Shown: positions 1 through 64,000 of the stretch, in pieces
Position numbering within the stretch: position 1 is the first letter of the stretch
Layout of the letters: the number at the start of each line of letters is the position of its first letter
Assembly (NCBI RefSeq): GCF_030816915.1
Contig: NZ_JAUSYN010000002.1
Coordinates: forward strand, 6,647,501 to 6,711,500
Direction: 5' to 3'
DNA from: Streptomyces sp. B3I8
Lineage (GTDB): Bacteria; Actinomycetota; Actinomycetes; Streptomycetales; Streptomycetaceae
DNA: 64,000 nt
The notes under the pieces: model-generated
Database searches by the model: none
What the model saw: the letters and a program-made list of their open reading frames with translations, nothing else
Told to the model about the DNA's origin: nothing
Program-made: the position numbers and the translations under genes

Positions 1-2
1 TC

Positions 3-419
3 TCTGAGCGGGAGTTTCAGCACAGCGGACCTGCTCCTCAGTTCAGCCTGGCCAAGTCGCATGCCGGCTTCTCGCCGATCGGTCCCAGCCTGGTCACCGT
101 GGATGAACTCGACGATCCCGATGATCTTGAGATCGGCTGCGCCATAGACGGCGAGACCGTACAGCTGGGACGCACCCGGGAACTCATCTTCCCGGTTCCC
201 GAGCTGATCGCCCGGCTCTCCCGCATTGTTGAGCTGTACCCGGGAGACGTGATCTTCACGGGTACTCCGTCCGGTGTGGGCGCCGGCCGCAAGCCGCCTC
301 GCTACCTGCAAGACGGCAACATCCTCACCAGTTGGGTGGGCGGTGTCGGGAGCATTGAACAGCGCTTGCTCACCCGACGGCGTGAGCATGACGCACAGCC
401 GATTTCCGCGAATTTCTGA
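3..419 (+). CDS. Fumarylacetoacetate hydrolase family protein, C-terminal part
   Basis: Partial gene that begins before the window. The reading frame runs from base 3 to TGA at 417-419. The protein shows the C-terminal core of the FAA hydrolase fold: an AKSHAGFSPIGPSLVT segment, then PGDVIFTGTPSGVG followed by GRKPPRYL, which is the typical end of 2-hydroxyhepta-2,4-diene-1,7-dioate isomerases, acylpyruvases and 2,4-diketo-3-deoxy sugar-acid hydrolases. Members cleave or isomerise C-C bonds of oxo-acids using a divalent metal; the metal-binding N-terminal part lies outside the window. Eight bases separate it from the VOC gene, so the two are probably co-transcribed, and together they suggest ring-cleavage or keto-acid catabolism. 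The substrate cannot be told from the sequence. Confidence 0.85.
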   Translation, partial: SEREFQHSGPAPQFSLAKSHAGFSPIGPSLVTVDELDDPDDLEIGCAIDGETVQLGRTRELIFPVPELIARLSRIVELYPGDVIFTGTPSGVGAGRKPPRYLQDGNILTSWVGGVGSIEQRLLTRRREHDAQPISANF

Positions 420-427
420 GTCTCGCC

Positions 428-1348
428 ATGGCAATCAACGGACTGCGCAGGGTCACGCTGGGAGTACCTGATCTCAATGCGACGGCCGCGTTCTACGAAG
501 ATTTCGGGCTGACGAGGTCCACCGGGTGGTCATTCGCCACGACGGACGGGGAAGAGCAGCTGAAGCTGGCTGCAGCCCCCCGCCGCCGCTTGCTGGAAGC
601 CCTCTTCACCGTCGACACGCTCGACGATCTCGCCGCCATTCAGCGCTCGTTGACCCGGCTTGGTGTCCAGAGCACGGCGTCCGGAGAAACGCTGGTGTGC
701 CATGACCCGGGCACCGGTACCCGCATCGTTCTCCGGGTCATGCCGCGTCTCACGCAAGAACCAGCGCCGGCATCTCCAGTAAACGGACGTGGCCGCATTG
801 ACCGGGTGAACGCCCGAACGCCGGGGCTGCAGCGTTCCGGCCGCGTACGACCGCGTCGGCTCGGACATTTCGTCCTCGGCTCAACGGAGTACGACGCGTC
901 GTTTGCCTTCTTCACCCGCGGTTTGGGCTTCAAGGTGAGCGACATCGTTCGGGACCTCGGTGTCTTCTTGCGATGCTCCACCGACCACCACAACGTCCTC
1001 ATCCAGCGGGCGCCGGTTCCCTTCCTTCATCACACCAGCTGGCAAGTCGACGACGTCGACGAGATCGGGCGTGGTGCGATGGACCTTCTCGCCGACCACC
1101 CCGAGCGCCACGTATGGGGAATGGGCCGGCACTACGCAGGGTCAAACTTCTTCTGGTACTTCAAGGACCCCGCCGGCAACTTCGCCGAGTACCACAGCGA
1201 CATGGACTCCATCCCCGAGGACGCGCTGTGGACACCAGAGATCCTTGAAGGGGCGAAGGGACTGTTTCAGTGGGGCCCGCCGCCCCCACCGTCGTTCATC
1301 AATCCAGAAGACCTGGCCGATTTGATGATCAACAGTCACCAGGGCTGA
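428..1348 (+). CDS. Two-domain VOC (glyoxalase/extradiol dioxygenase-like) protein
   Basis: A 306-residue protein built from two vicinal-oxygen-chelate modules. The N-terminal module (about 5-105) begins RRVTLGVPDL and lacks an obvious metal site. The C-terminal module (about 140-270) carries GHFVLGST, then HHTSWQVDD and finally FAEYHSDMD, placing His, His and Glu where extradiol dioxygenases hold their iron. Length and layout match the 2,3-dihydroxybiphenyl/catechol 2,3-dioxygenase type. It starts at ATG 428, eight bases after the FAA hydrolase, and the pairing suits meta-cleavage followed by hydrolysis of the cleaved product. Dioxygenase activity is an inference; a non-oxidative VOC enzyme is possible. 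The operon appears to end here, since the following 500 bases are non-coding and hold a mobile repeat. Confidence 0.8.
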   Translation: MAINGLRRVTLGVPDLNATAAFYEDFGLTRSTGWSFATTDGEEQLKLAAAPRRRLLEALFTVDTLDDLAAIQRSLTRLGVQSTASGETLVCHDPGTGTRIVLRVMPRLTQEPAPASPVNGRGRIDRVNARTPGLQRSGRVRPRRLGHFVLGSTEYDASFAFFTRGLGFKVSDIVRDLGVFLRCSTDHHNVLIQRAPVPFLHHTSWQVDDVDEIGRGAMDLLADHPERHVWGMGRHYAGSNFFWYFKDPAGNFAEYHSDMDSIPEDALWTPEILEGAKGLFQWGPPPPPSFINPEDLADLMINSHQG

Positions 1349-1669
1349 CGTGCCCCGGTCGCCGACCGGTCCTCGACGTCCCAATCCGTCGGGATAGGTG
1401 CGATTCAAGGTTTTCCGTCACGACCCGATCGGCGGCCGGCTCTGCGGCTCAGCAAGGCCGACGTGCTGCTGACTCGGGTGCTGCCTAGGTCTCATAGTCA
1501 TGCCGGTGCCTTAGCTCTGTCGTGATCTTCAGGCTGATCCCGGCATCGTCTACACAAAACGCTGCCGCTGGATGTGAGCCGGTGACAGCGCCTTTGACGG
1601 CGTCATCCAGCACGGGCACCACTGTCCCGTGATTTCACACGGAAGGCGCCCACGCTCTCAGTGCAGCCC
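1349..1669. other. Non-coding gap before the first MITE-like repeat
   Basis: No credible gene is seen. At 1622-1636 the string ctgtcccgtgatttc resembles the outer end of the repeat that follows and of IS5-type elements, so a scrap of an IS end may sit here. The gap separates the FAA hydrolase/VOC pair from the transporter operon. Confidence 0.4.
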
Positions 1670-1835
1670 TAAGGGGTGTCCCGTGATCCCCGGCGGGCGC
1701 GCGACGACAGCTACGGCACCTCGCCGCGTTGTCGGGACGTCCGCATACGTCCAGTATGCGGACGCCCCTCCGCCTTGCGATGCACCGCATCTGACGCCGC
1801 GCGCTGATCCGCCGGGGATTACGGGACAGCCCTTA
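1670..1835. mobile_element. MITE-like repeat, copy 1
   Basis: A 160-bp element (GGG at 1673 to CCC at 1832) with terminal inverted repeats of about 27 bp that start GGG(G/C)TGTCCCGT and run into CCCCGGCGG. It contains a central perfect hairpin, GTCCGCATAC (1736-1745) with GTATGCGGAC (1751-1760). It codes for nothing recognisable. A nearly identical copy in the same orientation lies at 12645-12809. Size, termini and lack of a transposase fit a miniature inverted-repeat element mobilised by an IS5-type transposase. The bases next to the ends are TAA on the left and TTA on the right. These may be part of the inverted repeat or the TNA target type used by some IS5 elements; if the latter, they do not match. 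The right end stops 16 bases before the start of the sugar-binding lipoprotein gene. Confidence 0.8.
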
Positions 1836-1851
1836 GCTTGACCAAAGGACA

Positions 1852-3000
1852 ATGATGTTCCAAATCCGCGGTATCCCGATCGCTCTGGCCCTTATTCTGT
1901 CGTTTGTCGTAGCCGGCTGCACCGTGACCCCCACCAGCAGCGCGTACACCGGAACCGTCGAGCCGGGCTTCGATCATTCCGTGCGAGAGTCGATCGAGGC
2001 TGCGAAGGCGCCTCAAGGGCCCCTCAACATCGTCGGCCCCGCAGCGGTTCCAGGAAAACGAATTGCGGTCGTCGCGGTCACGCTTGCTGAGACAGGAGCG
2101 CTGCGCACCGCACGGGCCCTGCACGCCGCGGCGAAAGACGCCGGTTGGACCTCGATAACCTACGACGGACAGGGCTCGCCGACCGTCGCCAATCAAAAAC
2201 TTGAACAGGCGGTGACGACCCGCCCCGATGCGATCGTGCTCATCTCGCTCGATCCCACCGATGTCGGCAGCGGACTTCAGTCAGCCAAGAGTGCACACAT
2301 CCCCGTAACCTGTGCCGCTTGCTGGGATCTCAAAACACGAGACACCAAGGGCGAATACTACGCGGATGTGCAGCCTCCGATCGCAGTCTTCGAGAATCTC
2401 GGGTATCTCACCGCTCAGTATGCCTACCTGCAGACAAAGGGACACGCGCACTTCCTCACGATGAATGATCCGGCGCTGTCGAATCTTGGGGCTCGGGCAC
2501 GAGGATTCCAGCGCTTCATGGGCGAGTGCGCCGACGCTGACGGTGATTGCCGGGTTTTGAAGCACAAAGACTTCCAAGTGGCGAACGCCACCACAACTCT
2601 GTCCTCCGAAGGCGCGTCACTCGCCCGAGCCAATCCCGACTTCAACGCCTTCTGGGTCAGCTTCGATTTCGCTGGTCTGCAGGTACTCACGGGTCTACGG
2701 CAGGCAAACCTCACCGACGGAAAGAATAAGGCCTTCATGGTTGCCTCCAACGGTGATGGTGCAAACCTCGAAGTGATCAAAGCAGGTGGCTACATCAAAG
2801 CCACCATCGCGATCAGCTTCGAGCAGGAGGCCTATGCCGCCATCGACAACCTGAACCGCCTATTCGCCGGCCAGTCGCTCGTCAAGCACACGGTCCCGAT
2901 CCGTCTTTTTGACGCAACGAACGCTGAAGAAGCACACAACGGAAATTGGAGTGGTGATGTCGACTACCGAGCCGCCTATCTCAAGGCCTGGCATGGCTGA
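1852..3000 (+). CDS. ABC transporter substrate-binding lipoprotein (RbsB-like)
   Basis: A 382-residue extracellular binding protein of the ribose/galactose (periplasmic-binding type I) fold. The N-terminus is a lipoprotein signal with a VVAGC lipobox, Cys23 being the predicted lipidated residue. After it comes the typical IAVVAVTLAETGALRTA strand, a region stating that the ligand is to be sought as PDAIVLISLDPTD, and a KAFMVASNGDG segment near the C-terminal hinge. It feeds the ATPase and permease immediately downstream. A RBS-like AAAGGAC (1844-1850) precedes ATG 1852. The MITE ends 16 bases upstream of the start, so the native promoter has been displaced or lies inside or beyond the repeat. 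The overall family is clear; the ligand is not, although the following dehydrogenases suggest a hydroxylated small molecule. Confidence 0.85.
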   Translation: MMFQIRGIPIALALILSFVVAGCTVTPTSSAYTGTVEPGFDHSVRESIEAAKAPQGPLNIVGPAAVPGKRIAVVAVTLAETGALRTARALHAAAKDAGWTSITYDGQGSPTVANQKLEQAVTTRPDAIVLISLDPTDVGSGLQSAKSAHIPVTCAACWDLKTRDTKGEYYADVQPPIAVFENLGYLTAQYAYLQTKGHAHFLTMNDPALSNLGARARGFQRFMGECADADGDCRVLKHKDFQVANATTTLSSEGASLARANPDFNAFWVSFDFAGLQVLTGLRQANLTDGKNKAFMVASNGDGANLEVIKAGGYIKATIAISFEQEAYAAIDNLNRLFAGQSLVKHTVPIRLFDATNAEEAHNGNWSGDVDYRAAYLKAWHG

Positions 3001-4618
3001 GGCTACAGCGCTCCATGTGCCCGACGGGCCGGCAGCACTTTCCATCCAATCGCTGAGCAAGACGTTCAGTGGTGTTCGGGTACTGAATGACGTCTCGCTC
3101 GAAATCGCCCCGGGTGAGGTCCACGCCCTGCTTGGGCAGAACGGCTGCGGAAAATCAACGCTCATCAAGTGCCTCGCCGGCGTCCACCGGCCCGACGCGG
3201 GAAGTGCCGTAGACGTCAACGGCCGAAGACTGCCCCACTCCTACACGCCCAGCGAAGCCCATCACCTCGGACTCGCCTTCGTGCACCAGGATCTCGGCCT
3301 CGTCTATGACATGACCGTCGCGGAGAACCTTGCCCTGGGGTCAGGCTTCGAAAGGTCGGGTCCCGTGATCCGCTGGAGCAGGCAGCGCCGGTGCGCCGAA
3401 GAAATCCTCGAGCAATTCGGATTGGCAGTCTCACCGGACGCCGTCGTGCGTGATCTCCCGGCCACGGTGCGCTCTCTGCTGGCCATCGCCCGGGCCTTCC
3501 AGCACCGGCATGGCCTCGAGACCGGGCGGATGTCCTGCCTCATCCTCGACGAACCGACAGCTGCGCTCCCGGACCAGGACGCCGAGCTCCTCTTCGAGGC
3601 GATCGGTCGCGTAACCGCAGCGGGCGTGGGCGTGGGCTATGTGACGCACCGGCTCGAGGAGGTATTTCGTATCGCGACGCGCGCGACAATCCTCCGCAAC
3701 GGACACAAAGTCGAAACCTGCTCCATTGCGGAATCGACACGCGAATCTCTCGCCTCGATGATCATCGGACACTCGGCGCGCAGCGGGGAGACCAGCGGAT
3801 TCCCCGCGACAGCAGCTACGATGGACACGGCGTCAAAGCACGCTGATCGCCCTGTCGTACTCGACGCTGCTGGGCTGTCCGGGAGCCGGGTCCGCAACGC
3901 GAGTCTGCACGTGCGCGCCGGTGAAATCGTCGGCATCGCAGGACTTGCCGGCAGCGGTCGTAGCGAACTGGCCCGGCTCCTCTTCGGCTCACAGCCGCTG
4001 ACGGCAGGAGCCCGCTCCGTCGACGCTAAGCCGATCTTTGGCTCATCCCCCCGGCAGGCAATCCGGGCTGGCGTTGCCCTCGTTCCTGAAGATCGGCGTC
4101 GTGAGGGATGCGTCCTCACCATGAACATCGCCGAGAACGTGACCATGGCAAAACCGGCTGTCGGCCGAGCCGGGCTGCTCTCACTACGCCAAGAACGGAG
4201 GCGAGTGCGTGAGGCGATCGAGCGGTTCGACATCCGCCCTGCGGACCCGGACAGCCGCCTCGACACCCTCTCAGGCGGAAACCAGCAGAAGGTCGTCCTG
4301 GCGAAGTGGCTCGCGCGCTCCCCGCAGGTACTGATCCTTGACGAACCCGTGCAGGGCGTCGACATCGGGGCAAAGGCTGAAATATTTTCAGTGCTCCAGC
4401 AGGCAGCGGCATCCGGTACCGCCCTTCTCGTCATCGACAGCGATTTCGACAACCTCGTCTCACTGTGTGACCGCGTCTATGTTCTGCGGAACGGTCGCAT
4501 CAGTGAAGAACTTGCCGGCAGCTCGCTCACCGCGAGCCACATTTCTGCTGCGGCCTTCGGCGTCGCCGGAAACGCACAAGAATTGATAGCCAGCCAAACG
4601 TCTAAGGAGGCATTGTGA
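2957..4618 (+). CDS. Sugar-type ABC transporter ATPase with two nucleotide-binding domains (RbsA/MglA-like)
   Basis: A 553-residue tandem ATPase that powers the importer. The first domain has a Walker A GQNGCGKST (about 60-68) and a Walker B ILDEPTAALPD. The second has the degenerate GLAGSGRSE P-loop that is usual in this family, then LSGGNQQK and LILDEPVQGVD. ATG 2957 is preferred because GGAG stands five bases upstream and the frame already overlaps the end of the binding-protein gene; ATG 2993 is the alternative and 2909 is less likely. The 44-base overlap and the downstream GTGA overlap with the permease point to translational coupling in one operon. The Walker A has Gln and Cys where most homologues have Glu and Ala, a mild deviation that keeps the essential GKST. 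Confidence 0.9.
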   Translation: MSTTEPPISRPGMAEATALHVPDGPAALSIQSLSKTFSGVRVLNDVSLEIAPGEVHALLGQNGCGKSTLIKCLAGVHRPDAGSAVDVNGRRLPHSYTPSEAHHLGLAFVHQDLGLVYDMTVAENLALGSGFERSGPVIRWSRQRRCAEEILEQFGLAVSPDAVVRDLPATVRSLLAIARAFQHRHGLETGRMSCLILDEPTAALPDQDAELLFEAIGRVTAAGVGVGYVTHRLEEVFRIATRATILRNGHKVETCSIAESTRESLASMIIGHSARSGETSGFPATAATMDTASKHADRPVVLDAAGLSGSRVRNASLHVRAGEIVGIAGLAGSGRSELARLLFGSQPLTAGARSVDAKPIFGSSPRQAIRAGVALVPEDRRREGCVLTMNIAENVTMAKPAVGRAGLLSLRQERRRVREAIERFDIRPADPDSRLDTLSGGNQQKVVLAKWLARSPQVLILDEPVQGVDIGAKAEIFSVLQQAAASGTALLVIDSDFDNLVSLCDRVYVLRNGRISEELAGSSLTASHISAAAFGVAGNAQELIASQTSKEAL

Positions 4619-5640
4619 GAACATCCAACGCAGTGGCACCCCCGGCCGGTGCTGAAGCCGCTCTGAAGTCCGAAGTTACTCAGGTCATCGACGTGCGTAT
4701 GCGTATGGCCGCCGCCTCCAGATTCGCTCTCCCCGGCCTACTGCTGGTATTCGTGGTCACATTTTCAATTGTGTTGCCCGAAACCTTCGCAACATGGGAC
4801 AACGCGAGGACCATCCTCAGCACTCAGTCTGTGCTGGCCCTCGTGGCGCTGGCCGCGCTGATGACGCTCGTGATCGGCGAGTTCGACCTCTCGCTCGGCG
4901 CTCAGATGGGTCTTGCTGCACTACTGCTGCCCGGCCTCAGCGCCCATGGCAAGGTGCCGCTCTCCCTTGCCGTACCGTTGACGATCGCGGCGACGACGGC
5001 GGTGGGGCTCATGAACGGGCTTCTCGTCGCACGAGCCAAAGTCAACTCCTTCATTGCCACGATCGGCACGTCGGCGCTGATCGGGGCGTTTGTGCTGGCG
5101 TACTCGGGCGGCACGGTGATCTTCCTGGGAGTGCCGCCGGAGATCCTCAAGATCTCTTCGTCCGCTCCGTGGGGCGTGCCTGCGCCCATTCTCTACGTGG
5201 CAGTCGTGTCCGTGTTCGTCTGGCTCCTCCTGCAGCGCACGCCCTTCGGGCGCTATATGAGTGCCATCGGTGGCAGCAAGGACGCCGCGCGACTGGCGGG
5301 TATCAACTCCGACCGCGTCACGGTCGTCACCTTCGTCCTTGCCGGCACACTCACCGGCATCGCCGGTGTGGTGCAGGCCGGTCAACTCGGCAGCGGCAAC
5401 CCATCGGTGGGGCCGTCGTACCTGCTGCCGGCCTTCGCCGCGGCATTCCTTGGAGCGACGAGCTTCCGCGTCGGGCAGTTCAACGTGTGGGGCACTCTGA
5501 CCGCTGTGGTGACCCTGGCAACCGGAGTGACAGGGCTGAACCTGCTGGGGTTGCCGAGTTGGGTCGAGCCGGCTTTCAACGGTACGGCCCTGCTGCTCGC
5601 TGTCGCTCTGACCCGATACCTGCGTGGCAGACCTCTCTGA
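4615..5640 (+). CDS. Sugar-type ABC transporter permease (RbsC-like)
   Basis: A 341-residue inner-membrane permease with about eight to ten hydrophobic segments. It contains the family hallmark IGEFDLSLGAQ loop (a variant of GGIDLSVG) and the later MSAIGGSKDAARLAGI coupling loop, which contacts the ATPase. GTG 4615 overlaps the ATPase stop (GTGA) and AAGGAGG lies at 4604-4610, a strong start. The GGIDLS Asp is preserved as Asp in EFDLS. It forms the channel with the two genes upstream; in this family a single permease acts as a homodimer. Downstream there are 53 bases before the first dehydrogenase, so the catabolic genes probably share the transcript. Confidence 0.9.
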   Translation: MRTSNAVAPPAGAEAALKSEVTQVIDVRMRMAAASRFALPGLLLVFVVTFSIVLPETFATWDNARTILSTQSVLALVALAALMTLVIGEFDLSLGAQMGLAALLLPGLSAHGKVPLSLAVPLTIAATTAVGLMNGLLVARAKVNSFIATIGTSALIGAFVLAYSGGTVIFLGVPPEILKISSSAPWGVPAPILYVAVVSVFVWLLLQRTPFGRYMSAIGGSKDAARLAGINSDRVTVVTFVLAGTLTGIAGVVQAGQLGSGNPSVGPSYLLPAFAAAFLGATSFRVGQFNVWGTLTAVVTLATGVTGLNLLGLPSWVEPAFNGTALLLAVALTRYLRGRPL

Positions 5641-5693
5641 CCGCGCGGCCGGTTCATGGAGACTCGCGAAACCATGCACAGGGAGAAGACGTC

Positions 5694-6470
5694 ATGGACA
5701 GACTGGCAACGAAAGTTGCGTTGATCAGCGGCGGAGCTCGGGGGATGGGGGCAGCGCATGCCCGTGCGATCGTTGCTGAAGGCGGTCGCGTCGTTATCGG
5801 CGACGTGCGTGACGAAGAGGGCGAACACCTGGCACGGGAGCTCGGCCCAACCGCCCTCTACGCGCATCTTGACGTAACCAGCGCCGAGGCTTGGGAGGCA
5901 GCTGTAGCCCTCGCCGAGCGGGAGTTCGGTTCCCTCAGCGCACTGGTCAACAACGCCGGAATCACGAATTTCGGGGCGATCGGTAAGTACAGTGAGCAGG
6001 ACTGGGAGACGGTTCTGCGCATCAACCTCACCGGATGTTTCCTCGGTATCACCGCAGCACTTCCAGCCCTGAAGCGGGCGACTCCCTCGTCCATCGTGAA
6101 CATCTCCTCGACGGCCGGCCTGCAGGGCTCCGCGGAACTCCACGGCTACACCGCAGCCAAATGGGGCGTTCGAGGCCTCACCAAGTCGGTTGCGATGGAG
6201 GTCGGGGTGGATGGAGTGCGAGTGAATTCCGTGCATCCCGGCGTCGTTCATACACCGATGATCTCCGGGTATGACGTCTCTGCCCTTGGGGGTGGGGCGC
6301 TCGGTCGAGGCGCCGAGCCAGAGGAGATCTCCGCACTTGTCGTCTACCTCGTCAGCGATGAATCGAGCTTTGTGACCGGAGCCGAATTTGTGATTGACGG
6401 CGGCATGACCGCCGGCACGCCAGCCTTCGGCCCCGTCAAGGACCATCAGGACACGCGGCCTAACCGATGA
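5694..6470 (+). CDS. SDR family oxidoreductase
   Basis: A 258-residue classical short-chain dehydrogenase. The cofactor motif reads SGGARGMG (a TGxxxGxG variant), with GDVRD after the second strand favouring NAD(H). NNAG follows, and the catalytic set is Ser in NISSTAG, then Tyr and Lys in HGYTAAK. The end is the usual SSFVTGAEFVIDGG. It resembles 3-alpha/20-beta-hydroxysteroid and cyclohexanol-type dehydrogenases, but these names cannot be separated by eye. ATG 5694 has GGGAGAAG upstream. It follows the importer permease and precedes a SnoaL-like gene, which suggests that it oxidises the imported compound or its first product. Confidence 0.85.
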   Translation: MDRLATKVALISGGARGMGAAHARAIVAEGGRVVIGDVRDEEGEHLARELGPTALYAHLDVTSAEAWEAAVALAEREFGSLSALVNNAGITNFGAIGKYSEQDWETVLRINLTGCFLGITAALPALKRATPSSIVNISSTAGLQGSAELHGYTAAKWGVRGLTKSVAMEVGVDGVRVNSVHPGVVHTPMISGYDVSALGGGALGRGAEPEEISALVVYLVSDESSFVTGAEFVIDGGMTAGTPAFGPVKDHQDTRPNR

Positions 6471-6490
6471 AGTACGAGAGAGGACTCACG

Positions 6491-6964
6491 ATGAATTCAC
6501 CGCTGGGCGCCGATGCGCGCGCCATCGACGTGCTTGAAGAGTTCTACCGGGCAGAGCGGATCTACATGTCCGCGGGAGGCGCCCTCGCCGGAGCGAGCTT
6601 CGACGAGATGGGCGCGACCCTCGACCCCAACGTAATCCTGCACCAGTCGCCCGATCTGCCCTGGGGCGGTGACTGGATCGGCTACGAAGGGTTCAAGGGC
6701 TGGTCCATCGAGATGAGCCGGCACTGGGACATCGTCGATGTTCAGCACCCTGTGTTCTTCGAGAACGCTGATCAGGTCGTCGTGCTCTGCCAGCTTGTCA
6801 CGCGCTCCCGCGTGACAGGCGAGACACTCGATCAGCCGATGGCACAGGTAGTGACGGTGAAGAACGGGCGGATCACCGAGTTCCGAGCCTTCTACTGGCA
6901 CGTTCCGCAGTACAGAGCGGCCTGCCGGTCCGAAGGCGGCGAAGCACAGGAGGCACAGTCGTGA
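6491..6964 (+). CDS. SnoaL-like/NTF2-fold protein
   Basis: A 157-residue protein with the pattern of the NTF2-like alpha+beta barrel: an N-terminal helix, a WGGDWIGYEGFKGW segment where SnoaL-like proteins have a GxxGxxxF turn, and a C-terminal VVTVKNGRITEFRAFYW strand pair. Relatives include polyketide cyclases, ketosteroid isomerases and many proteins of unknown role. ATG 6491 is preferred because GAGAGAGGA lies just upstream; ATG 6467, overlapping the previous stop, is possible. It sits between two SDR genes and overlaps the next by four bases, so it probably acts as an isomerase, dehydratase or hydrolase on the same intermediate. That role is inference from context. Confidence 0.65.
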   Translation: MNSPLGADARAIDVLEEFYRAERIYMSAGGALAGASFDEMGATLDPNVILHQSPDLPWGGDWIGYEGFKGWSIEMSRHWDIVDVQHPVFFENADQVVVLCQLVTRSRVTGETLDQPMAQVVTVKNGRITEFRAFYWHVPQYRAACRSEGGEAQEAQS

Positions 6965-7836
6965 CCGCGGAACTGCAGGGCAAGGTCGCGGTGATCACCG
7001 GCGGTGCCAGCGGAATCGGCCGCGCGGTCGTCGAGTGCTTCCTCGCAGAAGGAGCCCGGGTCGTTGTCGGCGACATCGACGATGTCGCCGGCGAGAAGCT
7101 CAAGCAAGAGTTGGGCGACGATGTTCAGTTCCAACGCACCGACGTGCGACGTGCCGACGACATTGAGGCGCTGGTGGCCTCCGCGGTGTCAGCCTTCGGG
7201 AAGCTCGACATCATGGTGAACAACGCTGGCGCTGTCGGGGAACCGACCGGCTTGCTGGATCTCGACCCCGACGGGTTCAGCCGTACCTGCGACCTGCTGC
7301 TGCGCTCCGTGGTGTTGGGACATACGTACGCTGGCAGACAGATGAGACTGCAGGGGACCGGCGGCAGTATCGTGTCACTCTCGAGCATCGCAGGCATCCA
7401 GGGTGGCTTTGCAGCACCGTCGTACGATGCCGCGAAGGCAGCCGTCATCCAGGTCGCCAGAACTGCGACATCGGAACTCGCGCAATACGGAATTCGATCC
7501 AATGTCGTTTTGCCCGGCATGACGCGTACACCGATCATGGCGCGAGGGACGAAGCTGGACCCGGCCCTCTACGAGGATTTCGTCGAAGCCCTTCGCGAGC
7601 CGTTCGCAGAGTTCCACCCGCTGGGCCGCGGCGGCGACCCGCGCGACATCGCAAACGCCGTGCTCTACCTGGCCAGCGATCGCTCCAGCTTTGTCACTGG
7701 CCAGTACCTCATCGTGGACGGGGGACTCACCTCCGTCTTTTCCCGAGATCTTGGTGAGGTCGTCGGGAAGGCTTTCGAAATCATGGGAGTCGATGACATC
7801 GATCCGAGATTCGGCTCTGCTGCCCGCCTGAAGTGA
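6961..7836 (+). CDS. SDR family oxidoreductase
   Basis: A 291-residue short-chain dehydrogenase with TGGASGIG at the cofactor site, GDIDD suggesting NAD preference, NNAG, and a catalytic set of Ser in SLSSIAG and Tyr/Lys in PSYDAAKAA. It ends SSFVTGQYLIVDGG followed by a 40-residue tail that is longer than usual. GTG 6961 overlaps the SnoaL-like stop as GTGA, so the two are coupled. The protein is clearly homologous to, but diverged from, the SDR at 5694; two dehydrogenases of one fold flanking an NTF2-like protein suggest successive oxidations in one route. Confidence 0.85.
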   Translation: MTAELQGKVAVITGGASGIGRAVVECFLAEGARVVVGDIDDVAGEKLKQELGDDVQFQRTDVRRADDIEALVASAVSAFGKLDIMVNNAGAVGEPTGLLDLDPDGFSRTCDLLLRSVVLGHTYAGRQMRLQGTGGSIVSLSSIAGIQGGFAAPSYDAAKAAVIQVARTATSELAQYGIRSNVVLPGMTRTPIMARGTKLDPALYEDFVEALREPFAEFHPLGRGGDPRDIANAVLYLASDRSSFVTGQYLIVDGGLTSVFSRDLGEVVGKAFEIMGVDDIDPRFGSAARLK

Positions 7837-7951
7837 TCGTCCAGCGGCGGTGGCGATACGGCCTATGCCAAAGCCACCGCCCCGCACTCGCCCGAGCCCT
7901 CGCACCACTATGACATGGATTGTCTAACTGTCTCCCTGAAAGGTGACACAT

Positions 7952-8707
7952 ATGACCCAGCAGGCAGACATGGCCCTTGAAGGCAAGGTGGCATTGGTTA
8001 CCGGAGGCTCACGAGGGATCGGAGCAGCCGTCGTTCGCCGCCTTGCTCGCGAAGGCGCGCAGGTGGCCTTCACCTACGTCAAGGGGAAGGCTTTCGCTGA
8101 CGTTCTGGTCGAGGAGATCGCTGCGGCCGGAGGCAAGGCACTGGCTATTCAGGCGGACAGTGCGGATGCGGCAGCCGTCCAAGCCGCCGTTCGCCGAGCG
8201 GCCTCCGAACTCGGTGGTCTGCACATTTTGGTGAACAATGCCGGGCTGAACCTCATTGACGGTGTAGAGCAGTATTCCTTGGAAAAGTTCGATCGGATGG
8301 TGGCGGTCAATGTAAAGGGCGTGTTTGCGGCCGTGCAGGCCTCTGTGCCCTTCCTTGAGGAGGGGGGCCGCATCATTACCGTGGGCAGCATCAACGCCGA
8401 CAGGGTGCCGGTCGATGGGCTGTCGGTGTACGCGATGACGAAGGCAGCTGTCGCTGGGCTGAACCGAGGCCTCGCCCGTGAGTTGTCGTCGCGTGGCATC
8501 ACGGTGAACAACGTCCAGGTAGGCCCCACCGACACGGACATGAATCCTGACGGTACAAAGTTCGCCGCTGGGGCCAAGGAGTTGATGGCCACCCATTCGT
8601 ACGCCAGACCTGACGACATCGCCAGCGCAATCGCCTACCTTGCCCGGCCCGAGGCCTGGTACGTCACCGGCGCCAACTGGAACGTAGACGGTGGCTACAC
8701 CGTGTGA
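7952..8707 (+). CDS. SDR family oxidoreductase (FabG-like)
   Basis: A 251-residue SDR resembling 3-oxoacyl-ACP reductases. It has TGGSRGIG, then FTYVKGK where NADP-preferring members carry a basic residue, NNAG, TVGSINAD with the catalytic Ser, and YAMTKAAVAG with Tyr and Lys. The C-terminal ANWNVDGGYTV is typical. ATG 7952 is chosen because GAAAGG lies at about 7937-7942. A 115-base gap separates it from the preceding SDR, so it may have its own promoter. It is the last gene of the island; IS3-type remnants start right after it and overlap its end on the other strand. Confidence 0.85.
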   Translation: MTQQADMALEGKVALVTGGSRGIGAAVVRRLAREGAQVAFTYVKGKAFADVLVEEIAAAGGKALAIQADSADAAAVQAAVRRAASELGGLHILVNNAGLNLIDGVEQYSLEKFDRMVAVNVKGVFAAVQASVPFLEEGGRIITVGSINADRVPVDGLSVYAMTKAAVAGLNRGLARELSSRGITVNNVQVGPTDTDMNPDGTKFAAGAKELMATHSYARPDDIASAIAYLARPEAWYVTGANWNVDGGYTV

Positions 8708-9485
8708 CTGCGACCTGACGAGCTGCCGGTTCGACGCACCGGCACCCGCCGCCGCAAGGAGTGGCGGCGGGTGCCCTCTCGCGAAGTGACCCTGTCGATC
8801 CCCTCGGATAGTGGAGTCCTTCCCATGCCGCCGGCCTCACTGTGAGGCCGGCTCGGTGGTCGTTCTCGTGGTTGATCGGGCTTGTGAACTCGCACACGCT
8901 GTGTAGTCGGCGGGTGTGGTAGAAGTCGGTGATCCAGGTGGCGATCCTGATTCGGGCCGCTGCGCGGGTGCGGAAGGTGTGACGGTGGACGTACTCGACC
9001 TTGAGCACGCTGTTGAACGCCTCGCTGACGGCGTTGTCGAAGCACGAGCCGACTCGCCCCATGGACTGGAAGACGCCGAGTTTGCGGCAGGCACGGCCGC
9101 ACTTCCGTGAGGTGTATTCCGGCCCGCGGTCGCTGTGGAAGATCACGCCGCTCATGTCACCGCGGCGGGCGGCCGCGGCCATGTTCAGGGCGGCCACGAC
9201 CAGGTCCGCGTCGTGGCGGGTGCCCATCGTGTAGCCGAGCAGGCGTCGGGGGAACAGGTCGATGACCGTGGCGAGGTAGAGCTTGCCCTCCTCGGTGACG
9301 ATCTCCGTCATGTCGCCTGCCCAGACGGAGTCGGGTTCCTCGGCGGTGAAGTCCCTCTTGACGAAATCCGGTGTGGTCGGCCGCTTCCCCGGCCTGGTCC
9401 GCCCGCTCCGGCGTCTCACTTTCCGGGCAAGGAGGCTGAGTTCAGCCATCAGCTTCGCGACGGTGTTCACCGAGATGCGCCAGCC
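8664..9485 (-). pseudogene. IS3-family transposase OrfB, 5'-truncated
   Basis: The reverse strand carries the C-terminal two thirds of an IS3-type DDE transposase. GDMTEI gives the first Asp, HSDRGPEYTS the second, and NAVSEAFNSVLK the Glu. Homology begins abruptly at GWRISVNTVAK near 9485; what lies upstream belongs to a different gene (the decayed membrane protein on the + strand). The frame runs past the usual end of OrfB (around SPINHENDHRAG) into non-homologous sequence, so the natural stop has also been lost. OrfA is absent. It is inactive debris. Confidence 0.8.
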
Positions 9486-9486
9486 G

Positions 9487-10117
9487 GTGCCCGGTGCCCA
9501 AGGCGGGGAGAGGTGGGGTACGGCGGCGGAGCCGGGGACGTGGGAGACAGTGGGGGTCGCGCTGGTGACCGCGCTGGTCACGACGGTGGGGACCGGGTGG
9601 CTCGTGGTGCCGCGGCTGGAGGCCCGCAAGCGCAGGATCGCGGAACTCCATCAGGCCAGGGACACGTGCCTGGCGTCGATGCTCAGGATCGTCTCGGCGG
9701 GGGCCCGGCTCCGGGCGATGCCGGAGCCGGCCGCCGATGACCCGGGATGGACGGAGGGAGATGCGTGCCCGTGTCCGAGGAGAGCGGACCCGGTGGATGA
9801 AGCAGCTCGACGAGGCGACCCGGTGGATGGTCGACAATGTCGAGACCTACGCGCCGACCTGGCCCGCGGCGGTCCTGCGCGAGACGATCGGGACGTACGT
9901 GGCGCATGCCCGCGCGGTGGCGATCTCCGAGCGTGGCGAGGACCGGAAGGCCGAGCTGCTGACTGAGCTCACCGACCTGGTGTGGGCGGCCTTCGGCTCC
10001 AGAGGCTGGCGGCGCGGCCCCAGGCTCCTGCTCCGGTCGGTTCAGCGTCTGGAGGCCACCATCGTGACGATGGTGGCCGAGACCGACCGGCAGCACGCCG
10101 CCGCCCCGGAGTCCTGA
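9487..10117 (+). pseudogene. Decayed membrane-anchored hypothetical protein with a frameshift
   Basis: Two overlapping frames complete each other. The first (to about 9755) encodes a transmembrane segment LVTALVTTVGTGWLVVP and then a helix RLEARKRRIAELHQARD. The second (from about 9740 to TGA 10117) encodes RWMKQLDEATRWMVDNVETYAP and further helices. A single extra G in the GGAGGGA run near 9761-9767 would join DPGWTE to the helix that follows. The start is missing because the gene abuts the IS3 remnant at about 9486. One membrane helix followed by a long cytoplasmic helical region is all that can be said of the ancestral protein; I do not recognise a function. Confidence 0.6.
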
Positions 10118-10324
10118 CGGCGTTGGCGTCGCCGCCTTGTTCGACGGCGCCGCTCGCAATAGCCGCTGCGGCGAGCAGGGGCGCTGAACACCGTAGCGAG
10201 ACGAAGGCGTGCATGCGGTCCATAAGGGACGCCCGGCCCCGATCCGCGCCGCTTCTCTCACGGGTGGCTCTCTGACCCCGCAACAGTATTGCGCTTGCCA
10301 CAGTTTTTTGCGATTGCCGTAAAC

Positions 10325-10843
10325 ATGGATTTGATCGGTGACCTTGCAGCCATCCGCATTCCCCTGCCGCAGCCCGGTGACGTCACACCGCAGGAGCTCT
10401 GTCCCGACGCTCTCGCAGAGGCCGAACAAGCCCGCGCCGACTACGCGTTCGCCGTGGAAGCACAGCACGACGTCCACCACGAGGACCCCCTGCTCATCGC
10501 CCTCGGCAACGCCCGCGCCACCCGCGAGGCCGCCGACCGCGAGATCCGCCACCTCCTCGCCTACGGACGGGAGTTCCACGCAGACCGCCCCTACAAGCTC
10601 GAACCCCTCGCCCAGGCCGGCGGCATGTCACCCTCCGGTATCCGCACCGCCTACGGCAGCAGCGAGATCCAGAGCGTCGCTCGCCAGATCGGCCGCGCCC
10701 CCGACGGTCGCCGCGCCCGCCCCCCCGGCCGCACCGGAGCCCTCATGACCCACCCCCGCCGCAGGCCTGCGGCGCCGCAGGCCTGCACCTGCCTGTCTCC
10801 GTGGCCCGCCTTGGCGGCGCGGCCCCAGGCTCCTAATGTTGCA
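10325..10843 (+). pseudogene. Hypothetical protein fused out of its end with an IS3 element
   Basis: From ATG 10325 an Ala/Glu-rich helical protein of about 140 residues can be read (DALAEAEQARADYAFAVEAQ), ending with a helix-turn-helix-like segment, AGGMSPSGIRTAYGSSEI. The frame then runs without a stop into the IS3 OrfA gene at 10844, which suggests that the element inserted in or just after the 3' part of this gene and removed its stop. ttgcgattgccgtaaac precedes the start. A small DNA-binding protein is plausible, but no family was recognised. The 200 bases upstream (10118-10324) contain no gene. Confidence 0.5.
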
Positions 10844-11137
10844 GTGCCCAGGCCGTATCCGAAGGAGTTTCGCGAGGACGTCGTGCGGGTCGCGCGCAAC
10901 CGTGAGCCCGGCGTCACGCTGGAACAGATCGCCGCCGACTTCGGCGTCCACCCGATCACGCTGTCGAAGTGGCTGCGCCGCGCCGACACCGATGAAGGCG
11001 CCAGGTCCGCGACGGCGTCGGATGAGTCGGCCGAGCTGCGCGAGGCCGGCAAGCGCATCCGGCTGCTGGAGCAGGAGAACGAGGTGCTGCGGAGAGCCGC
11101 GGTGTGTCTGTCGCAGGCAAACCTGCCGTCAGAATGA
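10844..11137 (+). CDS. IS3-family transposase OrfA
   Basis: A 97-residue OrfA from GTG 10844, beginning PRPYPKEFREDVVRVARN. It has the helix-turn-helix LEQIAADFGVHPITLSKWL (about 27-45), which binds the terminal repeats, and a C-terminal leucine-zipper-like segment RIRLLEQENEVLRRAA that mediates dimerisation. Its last 34 bases overlap the OrfB frame, the arrangement in which IS3 elements make an OrfAB fusion by frameshifting. OrfB is broken, so the element is unlikely to be autonomous. Terminal inverted repeats could not be recognised by eye. Confidence 0.8.
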   Translation: MPRPYPKEFREDVVRVARNREPGVTLEQIAADFGVHPITLSKWLRRADTDEGARSATASDESAELREAGKRIRLLEQENEVLRRAAVCLSQANLPSE

Positions 11138-12025
11138 TGTACCCGCTCGTCCGCGAGCTGGCCGCCACCGCTGCCCCTCACCGGGTGCCGGTGGCAGTGA
11201 CGTGCCGGGTACTCAGGCTGGCCCGCCAGCCCTACTACCGGTGGCTGGCCTCACCGGTCACCGGTTCCGAGCTCGCCGAGGCATACCGGGCCAACGCCCT
11301 GTTCGACGCGCACCGCGACGATCCCGGGTTCGACCACCGCTTCCTCCTCGACGAGGCCCGGGCCGCCGGTGAGCCGATGGCCGAGCGGACCGCCTGGCGG
11401 ACCTGCCGGGACAACCGCTGGTGGAGCGCGTTCGGCAAGCGCAGAGGCCATGGGAAGAACGCCAAGGCCGGGCCGCCGGTCCATGATGATCTGGTGCGGC
11501 GGGACTTCACCGCAGCCGGGCCGAACCGGCTGTGGCTGACGGACATCACCGAGCACGCCACCGGGGAGGGCAAGCTGTACCTGTGTGCCGTCAAGGACGT
11601 GTACTCCAGCCGCATCGTGGGCTATTCCATCGAGGCCCGGATGAAGTCCAGCCTCGCGGTGAAAGCCCTTGAATCCGCAGTGGCCCGTCGCGGCCAGGTC
11701 GCCGGATGCACAGTTCATTCCGACTGCGGGTCGCAGTTCCGCTCACGGAAATTCGTGTCCGTTCTCGCACGTCACGACCTGTTCGGCTCCATGGGCCGGG
11801 TCGGTGCGGCCGGCGACAACGCGGCCATGGAGAGCTTCTTCGCGCTGCTGCAGAAGAACGTCCTCGACCGCCGTACCTGGGGCCACCCGCCAGGAGCTGC
11901 GGATCGCGATCGTCACCTGGATCGAGCGCACCTACCACCGACGCCGGCGTCGGAGACGCCTGGCCCGATTGACCCCCATCGAGTACGAGCCCATCATGAC
12001 CCCAGCCGCAGCCCTGGCTGCATAA
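11104..12025 (+). pseudogene. IS3-family transposase OrfB with a frameshift near its end
   Basis: OrfB reads from GTG 11104 through YRVLR-type N-terminal helices, LTDITEH (first Asp), TVHSDCGSQFRS (second Asp) and DNAAMESFFALLQ (Glu). After LDRRTWG near 11880 the frame slips: the expected ending, RQELRIAIVTWIERTYHRR and LARLTPIEYEPIM, stands in the neighbouring frame and stops at 12025. One extra G in the acctggggcc run explains this. All three DDE residues come before the slip, but the conserved C-terminal end is replaced, so activity is doubtful. Confidence 0.75.
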
Positions 12026-12065
12026 ACCCCGCTCTCACCCAACCCTGCAGCAGTCCCGTCTTCGA

Positions 12066-12257
12066 AATAGCGGGGTAGTCGTAGTAGGGCGGTGGCCCGG
12101 CCACCTGCTGTCGCCTCCAGGTGAAGGTGCGCCCACTGGCGTAGCCGGTGTCACGGCCCTCCCAGTACGTGCACTTTGCCGCCAGCGCAGCGTCGCCAGC
12201 CCGGACGCAGGTGGTTGCTTTGATCGCTTTACATGGGTCGGCCACGCCGACGTGCAT
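12066..12257 (-). pseudogene. Truncated hypothetical fragment next to the IS3 element
   Basis: The reverse strand reads DPCKAIKATTCVRAGDAAL, then KCTYWEGRDTGYASGRTF and a WRRQQVAGPPPYYDY end. Composition is protein-like (paired cysteines, aromatic residues) and unlike the shadows of neighbouring genes. The IS3 3' end cuts it off at about 12065. It is probably the interrupted end of a small Cys-containing protein. I do not recognise it. Confidence 0.3.
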
Positions 12258-12355
12258 ATGGCACGCGCACGCCCTCTGCTCGTCGTCCAGGTGGCCGGCA
12301 GCGGCTGGGCTTGGGGCGGTGCGTTCGGGCTTGTCCGGTCGATCGCGCTGCGTTC

Positions 12356-12562
12356 ATGCTTGAGGAATGCGTGCTGTTGCGCCCGCTCCCCGCCCGCAAC
12401 GAGTTCTATGGGTACGGTGTGGCCATCGCCTATCTGGAAGCTTCCGGAGAACGCGTCGACACGAAGTTCGAGCTGTGGCGGGATCTGATCCACGACATCC
12501 GAAGGCTCCACCTGGACTCCTACGGCATCGCCGAGAGACTCCGCACCTGGCGCCAGAGCTGA
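12356..12562 (+). CDS. Small hypothetical protein
   Basis: A 68-residue protein from ATG 12356: LEECVLLRPLPARNEFYGYG, then ELWRDLIHDIRRLHLDSYG. It looks like real coding sequence because charged and hydrophobic positions alternate sensibly and the stop comes just before a repeat. It may be the C-terminal part of a longer protein, since the frame is open upstream to 12233. No family was recognised. Confidence 0.4.
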   Translation: MLEECVLLRPLPARNEFYGYGVAIAYLEASGERVDTKFELWRDLIHDIRRLHLDSYGIAERLRTWRQS

Positions 12563-12644
12563 TCCCGCCCGTTGCGGGGTTGTTCCCCAGGGAGCGTGCC
12601 CGTGTGTGTACGCGACGGACAGGCTGGCCGCCTGGGCCGACATC

Positions 12645-12809
12645 TAAGGGCTGTCCCGTGATCCCCGGCGGGCGTGCGACGACAGCTACGGCACCTCGCC
12701 GCGTTGTCGGGACGTCCGCATACATCCAGTGTGCGGACGCCCCTCCGCCTTGCGATGCACCGCATCTGACGCCGCGCGCTGATCCACCGGGGATTACGGA
12801 CAGCCCTCA
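12645..12809. mobile_element. MITE-like repeat, copy 2
   Basis: Same element as at 1670-1835, in the same orientation, 159 bp from GGG 12648 to CCC 12806. Differences are scattered base changes and one deletion (ACGGACAG instead of ACGGGACAG in the right end). The central hairpin keeps its shape with one G-T change (GTGTGCGGAC). Flanking triplets are TAA on the left and TCA on the right. The right-hand TCA supplies, on the reverse strand, the TGA stop of the esterase gene. Confidence 0.8.
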
Positions 12810-13775
12810 GGGTTGAACCGGCAGTGTCCGGTGCAACCATTTCAGACGAGCGTCCCGGGCGTCACGGGACAGCAGCGCTTCCGGCGCGAGGAAGTCGAAA
12901 CCGTGGAACCCGCCGGGGAACACATGCAGTTCAGCGTTACCGCCCGCCGCCCAGATCCTAGAGGCGTAGGCAACCACCTCGTCCCGGAACGTCTCGGCAG
13001 AACCGGCCTCGAGATACGTAGGCGGAAGCCCGGACAGATCCTCGGCGCGGGCAGGCGCGGCGTATACAGGCACGTCCGGCGCCCCTCGGCGTGGACCGAG
13101 CACATGTCTCCAGGCGGCCTCGTTGGTCGCGCGGTTCCAGCCACCGGAACCCGCGAGCTGGAAGGCGGAGAGGGTGTCATTGCGGTCGTCGAGCATCGGG
13201 CAGACCAGCATCTGCCCCACAGGCCGATACTGGTTTTCGTCCCGCAGACGCAGAGCCAGTCCGGCGGCCACGGCTCCGCCCCCGCTGAAACCCACCAGGA
13301 GAACACGTTCCGGATCGACTGCCGCTTCCTGGGCATGTGCGGCGACCCACGCCATGCCTGCCGCGGCGTCGTCGAGGGCTGCGGGATAAGGGTGTTCCGG
13401 AGCCAGGCGGTACTCGACCGATACGACGGCCGCCCGCAACTCCTCCGCCCACCGCAGGACGTAGTCCAGGTGCTGCCGTGCATGTCCCATGACCATGCCG
13501 CCCCCGTGCAGGTAATACAGGACGGGCGGCCGCCCCGTGACCCCGATGGGTCGGCACAGCAACAGTGGAACTCCGGCGGAGCCACCACTGCCTGAATGGG
13601 CGATCCGTTCCTCCACGGTGAAGGCGCCGCCGCGGCGCAGTTGGTCCAGTGTCGGCATGGGTGCCGACACTTCGCGAAGTTCGCCGATCACCTCATGAGT
13701 GAGCGTGATGCGCAGTGAGTCGAGGTCAACGGCTGCGGCGAGTTCCGGATCGATGGGCGGTGGCATGAGCGACAT
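12807..13775 (-). CDS. Alpha/beta hydrolase, hormone-sensitive lipase family
   Basis: A 322-residue esterase. The oxyanion motif HGGG is at about 90-93, the nucleophile elbow GFSGGG puts Ser at 164 (GDSAGG in most relatives, here Phe for Asp), the acid is in the ETFRDE segment near 261-265, and the catalytic His is in GFHGFD near 291. Such enzymes cleave short-chain esters in the cytoplasm. The start at 13775 has GGGAG six bases upstream; an ATG at 13838 is a weaker option. Its stop codon lies exactly at the border of MITE copy 2, so the last residues may have been changed by the insertion. The XRE-cupin regulator directly upstream on the same strand probably controls it. Confidence 0.85.
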   Translation of the reverse strand: MSLMPPPIDPELAAAVDLDSLRITLTHEVIGELREVSAPMPTLDQLRRGGAFTVEERIAHSGSGGSAGVPLLLCRPIGVTGRPPVLYYLHGGGMVMGHARQHLDYVLRWAEELRAAVVSVEYRLAPEHPYPAALDDAAAGMAWVAAHAQEAAVDPERVLLVGFSGGGAVAAGLALRLRDENQYRPVGQMLVCPMLDDRNDTLSAFQLAGSGGWNRATNEAAWRHVLGPRRGAPDVPVYAAPARAEDLSGLPPTYLEAGSAETFRDEVVAYASRIWAAGGNAELHVFPGGFHGFDFLAPEALLSRDARDARLKWLHRTLPVQP

Positions 13776-13875
13776 GGCTGCTCCCGAGTGCGGGACGGCG
13801 TGCGGGACCAAGCGATCATGCGAGACGGCCCGAGGCATGGTCTCGTTCTCTTGCCAACCCGGCAAGAGATACGCG

Positions 13876-14478
13876 TCATTCCGAACATTCCACCCAAGAT
13901 GTCACTATCCGCATCCGCTCGCCTTGGGCCCCGAAGACACTCAGGAACTCGACAGGTTGTTCGTCCGCATTACTCAACGAGTGGGGCAGACGTGTGTCGA
14001 ACTCCGTGGCCTCCCCGGCCACCAGGACCACCCGCCGTGAGCCGGCGGTAATGCTCAGTCGTCCGCGCATGACATAGACCCAGCTGTACCCCGCATGGGC
14101 GTGCAGGCTCTGCCTCGTGGCGGTCGTCGCTCTTACCGGCAGCACGTGCTTGTGAACATGTGGGCCACCGGAATGGCGGACCAGCGGAAGAACCGTCTGT
14201 CCCTGCCCGGGCACCGCGACAGGCCGCAGATGGAGTCGCGGGTCACCGGTCGGCGGCGCTCCCACGAGCTCGTCCAGCGGCAAGCCGTGAACGACCGCGA
14301 GCGGCAGCAGTAGATCAAGGGTGAACTTGCGCTGCCCGGATTCCAGTCGTGACAACGTGCTCGAGGAAATTCCGCTGCGCTCGCTGATGTCATCCAACGT
14401 CGCGCGCCCCTGCCGGCGCAATGCCCGCAGCCGCGGACCGACCGCCTGCAGTACCGCCTTCAGCACACCGGGATCCAT
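13876..14478 (-). CDS. XRE-family transcriptional regulator with C-terminal cupin
   Basis: A 200-residue regulator. Residues about 8-65 form the helix-turn-helix (TLDDISERSGISSSTLSRLE), and residues about 110-190 form a cupin barrel with HAHAGYSWVYVMRGRLSI and a downstream LPHSLSN strand, giving the His residues that often bind a metal or small ligand. ATG 14478 is preferred because AGGA lies nearby; a GTG at 14499 is possible. It stands about 100 bases upstream of the esterase gene in the same orientation, so it probably senses a substrate of that gene. Mobile-element debris lies directly upstream. Confidence 0.85.
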   Translation of the reverse strand: MDPGVLKAVLQAVGPRLRALRRQGRATLDDISERSGISSSTLSRLESGQRKFTLDLLLPLAVVHGLPLDELVGAPPTGDPRLHLRPVAVPGQGQTVLPLVRHSGGPHVHKHVLPVRATTATRQSLHAHAGYSWVYVMRGRLSITAGSRRVVLVAGEATEFDTRLPHSLSNADEQPVEFLSVFGAQGERMRIVTSWVECSE

Positions 14479-14499
14479 ACACACATCCTGCCAGTCCAC

Positions 14500-14753
14500 C
14501 TGCCGGCCCCGGCCACCACCGGGTGCGACTGAGGGCTTCGGTTGGCCAATCGGCGCACCATGAGTTCTACCGCCGGTAGACCAGCCACCAACTCCTGACG
14601 AGCTCGTGCATGGTCGGCGGTGGCACGTCGAGACCGTGATCGTCGATCATGGTCTGCGTGGTGGGGAACCGAACACGTGAGCAGTCATTCGCAGTCAGCA
14701 GACCACCAGGCTGAGCTCAGAGGTCATCGCCGAACTCGTAGCGGATCGGCCCG
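14500..14753. other. Gap with possible IS debris
   Basis: No gene is seen. The sequence leads into the IS5 remnant; the stretch around 14580-14690 lacks a convincing reading frame on either strand and probably belongs to decayed insertion sequences. Confidence 0.3.
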
Positions 14754-14951
14754 TTGTGGCACGAACGGGGCGGCCGCGGCGGCAGGCCGCCGGCCTTCGA
14801 CCGCGAGACCTACAAGCAGCGCAACACCGTCGAGCGGTGCATCAACCGCCTGAAACAGTGGCGGGGCATCGCCACCCGCTACGAGAAGACCGCCACCATC
14901 TACCTGGCCGGACTCCACATCGCGGGCATCTTCCTCTGGTCCGCCCGGTGA
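14754..14951 (+). pseudogene. IS5-family transposase, C-terminal fragment
   Basis: The C-terminal 65 residues of an IS5-type transposase: GGRPPAFDRETYKQRNTVER contains the catalytic Glu context, followed by CINRLKQWRGIATRYEKTA and the hydrophobic end AGIFLWSAR. An in-frame TAG just upstream shows that the rest is gone or shifted. The string acagggcc at 14961-14968 may be the right end of the element, into which the IS701 element inserted at CTAG. Confidence 0.8.
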
Positions 14952-14967
14952 TCCAAACGACAGGGCC

Positions 14968-16391
14968 TAGTAGTGCTTCGTTAGGTTCTGGGCTGTCTGC
15001 GGCGGGTTCGTGGGCTGGGCAGGGGTCGTCCGCAGGTGGTGCAGGTACCGGTCCAGCACCTCAGCAGGTCCTGAAGAACGTCGAGGACTTGGTAGAGGGT
15101 CAGGCCGGTGTGCGGACTTTTGGGTCGTGCCGCCGGAGGGTGAGGAAGGCCTGGGCGGCGGTGACGAGGGTGACGTGGTGGTGCCAGCCGCGCCAGGTGC
15201 GGCCCTCGAAGTGGTCCGGTCCGAGGCCGTGCTTGAGCTCGCGGTAGTCGTGCTCGATCCGCCGGCGCATCTTCGCCCACCGCACCAGGTCGGTGACCGG
15301 TGTGCCGGCGGGCAGGTTCGATATCCAGTAGTCCGTCGGGGTGTCCTGGCCGTCCGGCCATTCGATGAGGAGCGTCTGGACGGGCAGGACGCCGTCCCAC
15401 CGGTTGCGGCCGCCGCCGGCCTCCTGAGCCGCGGCCAGGGACTGCTTGCCCGCGGGCCGTACTGTCAGGACCGCGAACCGTGAGGTCATCGCGTCTTTGC
15501 TGCCCTGCCTCCAGGTCACCTCGGTGAACCGCTCCGCACCCGCCTGTGCGGCGAGGACGCAGACGGCTTGTGGTGGGGTGCGGTAACGGGGAAGGGTGGG
15601 TGGTCCGAGCCCGCCATAAGCAGGCTGGTGCGGCTCGGCATCCTCGGGGTGGGCGACTTCCTTCCCGTTCAGGGCCAGGACATAGGACAGCCCTCGCGTC
15701 TGGAGGCCGAGCCGGAACAGGGTGCTGACGCCGTAGCCGGCGTCGGCGACCACGACCGGAGCCTTCAGCCGCCACTGGGCGAGCGTGTCCAGCAGGCCGA
15801 GCGCCAGGCGCCACTTCTCCCGGTGCACCACCTCGTCGGGGACTCCTGCCCTGCGGCACCGGTCCGGCTCGTCCGTCCACTCACGCGGCAGATACAACTG
15901 CCACTCCAACGGGCACGAGGCGGTGTCGGTGGCGGCATGGACACTGACCGCGACCTGGCAGTTCGCCCGCTTGCCGACCGCCCCGCAGTACTGGCGGGCC
16001 ACCCCGACCGACGCCTTGCCGCACTTGGGGAACGACACGTCGTCGATCACCCACACCTCAGGGCGGATGGCCTCGCACAACCACTCGGCGATCCGCCGCC
16101 TGACCGGTAACGGATCCCACGGCGACTGGTTCACGAACTGCTGCAGGGCCTGCATGTTCCCGTCCGGCAGACGCTCGGCCATCGGCTGGATGGACTTGCG
16201 CCGGCCGTCGAGCATCAAGCCTCGCAGATAGCACTCGCCCCACCGCCGCTGATCCCGCCGCGGAAACGACCCGAACACATCGGCAACGAACTCCGCCAAC
16301 TCGCCCCGGAGCCGTTCCACCTCCCCCAACCTCACTCCAGGAAGCTGCCCACGATCAGCCGAGATCACTCCACGTAACGAAGCACTACTAG
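14968..16391 (-). mobile_element. IS701-family insertion sequence with CTAG target duplication
   Basis: A complete-looking element of 1416 bp (14972-16387). The ends are perfect inverted repeats TAGTGCTTCGTTA (14972-14984) and TAACGAAGCACTA (16375-16387), flanked by a 4-bp direct repeat CTAG (14968-14971 and 16388-16391), the target type known for IS701. It encodes a single transposase on the reverse strand. The intact ends and duplication suggest a recent insertion, here into older IS5 debris. Confidence 0.9.
15100..16368 (-). CDS. IS701-family DDE transposase
   Basis: A transposase of about 422 residues. WVIDDVSFPKCGKASVGV holds the first Asp of the IS4/IS701 fold, VVVADAGYG the second, and RRIEHDYRELKHGLGPDHFE the Glu region. 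The start is taken as GTG 16368, seven bases inside the right terminal repeat; GTG 16335 is an alternative, and an upstream extension would leave the element. The frame is undamaged. It would cut and paste the element by recognising the 13-bp ends. Confidence 0.85.
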   Translation of the reverse strand: MISADRGQLPGVRLGEVERLRGELAEFVADVFGSFPRRDQRRWGECYLRGLMLDGRRKSIQPMAERLPDGNMQALQQFVNQSPWDPLPVRRRIAEWLCEAIRPEVWVIDDVSFPKCGKASVGVARQYCGAVGKRANCQVAVSVHAATDTASCPLEWQLYLPREWTDEPDRCRRAGVPDEVVHREKWRLALGLLDTLAQWRLKAPVVVADAGYGVSTLFRLGLQTRGLSYVLALNGKEVAHPEDAEPHQPAYGGLGPPTLPRYRTPPQAVCVLAAQAGAERFTEVTWRQGSKDAMTSRFAVLTVRPAGKQSLAAAQEAGGGRNRWDGVLPVQTLLIEWPDGQDTPTDYWISNLPAGTPVTDLVRWAKMRRRIEHDYRELKHGLGPDHFEGRTWRGWHHHVTLVTAAQAFLTLRRHDPKVRTPA

Positions 16392-16419
16392 GGTCCTGAG
16401 GCAAGTTCGCGTGCGGTCG

Positions 16420-16530
16420 CAGGGTGGGCTGACGCCTGGTCCGAAGCCGTCGCGGCTGGAGCTGTCCGATCGCGAACGCAGGGTGCCGCGGCGCTGGTCG
16501 GGCAAGCAGACGGCGTCTCGGCTGGGAACA
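16420..16530 (+). pseudogene. IS630-type transposase, N-terminal scrap
   Basis: Short homology only: SRLELSDRERRVPRRWSGKQ resembles the first helix-turn-helix of IS630-type transposases, after which frames change and similarity is lost. It lies just right of the IS701 element. Confidence 0.35.
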
Positions 16531-16534
16531 CATC

Positions 16535-16745
16535 CTCGCCGGGCTTGGTGTTCCCTGATCGACTCGGCGCGTTCGGCCGTCTTTCCGAGGCGTGACGTGT
16601 GGCCCGCTGCTTGTTCCTCGAGTCGGGAGGCCGCCCCGGGCCCGGCTTGGACGGTCTCGGTGCCGTCGCTGGGCGAGCGGTGGTCGGGCGGATGTTGCGG
16701 AACCCCCGTCGCACCCGGGCAGAGGTGAGGCGATGGGGCCCGGCG
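16535..16745 (-). pseudogene. Transposase C-terminal tail remnant
   Basis: The reverse strand reads RRGFRNIRPTTARPATAPRP, then GPGRPPDSRNKQRATRH and further basic residues. The GRPPxSxN tail is typical of the C-terminus of a DDE transposase family common in Streptomyces. No upstream domain remains and the natural stop seems lost. Confidence 0.4.
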
Positions 16746-16848
16746 GGCGGCCCTGCCCCGCGTGTGTCCACATGCGCCGAGCACTCGACGACCACCCGAT
16801 CGGGGACTCCCGGTCGGTCATCAAGCCCCGAGATCGGGGCGGGAGCAG

Positions 16849-17244
16849 CTACTCAGCCGCGTCGTAGCGTTCCCTGGCGGCCTCCAGTTCCGGGGTGTTG
16901 GTGCTGAGCCAGCTCAGCAATGAGCAGAGTTGTCGCGCCAGGCTTTCCCCGAGTGGCGTCAGGCTGTAGGTGACCTGTGGCGGAACCGTTGGCTCCACCT
17001 GTCGCTCCACCAGCCCGTACCGCACGGTCGACTTCAGGTACTGCGACAGCATCTTCTGGCTGATGCCGCCGATGTGCTGCTGAAGGCGAGAGAAGCGCAT
17101 CGGTCCCTGAGTGAGCGCGGCAAGGATCAACGCGCCCCACCGACTGGTCACCTGGGCCATCACCGGACGCGTCGGGCAGTCCTTGTCGAACGAGTCTGCC
17201 GGAAGGCGGGCGAAAATTTCTTCGGTCTGCTCACTAACCACCAT
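16849..17244 (-). CDS. HxlR-family transcriptional regulator
   Basis: A 131-residue winged-helix regulator. The N-terminal DCPTRP carries the single Cys often used for redox or electrophile sensing; then RWGALILAALTQGPMRFSRL and GGISQKMLSQYLK form the recognition region, and the wing ends VTYSLTPLGESLARQL. It binds DNA as a dimer. The gene is divergent from the metallo-beta-lactamase-fold gene with 97 bases between the starts, and a perfect 12-bp palindrome sits in that gap close to its own start, so it probably represses both genes. Confidence 0.9.
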   Translation of the reverse strand: MVVSEQTEEIFARLPADSFDKDCPTRPVMAQVTSRWGALILAALTQGPMRFSRLQQHIGGISQKMLSQYLKSTVRYGLVERQVEPTVPPQVTYSLTPLGESLARQLCSLLSWLSTNTPELEAARERYDAAE

Positions 17245-17261
17245 GACACGAGGTTACAAAA

Positions 17262-17273
17262 AAGTACGTACTT
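17262..17273. promoter_or_regulatory. Candidate HxlR operator AAGTACGTACTT
   Basis: A perfect 12-bp palindrome in the 97-bp gap between the divergent HxlR and metallo-hydrolase genes, embedded in an A-rich stretch unlike the G+C-rich surroundings. Position and symmetry fit a dimeric winged-helix regulator. Confidence 0.6.
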
Positions 17274-17341
17274 ACGAAAGGTTACTGAGAGCCCTAGGGT
17301 CGATCTCAAGAGCGGGAACACAACAGGCGAACGGATCGGTC

Positions 17342-18289
17342 ATGCTTGCAAGTCGCGTGTCCCCGGCCTTCTTGGGCTGGGACCTCGGAGGCATCGTTGT
17401 GCACAGGGTCGACGAGATCGACATGTCACCTGAGACCAGCCAATGGCTGCTGCCCGGCGCCACACCGGAACATTTGCAGGAGCCCTGGCTGCGGCCCGAC
17501 TTCACCGACGGCACGGCCTTCGCGATGCACGTCCACGTCTTCGCGTTCGAGGCGCACGGCAAACGCATCCTGGTCGACACGGGCATCGGAAACGACAAGC
17601 CCCGGCAGATACCGGACGCCGATCACCTGCGGACCCCCGTGCTCCACGCCCTGACTGCCGCGGGCTTCGCCCCGGACACCGTCGACCTGGTGATCACCAC
17701 ACACATGCACGTCGACCACGTCGGCTGGAACACTCACCTGGTCGACGGCCGCTGGACACCGACTTTCCCCAACGCCCGCTATCTGGCCGACCGCGGGGAA
17801 TGGGACTACTGGACCGCCGCCGCCGAGACCGACGAAGAAGTAGCCCAAACGCACCGGGACTCGCTGAGGCCCGTCCGCGACAACGGCCTGTACGACCTCC
17901 TCGACGTTCCCGCGTCAGGCATCGAGGTGGCCGACGGCGTCCGTCTGGTGCCGACACGCGGCCACACTCCCGGCCACCTGTCGGTTCGACTGACAGGCAC
18001 CGACCGCAGCGCGCTGATCAGCGGCGACAGCGTGCATCATCCCGTACAACTGGCCCACCCCGAGATCAGCACCGTCGGCGACGTCAATCCCGCCGAGGCA
18101 CAGAACACCCGCCACCGTCTGCTCGCGGAGCTGGCCGGTACGGACGACCTGCTTCTGGGCACCCACTTCGCGCATCCCACCGGTGGCCGCGTCCAGCGGC
18201 ACGACAGCCGATTCCGTATGGTGCCCGATGCGCCTGCCCTGCTGGCGCCCGCTCAGGTCCTCGGCCGAACCCCGCGACGCGGTCATTGA
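17342..18289 (+). CDS. MBL-fold metallo-hydrolase
   Basis: A 315-residue metallo-beta-lactamase-fold enzyme. TTHMHVDHVGWN is the HxHxDH metal motif (about 118-125), RGHTPGHLSV gives the next His, SGDSVHHPVQ the bridging Asp, and GTHFAHPTGG the last His. These residues bind two metal ions and cleave esters, lactones or thioesters; quorum-signal lactonases, alkylsulfatases and various hydrolases share this layout. ATG 17342 is the first convenient start in the frame. It is divergent from an HxlR regulator, suggesting induction by a reactive or aromatic compound. Confidence 0.85.
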   Translation: MLASRVSPAFLGWDLGGIVVHRVDEIDMSPETSQWLLPGATPEHLQEPWLRPDFTDGTAFAMHVHVFAFEAHGKRILVDTGIGNDKPRQIPDADHLRTPVLHALTAAGFAPDTVDLVITTHMHVDHVGWNTHLVDGRWTPTFPNARYLADRGEWDYWTAAAETDEEVAQTHRDSLRPVRDNGLYDLLDVPASGIEVADGVRLVPTRGHTPGHLSVRLTGTDRSALISGDSVHHPVQLAHPEISTVGDVNPAEAQNTRHRLLAELAGTDDLLLGTHFAHPTGGRVQRHDSRFRMVPDAPALLAPAQVLGRTPRRGH

Positions 18290-18291
18290 CG

Positions 18292-18440
18292 GCGTCGAGC
18301 GAGGTCACGCCCCGTTTGTAGCGGTAGTACCTGGGCCGGGAGGCCGGTGTCGATGCTCTTGACGGGGACGTCGAAGCGCAGGCCGGCGACGGAGGCGAGC
18401 AGCCCGCCGTCCCACATCTGGGCCAGTTCGACCAGGGACT
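18292..18440 (-). pseudogene. Tn3-family transposase remnant
   Basis: Reverse-strand pieces in two frames match the TnpA core: LLASVAGLRFDVPVKSIDTG, then after a shift YYRYKRGVTSLDAVNDRVAG. In intact Tn3 transposases these two strings are joined by a few residues (xASVDGLRFxVPVKxIxxGPNPKYF...RGVT). Less than a tenth of the gene remains. Confidence 0.65.
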
Positions 18441-18489
18441 GGGGTACGCCTCCGGCTGCCCACCCCTGCCCCGCAGTCGGCCCGGCGCC

Positions 18490-18705
18490 GGCAGCAACAG
18501 CCGCACGAGCACCCACTCCGCATCCGTTTCTGCTTCGTCCGCATTCAGATGTCGGGCTCGCAGGACAGACAGGCAGGCGTGGGCGGCCATGGCCAGGGTC
18601 ATGTGGCGGTGCCGGCCGGGGCAGCGGCGGACCTCGTGGTCGTCCGGGCCGCATTCCTGCTCGGCGGCCTGGAAGCAGCGATGTCGCGGTGCACCTGTCA
18701 CACAT
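18490..18705 (-). pseudogene. IS701-type transposase C-terminal remnant
   Basis: The reverse strand reads CFQAAEQECGPDDHEVRRCP, then RHRHMTLAMAAHACLSVLRA and ETDAEW, which is the C-terminal signature of IS701-type transposases (E/DDHEVR, then WYRHxTLAMLAHAFL). It belongs to a different lineage from the intact element at 14968 and runs directly into the Tn3 scrap. Confidence 0.65.
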
Positions 18706-18841
18706 GAAGACCCCGCCTGGTCAACAGGTCGACGGCGCCCAACACCGGCCAGAGGTCAACCGCGAAGGCCTCGGCACAGACACTCGGACAACGCTCGGCA
18801 GACGGCCGCACAGCTGCACGGGCCGACCTCAAGGAGTTCGT

Positions 18842-19273
18842 TTGACGACCATTCACAAGAGGGGACTCGCCGGCGCAGCCGCGAGTCTCGCACTGACGAC
18901 CGGCGTTCTGGGCGGCCTTGTCGGCATGGCATCCGCAGCCACCGCAGAAGCAGCAGCCACCGGGATCACGGTCTGCAAAGACGCCTACGAGCAGAACTGT
19001 ACGTCGAACGTCCCGGGCTACGTCGGCGATGCCCTCAAGCAGCTCAACCCCGGTCTGCAGGACTCCATTTCGTCCATCCGCAACAACAGCGGCCAGACGA
19101 TCTGCTTCTATGAGCACAACAACTTCGCAGGGCGTGGTGTCGCAGTGCCGCCCGGCAGCGCGCTCGTCAACCTCGCCGGCACTTACGTGGGCGCCTCGAG
19201 CATGAACGACGTCATCTCATCCTGGGCGCCTCTTGGCAGCGGGTCCCAGCCTCCTCCCGGCTCTGCCTGCTGA
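18842..19273 (+). CDS. Secreted peptidase inhibitor, family I36 (SMI-like)
   Basis: A 143-residue secreted protein from TTG 18842, which is supported by AAGGAG seven bases upstream; no ATG or GTG fits. The N-terminal 34 residues form a signal peptide with a hydrophobic core and an ASAATAEA cleavage region. The mature part has VCKDAYEQNC and SGQTICFYEHNNFAGRGVAV, the latter a beta/gamma-crystallin-type Greek-key signature (Y/F-x-x-x-x-F-x-G) shared with Streptomyces metalloproteinase inhibitors of family I36. A Gly/Pro tail ends in Cys. It probably inhibits an extracellular protease, though some family members serve other roles. Debris of Tn3 and IS701 type lies directly upstream. Confidence 0.75.
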   Translation: MTTIHKRGLAGAAASLALTTGVLGGLVGMASAATAEAAATGITVCKDAYEQNCTSNVPGYVGDALKQLNPGLQDSISSIRNNSGQTICFYEHNNFAGRGVAVPPGSALVNLAGTYVGASSMNDVISSWAPLGSGSQPPPGSAC

Positions 19274-19282
19274 GGCCACGAG

Positions 19283-19297
19283 CCCCGCCCTTCGGGG
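19283..19297 (+). terminator. Short hairpin after the I36 gene
   Basis: CCCCG (19283-19287) pairs with CGGGG (19293-19297) ten bases after the stop. It is short, but correctly placed for transcript ending or trimming. Confidence 0.35.
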
Positions 19298-19393
19298 GAT
19301 GTCATCCTCGAAGCCACGAACACGCCTCATCCCGGGTCGGGGCTTTTCCTGTGGGGCGGACCCGGCGGGGGCAGAACTGAGTGGGCGCGCAGC

Positions 19394-19439
19394 GTGACGA
19401 AGCCTGGCCGGCAGCGGTTTTCCGGCCAGGCTTCGTCAC
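19394..19439. repeat. Perfect 18-bp inverted repeat
   Basis: GTGACGAAGCCTGGCCGG (19394-19411) and its exact complement at 19422-19439 enclose a 10-base loop, cagcggtttt. The structure is far stronger than needed for a terminator and lies 120 bases after the I36 gene, next to a second, larger inverted repeat. Confidence 0.75.
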
Positions 19440-19462
19440 AGCGCGGACCGACACCTCAGTGC

Positions 19463-19526
19463 AGCCGGACACCACTACAGGCGGCCCAGGACGTCCTCCC
19501 CGGGCCGCCTGTGGTGGTGTCCGGCT
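19463..19526. repeat. 25-bp inverted repeat with a palindromic loop
   Basis: The left arm (19463-19487, starting AGCCGGACACC) and the right arm (19502-19526, ending GGTGTCCGGCT) match at 24 of 25 positions. The 14-base loop contains the small palindrome AGGACGTCCT. Together with the preceding hairpin it forms a tandem of two large stem-loops in otherwise empty sequence. Confidence 0.75.
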
Positions 19527-19910
19527 CGCGCAGGATTCCGCGGGCTACGGTGACCGGACAGAGGCGCCCGCGCCGGTCCGCAGTGTGGCCTCCGCAACCG
19601 CTTCCGTCCCCACTTGGGCCCGTCCGGGAGCCTCGTCCCCGGCGAGGTGTGCCGCTGCCTGACTGATATGGATCTGTGCCTCTGTGCCGTACGCCCCGAC
19701 ATGCTGCCGGGCAAGAAGGGTGAGGGCCCCTTTCAGCGGATTGCAGCGGATCGGCGGGATGCTCCGCACTCAAGGAGGCTCTCGCGCCCCGCAGTTGACC
19801 GGCCGGGCCGGTGGTGGCCCGACGACAGACCGCCGAACCGGAGGCGGAACCGGCCGTCCACCGCCGGGCAGCCGAGCCCATAGGCAAGGTGGTGCCCCCG
19901 ATAGACGCTG
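19527..19910. other. Gap without a convincing gene
   Basis: The reverse strand around 19550-19750 reads protein-like (LTLLARQHVGAYGTEAQIHI), but no start, family or ending could be supported. The most likely reading is a decayed gene. Confidence 0.3.
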
Positions 19911-20061
19911 CGAGGCCGTCGTGGTGACGGCACGCGAAGGCATGTCCGTGCAGACGGCGACGAGAGTGCTCAACGTCTCCGAGTCCGGCCACTACGGCGG
20001 GCGCTCCCGCCCACCTCCACCTCGTGCCCTACGCGGACCACGGGCGCCCGGCAGTTCCTGA
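19911..20061 (+). pseudogene. IS3-family OrfB N-terminal remnant
   Basis: The frame contains VTAREGMSVQTATRVLNVSE followed by SGHYGGRSRPPPPRALR, which resembles the N-terminal CRVLGVSxSGYYxWRxRPPS region of IS3 OrfB proteins. Nothing of the catalytic core remains. Confidence 0.45.
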
Positions 20062-20144
20062 TCGGCCGGGCGCGTGAGCCTGCGTATCCCCCTGAGTCCG
20101 GGAGAGGCCCGGGCCACCGTCCCGACGACCCGTCGGCGAGGTGG

Positions 20145-21029
20145 TCAGTTGGCCGCGTCGGGGCTCGAGTGGTGGTCGGCGGAGCCGGTGAGCGCCCAGC
20201 TGGCCAACAGGTCGAGGGCCTCCTTGGAGTGTGAGCCGGGTTCGGCGGTGTAGAGGAAGAGGGTGGTGTCGGGGTCTCCGGGGAGGGTGAGGGTTTCGTA
20301 TTCGACGGTGAGTTCGCCGACGAGGGGGTGACGCAGGCGTTTCGAGCCGTGGGTGCGTTGGTGGACGCGGTGCTGTTCCCACCATTGGTCGAAGTCGGCG
20401 TTCTTGCCGCGCAGTTCGTCGATCAGCGCTTGGGTGGCCTGGTCGTCGGGGTTGCGGCCGACTTCGAGCCGTAGGCTCTCGACCGCGGCGCGTGCCTGGT
20501 CCTCCCAGTCGAGGAACAGGGAGCGTGTGTGGTCGTCGAGGAACATCCAGCGGGCGTAGTTGCGTTCGGGGCGCGGGAGTTGCTCGAAGTCCGTGAACAG
20601 GGCGCGGGCCATCCGGTTGGCCGCGAGGATGTCGGTACGGCGGCCCAGGACGAGGGCGGGTTCACCGTCGAGGGTGTCGATGAGCTGGTAGAGGCCGGGC
20701 CGCACGCGTTGCACGCCGGCGGGGCGCCGACGGCGGGTCGGTGTGGCGGTCGTGCCGATGAGGTCCTGGAAGTGGGCCTTGCCGGCGGCGTCGAGGCCGA
20801 GGGCTCGTGCGAGGGCGTCGACCACGGCGGGCGAGGGGTTGATGGGCCGCCCCTGCTCGAGGCGGGCGTAGTAGTCGGTGGACACTCCGGCCAGGAGCGC
20901 GACCTCCTCCCGGCGCAGGCCCGGCACCCTGCGGGTACGGCTGTCCGGAGGAAGCCCGGCCCGGGCGGGATCGACCAGCCCACGGGCCCGTCGCAGGAAG
21001 TCGGCCAATTCACGGTTGTTAGGACTCAC
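20145..21029 (-). CDS. MmyB-type helix-turn-helix regulator
   Basis: A 294-residue regulator. Residues about 5-80 form an XRE helix-turn-helix (LRREEVALLAGVSTDYYARL), and residues about 100-275 form the MmyB-like ligand-binding domain, with YQLIDTLDGEPALVLGRRTD, then ANRMARALFTDF and a C-terminal TLPGDPDTTLFLYTAEPGS. GTG 21029 is the natural start (SPNNRELADFLRRARG). This family in Streptomyces typically controls a divergent SDR oxidoreductase gene. Here the divergent position is occupied by a gutted SDR remnant at 21157-21255, and an intact SDR with a truncated copy of this regulator lies at 25.3-26.6 kb. Confidence 0.9.
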   Translation of the reverse strand: MSPNNRELADFLRRARGLVDPARAGLPPDSRTRRVPGLRREEVALLAGVSTDYYARLEQGRPINPSPAVVDALARALGLDAAGKAHFQDLIGTTATPTRRRRPAGVQRVRPGLYQLIDTLDGEPALVLGRRTDILAANRMARALFTDFEQLPRPERNYARWMFLDDHTRSLFLDWEDQARAAVESLRLEVGRNPDDQATQALIDELRGKNADFDQWWEQHRVHQRTHGSKRLRHPLVGELTVEYETLTLPGDPDTTLFLYTAEPGSHSKEALDLLASWALTGSADHHSSPDAAN

Positions 21030-21156
21030 GCTTCCCAGTGTCGATGACGGTGCACGCGGATGACTGGCCCTGTGCGTCCTAGGTTCCTCGGCACGCGGTC
21101 TTGCAGGGCCCCGCACACGTCCCCACGAGGGCCCACGGAGGTCCAGTCTGGAGGAC

Positions 21157-21255
21157 ATGTCCGGCGTCGCGGCGGCCACCCGCTCCTCCGAGCGGCTCCT
21201 GGCCGCCCTCGGCGACGCCACCGCCCCCACCACCGACCACCCCGACGCCGCCTGA
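21157..21255 (+). pseudogene. Internally deleted SDR remnant
   Basis: A 32-codon frame from ATG 21157: SGVAAATRSSERLLAALGDA joined to TAPTTDHPDAA and a stop. The first part matches residues about 34-55 of the SDR at 25312-26175 and the second matches its last ten residues, so about 220 codons between them have been lost. It lies head-to-head with the MmyB-type regulator, the usual arrangement of that pair. Confidence 0.8.
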
Positions 21256-21382
21256 TCCCGGCGAGCGACAGCACACCTCTGCGGAACAGCCGCAGGCGAC
21301 TCCCCGTGCGGCCCTCCCGGGGGCGGGCCGCACGCGCATTTCACCTCAGCGGCCCACCACCTGCCAGGAAGTAGGACATCTC

Positions 21383-22876
21383 GTGGACACAGCCCAGCCC
21401 CAGTACGACGTCATCGACCAGGTCGAGAAGGGGGTGCTCATCGACGGCAAGTGGCGGCCCGGTGCGGGAGGCGCGACGTTCCCTGTGGTGAATCCCGCCA
21501 CCGGCGAGCACCTGTGCGAGGTCGCCGACGCCACTCCGAAGGACGCGTCGGCCGCTCTCGACGCCGCGAGCGCCGCACAGCCCGGCTGGGCGGCGGTCCC
21601 GCCGCGGCGCCGCGGCGAGATCCTGCGCCGCGCGCACGATCTGCTGCTCGAACGCATCGAGGAGTTCGCGCTGCTGATCACGCTCGAGATGGGCAAGTCC
21701 CTGGCCGAGTCCCGCGCGGAGGTCCACTACGGTGCGAACTACCTGCGCTGGTTCGCGGAGGAGGCCGTTCGGATCGACGGCACCTGGAAAGTCAGTGAGG
21801 ACGGTACCGCCCGTGTTCTTGTCACCCGCCAGCCGGTGGGCCCCTGCCTCCTGATCACGCCATGGAACGCGCCGCTGGCGATGCCCGCCCGCAAGATCGG
21901 ACCGGCCGTGGCGGCCGGCTGCACCATGGTCGTCAAGCCGGCACAGCAGACCCCCCTCACAACGGCCGCCCTCGCCGGCGTGCTCATCGAGGCAGGTCTG
22001 CCCAGCGGCGTCCTGAACATCGTTCCCACCAGTCACGCCGCCCCGGTGACCGAGCCCCTGATCCGGGACGGCAGACTGCGCAAGCTGTCGTTCACCGGCT
22101 CCACCCCCGTGGGTCGCCTTCTGCTCGCCCAGGCGGCGGAGACCGTGCTGCGCACCTCGATGGAGCTGGGTGGCAACGCCCCTTTCATCGTCTGCGAGGA
22201 CGCCGACCTCGATGCCGCTGTCGAGGGCGCGATGACGGCCAAGCTGCGCAATGTCGGTGAGGCGTGCATCGCCGCCAACCGGCTGTACGCCCATGCCGAC
22301 GTCGCCGAGGAGTTCACCCGTCGGCTGGTCGCCCGCATGAGCAGGCTCACCCTGGGGGCGGGCACGGACCCGGCCACTGATCTCGGGCCTCTCATCGACG
22401 ATCGCCAGCGCCGCCGTCTCGCCGACCTGGTGGACGAGACGGTCGCCGCCGGTGCCCAGGTGCGGGCGGGAGCCAGGATGCCGGAGGGGCGCGGCTACTT
22501 CTACCCGCCGACCGTGCTCACCGACATCCCCACGGGTGCGCGCATCACCCGCGAGGAGATTTTCGGGCCGGTCGCAGCGGTCCAGACCTTCAGTACGGAG
22601 GAGGAAGTCCTCCGCGCGGCCAACGACACCGAATTCGGCCTGGTCAGCTACCTCTACACGCGAGACCTGAACCGTGCGCTGCGCATGAGTGAGCGGCTCG
22701 AATCCGGCATGGTGGGCCTGAACCGCGGATACGTGTCCGATCCCAGTGCTCCGTTCGGCGGCATGAAGCAGTCCGGCGTGGGCCGCGAGGGCGGCAACAC
22801 CGGCATCGACGAGTACCTGGAGCAGAAGTACGTCGCCATCGACATGGCCCCGTCCTCGGTGAGCGCCGTCTCATGA
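21383..22876 (+). CDS. NAD(P)-dependent aldehyde dehydrogenase (succinate-semialdehyde dehydrogenase-like)
   Basis: A 497-residue aldehyde dehydrogenase. PWNAPLAMPARKIGPA and VVKPAQQTPL bind the cofactor, SFTGSTPVGR is the Rossmann turn, Glu261 in SMELGGNAPF is the general base and Cys295 in NVGEACIAANR is the nucleophile; EEIFGPV and SPFGG-type APFGGMKQSGVGREGG close the site. It is closest in style to the succinate-semialdehyde/GabD group. GTG 21383 follows GGAAGTAGGA. The stop overlaps the start of the lyase gene by four bases (ATGA), so the two proteins are made together, which suggests one route that releases an aldehyde or semialdehyde and a dicarboxylate. Confidence 0.9.
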   Translation: MDTAQPQYDVIDQVEKGVLIDGKWRPGAGGATFPVVNPATGEHLCEVADATPKDASAALDAASAAQPGWAAVPPRRRGEILRRAHDLLLERIEEFALLITLEMGKSLAESRAEVHYGANYLRWFAEEAVRIDGTWKVSEDGTARVLVTRQPVGPCLLITPWNAPLAMPARKIGPAVAAGCTMVVKPAQQTPLTTAALAGVLIEAGLPSGVLNIVPTSHAAPVTEPLIRDGRLRKLSFTGSTPVGRLLLAQAAETVLRTSMELGGNAPFIVCEDADLDAAVEGAMTAKLRNVGEACIAANRLYAHADVAEEFTRRLVARMSRLTLGAGTDPATDLGPLIDDRQRRRLADLVDETVAAGAQVRAGARMPEGRGYFYPPTVLTDIPTGARITREEIFGPVAAVQTFSTEEEVLRAANDTEFGLVSYLYTRDLNRALRMSERLESGMVGLNRGYVSDPSAPFGGMKQSGVGREGGNTGIDEYLEQKYVAIDMAPSSVSAVS

Positions 22877-24228
22877 GCAGTACGGTTTTCGACTCCCTGT
22901 TGTTCAGGGACATGTTCGGTACTCCCGCGATGCGCGACGTCTTCGGCGATGCCGCCTACGTGAAGCGGATCACGCAGGTGGAAGTGGCTCTGGCGCGGGT
23001 GCAGGCGCGTCTCGGGTTCGTGCCTCAGGACGCCGCGGACGCCATCGCCGCGCTCTGCGATCCGACACGTCTCGATCATGAGCGGCTGCGCCGGGACACC
23101 GACAACGTCGGCTATCCGATTCTCCCCGTCGTGACGCAACTCGCCGAGCAGTGCGGCGACGCGGGCGGCTGTCTGCACTGGGGCGCGACCACCCAGGACA
23201 TCATGGACACGGCCACGGTCCTGCAGTGCGCCCAGGGGCTGGAGCTGGTGGCCGACTCCCTGGACCGGCTGCGTGACACCATGCGGCGGCTCGCTTCCGA
23301 GCACCTCGACACGGTCATGGCGGGACGGACTCACCTCCAGCACGCGTTGCCCATCACTTTCGGTTACCGCGTCGCGGTGTGGCTCTCGGCTCTCGACCGA
23401 CACGCGGAGCGGTTGTCCGAGGCACGGCGGCGCGACCTCATGGTCCAGTTCGGAGGAGCCGCCGGCACTCTGGCCTCCCTCGGACCGGGCCCGGAGGCCC
23501 TGCGTGTCCGCGCGGAGCTCGCCGCGGAACTCGGCCTGCGGGACCCCGAGATCACCTGGCATGTCGCCCGGGACGGCCTCGTCGAGATCGTCGGACTCCT
23601 GGCGGCGACAGGTGCTTCCCTCGGCAAGATCGCCGCGGACGTCGCCATGATGTGCTCGACCGAGTTCGGGGAACTGGCCGAGCCCTATGTGAAGGGCCGC
23701 GGGGCGAGTTCCACCATGCCCCAGAAGCGCAATCCCATCTCCAGCGAACTCGTGATCGCCGCCGCGAAGCTCCTGCGGGACAAGTCCTCCGCGATGCTGG
23801 ACGCGGCGATCCAGGACTTCGAGCGTGCCACCGGCCCCTGGCACGTCGAGTGGGCCGTTGTCCCCGAGGCGTTTCTCCTCCTCTCCTCCTCCCTGGAGCA
23901 GGCCACGCACGTGCTCGGCAACCTGCGGGTCGACGAGGCCCGCATGCGCGACAACCTCGGGCTGAGCGGGGGGCTCATCCTGGCCGAAGCCGTCATGATG
24001 GCGATCGCTCCCCACTTCGGCCGTCAGCGCGCCCACGAGATCGTCTACGAGGCGTGCGCTCGGGCGACGGAGTCGCGGACCGAACTCGTCGACGAGCTGC
24101 TGGAGGTCCCGGACGTGGTCGAAAGACTCGGAGAGGAGCGGATCAGGAAGCTGAGCGACCCGTCCGCTTATCTCGGCAGCGCACGTGCCATGGCCGAGTC
24201 CGTCATACGCGGACCGGTGCGGAAGTAG
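22873..24228 (+). CDS. Fumarase/aspartase superfamily lyase, PcaB/adenylosuccinate lyase-like
   Basis: A 451-residue member of the fumarase superfamily. The signature GASSTMPQKRNPISSE (about 277-292) contains the catalytic Ser loop, HWGATTQDIMD is the second conserved region and AGRTHLQHALPITFG the third. This set and the length match 3-carboxy-cis,cis-muconate cycloisomerase (PcaB) and adenylosuccinate lyase-like proteins. No other protocatechuate genes are nearby, so a true PcaB role is doubtful; a C-N or C-O lyase feeding the coupled aldehyde dehydrogenase is more likely. A strong terminator follows at 24239. Confidence 0.85.
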   Translation: MSSTVFDSLLFRDMFGTPAMRDVFGDAAYVKRITQVEVALARVQARLGFVPQDAADAIAALCDPTRLDHERLRRDTDNVGYPILPVVTQLAEQCGDAGGCLHWGATTQDIMDTATVLQCAQGLELVADSLDRLRDTMRRLASEHLDTVMAGRTHLQHALPITFGYRVAVWLSALDRHAERLSEARRRDLMVQFGGAAGTLASLGPGPEALRVRAELAAELGLRDPEITWHVARDGLVEIVGLLAATGASLGKIAADVAMMCSTEFGELAEPYVKGRGASSTMPQKRNPISSELVIAAAKLLRDKSSAMLDAAIQDFERATGPWHVEWAVVPEAFLLLSSSLEQATHVLGNLRVDEARMRDNLGLSGGLILAEAVMMAIAPHFGRQRAHEIVYEACARATESRTELVDELLEVPDVVERLGEERIRKLSDPSAYLGSARAMAESVIRGPVRK

Positions 24229-24238
24229 GAACGCGTCA

Positions 24239-24283
24239 ACACGGGTGGGGGCCGCCGAGCGATCCGGCGGCCCCCACCCGTGT
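24239..24283 (+). terminator. Terminator of the aldehyde dehydrogenase/lyase operon
   Basis: A perfect 19-bp stem, ACACGGGTGGGGGCCGCCG (24239-24257) with its complement at 24265-24283, and a 7-base loop, ten bases after the lyase stop. Streptomyces terminators often lack a T run, as here. Confidence 0.8.
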
Positions 24284-24510
24284 CCGCGTATGCCCCGAGA
24301 CTGTCGAGTCCAGCGAACGGTCGGGCTGCCGCCGCTGGGTCATGGAGAGGGCGATGTCCTGACGGTCCGGCTACCGACGCTCGAGCCGCGCCACGAGCCT
24401 GATCCCCGCGACTACCTGGCTTTCCCGGCCTCACCGTCGCCCTCTGCTGCTACAAGGCTGCTACGAGCGGCTCGTCCGCCTCACCACGGGACACGGTCCC
24501 CATGCGCAGC

Positions 24511-24551
24511 CGCCGCCCCCGACCCCTCTGTAAGGGCTGTCGGGGGCGGCG
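24511..24551 (-). terminator. Terminator after the DJ-1/PfpI gene
   Basis: CGCCGCCCCCGAC (24511-24523) pairs with GTCGGGGGCGGCG (24539-24551), 35 bases beyond the stop of the reverse-strand gene. The 227 bases between this hairpin and the one at 24239 hold no gene. Confidence 0.7.
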
Positions 24552-24585
24552 ACGCACTGATCTCGCTCGAGTGGGCGCGGTCGGC

Positions 24586-25278
24586 TCAGTCGAGCGCCGC
24601 GATCATGTCCTCGGCCATGCGGGCGCTGGAGGCCGGGTTCTGGCCGGTGAACAGGTTGCCGTCGACGACGTTGTACTGCTGGTAGGCCGCACCGCCGGAG
24701 TGGTCGGCCCCCTTCTCGCGCAGTGTGGCGGCCAGCAGCCACGGAGCACCCTCGGCCGTGCCGAACATCTGCTCCTCCTCGTCGGTGAAGGCAGCCATCT
24801 TCCGGCCCGCGAACAGCCAGTTGCCCTCTTCGTCCACGGCGCTCAGCAGCGCGGCCGGCCCGTGGCAGACGGCGCCGATGAGCTTGCCGGACGCGTTCGC
24901 GGCGGTCAGCAGGCGGCCGAGGTCAGTGTCCCGATAGAGGTCCACGACCGGACCGTGGCCGCCAGGGAGGACGACCGCCACGTAGTCGTCGATGTCGACC
25001 TCCTCCAGCTTCAGCAGGGGGCCGAACTCCCGGAGCGCCTTCTCCGCGTGCGCCACGTAACGGGCGCAGTCCTCTCCGGCGATCTCCGGGTCCGCGCTGT
25101 GCTGGTCGAGCGGCTGGAGCACGCCGCCCGGGGAGGCGAAGTCGACGGTGTGGCCGGCCTCGACGAACTTCTCGTGCGGGGCCGCCAGCTCCTCGGCCCA
25201 GTAGCCGGTCGGATACGCGGAACCATCGGTGCGCTCCCAGACACTGGCAGCCGACATGACGATCAATACCTTGCTCAT
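24586..25278 (-). CDS. DJ-1/PfpI family protein (Hsp31-like)
   Basis: A 230-residue class I glutamine-amidotransferase-like protein. The nucleophile elbow AVCHGPAAL places Cys138 and His139, and Glu29 or Glu30 in GYWAEEL completes the Hsp31-type site; PGGHGP is the oxyanion loop. Length and the large N-terminal ERTDGSAYPTGYWAEEL segment match the Hsp31/YajL glyoxalase III-type subgroup, which removes methylglyoxal or repairs glycated proteins. ATG 25278 is clear. It lies 33 bases after the SDR gene on the same strand, so the two form an operon, suggesting shared detoxification of reactive carbonyls. Confidence 0.85.
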   Translation of the reverse strand: MSKVLIVMSAASVWERTDGSAYPTGYWAEELAAPHEKFVEAGHTVDFASPGGVLQPLDQHSADPEIAGEDCARYVAHAEKALREFGPLLKLEEVDIDDYVAVVLPGGHGPVVDLYRDTDLGRLLTAANASGKLIGAVCHGPAALLSAVDEEGNWLFAGRKMAAFTDEEEQMFGTAEGAPWLLAATLREKGADHSGGAAYQQYNVVDGNLFTGQNPASSARMAEDMIAALD

Positions 25279-25311
25279 GGAACGTTCCTCTCGTGGAACC
25301 GGTGGTGGGGA

Positions 25312-26175
25312 TCAGGAGGCGTCGGGGTAGTCGGTGGTGGGGGCGGTGGCGGCGGTGGCGTCCAGGTTGGCCTGGAGGGCCTGCACCTTGGCGGTGGCGT
25401 AGGCGTGGGAATCGGATCCCAGGACCTGGCGCAGGGGGCCTTCGCCCTTGACGACGCGGTCGATGACGGCGGTGGCGCCGGCGAGGGGGTTGCCGAGCTG
25501 GCTGCCCTGGAGCTTGAGGTGGTTCTCGACCATCTCGCGGATGCCGGGGTAGTGGTCGGTGGTGGCCCGGGGCAGGGCCAGGGAGTCGCGGGTGAGGAAG
25601 CCGGTGCGGAAGTAGCCGGGCTCGACGATGGTGACGTCGATGCCGAAGTCGGCGACCTCACCGGCCAGGGCCTCGCTGATGCCCTCGAGGGCGAACTTGC
25701 CGGCGCAGTACAGGGCCCAGCCGGGTACGGACGTCAGGCCGAGGACGGAGGAGACGTTGACGATGTGGCCGTTGCGCTGTTCCCGCAGGACGGGGATCGT
25801 GGAGCGCAGGACGTTCCACACGCCGACGATCTGGACGTCGAGCATGTCGCGCACATCGCGGTCGGTGGTCTCCTCGACCGCGGCGAGGAAGCCGTAGCCG
25901 GCGTTGTTGACGACGACGTCGAGTCCGCCGAAGTGGTCGGTGGTCCGGGTGACGGCCTGCTGGACCTGCTGCTCGTCCCGCAGGTCCACGGTCAGGGGGA
26001 GCAGGCGGGTGGTGTCGGTGGCGTCGCCGAGGGCGGCCAGGAGCCGCTCGGAGGAGCGGGTGGTCGCCGCGACGCCGTCGCCCCGCCGCAGCAGCTGCCT
26101 GACCAGCTCGAGCCCCAGGCCACGGGAGGTGCCGGTCACGAACCAGATCGCGGGTCGGTCGGTCGGAAAAGCCAT
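25312..26175 (-). CDS. SDR family oxidoreductase
   Basis: A 287-residue SDR with TGTSRGLG, NNAG, SSVLG with the catalytic Ser, and YCAGKFALEG with Tyr and Lys. The TGTSRGLG glycine motif and the EPGYFRTGF segment mark the subgroup common in actinomycetes, usually NADP-linked, of unknown substrate. It is followed by the DJ-1 gene. Divergently, 190 bases away, lies a truncated copy of an MmyB-type regulator, its presumed former controller. Its last ten residues and an internal stretch recur in the 32-codon remnant at 21157. Confidence 0.9.
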   Translation of the reverse strand: MAFPTDRPAIWFVTGTSRGLGLELVRQLLRRGDGVAATTRSSERLLAALGDATDTTRLLPLTVDLRDEQQVQQAVTRTTDHFGGLDVVVNNAGYGFLAAVEETTDRDVRDMLDVQIVGVWNVLRSTIPVLREQRNGHIVNVSSVLGLTSVPGWALYCAGKFALEGISEALAGEVADFGIDVTIVEPGYFRTGFLTRDSLALPRATTDHYPGIREMVENHLKLQGSQLGNPLAGATAVIDRVVKGEGPLRQVLGSDSHAYATAKVQALQANLDATAATAPTTDYPDAS

Positions 26176-26361
26176 GATCTTCCTTGCCTTGTGTCAGTGC
26201 TGGAGGTCCCGAGCCGTTTCCCGGGGCCGGCACATCCAGCCTCATCCACTTCGACACGTCGTGGACGCCTGCACCGAGCCCTGCCGGGACGGGGATGGCG
26301 CGACCCAGGACTCGGCGGGCCGGCCAGAAGTCCCGGTCACCGGAGACGCTGAAGAGCGTGG

Positions 26362-26570
26362 CCGCTGACCAGCCGTGAACTGGCCGAGTTCCTGCGACGG
26401 GCCCGTGGGCTGGTCGATCCCGCCGGGGCCGGGCTTCCTCCGGACGGCCGTACCCGCAGAGTGCCGGGCCCGCGCCCCGAGGAGGTCGCGCTGCCGGCCG
26501 GTGTGTCCACCGACTACTACGTCCGCCTGGAGCAGGGGCGGCCCATCAACCCCTCGCCCGCCCGTGGCCG
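26362..26570 (+). pseudogene. MmyB-type regulator, N-terminal fragment
   Basis: About 68 codons, TSRELAEFLRRARGLVDPAG to VRLEQGRPINPSP, almost identical to residues 4-70 of the regulator at 20145-21029, with damage such as Pro for Leu in EEVALPAG. Similarity stops at 26570 and runs into unrelated sequence. It stands head-to-head with the intact SDR gene. Confidence 0.8.
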
Positions 26571-26604
26571 CGTGTCGAGTGCCGCGTCGCGCTTTCCGCA
26601 GGGG

Positions 26605-26800
26605 TTCCTCGGTGGCGGGGGAAGAGTGCCGTGTCATCCACGTTCGCGAGAGCCTGGGTGAGGGGCGTGAACGGTCGCGGCACCCTGTCGCAGGCGTCGA
26701 ACGCCTCGGCCTGACCGGCGGGTGCGGCCGGCTCGCCGGCCAGGATGTACGCGCCCACCAGGGCGAGGCCGGTGCGCGACGGGGCCCACGCGTTCATCCG
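26605..26800 (-). pseudogene. FAD-dependent monooxygenase C-terminal remnant
   Basis: The reverse strand reads SRTGLALVGAYILAGEPAAP, then EAFDACDRVPRPFTPLTQAL. This is the C-terminal helix set that follows the GxGTxLALVGAYVLAGEL motif of aromatic-ring monooxygenases (PheA/TfdB type). The rest is absent. Confidence 0.55.
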
Positions 26801-26909
26801 TGCGTATGCCACGCGCCGACTCGGGCGCCGGGGAGTCGGAGGTCCGCCCGGGAAGGGGGCCGGCGTGACCGACCGTTCACGGTCGCCCCGCCGGCCCGTC
26901 ATGATGCGT

Positions 26910-27929
26910 TCAGTCGATCGACGGCGAGTAGGGGCTCGGACCCTTGAGGGTTCGGTGGATCGGGACGGTCACGGTGTGCCGCAGCCCGGGCAGTCGGGAC
27001 ACGGACTGCGTCAGGTAGCGGTACAACAGCTGGGCCGAGTCCACCTGAATGCTCGCATACAGGTTCGTCGCGCCGGTCACCGCCGCGGCGAAGGACACCG
27101 CGGGATGTGCCGCCAGGGCCTCGCCCGCCTCGGCCAGCCGCGCGGGGTCGATCTCCAGCCAGAGCGAGATCCTGAGCTTTTGGTGCAGGACGTCGGGGTG
27201 GTAGTCCACGTCGAAGTACAGCACGCCTTCGGCGCGTAGATCGTTGATGCGGCGGCGCACCGTGGACTCGGACAGCCCGGTGGCCGCGGCCAGTTCGCCC
27301 ACCGGGGCCCTTCCGTCACGGGCCAGCAGGTCGAGCAGCAGTCGGTCGGGGTCGTCCAGTACGACGGGTTCCGAGCCGGCTGTCCGCCCTCCGTCCGTCG
27401 GCCGCGGGGTCAGGGCGGCGATCTGCGTGTCGGTCAGCGGGCCCGTCTTGTTGATGAAGCCGAGGTCCCGGCCGAAGAACACATGCAGGACGCAGTGCGC
27501 GGAGACGTCGACCACCCGGGGGATACGGGGCAGTTTCTGCACCAGGAAGGGCTCCTCCAGGCCGGGCCCGCGGGAACGGACCGCGGCCATCGTCTCCGTT
27601 CCCCCTGAGGTGAGGTGGACCCAGGTCGTGTCCGTGCGCCGGGCCAGCGCCGAACCGATGGAGGCGGACGCGTCCGGAGTGCACCGTACGCGCACGAACC
27701 ATGACAGATCTCCCAGCCGGAACGGATCGGTCAGACCCAGCACGCGCAGTTTCCCAGTGGTGCGCAGGCGGGTGTAGCGGCGAGCCGCGGTCTGGTCCGA
27801 GACGCCGAGCGCGGCCGCGATCTCGGTGAAGGAGGCGCGGCCGTTGAGCTGGAGGGCGTGGGCCAGGGCCAGGTCGTCATCGGTGAGGTGATGCCGCACA
27901 CGGTCGGGGCTGTCGAGATACGTCTTCAC
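26910..27929 (-). CDS. Lrp/AsnC-type regulator with duplicated modules
   Basis: A 339-residue protein, twice the usual Lrp length. The first helix-turn-helix is at about 15-60 (FTEIAAALGVSDQTAARRYT) followed by a sensor-like region; a second, VGELAAATGLSESTVRRRIN, is at about 208-228, and the C-terminal part is the Lrp ligand domain (LYASIQVDSAQLLYRYLTQ). Such double regulators are common in actinomycetes. It is divergent from the MFS pump 125 bases away, so it probably controls that gene and itself. Confidence 0.85.
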   Translation of the reverse strand: MKTYLDSPDRVRHHLTDDDLALAHALQLNGRASFTEIAAALGVSDQTAARRYTRLRTTGKLRVLGLTDPFRLGDLSWFVRVRCTPDASASIGSALARRTDTTWVHLTSGGTETMAAVRSRGPGLEEPFLVQKLPRIPRVVDVSAHCVLHVFFGRDLGFINKTGPLTDTQIAALTPRPTDGGRTAGSEPVVLDDPDRLLLDLLARDGRAPVGELAAATGLSESTVRRRINDLRAEGVLYFDVDYHPDVLHQKLRISLWLEIDPARLAEAGEALAAHPAVSFAAAVTGATNLYASIQVDSAQLLYRYLTQSVSRLPGLRHTVTVPIHRTLKGPSPYSPSID

Positions 27930-28054
27930 GACAGCGATTCTAGGGAAATCGCGCAGATCTGGTCATGCGAGTCATGCAATCGCGTACCTGCCGTCGACAG
28001 TTGCCGAGGGCCGGGTTCCGGTCCGTTCCGCGATCCTCGAACGGAGATGACGAC

Positions 28055-29608
28055 ATGCGTAAGTGGGGGCCGCTCATCGCGGTCTGTCTCGGCGCCTGCA
28101 TCCTGCTGGTGGACGTCACCATCGTGAACGTGGCGCTGCCCAGCATGGCCCTTGACCTCGACGCCTCGTTCGCGTCGCTGCAGTGGGTCATCGACGCCTA
28201 CGCGTTGGCTCTGGCGGCGTTGCTGCTCGCGGCCGGCGCTTTCGCCGACCGCTATGGGCACCGGCGAGCCTACGCGGGTGGGCTCGCGCTGTTCGCCGTG
28301 GCCTCGCTCGTCTGCGGCCTCGCTCCCGACGCCGGAGTGCTCATCTCGGCCCGGGCGGTGCAGGGCATCGGCGGAGCCGCCATGTTCGCCACCACTCCCG
28401 CTCTGCTGCTCACCTCCTACCAGGGGCGGGACCGCGGTACGGCCTTCGGGCTGTGGGGTGCGACCAACGGGGCCGCGGCGGCGGCGGGCCCGCTGCTCGG
28501 CGGCGTGCTGACGCAGCACATCAACTGGCCCGTGATCTTCTGGATCAACCTGCCCGTCGCGGTCGTAGCCATCGTTCTGACCTGGCGCTTCATGGCCGCC
28601 GACGGGCCGCTCGCCACCGGCCGGAAGAACCGCGTCGACCTCTACGGGGCGGCGACCTTCAGCGTGGCCGCCGGCTCGCTCGTGTACGGACTCATCCGCG
28701 GGTCCGACGACGGCTGGGGCTCGCCCGGCACCCTTGTCTGCGAGGTTGTCGCCGCGCTCGCCCTCGTGGCCTTCGTGGTGGTGGAACACCGCACCGCCCA
28801 CCGGGGCCAGACCCCGATGCTGGACCTGACGCTGCTGCGCAACGCCTCCTTCACCGGGCTGCTGACCGGCGCGTTCCTGCTACAGGCCGGCGCTTTCGGC
28901 TGCCTCGCGCTCGTGTCGCTGTGGCTGCAGTCCCTGGGCGGACTCGCTCCCGTCGGGGCGGGACTTGCTCTGAGTCCGCTCGCGGCCTCGTCATTCCTCG
29001 TCTCGGCTCTGACCGGCCGGCACATACAGCGGCTCTCCCCGCGCCTGCCCATCGGGCTCGGTCTGCTGCTGGTGGCAGCGGGCATGCTCCTGCTGCGTGC
29101 CGGTATGACGGAGGGGGCGAGCGGGACGTCGCTCGCCTGGGGCATGGTCGTCACCGGTCTAGGGGTGGGCCTTGCCACGCCGGTCCTTGTCTCGGCCGCC
29201 ACCTCTGCCGTGCCGCGGCAGCGCGCGGGCATGGCGGGCGGAGCCGTCAACACGGCGCGCCAACTGGGCATGACCCTGGCCATCGCGGTCCTCGGCGCCG
29301 TCTTCGCGAGCAATGCCGCCACCACGCTGACGGCCGGCGGGCTGCCACACGCCGCCGATGCGGCCGACGCTCTGGCCTCGGGCCGGGCGAAAGAGGTGAT
29401 CGCCTCCGCACCGGCCGGGCACCGCAAGGCGGCGTCCGACCTCGCCCACCGGGCTTTCGCCACCGGGCTGGACCACGTCTTCCTCCTCTCGGCCGTGGCC
29501 GCGGCCGCCGGCGCCGTCGCCGTACTGCTCATGGTCCGCCCGGCACCCGCGTCCGGCCCGGGCCGTACCTCCGAGGCGGGCAAGGTGTCCGCCTCGGCGC
29601 GGACGTGA
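28055..29608 (+). CDS. MFS transporter, drug:H+ antiporter-2 type
   Basis: A 517-residue membrane protein with about 14 hydrophobic segments. The motif LGACILLVDVTIVNVALPSM in helix 1, ADRYGHRRAY in the first cytoplasmic loop and the GPLLGG in helix 5 are typical of EmrB/QacA exporters. ATG 28055 is chosen because CGGAGA lies upstream and the next residues lead straight into helix 1. It is divergent from the double Lrp regulator. Substrate unknown; an antibiotic or toxic metabolite is the usual inference. Confidence 0.9.
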   Translation: MRKWGPLIAVCLGACILLVDVTIVNVALPSMALDLDASFASLQWVIDAYALALAALLLAAGAFADRYGHRRAYAGGLALFAVASLVCGLAPDAGVLISARAVQGIGGAAMFATTPALLLTSYQGRDRGTAFGLWGATNGAAAAAGPLLGGVLTQHINWPVIFWINLPVAVVAIVLTWRFMAADGPLATGRKNRVDLYGAATFSVAAGSLVYGLIRGSDDGWGSPGTLVCEVVAALALVAFVVVEHRTAHRGQTPMLDLTLLRNASFTGLLTGAFLLQAGAFGCLALVSLWLQSLGGLAPVGAGLALSPLAASSFLVSALTGRHIQRLSPRLPIGLGLLLVAAGMLLLRAGMTEGASGTSLAWGMVVTGLGVGLATPVLVSAATSAVPRQRAGMAGGAVNTARQLGMTLAIAVLGAVFASNAATTLTAGGLPHAADAADALASGRAKEVIASAPAGHRKAASDLAHRAFATGLDHVFLLSAVAAAAGAVAVLLMVRPAPASGPGRTSEAGKVSASART

Positions 29609-29742
29609 CGCCGGCCGACCCCGGGGCCGACGAGAACCGGGGCTCGGCCCACGGCCCGCGGCTTGTCCCACGTCGGAGGAACTCGGACCTCCGCCGGGGT
29701 GGGAATCACTCAGGACGGTCACGACAGAAGGAAGTCGGAAGA

Positions 29743-30438
29743 ATGGGAAACGCAGTACTGGTCCACGGCGCTTGGAGTGACGGCTCGGTCTGGCAGGAGG
29801 TCATGGGCCACCTGCGCGGACAGGGCCATCAAGCACTGTCCGTCACCTTGCCGATGACCTCACTCGCGGACGACATCGCCTGGACCCGTCGGCACATCGA
29901 CGCGGCGGAAGCACCGGTCACCCTCGTCGGACACTCCTACGGCGGCACCGTCATCTCCGGGGCGGCGCTTGAGCATCCCAAGGTCGACTCCTTGGTCTTC
30001 GTGGCCGCCTACGTACCTGACGAGGGGGAGACCATAGGCATGTTGAGCGACAAGGGTGCCGAGATGCCAGGCCGGGTGGCCTTGCGGTTCGATGCGGACG
30101 GCTGGTCCCACGTGGCCCCGGCACTGTTCGGCGAGGCACTCGCCCACGACCTGCCGCCCCGTCTTGCCAGGAGCCTCGCCGCCGCGCAGAAGCCGACCCA
30201 TGGGGCCTGCCTGGCGGCCCCGGCGTCCACGGGCGCCTGGCACGACCTCCCCTGCGGTTACGTCCTCTCCGCCCACGACCGGATCCTCGATCCCCGACTG
30301 CAGCGATGGTTCGCCACACGCGCCGAAGCCGTCGTCACCGAGCTCCCCAGCAGTCACCTCTCGCCACTGTCACATCCCGAGGAGGTGGCCGCGGCGATCT
30401 CGGCCATGCTGGAGCGCGAAGGAAATCCCGCGAGCTGA
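29743..30438 (+). CDS. Alpha/beta fold hydrolase
   Basis: A compact 231-residue hydrolase. VHGAWSDGSVW holds the oxyanion His-Gly, VGHSYGG gives Ser65, and SSHLSPLSHPEEV contains the catalytic His; SAHDRILDP supplies the acid. This pattern (HGAW... GHSYGG... HPEEVA) matches the EstC/hydroxynitrile-lyase-like group of small esterases. ATG 29743 follows AGGAAG. It is 135 bases downstream of the MFS gene with the same direction and may share its transcript. Confidence 0.85.
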   Translation: MGNAVLVHGAWSDGSVWQEVMGHLRGQGHQALSVTLPMTSLADDIAWTRRHIDAAEAPVTLVGHSYGGTVISGAALEHPKVDSLVFVAAYVPDEGETIGMLSDKGAEMPGRVALRFDADGWSHVAPALFGEALAHDLPPRLARSLAAAQKPTHGACLAAPASTGAWHDLPCGYVLSAHDRILDPRLQRWFATRAEAVVTELPSSHLSPLSHPEEVAAAISAMLEREGNPAS

Positions 30439-30700
30439 TCCGAACTGCCACCGTGCGCACCGTGGTTCCGAGTCGACGGGCCGCTTCCGCACCCGCGAGC
30501 AGGCCGGCCGATGTCTGACGGCCGAGGCTCGCAAGGTCTTGCCGTCAGTGCTCGGGAAGTACGCGGACGCCACCGTGGCCACGTGTGTCAACGAGGGCAC
30601 TTACGAAGCCGACCGGCTCCCGCGCCCCCGGACCCCGGCGCCCCCGGGGTCCGGACGGCCGCAAGGGGAGACCGCGGTGCGCGCCCCCCGCCCAGCACAT

Positions 30701-30865
30701 GTCGAACGGTACGCCGAACATGTCGACGAACCGTTCGCCGACTACCACCTCATCTACGCCGTGGTGCTCATCGCCCTCGCCGCGGTCTCCGCCGGCGACG
30801 TCCTGGGCCTGGGACGGCTGTGGGCCAGGCTCCCCTGCGTCCGCGACCACAAGTGGCTGCACTGA
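30701..30865 (+). pseudogene. DoxX-like membrane protein C-terminal remnant
   Basis: The last transmembrane helix and tail of a DoxX-type protein: LIYAVVLIALAAVSAGDVLG, then RLWARLPCVRDHKWL and a stop. The earlier helices are missing; the sequence from 30439 to 30700 contains no supported gene. Confidence 0.45.
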
Positions 30866-31070
30866 ACGCCCCCGATGCGGTGCGCCCGCCGACGGGACCA
30901 CCGCATCCGTACGTCGAAGGGCCCCGGCTCTCGTGGGCACCGGTCCACCGGTCCCCGACGGGGACCATCGACCCCTGCCCCGGCGGGCCGCCCGACATGC
31001 TCGAAGTGCGGCAAAGAGCAGAAAAGCACGGACCGCAGAGCCACAGGACACAGCACACAGGAGGTGGGCT

Positions 31071-31170
31071 CCTGCCCGGAACGATCGCCGTGGGACTCGA
31101 CGGATCGCCCGAGAGCCGTGCCGCGGCGGAATGGGCCGCCCGTGAGGCGGCACTGCGCAGGCGTTCCACC
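31071..31170 (+). pseudogene. Universal stress protein N-terminal remnant
   Basis: PGTIAVGLDGSPESRAAAEW and AAREAALRR match the first strand and helix of universal stress proteins, with CAGGAGG upstream as an old ribosome site. It ends where the reverse-strand alcohol dehydrogenase remnant begins. Confidence 0.65.
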
Positions 31171-31400
31171 GCGCGTGCCGGCGACTCCACGCCTTCGGCG
31201 GGGGTGGCTGCGGGCAGGCCGAGGGCGTGGGCGATCTCCTGGAAACGCTCGGGCGCCCGGTAGGTCTCGTACTTGGGCCGGCCGGTGAGCTTCGTGGGGA
31301 CGGTCCCGTTGTACCGGATGACGTGCGGCGGCAGCACCGCGTTGGTGCGGCCGTGCGCGAGGTGGAAGGTCGCCGCCTCGACGACGTCGTGGGAGAAGCC
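31165..31400 (-). pseudogene. Iron-dependent alcohol dehydrogenase (AdhE-type) remnant, reverse-strand piece
   Basis: The reverse strand reads TFHLAHGRTNAVLPPHVIRY and then NGTVPTKLTGRPKYETYRAP and FQEIAHALGLPA, a continuous part of the AdhE C-terminal alcohol dehydrogenase. The His residues in HGRTNAVLPPH belong to the iron site. The part of the gene that should come directly before lies beside it on the opposite strand (31436-31530). Confidence 0.7.
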
Positions 31401-31435
31401 TGGTGAGGGCGTAGTCGGCCGGCGGGCGCTTCTTG

Positions 31436-31530
31436 CCGGTGGCCGGATCGGAGAACCTCGCCGGCATGGCCTTCGGCAACGCCTTCCTCGGCATGGTCCA
31501 TGCCATGTCCCACACCCTCGGCCCGAGCGC
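31436..31530 (+). pseudogene. Iron-dependent alcohol dehydrogenase remnant, forward-strand piece
   Basis: The + strand reads NLAGMAFGNAFLGMVHAMSH and TLG, the segment that in AdhE-type proteins precedes the FHxxHGRTN region found on the reverse strand at 31165-31400. The pieces are consistent with an in-place inversion of roughly 130 bases. Confidence 0.65.
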
Positions 31531-31658
31531 GCTCCGGCAGACGGAGCAAAACTGGACATGTGGGGTGTTCCGGTATGCGGCGGCTCCGGGGCGCACCGCC
31601 GGGGCCGGCCTCCGGACACGGCCTCACGCCCGATGTCGACGAGAGGATGGGGATCCAG

Positions 31659-32753
31659 ATGAAGGGCTATGTGTTCCACGGGCCCGGACGGTCCGCCTGG
31701 GAGGAAGTCGCGGACCCGGACCTGAAGGAGCCCACGGACGTGGTCGTGCGCGTCGACGCGGTGACGATCTGCGGGACGGACCTGCACATCCTGAAGGGGG
31801 ACGTGCCCGAGGTGCGTCCCGGAACCGTCCTCGGGCACGAGGCGGTGGGCGAAGTCGTGGAGGTCGGCGGCGATGTGCGCACCGTACGCCCGGGAGACCG
31901 GGTGCTGGTGTCCTGCATCACCGCGTGCGGCCGGTGCCGGTACTGCAGGGAAGGCGTGTACGGCCAGTGCCTCGGCGGCGGTGGCTGGATCCTCGGGCAC
32001 CTGGTCGACGGGACCCAGGCGGAGTACGTGCGGGTTCCGCACGCCGACCTCTCCGTGCACCCGCTGCCCGGCGCGATCCCCGATGCGGACGCCGTGATGC
32101 TGGCCGACATCTTCCCCACGGCCTACGAGGTGGGTGTACTCAACGGGCGTGTCCGTCCCGGGGACACGGTGGTCGTGGTCGGGGCCGGTCCCGTCGGACT
32201 GGCGGCCGTCGCCACGGCCGGGCTCTTCTCGCCCGAACGCGTCATCGCGGTCGACGTGGTCGCGGCGCGACTGGACGCCGCACGGAAAATGGGCGCGGAG
32301 GCGGTGGCCGACGCGCGGGAGGACCCCGCCCAACTGGTCGCGGACCTCACCGACGGACTCGGCGCGGACGTGGTCGTCGAGGCGGTGGGCCTGCCGGAGA
32401 CCTTCGAGCTGTGCACACGCATGGTGCGCCCCGGGGGACACGTCGCCAACGTCGGTGTCCACGGCAGACCGGCGACGCTGCACCTGGAAAACCTGTGGAT
32501 CAAGAACCTGACCCTCACCACCGGCCTCGTCGACACACACTCCACGCCGACACTGCTGCGCATGGCGACGGCCGGCCGGCTGCCCCTGGCGGAACTGGTG
32601 ACCCACACCTTCCCGCTCGACCGCATGGAGGAGGCGTACGGCGTCTTCGCCCGGGCCGCCGACACAGGGGCGCTCAAAGTCGTGCTCGGCGGACCCCGAC
32701 GGGAGGTCGTCGCCGTCGGCGAGGCGGACACCGCCCGTCAGCCGGGGAGTTGA
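31659..32753 (+). CDS. Zinc-dependent alcohol dehydrogenase (MDR family)
   Basis: A 364-residue medium-chain dehydrogenase. Cys38 (ICGTDLH), His60 and Glu61 (GHE) are the catalytic zinc ligands, and Cys90, Cys93, Cys96 and Cys104 the structural zinc set. VVVGAGPVGLAAV is the NAD(P) Rossmann loop, with VDVV after the next strand favouring NAD. It resembles the S-(hydroxymethyl)-/alcohol dehydrogenases that use NAD and open with KGYVFHGPG. ATG 31659 has GGGGA upstream; ATG 31647 is the alternative. Its upstream neighbour is the wrecked AdhE remnant, so it may have replaced that function; this is only an idea. Confidence 0.9.
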   Translation: MKGYVFHGPGRSAWEEVADPDLKEPTDVVVRVDAVTICGTDLHILKGDVPEVRPGTVLGHEAVGEVVEVGGDVRTVRPGDRVLVSCITACGRCRYCREGVYGQCLGGGGWILGHLVDGTQAEYVRVPHADLSVHPLPGAIPDADAVMLADIFPTAYEVGVLNGRVRPGDTVVVVGAGPVGLAAVATAGLFSPERVIAVDVVAARLDAARKMGAEAVADAREDPAQLVADLTDGLGADVVVEAVGLPETFELCTRMVRPGGHVANVGVHGRPATLHLENLWIKNLTLTTGLVDTHSTPTLLRMATAGRLPLAELVTHTFPLDRMEEAYGVFARAADTGALKVVLGGPRREVVAVGEADTARQPGS

Positions 32754-32970
32754 ATTCCCCGGCACCGAGGGCGACACCGGCCGGCGGCGCGCTTGCGGGG
32801 GGTGGCCGCCGCGGATCCCCGAGTGGGGAACCCGCGACAAGATTCCCGGACCGGCAGGCCGGTGGTTCGACGACCACCTGAACCGCCTCACCCGACGGCG
32901 CAGGAGTCCTCTCCGCCGCGGGCGTCGAGGCTGTCCCCCGACCGGTGACCGCGGGGGAGGGCTCGGTCGG

Positions 32971-33753
32971 TCACCTGTAGATCGTGCCGGGCTCGGCCTT
33001 CGACGGAGCGAGCAGTTGGGAGACCGTCACGAAGGTGTAGCCCCGTGCGCCGAGTGCCTTCAGGATGGACGGCATGGCCGGCACCGTGCCCTTGTGCAGG
33101 GGGTGGAGCAGGACGATGCCGTCGCGGTCGGCGCCCTCCAGTACGCGTTCGGTGATCAGCGCGGTGTCGTCCGTCGCGTAGTCCTTCGCGGTCACCGTCC
33201 ACAGCACCTGCGCCAGCCCCAGTTCTTTCGAGATCCTGGAGACGCGGTCGTCGGTGCGGCCCTGGGGCGGGCGCATCAGCGTGGGCGCGCTGCCGGTGAG
33301 GTGGGAGATGGCTCGCGCCGTGCGGCGCAGTTCGTCGCGGACCCGGGCATCGGAGGCGTCGGTCAGCACGGGGTGGGTCCAGGTGTGGTCCCCGATCTCG
33401 TGGCCGTCCTCGGCCATCCGCCGCACAACGTCGGGGAACTCGTGGATGCGCCGGCCCTCGAGGAAGAACGTCGAGGGCGCCTTGTACTGCTTCAGGAGGT
33501 CCATCAGCCGGTCGGTGGGTTCGCCCGGGTTGCCGTCGAAGGTGAGCGCGATGCACTTGACCTTCCGGCAGTCCACCTGGTGCGGACCCGGGGGTATGCG
33601 CGCTCCGGGCGCGGCCCGGTCGCGTTGTTCGCCGGGGGAGACCGTCTCCATCCTGTTCGCCCGGACGACGATGACGACGGTCGCCGTCACGACCGCCACC
33701 ACGGCCAGAGTCAGGAGTACGAGCAGACGGGGCCTTCTCTTCAGGGTTGTCAC
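32971..33753 (-). CDS. Membrane-anchored polysaccharide deacetylase (NodB domain) with altered motif 1
   Basis: A protein of about 260 residues. An N-terminal transmembrane helix (about 10-30) is followed by the NodB domain. Motif 1 reads ALTFDGNPG, so the base Asp73 is kept but the next Asp of the usual TFDDGP, a metal ligand, is Gly. Motif 2 HTWTHP (His123, His127), motif 3 RPPQGR and the later LLHPLHKGT (motif 5) are intact. The family removes acetyl groups from peptidoglycan or chitin oligomers at the cell surface. GTG 33753 is a tentative start; a GTG at 33816 is possible and neither has a good RBS. It is not obviously linked with its neighbours. Confidence 0.85.
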   Translation of the reverse strand: MTTLKRRPRLLVLLTLAVVAVVTATVVIVVRANRMETVSPGEQRDRAAPGARIPPGPHQVDCRKVKCIALTFDGNPGEPTDRLMDLLKQYKAPSTFFLEGRRIHEFPDVVRRMAEDGHEIGDHTWTHPVLTDASDARVRDELRRTARAISHLTGSAPTLMRPPQGRTDDRVSRISKELGLAQVLWTVTAKDYATDDTALITERVLEGADRDGIVLLHPLHKGTVPAMPSILKALGARGYTFVTVSQLLAPSKAEPGTIYR

Positions 33754-33908
33754 CCCAGGAAGAAGAGGCCGGCGCCGGAGAGGTTGCCCAGCGGCCCCGT
33801 CAGTGAGGCAGAGCACGTGTGCACGTCACGTTCGACGTGTGCCGCGGCGTCACGGCATGGGGCGACGGCGTGTCCGCGCGGTACGAGCAGGTGGCCCCGC
33901 TCGCTCGA

Positions 33909-34301
33909 TCAGGAAGGGCCCGCCGTGCCGGACCGGGCGGCGGCAGTGGCCGCTGTCGCCGCCTCCTGGAAGTCGACGATGGCCTCGCCGTGATCCTTCG
34001 CCCAGTTCGTCAGGACCTCGATGGGCTCGACGAGGGTCCGGCCGAGGTCGGTGAGATCGTACTCGACCCGCCGTGACTCGGCGGTTCGGCGTTCGACCAG
34101 ACCGTACTGCTGGAGCCGGCGCAGCGACTGGGTGAGGACCTTGCGTGAGATGCCGCCGATGAGGTCGACGAGTTCACCGTGTCTGCGAGGCCGTTGGCTG
34201 AGCCCGAAGAGTATGAGGACGGACCATTTGTCGGAGATGATCTCGACCGCCAGACGTGTGGGGCAGTCGGCGAGGAAGGCTGAGTGAGCCGCGTTCCGCA
34301 T
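33909..34301 (-). CDS. HxlR-family transcriptional regulator
   Basis: A 130-residue winged-helix regulator beginning RNAAHSAFLADCPTRLAVEI with the sensing Cys, followed by DKWSVLILFGLSQRPRRHGE and the GGISRKVLTQSLRRLQQYG recognition helix. It is divergent from the quinone oxidoreductase gene, the classic arrangement in which an electrophile such as a quinone relieves repression through the Cys. Repeats of GTAACG lie at about 34321-34340 in the 94-base gap. Confidence 0.9.
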   Translation of the reverse strand: MRNAAHSAFLADCPTRLAVEIISDKWSVLILFGLSQRPRRHGELVDLIGGISRKVLTQSLRRLQQYGLVERRTAESRRVEYDLTDLGRTLVEPIEVLTNWAKDHGEAIVDFQEAATAATAAARSGTAGPS

Positions 34302-34395
34302 GACATCGAAGGTACCAAGAGGTAACGCGCGGCTCCGTAACGTTCGGTACGAGCAACGAAAGCAGCAGCAAAGCACTGAATGCGGAGGAGTCACC

Positions 34396-35388
34396 ATGCC
34401 ACGAGTCGTCGTGTTCGACGAGTTCGGCGGGCCCGATGTCCTGCACGTCGTCGAGGATCCGGTCGTCGAGCCCGCGCCCGGTGAGGTGCGGGTGAGGATC
34501 GAGGCGTTCGCCGTGAACCCGCTCGACGAGATGGTGCGCTCCGGCGCCGGGTTCGTACCGGTTCCGCTGCCGCACGCCCGCCTCGGCATCGAGGGAACCG
34601 GCGTCGTCGACGCGCTGGGTCCCGGGACCACCGGGCTGCGGGTCGGTGAGCCGGTCATCCTCGCGGCCGTCCCGGACGCGCACGTCACAGGCAGCTACGC
34701 CGAGTACACCACGCTCCCCGCGAGCCAGGTCATCGCCCGCCCGGCCGGGCTGGGGATCCCGGAGGCGGCGGCGGTCTGGGTGGGGTACTCCACCGCCTAC
34801 GGCGCGCTCGTGGAGAAGGCGGGGATGCGGCCCGGCGACCACGTCCTCATCACCGCCGCGTCCGGCGCCGTCGGCCGTGCGGCGATGAGCATCGCCCGGT
34901 ACATCGGCGCCGTGCCCCTCGCTCTGACCCGGCACACCGGGAAGAAGGACGAACTGCTCGCCGCCGGTGCCGCCGCGGTCGTCGCCACCGACCGGATGGA
35001 CGTCGTCGAGTCCGTCCGTGACCTCACGGCCGGCGCCGGCGCCGACATCGTCCTCGACATGGTCGGGGGCCCCGGACAGCAGCAACTCCTCGAGGCGGCC
35101 CGTCCCGGTGGAACACTGATCACCGCGGGCTTCCTGGACCCCCGGCCCGCACCCTCCCCGGAGGGCACGACGCTCAGGACTTTCCGCTACCGCGGCTTCG
35201 ACCACACCCTCGACGCCGTCGTGGTGCAACGTATGGCGGCCTTCCTGAACGCGGGTGTACGCCTCGGCGCGCTGCGGCCCGCCATCGACGAGGTGTTCAC
35301 CCTCGACAACGTCGTCGAGGCGCACCGGCACCTCGAGAAGGGGGTCCACGCCGGAAAGATCGTCGTCACGGTTCGACCGCGGCGCTGA
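34396..35388 (+). CDS. NADP-dependent quinone oxidoreductase (MDR family)
   Basis: A 330-residue zinc-free medium-chain reductase. AVNPLDEMVRSG and the DHVLITAASGAVGRAAMSIA segment identify the quinone oxidoreductase/zeta-crystallin group; the zinc Cys ligands are absent. It reduces quinones or enones using NADPH. ATG 34396 follows GGAGGAG. It is divergent from an HxlR regulator, which fits quinone-responsive control. Confidence 0.9.
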   Translation: MPRVVVFDEFGGPDVLHVVEDPVVEPAPGEVRVRIEAFAVNPLDEMVRSGAGFVPVPLPHARLGIEGTGVVDALGPGTTGLRVGEPVILAAVPDAHVTGSYAEYTTLPASQVIARPAGLGIPEAAAVWVGYSTAYGALVEKAGMRPGDHVLITAASGAVGRAAMSIARYIGAVPLALTRHTGKKDELLAAGAAAVVATDRMDVVESVRDLTAGAGADIVLDMVGGPGQQQLLEAARPGGTLITAGFLDPRPAPSPEGTTLRTFRYRGFDHTLDAVVVQRMAAFLNAGVRLGALRPAIDEVFTLDNVVEAHRHLEKGVHAGKIVVTVRPRR

Positions 35389-35474
35389 ACGCGGCACCGA
35401 ACGGCGCGCGCCCGCCCGCCGCCGAGTGGTTCACGCCCGGTGGTGGTGGAGCGGCGCGCGCCCGGCGGTGGTCG

Positions 35475-37217
<1,743 letters not shown>

Positions 37218-37242
37218 GATGTCCGTCCCCCTGCTCGCATCA

Positions 37243-37287
37243 TTCGTGTGTGCCCCACACTAATATAAAGTGTGAGGCGCACACGAA
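37243..37287. promoter_or_regulatory. TetR-type operator in the esterase/TetR gap
   Basis: TTCGTGTGTGCCCCACACT (37243-37261) and the right arm at 37269-37287 are inverted copies matching at 17 of 19 positions around an A+T-rich centre, aatataa. It fills most of the 105-base divergent gap, so a bound TetR dimer would block both promoters. Confidence 0.75.
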
Positions 37288-37322
37288 GTCAATGTCCGTG
37301 GCCGAGACAGGAGAGGTGTGTC

Positions 37323-38066
37323 ATGCCGCCGAACGACGACGAGCGGCTGCCGCCGGGCCTCGCCCTGGCGTGGGGGCTCACCGCCAGGACGGGCCGACTG
37401 GGCCGGAAACCCTCGCAGAGCGTGGAGAGGATCGTCGAGGCTGCTGTCGCCCTGGCCGACGCGGAGGGCTTCGCGGCCCTGTCCATGCCGAACATCGCCA
37501 GGCGGCTGGGGCTCACCGCCAACGCGGTCTACCGGTACGTCAGTTCGCGGGACGAACTGCTCGTGCTCCTCGCCGAGACCGCGTGGGGACCGGCGCCGGA
37601 TCTGGAGACCGGGCCCGGCCGATGGCGGGCCGCGGCCAACGGATGGACCAGGGCGATGATCGAGCGGTGCGACGCGCACCCCTGGCTTCCCGATCTTCCT
37701 CTCCGCGGGGCGCCCGCGACCCCGAACCTGCTGCGCTGGACGGAGGTCCTGCTGGAAGCGCTGACCGGTGCCGGGCTGAGCACCGCCGAATCACTGGCGT
37801 GCGCGCTGCTCCTCGACGGTTACGCACGACGCGTCGCCGGCGCCCGCCGCGACGTGCGCGGGAGCAGCGCGGCGCCCACCCGGTCGGCCGCCGTGACACG
37901 GTTCCTCCAGCCGCTCCTGCACGAGCACGGCTATCCCATCCTGGCGTCGATGATGGCCCGCGACGAATACGACGACGACGTCGGCGACGACGAGGTGGAG
38001 TTCGGCCTGGACCGGATACTGGACGGCATCGAGGTGCTGGTCGCCCGCCGCGCGGAAGCGCGCTGA
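37323..38066 (+). CDS. TetR-family regulator
   Basis: A 247-residue repressor. The N-terminal helix-turn-helix is at about 30-75, with LSMPNIARRLGLTANAVYRY; the C-terminal part (about 85-240) is a TetR_C-type ligand domain with an acidic DEYDDDVGDDEVEFGLDRIL near the end. ATG 37323 follows AGGAGAGG. It is divergent from the carboxylesterase and probably binds the palindrome at 37243. Confidence 0.9.
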   Translation: MPPNDDERLPPGLALAWGLTARTGRLGRKPSQSVERIVEAAVALADAEGFAALSMPNIARRLGLTANAVYRYVSSRDELLVLLAETAWGPAPDLETGPGRWRAAANGWTRAMIERCDAHPWLPDLPLRGAPATPNLLRWTEVLLEALTGAGLSTAESLACALLLDGYARRVAGARRDVRGSSAAPTRSAAVTRFLQPLLHEHGYPILASMMARDEYDDDVGDDEVEFGLDRILDGIEVLVARRAEAR

Positions 38067-38293
38067 GGCGGGCGTCTTTGCCGCCCGGCCCGGGACCTCC
38101 CTGCTCCCGCTCGTCCTGCTCCCCGTTCCGGAGGCGCGTACGCGGCGGTGGGGCTTTTGCGACCTGCTCCCGCCCGTCGACGAGGTGACACCGCGCCATG
38201 GCGTGGCGCGCTCACGGACACGCGCCGGCGCGCGGACCACGCCGGCGTCGTCCGTGAGCTCGCCGCGGCCGGGGCGGGGCGGGTGATGCCGCG

Positions 38294-38893
38294 TCAGTCG
38301 AAGGCGTGGGCGCGGCAGGTCCGCAGGATCTCGTCGGACAGTTCGGGCTCGGTGTGCCGTACGGCTCGGGCGAGTGTCATCGCCCCGACCAGGCGGCTGA
38401 GCAGCAGCACCGCCCGCTCCCGTGCCTCCTGCGGGGTGAGCCCTTCGTCGTGGTCGCGGGCGAGTTCCGAGGCGAAGCCCGTGAGGTATCCCTCCACGCC
38501 GACGGCGTAGGCGCCCTGGACGGTGTCGCTGTGTCGGCCGGCGTCGATGACCAGGGACGCGGAGGGGCAGCCGCCGTCCGGGGCGTCGCGGTGGGCGGCG
38601 GAGAGGTAGCCGTTCACGACGCGCTGCAGCGGTGTGCCCGTGGGACCGGGGCCCTCCTCGACGGCCTGGTCCAGGACGCCCAGGGACGCCTCGAACGAGG
38701 CGCCGCACGCTTCGGCGGCCAACTCGTCCTTGGACGCGAAGTGGTTGTAGAAGCCGCCGTGGGTCAGGCCCGCCTCCTTCATCAGGTCGGCGATCCCGAC
38801 GGCGTCGATGCCCTGCGCACGGAACATGCGCCCGGCCGCGTCGATGATGTTCTGCCGGTTCCTGGCCTTGTCTTCCCTGGTGATCCGCGGCAT
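38294..38893 (-). CDS. TetR/AcrR-family regulator
   Basis: A 199-residue repressor. IIDAAGRMFRAQGIDAVGIA and then TADLM-like LMKEAGLTHGGFYNHFASKD form the helix-turn-helix (about 12-60); the C-terminal ligand domain includes AAHRDAPDGGCPSASLV, the Cys-containing loop of the AcuR/NemR-like group. ATG 38893 has GGGAGG upstream. Divergent from the three-gene redox operon; NemR-like proteins react with electrophiles through Cys and control Old Yellow Enzymes, which is exactly what stands in the operon. Confidence 0.85.
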   Translation of the reverse strand: MPRITREDKARNRQNIIDAAGRMFRAQGIDAVGIADLMKEAGLTHGGFYNHFASKDELAAEACGASFEASLGVLDQAVEEGPGPTGTPLQRVVNGYLSAAHRDAPDGGCPSASLVIDAGRHSDTVQGAYAVGVEGYLTGFASELARDHDEGLTPQEARERAVLLLSRLVGAMTLARAVRHTEPELSDEILRTCRAHAFD

Positions 38894-38944
38894 GGCCGCC
38901 CTCCCGCTCGGCGTCGTGTTTGACGTTTTCAATGTTACCCCTCA

Positions 38945-38960
38945 TCATTATTTTTAATGA
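38945..38960. promoter_or_regulatory. Operator-like palindrome TCATTA-N4-TAATGA
   Basis: A perfect 6+6 inverted repeat with a TTTT centre in the A+T-rich 99-base gap between the TetR gene and the redox operon. The surrounding gap is markedly A+T-rich compared with the region. Confidence 0.65.
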
Positions 38961-38992
38961 CGCTCATCATCAAAAACTGAGTGGAGGAGCCC

Positions 38993-40021
38993 ATGCGTTC
39001 TGTGGTGCACACCCGGCCGGGCGAGCCCGAGGAGGTACTCACCCTGCGGGAGCAACCGCACCCGCCACGTCCCGGCGCAGGTCAGGTGCTGGTTCGTCTG
39101 CTGGTCCGGCCCGTCCATCCGGGGGACCTGGCTTTGGTGAGGTACGCCTCGGGACCGGCGGAACAGCAGTCGGCGGGCCGCATCCCCGGAGTGGAGGGGA
39201 TGGGCGTCGTGGAGAGCGTCGGACCGGACGTGCGCACGCTGCGCCCCGGCCGGCGCGTGGCGGTCTTCCCGGCCCCCGGCACCTGGAGCGACTTCGTCGT
39301 GGTCGCCGCCGACCTGGCCGTACCCGTGCCCGACGGGGTCGGTGACGAGACCGCGGCCCTCATGCTGGTCAACCCGCTGACCCTGCTCACCCTGTACCGC
39401 GCGCTGGAGAACGCCCTGCACGGACACAAGGGCCCCGTGCTCCAGACGGCGGCCGGCTCGTCCGTCGGGAAACTGATCAGCGCGGCCGCGGTCCGGCACG
39501 ACCTGAGCCTGATCAACCTCGTGCGCAGCACTGCCGGCGCCGAGCGGAAGCGCGCGCTGTACCCCTCGCAGCCCGTGATCTCCACGAGTGACGACGACTG
39601 GCGGGAACAGGTCCGCCGGCACTCCGGCGACGACGGGGTCCGAGTAGTCCTCGACAGCGTCGGCGGCGCCATGAGCCGGGACCTCGCGGCGCTGCTCGCC
39701 CCCGGCGGCACCCTCCTCTCCTACGGGCAGATGGGAGCGGGCACGACACCGCTGGAGTCGCTGCCGCTCGTCGCGCGGGAACTCACCGTGCGGGGCGCCA
39801 CGGTGCTGCGGTGGACGGACCGCACCCCAGAGGAACGGGCCGAGGACGTCGCCTTCGCCCTCGAACTGGCACAGGACACCCCGAACCTGCTGGAGGTCGC
39901 GGCCAGTTACGACCTCGCCGACTTCAAGGCCGCCGTCGAGCACGCCCGCCGGCCGGCCAAGAGCGGAACCGTCCTGCTCACCACACCTCCGGCGACCGAC
40001 TCACGGAACGGGGCCGCCTGA
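38993..40021 (+). CDS. Zinc-free MDR oxidoreductase (enoyl reductase/quinone oxidoreductase-like)
   Basis: A 342-residue medium-chain reductase without zinc ligands. RPVHPGDLALVR, NPLTLLTLYRAL and VLQTAAGSSVGKLISAAA match the mitochondrial-type 2-enoyl-thioester reductase (ETR1) subgroup better than quinone oxidoreductases. ATG 38993 follows GGAGGAG. The stop overlaps the next start (TGATG), so this gene, the F420-type reductase and the Old Yellow Enzyme are likely one operon under the divergent TetR. Confidence 0.85.
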   Translation: MRSVVHTRPGEPEEVLTLREQPHPPRPGAGQVLVRLLVRPVHPGDLALVRYASGPAEQQSAGRIPGVEGMGVVESVGPDVRTLRPGRRVAVFPAPGTWSDFVVVAADLAVPVPDGVGDETAALMLVNPLTLLTLYRALENALHGHKGPVLQTAAGSSVGKLISAAAVRHDLSLINLVRSTAGAERKRALYPSQPVISTSDDDWREQVRRHSGDDGVRVVLDSVGGAMSRDLAALLAPGGTLLSYGQMGAGTTPLESLPLVARELTVRGATVLRWTDRTPEERAEDVAFALELAQDTPNLLEVAASYDLADFKAAVEHARRPAKSGTVLLTTPPATDSRNGAA

Positions 40022-40623
40022 TGCGCATCGGAACGCTCGGAGCCGGCACCGTCGCCCAGGCCATCGCCCGGCACGCCGTCCGCCACGGCCACGAGGTCGT
40101 CCTCAGCAACAGCCGGGGGCCCGCCTCCCTGTCCGCCCTGGTCGCCGGCCTCGGCCCGCTCGCCACCGCCGGGACCCCCGCGGAGGCCGCCGACGCGGAT
40201 CTCGTCGTACTCGCCGTCGGCTGGCCCAGCGTCCCCGACGCCGTCGCCGGACTCCCGCCCCTTGACGGGACCGTCGTCATCGACGCCACCAACCAGTTCG
40301 AGACCCTGGCGCCGACCCCGGCCATCGCCGACCTGGGCGAGCTCACCGGGAGTGAGTACGTAGCCTCCCTGCTCCCCGGCGCACGCGTGGTCAAGGCGTT
40401 CAACGCCCTCTACGCGCAGTTCATCGCACCCGACCCACGCCACGAGGCGGGCCGGCAGGTGCTGTTCCTCGCCGGCGACGACGCCGACGCCAAGAACACC
40501 GTGAAGGAGCTGACCTCCGAGTTCGGCTTCGCGCCCGTCGACCTCGGGTCGCTGCGCGAGGGAGGCCGGCTCATCCAGCTCGGCGGTCCCCTCTCGGCCC
40601 TCCACGTCCTCAAGCAGGACTGA
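40021..40623 (+). CDS. NADPH-dependent F420 reductase-like protein
   Basis: A 200-residue Rossmann protein. It opens MRIGTLGAGTVAQAIARHAV, the NADP-binding turn, then SNSRGP for the 2'-phosphate. VIDATNQFE and VVKAFNALYAQFIAPD match the F420H2:NADP oxidoreductase/NADP oxidoreductase (coenzyme F420-dependent) family. Many actinomycete members use substrates other than F420. ATG 40021 overlaps the preceding stop. Confidence 0.8.
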   Translation: MRIGTLGAGTVAQAIARHAVRHGHEVVLSNSRGPASLSALVAGLGPLATAGTPAEAADADLVVLAVGWPSVPDAVAGLPPLDGTVVIDATNQFETLAPTPAIADLGELTGSEYVASLLPGARVVKAFNALYAQFIAPDPRHEAGRQVLFLAGDDADAKNTVKELTSEFGFAPVDLGSLREGGRLIQLGGPLSALHVLKQD

Positions 40624-40741
40624 CCCACTTTCCGCTCACCGCTTGTGCTCCTCGTGTCGTGACGTGACGTGATGCGACGGGCCATGCCGGCGAGGGGTGT
40701 TCCTTCTTCTTCCTTCTTCCGCTCCTACGAAAGAGACACTC

Positions 40742-41917
40742 ATGTCCGACTTCCCCGACCGGACCTCGGCCCCCGACGCTCAGCCCCTTCTCCGGCCCGT
40801 CCGGCTCGGCGCCCTCGAACTGCCCAACCGCGTCGTCATGGCACCCATGACCCGCGCCCGGGCCGCCAACGCCGAACTGGCGCCCACCGATCTGCACGCC
40901 ACCTACTACGCACAGCGCGCCGGCGCCGGTCTGATCGTCAGCGAGGGAACCTGGGTCAGCCCGGAGGCGATCGGTTACATCAACGTCCCCGGCATCTACA
41001 CCGACGCCCAGACCGCCGGCTGGACCAAGGTCACCGAAGCCGTGCACGCCGCGGGCGGACGGATCGTCTCGCAGGTGGGGCACCTCGGCGCCGCCTCCCA
41101 CCCGGATCACCACGGTGGCCGCCTCCCCGGCGGCCCCTCCGCGATCAACCCCCAGGAGCAGTCCTTCACCCCCGAGGGACTCAAGGACACCGTCACACCG
41201 CGTGCCCTGACCGCCGCGGAGATCGCCACCACGATCGACAGCTACCGGCAGGCCGCCGTCAACGCCCGGCGCGCCGGATTCGACGGCATGGAGATCCACG
41301 CCCAGGGAAGCCATCTGCTGGCCCAGTTCCTCAACCCCCGTCTCAACCGGCGCACCGACGCGTACGGTGGCAGCGCCGAGCGGCGGGCCCAGCTCCTCCT
41401 GGACATCGTGGACGTCGTCAGCGAGGTGTGGGGCAGTGACCGCGTCGGCGTCAAGCTCTCCCCGTACTGGAACCGGGGGCCCGCCTTCACCGCGGACGCC
41501 GAGGTGCTCGCCGACTACGACCAGCTCCTGAAGCGCCTCAGCGACAACGACCTGGCGTACCTTCAGCTCGTCGGCCCGGAGCCCGGCACGGGTGTCGGCA
41601 CCGGCACGGACAGCGGCACCGGCACGGACAGCGGTGCCGACGCCGGCACCGACGGCCCCCTCGCCGCGTTCGCACGCTTCCGCGCCCACTACCGCGGTGC
41701 TCTCGTCGCCAACCTGGGCTTCACCCGGGAGAGCGGCAACGACCTGCTCGAACGCCGGCTGGCCGACGCGGTCGCCTTCGGCGTCCCCTTCATCGCCAAC
41801 CCGGACCTCGTCGACCGGTTCGCCCACGGCCACCTCCTCGCCGAAGGCGACCGCGAGACGTACTACGCCGGAGGCGTCGAGGGCTACACGGACTACCCCG
41901 CCGTGAGCGGCTCGTAG
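40742..41917 (+). CDS. Old Yellow Enzyme-type alkene reductase with an altered substrate motif and inserted repeat
   Basis: A 391-residue FMN flavoprotein. LPNRVVMAPMTRARA, GLIVSEGTWVSPEA, RAGFDGMEIHAQGSHLLAQF and LNRRTDAYGGS are the family blocks; the enzyme reduces activated alkenes, nitro compounds or nitrate esters with NADPH. Two oddities: the substrate-binding HxxN (or HxxH) is H186-AQ-G189, and WHxGR is GHLGA. A Gly/Thr/Asp/Ser repeat (about 281-304, GTGTDSGTGTDSG) is inserted before the last conserved region. ATG 40742 has GAAAGAG upstream. It follows the reductases of the TetR-controlled operon after 118 bases. Confidence 0.85.
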   Translation: MSDFPDRTSAPDAQPLLRPVRLGALELPNRVVMAPMTRARAANAELAPTDLHATYYAQRAGAGLIVSEGTWVSPEAIGYINVPGIYTDAQTAGWTKVTEAVHAAGGRIVSQVGHLGAASHPDHHGGRLPGGPSAINPQEQSFTPEGLKDTVTPRALTAAEIATTIDSYRQAAVNARRAGFDGMEIHAQGSHLLAQFLNPRLNRRTDAYGGSAERRAQLLLDIVDVVSEVWGSDRVGVKLSPYWNRGPAFTADAEVLADYDQLLKRLSDNDLAYLQLVGPEPGTGVGTGTDSGTGTDSGADAGTDGPLAAFARFRAHYRGALVANLGFTRESGNDLLERRLADAVAFGVPFIANPDLVDRFAHGHLLAEGDRETYYAGGVEGYTDYPAVSGS

Positions 41918-41954
41918 GCGAGACGGCGGCCTGTGCGACCACGGAGCGGCCGTC

Positions 41955-41986
41955 GGCGGCCACGCGGCGGAAACCGCGTGGCCGCC
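41955..41986 (+). terminator. Terminator after the Old Yellow Enzyme gene
   Basis: A perfect 13-bp stem, GGCGGCCACGCGG (41955-41967) with CCGCGTGGCCGCC (41974-41986), with a 6-base loop, 37 bases after the stop. Confidence 0.75.
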
Positions 41987-42059
41987 GCCCGCGCGGTGCC
42001 GGTATCGTCCGGGCTCCCGTCCCGCCGCACCTGCGGCCCACGTTCGGAGAGCGACGCGC

Positions 42060-42473
42060 ATGGACAGTCGGCGAGCGACGACCACCCTGTGGCGCCCCAC
42101 CGGCCCCAAGGAGCTGGAGCTGGTCCGGGAGTCGAACTGGCGTACCTGGCCGCCCCGACTGCCCGAGCAGCCGATCTTCTATCCGGTCCTCGACGAGGAC
42201 TACGCGATCAGGATCGCGCGGGACTGGAACGTGAAGCACGACGGCGCCGGATTCGTCACCCGGTTCGAGGTCGACTCGGAGTTCCTGCGCCGGTATCCCG
42301 TCCGGCAGGCGGGCGGCCGGACGATTCTGGAACTCTGGGTTCCCGCCGCGGAGTTGGACGACCTCAACGCCCACCTCGTCGGTGGGATCCAGGTGGTGCA
42401 CGAGTTCCGTGCGCACGGAGCGGATCCGCACGGAACGGGTGTGCGACGCGGTACTGTCTGGCGTCGTGACTGA
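42060..42473 (+). CDS. Hypothetical protein of the 'ADP-ribosylation/crystallin J1' type
   Basis: A 137-residue protein with TTLWRPTGPKELELV, then WPPRLPEQPIFYPVLDEDYA and a FVTRFEVDSEFL strand followed by LWVPAAELDDLNAHLVG. This is a conserved small cytoplasmic family in actinomycetes and proteobacteria often labelled ADP-ribosylation/crystallin J1, without proof of such a role. Its end overlaps the methyltransferase start by eight bases, so the two are probably co-translated. Confidence 0.7.
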   Translation: MDSRRATTTLWRPTGPKELELVRESNWRTWPPRLPEQPIFYPVLDEDYAIRIARDWNVKHDGAGFVTRFEVDSEFLRRYPVRQAGGRTILELWVPAAELDDLNAHLVGGIQVVHEFRAHGADPHGTGVRRGTVWRRD

Positions 42474-43341
42474 GGAGCTGAAGCGGGAGCGGCCGTCGGG
42501 GGTGTGGGCCACGGCGGTGGGGGTGGCCAGGGTGCGGGCACGGGAGAGCGCGCGGGAGAACCCGCTGTTCCGTGACCCGTTGGCGCAGGCCTTCGCCGCC
42601 GCCGGTGGGGTGTGGCCGTCCTCGCCGCCGCTCCCCGACGACGAGGGCGCGCGGCGCCGCTGGTCGGCGGTGGCGTTCTCCATCGTCATCAGGACGAAGT
42701 TCCTCGACGACCTGTTGCGGCGGGCGTCCGCGTCCGGCATCCGGCAGGTCGTACTGCTGGGCGCCGGCATGGACAGCCGGGCCTTCCGGATGGACTGGCC
42801 CGAGGGCACCAGGCTGTTCGAGGTCGACACCGCCGCCCCACTGGACTTCAAGGCCTCGGTGCTGCGTCAGGAGGGGGCCGTCGCGCGGTGCGAGCGGATC
42901 ACCGTGACGGTGGATCTGCGGGACGACTGGCCGGGGGCACTGGCCGCGGCCGGGCACGACCCGACCCTGCCGACCGTGTGGATCGCCGAGGGACTGCTGA
43001 TCTATCTGCCGCAGGACGCCGTCGAGTTGCTGCTGGGCCGGATCGGCGCGCGGTCGGCGGCAGGCAGCCGCATGGGGCTGACGCTGGGCTCGTCCGGAGT
43101 GATCGAGCGCTTCGCCGCGGACGCCACGCCGGGCTCGACGGCGTCCATGTGGGTCTCGGAGATGCCCGACGACCCCGTCGGCTGGCTCGCCGGACACGGT
43201 TGGGAGGCCGAGACCCACACCGTGCGCGAACGTGCCGCCGCCTACGGGCGCCCGGTGAACACCCCGCCGCGACGCGGGGAGGGGCCGGGCGGCCTGGTCT
43301 CGGCGGTCCGCCGGCAGGCCTCCGGCACGACGAGCGGCTGA
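42466..43341 (+). CDS. Class I SAM-dependent methyltransferase (TIGR00027 type)
   Basis: A 291-residue methyltransferase of the leucine carboxyl methyltransferase-like/TIGR00027 group. The SAM loop is QVVLLGAGMDSRAFRMDWP, then LFEVDTAAPLDFK, and WIAEGLLIYLPQDAV carries the catalytic-pocket region. GTG 42466 overlaps the previous gene by eight bases. Such proteins often methylate carboxyl or hydroxyl groups of lipids or secondary metabolites in actinomycetes; the substrate is unknown. Confidence 0.9.
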   Translation: MTEELKRERPSGVWATAVGVARVRARESARENPLFRDPLAQAFAAAGGVWPSSPPLPDDEGARRRWSAVAFSIVIRTKFLDDLLRRASASGIRQVVLLGAGMDSRAFRMDWPEGTRLFEVDTAAPLDFKASVLRQEGAVARCERITVTVDLRDDWPGALAAAGHDPTLPTVWIAEGLLIYLPQDAVELLLGRIGARSAAGSRMGLTLGSSGVIERFAADATPGSTASMWVSEMPDDPVGWLAGHGWEAETHTVRERAAAYGRPVNTPPRRGEGPGGLVSAVRRQASGTTSG

Positions 43342-43609
43342 TCCGCCCGCTCCCGCACCAGGGGCGCCGTCGCCTCGGACCACGTCATGGCCCGTCCCGC
43401 CCCGCGTACCCCCGAGGCCGTACGCGCCGGGGGAGCCGTAGCGGGTCGTGGCGAGCCGCGGCGCTGGCCCCGCCGGCACCGCTGGGGTGCCTGCCCGCCG
43501 GCAGGGGGGCACGGAACCATGGGCGGCCCGTCTCCTGGATGTGGCCCGGCACCCATGGTCGGTCGCCCGGCACCATGGAGCGGTGTCCACCTGTGATCGG
43601 AGCGATGAA

Positions 43610-44599
43610 GTGCACCCACTCGGCCATGACGACATCAAGGCGGCGACCGACCGGATCGCGGGCCGGGTCCGGCCCGTGACCGTCGTACCGCTCGGCCCCG
43701 GCGAGAGCGGGCAGGCACGTGTGCCGCGAGGACGACAGGTCCACCTGGCGCTGGAGTTCATGCAGCACACCGGCAGCTTCAAGGCCCGGGGCGCGCAGAA
43801 CTTCCTCCAGGCACACCGAGAGACCGGAACCCTCCCGGACGTCGGGGTGACCATCGCCTCCGGTGGCAACGCGGGGCTGGCGTGCGCGTGGGCCGCCCGG
43901 CGCCAGGGTGTGCCGGCCACCGTGTTCCTGCCGGCCACCGCTCCCGGGGTGAAGGTGGCGAAGCTCCGCTCCTACGGTGCGGACGTGCGCCTCGTCGGCA
44001 CCGAGTACGCCGAGGCGCAGGCGGCCTGCGCGGAGTTCGCCGCCGCGACCGGCGCGCTCGCCTCGCACGCCTACGACCATCCGCTGATCGCCGCCGGGGC
44101 GGGCACCCTGCTGGAGGAGATCCGCGACCGGGTTCCCGGTCTGGACACCGTGGTGGTCGCCGTGGGCGGTGGAGGGCTGTTCGCCGGTGTCGCGACCGCC
44201 GCCCGGCAGCACGGCATCCGTACCGTCCCGGTCGAGCCGTCGCACTGCCGTGCGCTGGGCGCCGCCGTCGAGGCGGGCCGTCCCGTGGACGTCGCCGTGG
44301 ACTCCGTCGCCGCCGACTCCCTCGGCGCCCGCCGGGCCTCCGCCATGGCACTGCACGCCGTCCAGCAGGGCGGGGTGGGGCCCGTGACCGTGCCGGACGG
44401 CGAGATCGTCCGGGCCCGGCAGGAACTGTGGGACCACCACAGACTGGCGGTCGAGCACGCCGCCGCCACGGCGTTCGCCGCGGTCGTCGCGTCGCCGGAC
44501 GCGGGTCACCGCCTCGTGGACGGCGAGCGGATCGCGGTGGTGCTGTGCGGGGCCAACACCGACCCGAGCGACCTGACCGGGCAGCCCGGCCACGGCTGA
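43610..44599 (+). CDS. PLP-dependent serine/threonine dehydratase-like enzyme
   Basis: A 329-residue fold-II PLP enzyme. Lys58 in HTGSFKARGAQNF forms the Schiff base, IASGGNAGLACAWA binds the substrate, and VVVAVGGGGLFAGV is the Gly-rich phosphate loop; VVLCGANTDPSDL ends the site. Without an ACT domain it resembles catabolic threonine dehydratases and serine racemases. GTG 43610 with GGAG upstream is preferred; the frame is open further upstream but lacks family homology. A terminator-like hairpin follows. Confidence 0.85.
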   Translation: MHPLGHDDIKAATDRIAGRVRPVTVVPLGPGESGQARVPRGRQVHLALEFMQHTGSFKARGAQNFLQAHRETGTLPDVGVTIASGGNAGLACAWAARRQGVPATVFLPATAPGVKVAKLRSYGADVRLVGTEYAEAQAACAEFAAATGALASHAYDHPLIAAGAGTLLEEIRDRVPGLDTVVVAVGGGGLFAGVATAARQHGIRTVPVEPSHCRALGAAVEAGRPVDVAVDSVAADSLGARRASAMALHAVQQGGVGPVTVPDGEIVRARQELWDHHRLAVEHAAATAFAAVVASPDAGHRLVDGERIAVVLCGANTDPSDLTGQPGHG

Positions 44600-44600
44600 A

Positions 44601-44632
44601 GGCCGACGACCGGCCGGGCCCGGCCGTCGGCC
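44601..44632 (+). terminator. Terminator after the PLP dehydratase gene
   Basis: GGCCGACG (44601-44608) pairs with CGTCGGCC (44625-44632), with more pairing in between (ACCGGCC/GGCCGT area), directly after the stop. The next 230 bases hold no gene. Confidence 0.65.
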
Positions 44633-44862
44633 GACGGCCGTCGACGGACGAACGGGCGGCCGCCTGCGGCGAGTACGGCCCGGGCGAGCACCGGCCGGGC
44701 GGGTACGGCCAGGGCGGGCGCCGTCGAGGCGGGCACCTTTCGCGGGGTGGCCGCCCGCTTTTTCCGGGCATGTGCGACCCCTCCCGACCTCCTGGAGCGA
44801 CGCCGTCCGGGGCGGAAACGGGGAGGGCTCGTTCCTCATCTTGTAGCGGAACGAAAACGAAT

Positions 44863-44878
44863 GTATAACGTTGTAAAA
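44863..44878. promoter_or_regulatory. Candidate LacI operator A (GTATAACGTTGTAAAA)
   Basis: An A+T-rich site with the central AACGTT core, about 85 bases before the LacI gene start. It shares 11 of 12 positions (AACGTTGTAAAA against AACGATGTAAAA) with site B before the sugar importer. Confidence 0.7.
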
Positions 44879-44961
44879 TTCAGCGGCCGGGCGAAACGCG
44901 GTGCGCGGTGACGACCTCGTGTCCGTGCCGCCGCCACCTCGGTCGGGTGGCTCAGGAAGGG

Positions 44962-45999
44962 ATGGACGTGCGGGTCAGCCTCAAGGACGTCGCCGCGCAC
45001 GCGGGGGTCTCCATCAAAACCGTGTCCAACGTGGTGAACAACTATCAGCACGTGACCCCGGCCATGCGTGAGCGCGTTCAGAGGTCCATCGACACACTCG
45101 GCTACCGGCCGAACCTGGCCGCCCGGCACCTGCGCAAGGGGCGCACGGGCGTCATCGCACTCGCCCTGCCCGAGCTGGGCAACCCCTACTTCGCGGAACT
45201 CGCCGCCGCGGTCATCGACACCGCCGTGGAGCACGACTACATCGTCCTGCTCGACCACACCGGCGGCCGACGTGAGCAGGAGATCCTGGTCAGCCAGGGG
45301 TTCCGGGCGCGCGTCATCGACGGACTCATCCTCAGCCCCATCGAACTGGAGGCGGAGGACCTGCGCGACCGGGAGAACGTGCCGCTCGTGCTGCTCGGTG
45401 AGCGGGACTATGACCTGCCCTACGACCACATCGCCATCGACAACGTCGCCGCCGCCCGCGACGCCGTCCGTCACCTGGTCTCCCTCGGACGCCGGACCGT
45501 GGCGTTCATCGGGGCCCGGAACGGTCGGAGCGAGCCGGCCCAACTGCGCGTGCGCGGCTGGCGCGAGGAACTGCGCACGGCCGGACTGCCCTCCGACGAG
45601 GGGCTCGTCGCCGCCACCGACGGCTGGGGGCACGCGGACGGCGCCACCGCCATGGCCCGCATCCTGGACTCCGGACGGCAGCCGGACGCCGTGTTCGCGT
45701 ACAACGACCCGATGGCCATCGGGGCCATGCGGGTGCTGCACGAGCGGGGGATCCGGGTGCCCGAGGACGTCGCGGTCGTCGGGTTCGACGACGTGATCGA
45801 GGGGCGCTTCGGCGCGGTCACCCTCACCTCGGTCTCCCCGGACAAGGAGGCCATCGGCCGGCTCGCGGTCGAATCGGTCCTCGCCCGGCTCAACGGAGAC
45901 ACCCGCCCGCCCCTGAGGGTGTCGGCGGACTATCGCGTGGTCGAACGGGAGAGCACCCTGGGACGCCAGGAGGCCGCCCGACGGGCCGCGAGCGACTGA
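44962..45999 (+). CDS. LacI-family transcriptional regulator
   Basis: A 345-residue repressor. The helix-turn-helix VSLKDVAAHAGVSIKTVSNV is at about 5-24 and the hinge LAARHLRKGRTG follows; the ligand domain is the sugar-binding type I fold (VIALALPELGNPYFAELAAA). ATG 44962 has AGGAAGG upstream. It is followed by 881 bases and then the YtfQRT-YjfF-like importer, and shares an operator motif with it and with the GH2 gene, so a sugar from the imported pool is the likely inducer. Confidence 0.9.
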   Translation: MDVRVSLKDVAAHAGVSIKTVSNVVNNYQHVTPAMRERVQRSIDTLGYRPNLAARHLRKGRTGVIALALPELGNPYFAELAAAVIDTAVEHDYIVLLDHTGGRREQEILVSQGFRARVIDGLILSPIELEAEDLRDRENVPLVLLGERDYDLPYDHIAIDNVAAARDAVRHLVSLGRRTVAFIGARNGRSEPAQLRVRGWREELRTAGLPSDEGLVAATDGWGHADGATAMARILDSGRQPDAVFAYNDPMAIGAMRVLHERGIRVPEDVAVVGFDDVIEGRFGAVTLTSVSPDKEAIGRLAVESVLARLNGDTRPPLRVSADYRVVERESTLGRQEAARRAASD

Positions 46000-46753
46000 C
46001 CGCGGCGGCGGCGCCGAACCGGCGCGGCCGGGCCGACGGGGGCCGACGGCCCGGCGGGCGCGGCGGGTGGGGTGCGGTGGGCGCGGTGCGGTGCGGAGCC
46101 GGCGGCAACCGGTGCCGGGTCGGTGGTGAAAGGTGCTGGGCCGGTGGTGAAAGGTGCTGGGCCGGTGGTGAGGGGTATCCGGGCGGTGGAGGCAGGTTCC
46201 GGGCCCGGTGTGCGCCACCGCCGCGTTCGCGTAGGTGATTCACGACCGGTTCTGCGGGTCTTCGGCGGGTCCCGCGGCCTTCGGGGGACCCGCGGTCCGC
46301 GGACGCACAGTGCCCGTCCAGGCGGCCCGGTGAGTGCAGTGCACCACCGGGGCCACGGGGCGGTGCGGGCGGCTCACGTGCTCGTGTGTGTGCGTGTATG
46401 CCCCTTCGTGCGGCCACGGGGCCCTCCAGGCGCGCCCATGGCCCGGGGACCGGGGCCCGGGGGCCGGGGGCGTCACGGGGGTGGCGCGGGGGAGTGCAGG
46501 ACCCTTCACGCGGCCGCACGCACACGCGGCCACGCGCGGCCGGCAGGCGGCCGCACAGCGCCCTTCCCGTGTCGCGAGGCCGCGAACCCGCCGATGCGGA
46601 CGCGGACGGTCTCCGCCTTCGTCGCGCGGCGGCCGGCCGGCCCGCCCCGCGGTCGTTCCCGGGGGCGGGGAAACCGGAACGACCCCTTCGTCCTGGTCGG
46701 AAGTGATCATCACGTCCGGTATGCGCACCGTGCGCGGGGGGTTTACAACCCCC
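46000..46753. other. Long gene-free gap with tandem repeats
   Basis: No gene could be supported on either strand. It contains three 21-bp tandem repeats at 46111-46173 (unit GGTGCTGGGCCGGTGGTGAAA) and several GC-rich palindromic stretches (for example around 46500-46560). The operator of the importer lies at its end. A long mRNA leader or an unrecognised RNA is possible. Confidence 0.5.
46111..46173. repeat. Three 21-bp direct repeats
   Basis: Units GGTGCCGGGTCGGTGGTGAAA, GGTGCTGGGCCGGTGGTGAAA and GGTGCTGGGCCGGTGGTGAGG are adjacent, about 110 bases after the LacI stop. No role can be read from them. Confidence 0.75.
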
Positions 46754-46770
46754 TTCCAACGATGTAAAAA
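46754..46770. promoter_or_regulatory. Candidate LacI operator B (TTCCAACGATGTAAAAA)
   Basis: It combines the TTCCAACG half of site C (55968) with the AACGNTGTAAAA half of site A (44863). A further GTTTACAAC lies just upstream at 46741. It stands about 110 bases before the binding-protein gene. Confidence 0.65.
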
Positions 46771-46880
46771 CCTCATTGCGGCGGACCTGACAGTGTCCGA
46801 CGTGGGGGAGACGCACTGTTGGCGCTTGTCGTTCGACTCCCCAGTTCCCTTTTTCAGCGTCGCCCGGATCGGGGTCACCC

Positions 46881-47975
46881 ATGCAGCGCACCATTCACCG
46901 TCCTCACCTCTTCGCCCGTCCCGTGGTCGTGGCCCTGGCCGCAGCGGTGGCCCTGACAGCGAGTGCCTGTGCCAAGTCGGAGGACGACTCGTCGGACAAG
47001 CAGAGCTCCTCTTCCGCCGCCGACGCGCAGCAGAAGGTCGCCACGCCGAAGGCGGGCAGCAAGACCTGCACCATCGACGCCTACGGCGCGAAGAAGATCG
47101 ACCTGAAGAACGCCACCGTCGGGTTCTCCCAGTCGGAGAAGGAAGCCAACCCCTTCCGCATCGCCGAGACCCAGTCGATCAAGGACGAGGCCAAGAAGCG
47201 CGGCGTCAAGCTGCTCACGGCCAACGCCCAGTCGCAGTTCTCCAAGCAGATCAGCGACGTCCAGGACCTCCTCGCCAAGGGTGCCGACCTCCTCGTCATA
47301 GCCCCGCTCAACTCCGACGGCTGGGAGCCGGTGCTGAAGGCCGCCGCCGCCAAGAAGGTCCCGATCGTCACGATCGACCGCAAGATCAACGCGACCCCCT
47401 GCAAGGACTACGTCTCCTTCATCGCCTCGGACTTCGTGGAGCAGGGCAAGCGCGCGGCCGACCAGATGATCAAGGCCACGGGCGGCAAGGGCGAGGTCGC
47501 GATCCTGCTCGGATCGGCCGGTAACAACGTCACCACCGAGCGCACCAAGGGCTTCAAGGAGCGCATCGCCGAGAAGGCCCCCGACCTGAAGGTCGTCTTC
47601 GAGCAGACCGGTGACTTCGCCCGCGAGAAGGGCCAGCAGGTCACCGAGCAGCTCGTCCAGTCCAAGCCCGGCATCAAGGGCATCTACGCCGAGAACGACG
47701 AGATGGGCCTCGGCGCGGTGGCCGCGCTCAAGGGAGCGGGCAAGAAGGCCGGCGCCGTCAAGATCGTCACGGTGGACGGCACCCGCAACGCCGTCAACTC
47801 CATCGTGGACGGCTGGATCAGCGGCGTCATCGAGTCCAACCCGCGGTTCGGCCCGCTGGCCTTCCAGACGCTGGACACCTTCACCCAGGGCAAGGAAGTC
47901 GCCCAGGACATCATCATCCAGGACAGCGCCTACAACTCCGACAACGCCAAACAGGACGTCGGCAAGGCCTACTGA
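46881..47975 (+). CDS. Sugar ABC transporter substrate-binding lipoprotein (YtfQ-like)
   Basis: A 364-residue lipoprotein. The signal ends in LTASAC with Cys30 as lipid site, followed by a Ser/Asp-rich linker. The mature part opens TVGFSQSEKEANPFRIAETQ, then ITAN-type LLTANAQSQFSKQISDVQDL and VIAPLNSDGWEPVLKAAAAK; the WEPVLK and DRKI segments match YtfQ, the galactofuranose-binding protein of E. coli. A furanose or galactose-type sugar is thus likely. Two hairpins follow it and would favour high expression of this subunit. Confidence 0.9.
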   Translation: MQRTIHRPHLFARPVVVALAAAVALTASACAKSEDDSSDKQSSSSAADAQQKVATPKAGSKTCTIDAYGAKKIDLKNATVGFSQSEKEANPFRIAETQSIKDEAKKRGVKLLTANAQSQFSKQISDVQDLLAKGADLLVIAPLNSDGWEPVLKAAAAKKVPIVTIDRKINATPCKDYVSFIASDFVEQGKRAADQMIKATGGKGEVAILLGSAGNNVTTERTKGFKERIAEKAPDLKVVFEQTGDFAREKGQQVTEQLVQSKPGIKGIYAENDEMGLGAVAALKGAGKKAGAVKIVTVDGTRNAVNSIVDGWISGVIESNPRFGPLAFQTLDTFTQGKEVAQDIIIQDSAYNSDNAKQDVGKAY

Positions 47976-47983
47976 TCCTCCCT

Positions 47984-48014
47984 CCCCGCCCGGACCGCAC
48001 AGGCCCGGGCGGGG
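47984..48014 (+). terminator. Attenuating hairpin after the binding-protein gene
   Basis: CCCCGCCCGG (47984-47993) pairs with CCGGGCGGGG (48005-48014). A second hairpin, GGCCTTCCCG with CGGGAAGGCC, lies at 48083-48107. Such structures after a binding-protein gene usually lower the level of the downstream ATPase and permease messages. Confidence 0.65.
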
Positions 48015-48245
48015 CCCCCGCGCGTTCAGGGTTCCCGGTCGCACGAACCACCCGGGGACGCCCGCGGATTCCCGGACTTCCCGGCCTTCCCGCTACCCGG
48101 GAAGGCCGCACGGTCTGAACGCCGGAAGGCCGGAAAGCCCTCGCATCTCCACGGCGATCCCGAACCCCCCGCGCGAATGCACGTACTTCCGCACTCCCCG
48201 CACTTCCGCACTTCCCGTATTTTTCCGCACTACCTGGAGGCACAG

Positions 48246-49877
48246 GTGGCACCACCCGCCGAGGTCCTCGCCATCCGCGGACTCAGCAAGACATTCCCCG
48301 GAGTCCGGGCCCTGGACGGAGTGGATCTCGTCCTGCACCCCGGTGAGGTACACGCCCTCATCGGAGAGAACGGCGCCGGCAAGTCCACGCTCATCAAGGT
48401 GCTCACCGGCGTGTACCGGCCGGACGCCGGCACGGTCGAGTTCCAGGGCCGGCAGGTCTCCTTCGGCACTCCGCTGGAGGCCCAGAAGGCCGGCATCTCC
48501 ACCATCTACCAAGAGGTCAACCTCATCCCGCTGCTGAGCGTGGCCCGCAACCTCTTCCTCGGGCGCGAACCCCGCACCCGGCTGGGGCTGCTGGACTTCG
48601 CCCGCATGAACCGGGAGGCCGAGGAGACCCTGCGGACCTACGGTGTCCGCGTGGACGTGCGCCAGTCGCTGCGCACCCTCGGCGTCGGCGCCCAGCAGAT
48701 GGTGGCCCTCGCCCGCGCGGTGGCCACCGACGCACGGGTCGTCATCATGGACGAACCGACCTCCTCCCTCGAACCCCGCGAGGTCGAGACCCTCTTCTCG
48801 GTCATCCGCCGCCTGCGCGACTCCGGCATCGCGGTCGTCTACGTCAGCCACCGTCTCGACGAGCTGTACGCCGTGTGCGAGACCGTCACCGTGCTCCGCG
48901 ACGGACGCCGGGTGCACCACGGCCGGCTGTCCGAACTCAGCCGGCTCGACCTGGTCTCCACCATGCTCGGCCGTGAACTGGGCGAGGTGCGCGCGGAGGG
49001 CCTGACGAAGTTCAGCGGCGACCACCACGCCGCCGATGCCGAGCCCGTCCTGGAGGCGACCGGCCTCACCGTGCCCCACAAACTGCACGGTGTCTCGGTC
49101 AGCATCCGGCCCGGAGAGGTCGTCGGACTCGGCGGGCTCCTCGGCTCGGGGCGCACCGAGACCGCCAAGGCCATCTCCGGCGCGCTCCCCACCCGTTCGG
49201 GGAAGGTCGTGGTCGCCGGAACGTCGCTGCGCGGCGGCTCCACCCCCGGCGCCATCCGGGCGGGCATCAGCCTGCTGCCCGAGGACCGCAAGAGCGAGGG
49301 GATCGTGCCGGGCCTGTCGGTGCGCGAGAACATCGCGCTCGCCGCCCTGCCCCGCCTCTCCCGTTTCGGCATGGTCTCCGAGGCCCGCGTCGACAAGATC
49401 GTGAACACCTTCATCGAACGCCTCCGGATCAAGGCGTCCTCGCCGCACCAGAAGGTCGGCGAACTGTCCGGCGGCAACCAGCAGAAGGTGCTGCTGGCCC
49501 GCTGGCTGGCGATGAACCCCAAGGTGCTGCTCCTGGACGAACCCACCCGCGGCATCGACGTCGGCGCCAAGGCCGAGGTGCAGAAGCTCGTGGACGAACT
49601 GGCCGAGGACGGCCTGGGCGTCCTGCTCATCTCCTCCGATCTGGAGGAACTGATCGAAGGGTCCGACCGCGTGGTCGTACTGAAGGACGGTGCGGTCGTC
49701 GGCGAACTGACCGGCGAGGACGTCACCGAGGACAAGCTCATGCGGACCATCGCCGGGGACGCGCCCACGCGCGCCGCCGGGGACACAGCCGCGCACACCG
49801 CCGGGGAAGCCCCCGCGGGCACCGCCGGGGACACCCCCGCGCACACCGTGGTGAAGGAGGCCGCCTCCGATGGCTGA
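48246..49877 (+). CDS. Sugar ABC transporter ATPase, two domains (YtfR-like)
   Basis: A 543-residue tandem ATPase. Walker A GENGAGKST is at about 40-48, VIMDEPTSSLEP follows; the second half has GLGGLLGSGRTE, LSGGNQQKVLLARW and LLLDEPTRGIDV. GTG 48246 is chosen because GGAGG lies at 48235-48239. The C-terminal tail is a run of imperfect repeats (AAGDTAAHTAGEAPAGTAGD) not needed for ATPase function and encoded by short tandem DNA repeats. It overlaps the first permease gene by eight bases. It powers import of the YtfQ ligand. Confidence 0.9.
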   Translation: MAPPAEVLAIRGLSKTFPGVRALDGVDLVLHPGEVHALIGENGAGKSTLIKVLTGVYRPDAGTVEFQGRQVSFGTPLEAQKAGISTIYQEVNLIPLLSVARNLFLGREPRTRLGLLDFARMNREAEETLRTYGVRVDVRQSLRTLGVGAQQMVALARAVATDARVVIMDEPTSSLEPREVETLFSVIRRLRDSGIAVVYVSHRLDELYAVCETVTVLRDGRRVHHGRLSELSRLDLVSTMLGRELGEVRAEGLTKFSGDHHAADAEPVLEATGLTVPHKLHGVSVSIRPGEVVGLGGLLGSGRTETAKAISGALPTRSGKVVVAGTSLRGGSTPGAIRAGISLLPEDRKSEGIVPGLSVRENIALAALPRLSRFGMVSEARVDKIVNTFIERLRIKASSPHQKVGELSGGNQQKVLLARWLAMNPKVLLLDEPTRGIDVGAKAEVQKLVDELAEDGLGVLLISSDLEELIEGSDRVVVLKDGAVVGELTGEDVTEDKLMRTIAGDAPTRAAGDTAAHTAGEAPAGTAGDTPAHTVVKEAASDG

Positions 49878-50835
49878 AGCCACCGTGCGCACCGCCGTCC
49901 CGTTCGACAAGGCCCGCGTCCTGCAATGGCTGCAGGTCTACGGGGTCTACGCCGGCGTCGCGCTGCTCCTGATCGTCAACATCGTCATCACCCCGCACTT
50001 CCTGTCCACCGAGAACTTCCGCACCCAGGCCGTCCAGGTCGCGCCGGTCATCATCGTCGCCCTCGGCATGGCACTGGTCATCGGCACCGAGGGCGTCGAC
50101 CTCTCCGTCGGCGCCGTGATGGCCCTGGCGGCCTCCGTCACGGCCCTCTACCTCGGCTACGGGCTGGTGCCCGCCCTCCTCGCGGTGGCACTGTTCGCCG
50201 CCCTCGCGGGACTGGCCAACGGGGCGCTGGTCGCCTTGCTCGGGGTGCAGCCCATCGTCGCCACCCTGGCGCTGATGGTCGGCGGCCGCGGCATCGCCCT
50301 GGTGATGCTGCCCCAGCTCGAGGACCTCCACAATCCGTCGCTCGCCTCCCTCGGCTCCGGCGACATCGTGGGCGTGCCCTACCTCATCCTGATCGCCGCC
50401 GCCCTCGCCGTGCTGGTCGCGTTCGTGATCCGGCGCACCACCTTCGGACGGCAGCTGCTGGCCATCGGCGACAGCCGCCCCGCCGCGCAGCTCGCCGGTC
50501 TGCCGGTGCGCCGCGTGCTCATGGTGGTCTACGTCGTCTCCGCGCTGCTCGCCGCCGTGGCGGGCGTGCTCGCGACGGCCCGGCTCCAGGCCAGCGACCC
50601 GACCTCGCTGGGCAACCTCATGGAGCTCTCGGCGATCACCGCCGTCGTCGTCGGCGGCACCCCGCTCACCGGCGGCCGCGTCAGCATCGGCGGCACGGTG
50701 GCCGGCGCCGTCCTCATCCAGCTCCTCACCGCCACCCTCATCAAGCACGATCTGCCGCCCTCGTGGACGCAGATCGCCCAGGCCATAGTCATCGTGTGCG
50801 CGGTCTACGCGGCACGGGGACGGGGGAAGCGATGA
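49870..50835 (+). CDS. Sugar ABC transporter permease 1 (YtfT-like)
   Basis: A 321-residue permease with about eight to ten transmembrane segments; GTEGVDLSVGAVMAL is the family loop, and AIGDSRPAAQLAGLPVRR is the coupling region. The start ATG 49870 lies inside the end of the ATPase gene, so it is coupled. In YtfQRT-YjfF systems two different permeases form a heterodimer, as found here. Confidence 0.9.
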   Translation: MAEATVRTAVPFDKARVLQWLQVYGVYAGVALLLIVNIVITPHFLSTENFRTQAVQVAPVIIVALGMALVIGTEGVDLSVGAVMALAASVTALYLGYGLVPALLAVALFAALAGLANGALVALLGVQPIVATLALMVGGRGIALVMLPQLEDLHNPSLASLGSGDIVGVPYLILIAAALAVLVAFVIRRTTFGRQLLAIGDSRPAAQLAGLPVRRVLMVVYVVSALLAAVAGVLATARLQASDPTSLGNLMELSAITAVVVGGTPLTGGRVSIGGTVAGAVLIQLLTATLIKHDLPPSWTQIAQAIVIVCAVYAARGRGKR

Positions 50836-51869
50836 CCGTCACCAATACGGACACCACACCCGTGACCACCGCGAGCAACACCTCCGCGGACGAGACGGAA
50901 CCGGTGGGCTCCTCGCGCGCGGAGCGCATGAGCGCCCTGGTCCAGCAGCACGGCGCCCTCGCGGTGCTCGTGATCGTCTCGCTCATCGCCTCGTTCAGCT
51001 TCGACTCGTTCGCCACCGGCGACAACGTCTCCAACATGGCGACCAGTTCGGCGTTCCTCGCGATCGTCGCCCTCGGCATGACCTTCGTCATCATCACCGG
51101 CGGCATCGACCTGTCCGTCGGCTCCCTGTTCGCGCTCGGCGGCGTGCTGGCGGCCTGGGGATCACGGCACGGCACCCTCGTGGCGCTGCTGCTGCCCCTC
51201 GCGGTCTGCGGACTGATCGGCGTCGTCAACGGGCTGCTCGTCGCCCGCTCCCGGCTCGCGCCCTTCATCGTCACCCTGGCCGCCATGCTGGGCGCCCGCG
51301 GTCTCATGCTGTCCCTCACCGACGAGGGTGCCGACACCTACCTGATCGGCAAGGGGTCCTTCCTCGCCACTCTCGGCCAGGACAGCACCCTCGGCATCGG
51401 CAACCCGGTGTGGCTCATGCTGGCGCTGTTCGTGGCGGGCGCCGTCGTCCTGCGCCGCACCCGCTTCGGCCAGCACGTGTACGCGGTCGGCGGCAACGAG
51501 GACGCCGCCGCCCTCATGGGCGCCCCGGTGGCCCGCACCAAGATCCTCGTCTACACCCTGTCCGGGCTGCTGGCCGGCCTGGCCGGCGCGCTCAACGCGG
51601 CGTGGCTCGCCTCCGGCGTGACCATCCTCGGCAACGGCATGGAACTGGACGCCATCTCCGCCGTCGTCATCGGCGGCACGCTGCTCACCGGCGGTCTCGG
51701 CTACGTCAGCGGGTCGCTGGTCGGCGTCCTGCTGCTGAAGGTGATCCAGAACGTCATCAACCAGATCGGCTCGCTGGACTCCTCCTACCAACAGGTCGTC
51801 AGCGGCGCCTTCCTGGCCGTCGTCGTCATCGCCCAGACCTACCTGGGCCGCAGGCGACAACTGGTCTGA
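50832..51869 (+). CDS. Sugar ABC transporter permease 2 (YjfF-like)
   Basis: A 345-residue permease with an N-terminal Thr-rich cytoplasmic part, then about ten membrane segments; ITGGIDLSVGSLFALGG is the canonical loop and AVGGNEDAAALMGAPVAR the coupling region. ATG 50832 overlaps the permease 1 stop by four bases. It pairs with permease 1. A terminator follows at 51919. Confidence 0.9.
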   Translation: MTVTNTDTTPVTTASNTSADETEPVGSSRAERMSALVQQHGALAVLVIVSLIASFSFDSFATGDNVSNMATSSAFLAIVALGMTFVIITGGIDLSVGSLFALGGVLAAWGSRHGTLVALLLPLAVCGLIGVVNGLLVARSRLAPFIVTLAAMLGARGLMLSLTDEGADTYLIGKGSFLATLGQDSTLGIGNPVWLMLALFVAGAVVLRRTRFGQHVYAVGGNEDAAALMGAPVARTKILVYTLSGLLAGLAGALNAAWLASGVTILGNGMELDAISAVVIGGTLLTGGLGYVSGSLVGVLLLKVIQNVINQIGSLDSSYQQVVSGAFLAVVVIAQTYLGRRRQLV

Positions 51870-51918
51870 GCCCTTCCCGCCCCTTCCCTTTCCCTCTTCA
51901 CCTTCCCTCTTCACCCCC

Positions 51919-51957
51919 GACACGGCAGCCGGTCGTCCTCGACCCGGCTGCCGTGTC
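51919..51957 (+). terminator. Terminator of the sugar importer operon
   Basis: A perfect 14-bp stem, GACACGGCAGCCGG (51919-51932) with CCGGCTGCCGTGTC (51944-51957), followed by a T-rich stretch, 49 bases after the stop. Confidence 0.85.
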
Positions 51958-52117
51958 CTTGTGTTTCCCCGGGGCCGTCCTGCGGGGCTGCGTCCGCGCG
52001 GCTACGGGGCTGCGCAGGCTGCGGGGCAGGGGGCCGCCGGAGGGGACCGGGGACGGGGCACCGGGGGGATCGCGAGGGCCACCCGGTCACCCGGAACCAC
52101 CGGGTACTTCGGAAGGC

Positions 52118-52197
52118 CGTGCCCGTACCGCTTCGTGCCCGTACCGCTTCGTGCCCGTACCGCCTCGTGCCCGTACCGCCTCGTGCCCGTACGGCTG
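52118..52197. repeat. Five 16-bp tandem repeats
   Basis: Units of CGTGCCCGTACCGCTT (with CCT or GCTG variants) stand in perfect tandem. They lie in a 700-base gap between the importer operon and the GH2 gene. There are no spacers, so this is not CRISPR. Confidence 0.85.
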
Positions 52198-52514
52198 TGG
52201 CGGTGCAGCCCCGTCCCCGGCCCAGCGGACGCGTACCCGCCCCGGAACGCGGGGCCTTCGGCATCGTCCCGCCACGGCACCCGCCCCGCTGCGGCACCGT
52301 TCCGCTACGGCGCGACCCGCCGTCCCCGCCACCGTGGCGATCGCCCCGCACACGGACTGCCGGCCCGATGAGCCGGCCGGCGTCCCCCCGCCGGCCGCAC
52401 GCGCCCGCCACACGGCCCTCGTGTTCTCCACGGCCGCCGTCGCGCTGCCGGAGGCAGTGGAGGAGCACCCCTGGTCCTCACCCCGCCCCAGCCACCCCCC
52501 CCGCCCACACGCGA
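52198..52514. other. Gap with no gene seen
   Basis: G+C-rich sequence with runs of short open frames on both strands but no homology; nothing supported. Confidence 0.4.
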
Positions 52515-52547
52515 GCGGTCCCGGTGAGCGGGGCTCACCGGGACCGC
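52515..52547 (-). terminator. Terminator of the GH2 gene
   Basis: GCGGTCCCGGTGAGC (52515-52529) and GCTCACCGGGACCGC (52533-52547), a perfect 15-bp stem with a 3-base loop, 28 bases after the reverse-strand stop. Confidence 0.85.
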
Positions 52548-52575
52548 GGTACGTACTACGGGGATGTTGTCGGGA

Positions 52576-55500
52576 CTACGGCTTCTCGTCCGTGTAGAGG
52601 GTGCTCACCTCGTCCGCGGTGAGCGCGTGGTCGTAGGCGTGGACCTCGTCCACCGCGCCGTTCCAGAAGTCGACGTTGTCACCGTTCCACTTGGCGCGGC
52701 CCACCACGAGGGGACCGGAGCCGACGTAGTTCGGGCCGGAGGTCACGGTCTCCGCCCGCTTGCCGTCGACGTAGAGGGTGATCTGGTTCGTCGCGGCGTC
52801 ACGCACGCCGACGAGGTGGTACCAGTGGCCCGTCTGCGGGGTGGTCACCAGCCGGGCCCGGTGCTCGCCGGGGGTGCTGAAGGCGAAGGCGCCCTGACCG
52901 TACTGGAGGTAGAACGGGCTGGCCTGTCGCGTGCCGTCCTGGCTGAGCGCGGTGGCGTAGTTGCCGGGAAGCGCGTCCAGCTTGACCCAGGCGGAGACGG
53001 AGTAGCTGCCGGTGGTGTCGAGCACCGGCTCCTTCGTCCCGGCGTACTGGCTCTTGCCGTCGAACTTCAGCGCGCTGCCGTGGACGCCGTCCGTCCAGGA
53101 GGTGCCCTCGGAGAGCGTCAGGGGCCGCTTGTTCGGGCCGCTGTCCGCGGCGGTGGTGCCGGTGCCCTCGTCGAGCGACCAGTTCCCGCCGCCCTTCAGC
53201 TCCTTGCGGCTGCCGGCGGCGGCACCCGCGGCGATGACCTTCTGGTTGATCTCACGGACGCGGTCCGCGTCGACCTTGATCTCGCGACGGTCGTACGTGT
53301 ACAGGCCGTTGAGCTCGTTCTCCAGGTCGGTGATCTGCGTGTACACCGATCCCGACAGCTCCGCGCCCGCCTGCTCGAGGTAGTACTTCTCGGTGTTCTC
53401 GACGTACTTGTCGGTCAGCGCCTCCTTGTCCGTCACGCCGCTGTAGATCACGGTCGGGGCGCCCGGCCACATGTGGCCGGGGGAGCGGAGGGTGAAGCCG
53501 CCGTGCTCACCGTCCATGGCCGCCCGCTTCTCGTCGGGGAAGGCCGGGTCGGTGTTGTTGTAGTCGTGGTGGTCGATGATGTCGCCGGTACCCGAGTCAC
53601 CCTTGGAGTTGCAGCAGTTGACGCCGCTGTGGGTGTTGACGACGCGGGAGGGGTCGGCGGCCTTGACGGCCTCGGCGATCCGCCCGGTCTCCTCGCGGTT
53701 CCACTCGCCCCAGCCTTCGTTGAAGACGATGTTGCCGATGACGGCCGGCGAGTCGTGGTGCTGGCGCATCGCCTCCATGCCCTGGTCGACGAAGGCCTTC
53801 TGTCCGGTCTGGTTGGTGATGTTCCCGGAGACGAAGTCCTGCCACACCAGCAGGCCCAGCTTGTCCGCGTGGTAGAACCAGCGGGCCGGCTCCACCTTGA
53901 TGTGCTTGCGGACGGCGTTGAAGCCCAGCTTCTTGTGCGCCTCGAGGTCGAAGGCGAGGGCCTTGTCGCTCGGCGCCGTGTACAGACCGTCGGGCCAGAA
54001 GCCCTGGTCGAGGGTGGCGAGGGAGAAGATGGGCTTGTTGTTGAGCACCAGCTTCTGGTAGCCGCCCACCTTCTTGACGGCTATCTCGCGCATCCCGAAG
54101 TACCCGGAGACCTTGTCCGTGGACCTGCCGTCGACGAGCTTGACGTCGAGGTCGTACAGGTAGGGGTCGTCCGGGCTCCACAGGTGCTGCTTCGCCACGG
54201 GCAGGGTCAGCTTCGTGTTGGCCGGACCGCTGACTTTTCCGACGACCTTGCCGTGCTTGTCGCGGGCCACGGCCTCCACGCGCGCCCTGCTGGAGGCGTC
54301 GTCGGACTTCGCCGTCACCGCGAGGGTGCCGGTGTCGATGTCGGGCGTGGTGACGATGTCGTCCAGGGATGCCTTGGCGACCGGCTCCATCCACACCGTC
54401 TGCCAGATGCCGGACGACTGGGTGTAGAAGATGCCGCCCGGGTTGGTGGACTGCTTGCCCATCGGCTGGTCGGCGCCGCCGGTGTCGGTGACCCCGACCA
54501 CGATCTCCTGCGGCCCCTCGGCCTTGAGCGCGTCGGTGATGTCGGCGGTGAACGCCGTGTACCCGCCGGTGTGTTCGGCGACCTTCTTGCCGTTGACCCA
54601 GACCGTGGCCCGGTAGTCCACGGCCCCGAAGTTGAGCTTGAGCCGGTCGCCGGTCGCGGACTTGCCCGACTTGCCGACCTTCCAGCTCTTGGGGACGTCG
54701 ACGAGCTTGCGGTAGAACATGTGGTCCTCGTGCCGCTCGAGACCGGAGAGCTGCGACTCCACCGGGTACGGCACGATGATCTTCTCGCCGAGGTCCTTGC
54801 CGAAGACCGGCTGCTCGTCCTTCTTCGCGCCGGCGAACTGCCAGGGCCCGTTGAGGTTCTTCCACTTGGAGCGGACCTGCTGCGGGCGCGGGTACTCCGG
54901 CAGCGGGTGCTTGGTGTCGACCTTGTCGCCCCACGTGGTGGTGAGGCGGTGCGTGGAGTCGTTCTGCGCGTAGCGGATGATCTGCGGTACGGCCTTGCCG
55001 TCGACGCTGAGGGCCGCCTTGCCGTCGTAGGAGAACCTGACCTGCTGGTTCTTCTGGATCGGCTCGGTGAGGGCGATCTCCAGCGCGTCGCGGCCCACGG
55101 TCCTGACCGAGCCGATCGGCATGGGTGTGGTGTCCGCCTGGACCTGGAGGTGGTCCTTGAGCGCGGAGAGGTCACCGACCTTGCCCTCGAACCGGGCGCG
55201 CACCTTCTTGCCGTCCGCGCCGACCGTCAGCTCGACCGGGTAGACCTCGAAGTCGGCCGGCGGGGTGAACGCCGACATCGGCACCACCTGCTTGGCCATG
55301 CTCGGGGTCGACCAGCGCAGGAACATGTTGGCGCCGCCGGTGTCCTGGAACATCTCCAGGCGGAAGTCGTGCTTCTCACCGGCCGTCAGGTGGACGCTCG
55401 CGCTGGTCTGCTCCTTGTCCCAGTCGGGCTCCCAGTGGTCGATCACCGCCTTGCCGTCGATGAAGAGGCGGAAGCCGTTGTCACCGATGGCGTAGAACGT

Positions 55501-55854
55501 GTAGTCGCCGGTCTCCGGGGCCGCGATCTGCCCCGTCCAGCGGGCGGTCGTGTTCTCCGTCTGCCCCGTCAGGTCCTTGAACGTGTCGGTGAGTCCGGAG
55601 AAGTTGACATTCGGGTCGAGCTGGGTGCCACCGAGGTGCGCGAAGTCCCGCGCACCCGGCGCCGACATGCTGAAGTACTCGCCCTTCAGGCCGTGCACCG
55701 CGACGGCCTCCTGTCCGGACGGGTTGGCGGTGGTACCGGCCGGTGCCTCGGCAGCCGACGCGGTGGACACCAGGCCGGACATCGGCAGGACCAGCGCGGT
55801 CGCTGCCAGCAGCGCCCACGCTCTGGCGTGTGGACGGACGTGTGGTCTTGTCAT
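52576..55854 (-). CDS. Exported glycoside hydrolase family 2 with PA14 and LamG domains
   Basis: A 1092-residue secreted enzyme. The signal peptide ends at ASA-AEAP near residue 35. A PA14 carbohydrate-binding-like domain (about 55-195) is followed by an Ig-like stretch (about 200-290). The GH2 sugar-binding jelly-roll starts at WKNLNGPWQF (about 331), then the TIM barrel with Glu713 in FNEGWGEWN (acid/base) and Glu783 in DGEHGG (nucleophile). A C-terminal LamG-type domain follows (about 890-1090). Substrate type (beta-galactosidase, glucuronidase or mannosidase) cannot be fixed by eye. It stands beside a furanose-type importer and shares its LacI-type operator, so it probably releases the sugar that is imported. 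The C-terminal end and start (ATG 55854) are clear. Confidence 0.9.
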   Translation of the reverse strand: MTRPHVRPHARAWALLAATALVLPMSGLVSTASAAEAPAGTTANPSGQEAVAVHGLKGEYFSMSAPGARDFAHLGGTQLDPNVNFSGLTDTFKDLTGQTENTTARWTGQIAAPETGDYTFYAIGDNGFRLFIDGKAVIDHWEPDWDKEQTSASVHLTAGEKHDFRLEMFQDTGGANMFLRWSTPSMAKQVVPMSAFTPPADFEVYPVELTVGADGKKVRARFEGKVGDLSALKDHLQVQADTTPMPIGSVRTVGRDALEIALTEPIQKNQQVRFSYDGKAALSVDGKAVPQIIRYAQNDSTHRLTTTWGDKVDTKHPLPEYPRPQQVRSKWKNLNGPWQFAGAKKDEQPVFGKDLGEKIIVPYPVESQLSGLERHEDHMFYRKLVDVPKSWKVGKSGKSATGDRLKLNFGAVDYRATVWVNGKKVAEHTGGYTAFTADITDALKAEGPQEIVVGVTDTGGADQPMGKQSTNPGGIFYTQSSGIWQTVWMEPVAKASLDDIVTTPDIDTGTLAVTAKSDDASSRARVEAVARDKHGKVVGKVSGPANTKLTLPVAKQHLWSPDDPYLYDLDVKLVDGRSTDKVSGYFGMREIAVKKVGGYQKLVLNNKPIFSLATLDQGFWPDGLYTAPSDKALAFDLEAHKKLGFNAVRKHIKVEPARWFYHADKLGLLVWQDFVSGNITNQTGQKAFVDQGMEAMRQHHDSPAVIGNIVFNEGWGEWNREETGRIAEAVKAADPSRVVNTHSGVNCCNSKGDSGTGDIIDHHDYNNTDPAFPDEKRAAMDGEHGGFTLRSPGHMWPGAPTVIYSGVTDKEALTDKYVENTEKYYLEQAGAELSGSVYTQITDLENELNGLYTYDRREIKVDADRVREINQKVIAAGAAAGSRKELKGGGNWSLDEGTGTTAADSGPNKRPLTLSEGTSWTDGVHGSALKFDGKSQYAGTKEPVLDTTGSYSVSAWVKLDALPGNYATALSQDGTRQASPFYLQYGQGAFAFSTPGEHRARLVTTPQTGHWYHLVGVRDAATNQITLYVDGKRAETVTSGPNYVGSGPLVVGRAKWNGDNVDFWNGAVDEVHAYDHALTADEVSTLYTDEKP

Positions 55855-55967
55855 GGAACCTTTCCTCGACGATGTTCACGCGACCGGGACCAGGGCAGCT
55901 CGAAGCGCTGCGGGGAGAAGGTCCCGGCAAAGCGAGAGGGCGGGCGGCCGAGCCGGCCGAATGGCTC

Positions 55968-55981
55968 TTCCAACGTTGGAA
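55968..55981. promoter_or_regulatory. Candidate LacI operator C (TTCCAACGTTGGAA)
   Basis: A perfect 14-bp palindrome with the LacI-type AACGTT core, 114 bases before the GH2 start in the divergent gap towards the DauR-like gene. Its left half recurs in operator B. It could act on either gene, but the link to the GH2/importer system favours GH2. Confidence 0.7.
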
Positions 55982-56176
55982 ATTGATGTCAGCGGAATGA
56001 CAGCACGCCGATCGGCAACTGTCCAGAGTCTGTGCACGCGCCCGTTGTGTCTGTACTCAAAATCCAGAGCTGGACGAGAAACGCAACTCCGAGGTACGGT
56101 CGAGGCGGCGACGGTCCCCGCGGCGTTCGAGACCGGGATTCGGGGCCGGGGTCCGCAGGAGAGGAGACGAGGACGC

Positions 56177-56881
56177 GTGAACGACGACGGTGGCGACGAC
56201 GCCGGCCCGCGACGGCACCGGGGCAGGGGCGACGCCCACGGCGTCGCCGATGTCGCCGATGCCGCCGACGAGCATCTCCTCGGCGAGGTCGAGAAGATCG
56301 CCGTCGCGCTGGGCCGGATGTTCCCGGGGCTGTGCGAGGTGGTGCTGCACGATCTGCGGGATCCGCGTCATGCGATCCGGGTGATCGAGAACAACCTCTC
56401 CGGTCGTCGGGTCGGTGACTCCGTGACCGAACTGGGACTCGCCCGCATCGCCGACCCGCAGTACCCGAGCGTCATCCAGAACTACCCCAACCGCTTCCCC
56501 GACGGCCGCCCGGTCAAGAGCACGTCCATCGGCGTCAAGAACGCCGCGGGGGACTACGTCGCCGCGCTCTGCCTCAACCTCGACGTGTCCGTGCTCTCCC
56601 CGGTCACCCTCGCCCTGTCGAACCTCGTCGCCACCGACGCCGAACACCGCGAGCGGCCGCTGGAAAGTCTGCGCGACCGCAACGCGCGCGAACTGCGCGA
56701 GACCGTCGAGGCGCTCGCCGCCGAACGGGCCGGCACCCCGCGCTCGTTGAGCCGTCAGGACAAGAGGGAACTGGTCAGGCAACTGCACCGGGACGGCTTC
56801 TTCGACTCCCGCGACGCCGCGCAGGCCATCGCCGACCTGCTCGGGGTCTCCCGCGCCACCGTCTACAACTACACGAAATGA
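56177..56881 (+). CDS. DauR/YheO-type transcriptional regulator
   Basis: A 234-residue regulator. About 35-150 is a YheO-type PAS domain (RMFPGLCEVVLHDLRDPRHA, then IGVKNAAGDYVAALCLNLD); the C-terminal helix-turn-helix (about 190-230) ends AIADLLGVSRATVYNYTK. DauR of Pseudomonas, the best-known member, regulates D-arginine catabolism. It overlaps the next gene by four bases (ATGA), so its probable target is the coupled amino-acid enzyme operon, perhaps with a D-amino acid as signal. GTG 56177 follows GAGGAGACGA. Confidence 0.85.
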   Translation: MNDDGGDDAGPRRHRGRGDAHGVADVADAADEHLLGEVEKIAVALGRMFPGLCEVVLHDLRDPRHAIRVIENNLSGRRVGDSVTELGLARIADPQYPSVIQNYPNRFPDGRPVKSTSIGVKNAAGDYVAALCLNLDVSVLSPVTLALSNLVATDAEHRERPLESLRDRNARELRETVEALAAERAGTPRSLSRQDKRELVRQLHRDGFFDSRDAAQAIADLLGVSRATVYNYTK

Positions 56882-58110
56882 AGAAACCGGACACCCGCCC
56901 TGTGCACACTCCCGCCCACCTTCCCGCGCCCGCCGACGTCGCTGCCCACCTTCCCGCGCCCGCCCACACCCTTGCCGAACCGGACACCCCCTTCGCGGTC
57001 GTCGACGTGCACAAGGTGCTTCGCAATGCCGAACGCCTCGCCCGGCGCGTGGAGCGGCTCGGCGTCACCCTGCGCCCGCACGTCAAGACGGCCAAGAGCC
57101 TCGACGTCGCCGCCCTGCTCCGGGACGCGGACGGCGCCCCCTGCCCGGTCACCGTCTCCACGCTCGCCGAGGCCGAGGCGTTCGCCGACGGCGGCTACAC
57201 CGACCTCACCTACGCCGTCGGCATCGCCCCGCACAAACTCCCGCGCGTCCTCGCCCTCCTGCGGCGCGGCGTACGGCTGCGCGTCCTGCTCGACAGCCGT
57301 GCGCAGGCCGAAGCCGTCGCCGACGCCGCCCGCCGCGCCGGCCTCGCCGTCCCCGCGCAGATCGAGATCGACTGCGACGGCCACCGCGGCGGCCTGCGCC
57401 CCGACGACCCCGCCCTGACCGCGATCGGCCGTGTCCTGCACGACGCCGGATGCCTGGACGGCGTACTGACCCACGCGGGTGAGTCCTACTTCGCCACCAC
57501 TGCGAAGGCGCGGCGCCGGGCGGCCGAGCAGGAGCGTGACGCCGCCGTCGCCGCCGCCGAACGGCTGCGCGCCGCCGGACTGCCGGTACCCGTCGTCAGC
57601 GTCGGCTCCACCCCCACCGCGCACGCCGCCGAGGACCTCACCGGCGTCACCGAACTCCGCGCCGGCAACTACGTGTTCTTCGACCTGGTCATGGCCGGAC
57701 TCGGCGTCTGCCGCGTCGAGGACCTCGCCCTCTCCGTCGTCGTCACCGTCATCGGCCACCGTCCCGGGCTCGGCCGGATCCTCACCGACGGCGGCTGGAC
57801 GGCCATGTCCCGCGACCGGGGAACCGCACGCCAGGCCCAGGACCAGGGCTACGGCCTCGTCACCACCCTGGACGGCGACCTCCTCCCCGGCCTCGTCATG
57901 ACCGACGCCAGTCAGGAGCACGGCACCCTCACCGCACGCGACGGCGCCACCCTGCCCGACCTGCCGCTCGGCACCCGGCTGCGCATCCTGCCCAACCACG
58001 CCTGCGCCACGGCCGCCCAGCACTCCGGCTACCACGTCGTCGACAGCAGCCGTACGGGCACCGGCGCGCCCGAGGCCGTCGCGTACTGGCCGCGCGTCAC
58101 CGGCTGGTGA
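56878..58110 (+). CDS. D-threonine aldolase/D-serine dehydratase-like fold-III PLP enzyme
   Basis: A 410-residue protein with an alanine-racemase-type barrel followed by the D-serine dehydratase-like C-terminal domain. Lys70 in LRPHVKTAKS is the PLP lysine; the C-terminal PNHACAT gives the His and Cys that bind zinc in D-serine/D-threonine family members. The N-terminal 30 residues are low-complexity and encoded by a tandem CCCACCTTCCCGCGCCCGCC repeat (PAHLPAPADVAAHLPAPAH), so ATG 56878 may be followed by a disordered leader. Coupled to the DauR-like regulator and followed by a threonine ammonia-lyase-like gene, it may act on a D-hydroxy amino acid. Confidence 0.85.
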   Translation: MKKPDTRPVHTPAHLPAPADVAAHLPAPAHTLAEPDTPFAVVDVHKVLRNAERLARRVERLGVTLRPHVKTAKSLDVAALLRDADGAPCPVTVSTLAEAEAFADGGYTDLTYAVGIAPHKLPRVLALLRRGVRLRVLLDSRAQAEAVADAARRAGLAVPAQIEIDCDGHRGGLRPDDPALTAIGRVLHDAGCLDGVLTHAGESYFATTAKARRRAAEQERDAAVAAAERLRAAGLPVPVVSVGSTPTAHAAEDLTGVTELRAGNYVFFDLVMAGLGVCRVEDLALSVVVTVIGHRPGLGRILTDGGWTAMSRDRGTARQAQDQGYGLVTTLDGDLLPGLVMTDASQEHGTLTARDGATLPDLPLGTRLRILPNHACATAAQHSGYHVVDSSRTGTGAPEAVAYWPRVTGW

Positions 58111-58187
58111 CCGTCCCCGACCGCCCCGTACGCCACTCCGACAGCCGCATACCGCCCCCGATCGTCCACTCCCGCGAGGTGTCCGCC

Positions 58188-59156
58188 ATGCCCGACGCAT
58201 CACCCGTTTCGTTCGACGACGTCCGTGCCGCGGCCGGGCGCCTCGCCGGCGTCGCCCACCGCACCCCCGTCCTCACCTCCCGCACCCTCGACGCCCTGGT
58301 CGGCGCCGAGGTGTTCGTCAAGTGCGAGAACTTCCAGCGGATCGGCGCCTTCAAGTTCCGCGGCGCCTACAACGCGATCGCCCGGCTGCCCGCCGAACAG
58401 CTCGCCAAGGGCGTCGCCGCCTACTCCTCCGGCAACCACGCCCAGGCCACCGCCCTGGCCGCCCGCGAGCTGGGCACCACCGCCGTCATCCTCATGCCCG
58501 AGGACGCCCCGAGCTCCAAGCGGGAGGCCACCGCCGCGTACGGCGCCGAGGTCGTGACCTACGACCGCTACACCCAGGACCGCACCGCCCTCGGCGAGGC
58601 CCTCGCCGCCGACCGGGGCCTGGCCCTCATCCCGCCCTACGACCACCCGCACGTCATCGCGGGACAGGGCACCGCAGCCCTCGAACTGCTGGAGGAGACG
58701 GGCGAGTTGGACGCGCTCGTGGTGCCCGTGGGCGGCGGCGGACTCATCGCGGGCAGCGGCCTCACCGCCAAGGCGCTGTATCCGGGCACCGCGATCGTCG
58801 GCGTCGAACCCGAGGCGGGCGACGACACCAAGCGGTCTCTGGACCGCGGTGAACGCGTCACCGTCCCGGTGCCCCGCACCATCGCCGACGGCCAGGCGCT
58901 GGACACCCCCGGCGCGCTCACCTTCCCCCTCAACCAGCGCCTCGTCGACGCGATCGCGCTCGTCAGCGACGAGGAGATCGTCCACGCCATGCGCTTCGCC
59001 TTCGAACGGCTGAAGGTCGTCCTGGAGCCGAGCGGCGCGACGCCGCTGGCCGCCCTCATGGCCGGACGGCTGGAAGGGGCACCGCGCCGCATCGGCCTCA
59101 TCGCCTCCGGGGGCAACATCGACGTACGGCGCTTCACCGAACTGATCGGCGGCTGA
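58188..59156 (+). CDS. Threonine ammonia-lyase-like fold-II PLP enzyme
   Basis: A 322-residue PLP enzyme. Lys57 in GAFKFRGAYNA binds PLP, SSGNHAQATALAA is the substrate loop, VVPVGGGGLIAG the phosphate loop and IASGGNIDVRRF the end. There is no ACT domain, so it resembles serine racemases, threo-3-hydroxyaspartate ammonia-lyases and catabolic threonine dehydratases. ATG 58188 with GAGG upstream is preferred; a GTG at 58107 would overlap the previous stop. It converts an hydroxy amino acid to a keto acid and ammonia. Confidence 0.85.
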   Translation: MPDASPVSFDDVRAAAGRLAGVAHRTPVLTSRTLDALVGAEVFVKCENFQRIGAFKFRGAYNAIARLPAEQLAKGVAAYSSGNHAQATALAARELGTTAVILMPEDAPSSKREATAAYGAEVVTYDRYTQDRTALGEALAADRGLALIPPYDHPHVIAGQGTAALELLEETGELDALVVPVGGGGLIAGSGLTAKALYPGTAIVGVEPEAGDDTKRSLDRGERVTVPVPRTIADGQALDTPGALTFPLNQRLVDAIALVSDEEIVHAMRFAFERLKVVLEPSGATPLAALMAGRLEGAPRRIGLIASGGNIDVRRFTELIGG

Positions 59157-59215
59157 CGGATCCGGGCGGGGCGGGAGCCGCACACCCCCGGCCCCCGTTC
59201 CCGCTCCGCGGCTCC

Positions 59216-59578
59216 TCAGCCCGCGACGGCGACGGCGATCAGGGCCAGGGCGCCGGGCAGCGCCTGCGCACCGAGGATCCGCCTGTTCGCCGTCACGCCG
59301 CCGAAGACACCGGCCACGACGACGCACACCAGGAAGAACACCCGCACCCGGAAACCCGTCGGATCGTCGGCGATCAGCCCCCAGACGAGCCCCGCGGCCA
59401 GGAAGCCGTTGTAGAGGCCCTGGTTCGCGGCCAGGGGCGCGGTGGTCCGGGCGAGTTCGGCGTCCATGCCGGACAGCCGCCGGCCCGGGGCCTTCTGCCA
59501 CAGGAACATCTCCAGCACCAGGGCGTACACATGGAAGGCGGCGACCAAACCGACCAGCACACTTGCTACGAGGTCCAC
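59216..59578 (-). CDS. DUF1304 small membrane protein
   Basis: A 120-residue protein with four hydrophobic segments: LVASVLVGLVAAFHVYALVL, then LEMFLWQKAPG, ANQGLYNGFLAAGLVWGL and VRVFFLVCVVVAGVFGGV. The WxxxxxxxxFG and NQGLYNG motifs are typical of DUF1304. Function unknown. GTG 59578 with GGGA upstream. It is convergent with the ammonia-lyase gene and divergent from the GH16 gene. Confidence 0.85.
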   Translation of the reverse strand: MDLVASVLVGLVAAFHVYALVLEMFLWQKAPGRRLSGMDAELARTTAPLAANQGLYNGFLAAGLVWGLIADDPTGFRVRVFFLVCVVVAGVFGGVTANRRILGAQALPGALALIAVAVAG

Positions 59579-59675
59579 TGATTCCCGTCTCTCTTCCGAA
59601 CTCCGGCCTCCGCAGAGGGTATGCGGAGGGCACGCGGTCGCTCGAACCGGCATGCGAGCCCCATAGAGTTCAGCC

Positions 59676-60617
59676 ATGCACCGTACGCGTCGCCTCCTGC
59701 CCCGCGCCCGCCGCACCGGCCGTCACCCGCGCCCTGCCCTCCGCCCCGCGGCCTTTGCCGTCACGCTCGCACTGCTCGCCGCCTGCGCGGCCTGCGGCAA
59801 CAGCGGTGGTGGCGACGGCGGTTCGAAGGCGGACGCCAAGGGTGGGGACGGCCGGGGCGACGGCTGGCACCTGACCTGGTCGGACGAGTTCAAGGGCGCA
59901 CGGGGCACGCCGCCCGACCCCCGCAAGTGGGTCCACGACACCGGCGGCGAGCCCCAGTGGGGCAACCAGGAGTGGCAGTACTACACCGACCGGACCGGCA
60001 ACGCGGCCCTCGACGGCAAGGGCCGCCTCGTCCTCACCGCCCGCCGCGAACGGCTCCCGGGGATGTCGAACTGCCGCTACGGCACCTGTGACATCACCTC
60101 CGGTCGGCTCACCACGAAGGGAAAATTCGCCCAGGCGTACGGCAGGTTCGAGGCCCGTATCCGGGTGCCCGAGGGCAGGGCGACGCTCCCGGCGTTCTGG
60201 ATGATGGGCGACAACGACGAGGAGAAGCCCTGGCCCGGCAACGGGGAGATCGACGCCATGGAGGTCGTCGGCGGTGAACCCGGCACGGTCTACGGCACCG
60301 TGCACGGCCCCGGCTATGCCGACGAGGGCCTCGGCGGCAGCCACGAACTGCCCGACGGCGAACGGTACGCCGACGGCTTCCACACCTACGGCGTCGAGTG
60401 GACGAAGAACCGGGTGACCTGGACCGTCGACGGCACGGCCTACCACAGCGACCGGCGCGCACGGCACGACCGCAAGCACCCCTGGATCTTCGACCACCCC
60501 TTCTACCTGCTGCTCAACCTCGCGGTCGGCGGAGTGTGGCCGGGCCCGGTGACGTCGAGCACGCACCTCCCGGCCCGGATGACGGTCGACTGGGTCCGCG
60601 TCCACGAGCGGTCCTGA
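59676..60617 (+). CDS. Lipoprotein glycoside hydrolase family 16 (beta-glucanase)
   Basis: A 313-residue surface-anchored endoglucanase. The signal ends in LLAAC (Cys37 lipobox, or Cys40), then a Gly-rich linker. The GH16 domain starts WHLTWSDEFKG; its catalytic GEIDAMEVVG gives Glu191 (nucleophile), Asp193 and Glu196 (acid/base), as in laminarinases and lichenases. The YGRFEARIRVPEG and FHTYGVEW segments are typical of beta-1,3-glucanase members. It cleaves fungal or algal beta-glucans. Start ATG 59676. Confidence 0.9.
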   Translation: MHRTRRLLPRARRTGRHPRPALRPAAFAVTLALLAACAACGNSGGGDGGSKADAKGGDGRGDGWHLTWSDEFKGARGTPPDPRKWVHDTGGEPQWGNQEWQYYTDRTGNAALDGKGRLVLTARRERLPGMSNCRYGTCDITSGRLTTKGKFAQAYGRFEARIRVPEGRATLPAFWMMGDNDEEKPWPGNGEIDAMEVVGGEPGTVYGTVHGPGYADEGLGGSHELPDGERYADGFHTYGVEWTKNRVTWTVDGTAYHSDRRARHDRKHPWIFDHPFYLLLNLAVGGVWPGPVTSSTHLPARMTVDWVRVHERS

Positions 60618-60689
60618 CCCTGACCAGGACGCCGACGCGCACCCTGGCCCGGACGGCGGCCCGATCCCGGACGCACGGGCCGTGCACGG

Positions 60690-63600
60690 TCACTCGTCGT
60701 CCGGGGCGGGCGGGGTGGTCGAGAACAGGTCGCCGTCGAAGTACAGCGTGAGGGGAACGCCGCCGGAGGGACCGGACTCCCGGACGTCGCCGTTGGGGAG
60801 GACCACGCGGATCCGCCGTCCGGTCTCCCGGGCCACCAGGGCGGCCAGGGTGAAGACGTAGGCGGGGGAGTCGGGGCGGGCCAGCACCAGGGCAAGGCGC
60901 GCGGCCTCGTCCAGACCGGCGTCCGCGACGGTCAGCGAACCCTGGAGGACCGACTGGGCGTTCAGCGCTTCGGTGAGGGCGCCGATGCTCCGCAACTGCT
61001 CGGTGGTCACCGTCGCGCCGGGGCCCGGGAGGGCCGCGTCCCCGGGGACGCCGCGGGCGTCCACGTCGGAGCGGACCCGGTCGAGCAGCGCGCCGTGCGG
61101 GTCGCGGGCGCGGGTCCACGCCGGGGCGGGGCCGGACGCGGTGAGCGCCTGGGCCAGGGACCGGACGAACGAGTCGGGGCGCTCACCGCGGGGGACGACG
61201 GGGCCCGCCTCGTCGTCGTCCTCGTCGTCCTCGTCGTCCTCGTCCGAGTCGTCGGAATCCTCGTCGGCGTCCGGTTCCTCCTCGGCGTCCGAGTGGTCGC
61301 CCTCGTCGCCCTCGTCGGCGGCGTCTTCCGACTCCGACTCCGAGTCCGAGTCCTCGGAGTCGGCGCCCCAGGGGCCGCCTGTGCCGACGGCGGCACCCGC
61401 GGCACTCGTGCCCGCAGCGGCACCGGTGCCGTCGCCGTCCTCGCCGTCCTCTGTGGCCGGTGACACCTCCATCGTGCCGTCCACCGCCTCGGTGATCCGC
61501 GCGGGTGCCGGGCGGGGGGCACGGCGGGGCTGTGCGGCCGGGGCGGAGGCGAGGGAGGCGGTCGGGAGCGGGACGGTGCCGTCGCCGGCCGCCGCCCGGG
61601 CCGTCTCCAGCAGCGCGACCCGGTCCGTCAGGGTGCGCTGCGCGGTCCGCTGCGCGTTCGCCTGGAGGGTCTGCTCGGTGAGGCTCTGCTCGATCTCGTG
61701 CCCGAGCGCGTCCACCGCCCGCTGTGCCGCGTCCCGCGCGGCGACGGCCGCGTCGTGACGCCCGGTCGCCCCGGTGAGCGCCGTCCGGGCCGCCCGGTCG
61801 TCCGCGAGCGCGGCCGCGGCGTCGCGCCGGGCGCGCTCCAACGCCTCGGCCGCGTCGCGGGCCGCGCCACGGGCCAGTCCGAGCCGGCCGGTGATCTCGT
61901 CGACGGCGTGCCGTGCGGTGTCGAGGGCACGGTCGGCGTTCTCGGCCGCCGCCCGGGCCGCGGTCAGCGCGGTGCGGGCGTTGTCGCGGCGCGTGGTGCG
62001 CCGGGCGACCGAGCCGCCCGACGAGGAACTGCTCGTACTGCGCCGGGTGGCGCCGCCCCGCGACGAGGAGGAACCGGCGGTGGTGGCCTCCCGCAGGGCG
62101 CGGTCCGCCGACTCCAGCGCGGTCTCCGCCGCCGCCACCGCCTCGTGCGCCGCCCGCGCGGTGTCGGCCGCCGTACTCGCCCGCGCGCTGCTGTCGCTCA
62201 GATCGGCCGTCAACTCCGTGACACGGCGCTGCCGTTGGCCGTCGGTGTGGGCGGCGGCAGTGACCGCCGCGTCGGCTGCGGTACGCGCGTCGCGGGCGGC
62301 GTCGGCGGCATGCCGGGCGGCGGCCAGCTCCGTCGCCGCGTGCGCCACCGGCGGAAGGGCGTCGTCCCGGGTGCGGGTGAGGCCGGGCATACGGGCCTGC
62401 AGGCCGGCCTCCCGTACCCGCGCGGCCTCCTCCGCCTGCCCGGCCGCCTCCAGCGCGCGTATCTGTGCCCGTACGCCCGCCCAGGCGTCGGTGTCCCCCG
62501 CGGGAGCCGGAACCGGAGCCGGGCCGGCCGCCGACGGTGTCGCTGCCGGTGCGGGTGCCGGCACCGGTTCCCCGTCCGCCCCGAACCGCCGGAAACGCAG
62601 CCCGTCCCCGTCGCGCAGCGCCAGTTCGACCGTGCGGCCGAGGCGCGCGGCCAGGCCCGAGGCGGCGTACAGGGCGCGTGCCGTCTGCTGCGGGGTGCCG
62701 TCGACGGCCAGCCAGAGCTGGACGGTGGGGTCCTCCCGGCCCGCGCCCGCCCGGACACCGTCGGCGAGCAGCCCCGGCAGGTCGCGCAGCGGCACCGTCC
62801 GCCAGTCCCGGAGCACCCCGTCGGCGCGCGCGTCGTCCGGGCCGCCGGCCGCGCGGACCTGCGCGTCGGCGGCGTCGCGCAGCAGCGAGGCGCCGTCGTA
62901 CACGCCGGGATCGGTGCGCGCGGCGGTGACGCCGAAACCGAGCACGTCGCGCTCCCGCGTCCGCGTCCGCACCGTGCCGGTCACGTACCGGTCGCCGTCC
63001 CGGCCGTGCACGGTGATCAGCGCGTCGACGAGGATCTCGTGGCTGCGGCTGCCGCGCGTGCCCTCGGCGGCGGCGGTGTTGCCCTGCTTGAGCCAGTCGC
63101 GCCGGGTCCCGCCGACGGCGGCGCCCGAGCCGGGGGCCTGCGCCTGGCGGGCCAGTACCGGCAGCGTGAAGCCGAGCACCTGGCGGTTGTCGTCGGAGGC
63201 GGCGAAACCGCCCTGCACCGCCAGACCGCCGGTGGTGCCCGCGTACGAGGAGGAGCCCGTGCTCACCGTGGGCAGCCGCAGCCGGTCCAGCGTCACGTCG
63301 CCCGCGTCGGTGACCGGACGCGGCCGGAACAGCTCCACGGTGAGGCGGGGCGGGGTGCCCGGCGCGCCCTGGAGCGGATACGTGCCGGGCATGCGCGTGG
63401 TCAGGCCGGCCGTCACACGCGGACGGTCGAGGGAGAGCGTGCCCGCCTGGAGCAGTTCGCCGACCCGCACCGCCGTCGCGTCCGCCGAGTCGGAGGCGGC
63501 CAGCGACTGCCATGAATGCCGCAGCTCCGGGGCGACCTGGGTGAGCGCGGTCGCGAGCTGGGTGCCGCCGTCGAAGGCGAACACCGGCGCGGGACCGGCG

Positions 63601-64000
63601 GGAACGATCCGCTGCCCGCCCACCGCCGGCCGCGTCCGGTGCAGACCCGCCGCCAACGGGGTCTCCGGCGGCGCCGGTTCACCCGTCTCACTGCCGGTGA
63701 AGCGCAGCGCGGCGGCGGTGTGGACGGTGGTCTGCTGGGCCTCCCGGCCGCGGAAGACGTGCGCGATGCGGTCGGCGAGCGTGGTGTCCGCCTCGGTCAG
63801 GCTCAGGATGCCGTGCTGGAACATGCTGCCGGGCAGGTCCAGGATCCCCGTCATGGGGCTGACCCTGACCTCGGCGACGATCCGGTACGGCACGCCCTCG
63901 AAGTCCGCCGCGCTGTCGGTCCGCTGCCAGAAGCGGTTCTCGGCGGACCGGGTGACCCGCGCGGCGTTGCCGCGCACCGTCTCCGCGGTGAGCAGGGCAC
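60690..64000 (-). CDS. C-terminal part of a giant Ala-rich acidic protein (open at the window end)
   Basis: The reverse-strand frame ends at 60690 and continues past the window edge; about 1100 codons are visible, so the protein is large. Regions by in-window residue: a beta-rich N-terminal part (1-430) with EGVPYRIVAEVRVSPMTG and VTGTVRTRTRERDVLGF; an Ala/Arg/Asp-rich helical stretch (about 520-800) with a Ser-rich insert (SSSSRGGATRRSTSSSSSGG) likely to be coiled coil; an acidic tract (about 880-935) of Asp, Glu and Ser (DSEDSDSESESED); and a C-terminal globular domain (about 960-1100) ending VLPNGDVRESGPSGGVPLTL. No enzyme signature is seen. It may belong to the very long hypothetical proteins found in many Streptomyces; a secreted effector or structural role is speculation. 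Confidence 0.75.
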   Translation of the reverse strand, partial: ALLTAETVRGNAARVTRSAENRFWQRTDSAADFEGVPYRIVAEVRVSPMTGILDLPGSMFQHGILSLTEADTTLADRIAHVFRGREAQQTTVHTAAALRFTGSETGEPAPPETPLAAGLHRTRPAVGGQRIVPAGPAPVFAFDGGTQLATALTQVAPELRHSWQSLAASDSADATAVRVGELLQAGTLSLDRPRVTAGLTTRMPGTYPLQGAPGTPPRLTVELFRPRPVTDAGDVTLDRLRLPTVSTGSSSYAGTTGGLAVQGGFAASDDNRQVLGFTLPVLARQAQAPGSGAAVGGTRRDWLKQGNTAAAEGTRGSRSHEILVDALITVHGRDGDRYVTGTVRTRTRERDVLGFGVTAARTDPGVYDGASLLRDAADAQVRAAGGPDDARADGVLRDWRTVPLRDLPGLLADGVRAGAGREDPTVQLWLAVDGTPQQTARALYAASGLAARLGRTVELALRDGDGLRFRRFGADGEPVPAPAPAATPSAAGPAPVPAPAGDTDAWAGVRAQIRALEAAGQAEEAARVREAGLQARMPGLTRTRDDALPPVAHAATELAAARHAADAARDARTAADAAVTAAAHTDGQRQRRVTELTADLSDSSARASTAADTARAAHEAVAAAETALESADRALREATTAGSSSSRGGATRRSTSSSSSGGSVARRTTRRDNARTALTAARAAAENADRALDTARHAVDEITGRLGLARGAARDAAEALERARRDAAAALADDRAARTALTGATGRHDAAVAARDAAQRAVDALGHEIEQSLTEQTLQANAQRTAQRTLTDRVALLETARAAAGDGTVPLPTASLASAPAAQPRRAPRPAPARITEAVDGTMEVSPATEDGEDGDGTGAAAGTSAAGAAVGTGGPWGADSEDSDSESESEDAADEGDEGDHSDAEEEPDADEDSDDSDEDDEDDEDDDEAGPVVPRGERPDSFVRSLAQALTASGPAPAWTRARDPHGALLDRVRSDVDARGVPGDAALPGPGATVTTEQLRSIGALTEALNAQSVLQGSLTVADAGLDEAARLALVLARPDSPAYVFTLAALVARETGRRIRVVLPNGDVRESGPSGGVPLTLYFDGDLFSTTPPAPDDE

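Follow-up and report, generated by a model that had tools for sequence, protein, structure and literature searches.

The analysed window, a stretch of 64,000 nucleotides from Streptomyces sp. B3I8, contains two half-loci which face each other. Locus A (20.1–24.2 kb) carries an intact gene for an MmyB-type regulator (REG), the remains of a gutted short-chain dehydrogenase/reductase (SDR) gene, and genes for an aldehyde dehydrogenase (ALDH) and a lyase. The other half-locus, B (24.6–26.6 kb), is inverted relative to A and consists of an intact SDR gene, a DJ-1/PfpI-family gene and a dead REG fragment. Across both loci, the genes for REG, SDR, DJ-1, ALDH and lyase are each present in intact form exactly once.

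The regulator gene of locus A (20145..21029, minus strand) starts with GTG and codes for 294 amino acids. Scanning residues 7–294 yielded matches to PF17765 (E=2.6e-62) and HTH_31 (E=1.2e-12), and this combination of a helix-turn-helix and an MmyB-like ligand-binding domain identifies the protein as an MmyB/MltR-type regulator. It is 71–82% identical in amino acid sequence to 12 orthologues and deviates at one of the 102 columns that are invariant in 28 orthologues. Two consecutive hairpins with arms of 28–31 nt (81% and 93% complementary) are located past the end of REG A (window 19381–19526), and Pfam scans of the ORFs around the loci gave no transposase in their vicinity.

The divergent partner of REG A is an SDR remnant of 32 codons, followed by the gene for an SSADH-like ALDH (21383..22876, plus strand; PF00171, E=1.3e-162), whose product deviates at 7 of 280 invariant columns, and a gene for a lyase of the 3-carboxymuconate cycloisomerase/adenylosuccinate lyase type (22873..24228, plus strand; PF00206 and PF10397). 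A perfect 19-bp hairpin (24239..24283, inverted repeat with 100% complementarity) is situated between the convergent half-loci and may serve as a terminator. Locus B continues with the DJ-1/PfpI gene (24586..25278, minus strand; PF01965, E=1.3e-15), whose product conforms to all 120 columns that do not vary among 18 orthologues, and the SDR gene (25312..26175, minus strand; 287 amino acids; PF00106, E=9.3e-47), whose product deviates at 2 of the 113 columns that are constant among 13 orthologues. SDR B shows the adh_short fold and the motifs TGTSRGLG, NNAG and YCAGK, as expected for a classical SDR; we take these to be the nucleotide-binding and Tyr-x-x-x-Lys motifs of this enzyme class. The differences of the surviving genes from those of relatives are mostly found at third codon positions. 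In the comparison with NCBIfam, none of the four products (SDR, DJ-1/PfpI protein, SSADH-like ALDH and carboxymuconate-cycloisomerase-like lyase) had a best match that reached its curated cut-off, and a small carbonyl or acid substrate for the enzyme set is only a guess.

Broken gene copies

The SDR remnant of locus A (21157..21255, plus strand) is a 32-codon ORF corresponding to codons 34–53 and 278–287 of SDR B, as also seen from the inverted-repeat arms I2 and I3. Codons 1–33 and 224 internal codons (54–277) are lost, the three SDR motifs are missing from the remnant, and no DJ-1 gene was found at locus A. This agrees with the first-pass annotation of the DNA, which had described about 220 deleted codons, an SDR gutted to 32 codons next to an intact regulator at 20.1–21.3 kb, and an intact SDR at 25.3–26.6 kb. 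It had further reported a regulator cut to about 68 codons at locus B. The respective remnant (26358..26563, plus strand) indeed aligns to REG residues 4–68, but it is worse than cut: it consists of the old start codon, a GTG at the expected position 26358, and about 65 codons of the HTH region in a frame different from that of the start. Moreover, proline is found at 3 of the 37 HTH positions invariant in 28 orthologues, and the genome-level match to the remnant continues through two TGA stops. On account of the frame break from the GTG and the three prolines, a functional REG stub at locus B was rejected.

SDR genes with other internal deletions were observed in two relatives, in both cases beside intact REG and DJ-1 genes. 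In G130 (L060:5215–5564) the reading frame is lost, and in G180 (L065:8842–9456) about 70 codons (our own count) are deleted in frame, presumably including the region of the catalytic residues, judging from residue roles. Because the deletions of G130, G180 and locus A all differ, the SDR gene has suffered internal losses repeatedly next to an intact regulator gene. In another relative, G123 (L194:6206–8756), we recognised by eye a short SDR-like start at the expected place of the SDR, which is followed by other sequence including a LysR-like reading frame.

The parent divergon and the baseline in relatives

Placing the window proteins on the loci of relatives revealed the entire order, REG divergent from SDR, DJ-1, ALDH and lyase, in copy b of G273 and in G235, where the lyase gene adjoins that for ALDH. 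The order REG|SDR-DJ1-ALDH is found in G438 and the divergon order with the internally deleted SDR in G180, both without a lyase match, and ALDH also lies within the divergon of further relatives. The other loci show REG|SDR, REG|SDR-DJ1, REG|DJ1 or REG|DJ1-ALDH-lyase, and in all nine loci with ALDH nearby, DJ-1 is located between the promoter and ALDH. The first-pass annotation had treated the unit as a regulator/SDR pair; both genes do belong to one divergon in relatives, with the intact SDR divergent from the regulator, but the unit comprises up to five genes including those for DJ-1/PfpI, ALDH and lyase.

The comparison covered 33 REG loci, two of which are the G273 copies; these loci were picked by their REG match, so REG is present in them by choice. 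We left out L067 (which contains only REG paralogues of 43–54% identity), L071 and L076, and the other 69 of 80 loci found were not used, as their REG identity was 58% or less. A full or nearly full SDR adjoins REG in 18 of the 33 loci, a broken one in 2 (G130 and G180) and none in 13. A relaxed SDR search of these 13 loci retrieved only distant SDRs (26–33% identity) near two of them. The five-gene set split over two inverted half-loci was seen in none of the 33.

We also searched from the side of the SDR, using 392 Streptomyces genomes and 394 genomes of the class (overlapping sets which both include the genome of the window) with a threshold of E <= 1e-95. All of the 22 other SDR places found are accompanied by a nearly full-length divergent REG without internal stops, which is only 53–54% identical at two of them (L214 and L215). 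Locus B is the sole exception among the 23 SDR places, lacking an uninterrupted regulator in cis.

The relevant regulator family has been described by Xu et al. 2012 (PMC3406030), who report divergent SDR or MDR neighbours; 15 of 16 paralogues of S. coelicolor are divergent from a putative target which is an SDR/MDR or antibiotic-related gene. REG A shares the HTH and the PF17765 ligand-binding domain with this family, whereas the intact regulator and SDR are located here at separate inverted half-loci, and in some relatives the unit also includes ALDH, lyase and DJ-1. Among the open-access matches listed, as far as their text was available, we found no earlier description of a split MmyB/SDR divergon.

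Origin of the two copies

Loci A and B are connected by inverted arms of 193 nt (93%), 70 nt (96%) and 47 nt (94%). The longest, I1, pairs positions 20826..21018 of the A side with 26370..26562 of the B side at 93% complementarity. The REG and SDR patches show 93–96% DNA identity between A and B, and the nearest other matches in the genome, which contains 30 PF17765 matches including fragments, reach only 51% amino acid identity for REG and 40% for SDR. Because the arms are 93–96% alike and no other close copy is present in the genome, the likeness of A and B reflects homology and not chance. The first-pass view that the regulator/SDR pair occurs twice is thereby confirmed, and that of a complementary decay of the duplicated pair is supported, with REG surviving only in A and SDR only in B of a divergon that is whole in relatives. 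The contrary case of fragments derived from unrelated copies, which the first-pass annotation had itself named, is ruled out because, apart from one another, A and B have no close match in the genome.

An assembly artefact is unlikely, since the REG arms of A and B show 7% difference and several deletions distinguish the two loci, and the assembly consists of two contigs with 99.63% completeness. A mobile element as the cause was discarded: Pfam scans of nine ORFs around the loci gave no transposase, two of the nine matching other families. A transposase-like reading of the stretch at about 19.9–20.0 kb was likewise without support.

The coding and promoter regions do not convey the same age. 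At the shared fourfold sites, A and B differ in only 3 of 63 cases (compared to 33–65% between A and 28 relatives in the REG part), whereas the similarity drops to only about 68% in the promoter regions. The contrast yielded p=9e-6 in Fisher's test, which is approximate because the intergenic count of 36/111 was derived manually by taking 68% of about 111. In the promoter tree, A groups with G273 copy a (97/98), and A and B as a single promoter clade were rejected at p-AU 0.034, in a test picked after the alignment had been viewed. The contrast between promoters of about 68% and coding patches of 93–96% disfavours the idea that the entire block was simply duplicated in recent times. Because the promoters also belong to different lineages, the coding identity seems to understate the age of the copies. 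The first-pass notion of a duplicated pair thus holds for the relatedness of the copies, but not for one simple recent duplicate. Instead, A and B look like older copies whose coding parts were homogenised later, and gene conversion would be the natural reading of this patchwork as well as of that in G273.

The gene trees are weak and mosaic, with SDR B grouping with G027/G132 (88) and DJ-1 B with G130 (79). The REG body of A is placed firmly with no copy and leans to G027/G132 at 35/77. Past DJ-1, the sequence of B is similar to that in G130 (68% over 101 nt), where no ALDH follows DJ-1; locus B may therefore never have contained ALDH and lyase genes.

G273 provides the closest parallel, as it likewise possesses two divergon copies (L058 and L059) with similar SDR-DJ1 parts and diverged promoters and REG genes. 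Unlike A and B, both copies are intact, have the same orientation and are about 37 kb apart. Comparing copy a (L058:9447–11044) with copy b (L059), SDR-DJ1 is 97–100% identical over about 1.6 kb in a sharp-edged, conversion-like tract, compared to 66–73% in the intergenic region and mostly 77–87% in REG. The LRP and MFS neighbours of locus B gave no match in L058, L059 or L067 (E 1e-8).

Upstream box and candidate control in trans

A conserved box with the consensus CCTAGGACTCGCAGGCCCAGGC is located about 69–82 nt upstream of a conserved Glu codon of REG in 33 orthologues. Its near-consensus version upstream of REG A (21062..21083, minus strand), a putative operator, scored 28.4 bits and ranked first of 127958 window positions, and a weaker counterpart at locus B (26304..26325, plus strand) reached 15.2 bits, which places it within the top 3. 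The model was built from 33 training sites without A and B, but its core was chosen by eye from an alignment including both, so these scores are partly circular. Box B is about 13 bits below box A, it exceeds 4 of 33 leave-one-out scores, and its value was reached in none of six shuffled windows (best 14.7). Paralogue promoters could be scored for 8 of 11 fetched loci, out of 25 paralogue matches in all, as the HTH anchor was missing in three; one reached 15.8 bits (L025) and the others 9.5 or less. Two more box-like sites at window positions 2159 and 3573 (plus strand; 15.2 and 14.1 bits) are far from PF17765 matches and possibly due to chance. A term search of PMC12565409 gave no mention of the box.

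With box B at 15.2 bits and a paralogue box at 15.8 bits, the site at B can be recognised, yet it is weaker and not unique in its addressing; it may be used by a different regulator or by none. Control of the B promoter by REG A in trans, in line with the first-pass suggestion that the surviving halves may work together, is plausible from these sites. REG A may also share the dimeric, ligand-dependent binding to a palindrome of MmyB/MltR-type regulators; the search for its site revealed the conserved box.

Proposed history and competing explanations

We regard it as probable that reciprocal loss has acted on two related copies of the divergon, A and B, with one regulator now serving both promoters. 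Two related copies of the REG/SDR-DJ1 divergon, one of them extending into ALDH and lyase, would have ended up inverted to each other, and recombination in the form of gene conversion would have homogenised their coding parts, while the promoters remained distinct. Each copy would then have dropped what the other supplied, SDR and a DJ-1 gene once present at A, and REG at B. The single remaining REG would serve its own promoter in cis, from which ALDH and lyase are probably co-transcribed, and the B promoter in trans, placing SDR-DJ1 under its control. The homology of the loci, the layout in relatives, the single intact copy of each gene, the broken REG of B and the patchwork of identity are direct observations.

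An alternative, which we consider unlikely but to be taken seriously, is that both loci are mere leftovers: REG A would serve only ALDH and lyase, and SDR-DJ1 at B would be constitutive or driven by another MmyB-type paralogue, without a link in trans. The weakened box B, the paralogue promoter box of L025 and the 30 PF17765 matches in the genome are consistent with this, whereas the retention of REG in cis by all 22 other SDR orthologues and the failure of shuffled windows to attain the box B score argue against it. Less probable still is a single inversion by a crossover in the 193-nt REG repeats, which would have swapped the promoter halves of an intact REG/SDR-DJ1 divergon and an inverted, doubly decayed copy (REG stub/SDR stub-ALDH-lyase); the complementarity would then be the product of one rearrangement and not of two compensating decays. 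The arms are inverted and 93% alike, allowing such a crossover, and REG body A and SDR B both lean to G027/G132, as partners from one divergon would. However, the lean of the REG body has little support, with alternative placements not rejected, and the near-consensus box belongs to A, whose promoter this model derives from the decayed copy, with the weaker one in B. We give hardly any credence to the idea that the remnants still function as small genes, the SDR remnant coding for a peptide of 32 residues and the REG remnant for a short HTH fragment which binds DNA and modulates REG A. The 32-codon ORF does have a GGAGG ahead of its ATG and keeps the native stop, but all three nucleotide changes counted between the SDR pieces alter amino acids, and the REG stub is affected by its frame break and the prolines at three invariant HTH positions.

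Returning to reciprocal loss, A and B are copies of one unit which have each lost a different part, the pattern of duplication-degeneration-complementation; functional complementation by the surviving parts is putative, and box B is weakened but present. If B never contained ALDH and lyase, the losses reduce to two blocks, REG and SDR-DJ1, and with one copy of each needed, the split outcome is expected about half the time. The complementarity is statistically modest by itself; the case draws its strength from the 22 other SDR places, all of which have REG beside them, together with the broken regulator at B. As a more specific and tentative proposal, to which we assign slightly less than an even chance, a bacterial divergon would have undergone duplication-degeneration-complementation, in which conversion kept the coding parts alike, the promoters stayed distinct, and reciprocal loss left two facing half-operons with one regulator acting in cis on ALDH-lyase and in trans on SDR-DJ1. 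Reciprocal gene loss is reported from the Hodgkinia lineages of cicadas (PMC10287537), where different genes are likewise lost from the copies and only jointly do these make up a complete set; here, by contrast, one small divergon on one Streptomyces chromosome is affected, and a regulator is parted from its target.

If true, a local divergent switch would have turned into a small two-promoter regulon. The reasons why bacterial regulators stay beside their targets are usually argued from comparisons, and here one lineage has broken a pair kept together in 22 of 22 other sampled cases, with G273 as a living comparison containing two intact copies. Should REG A still drive promoter B, the loci would represent a compact, testable case of a divergent switch becoming a multi-promoter regulon via reciprocal loss.

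The divergon of Sphaerisporangium perillae (L073), which belongs to another genus and family, contains REG and SDR genes almost identical to those of the Streptomyces relatives G235 (L063) and G180 (L065), with branches of 0.005–0.02. This near-identity points to a recent horizontal transfer.
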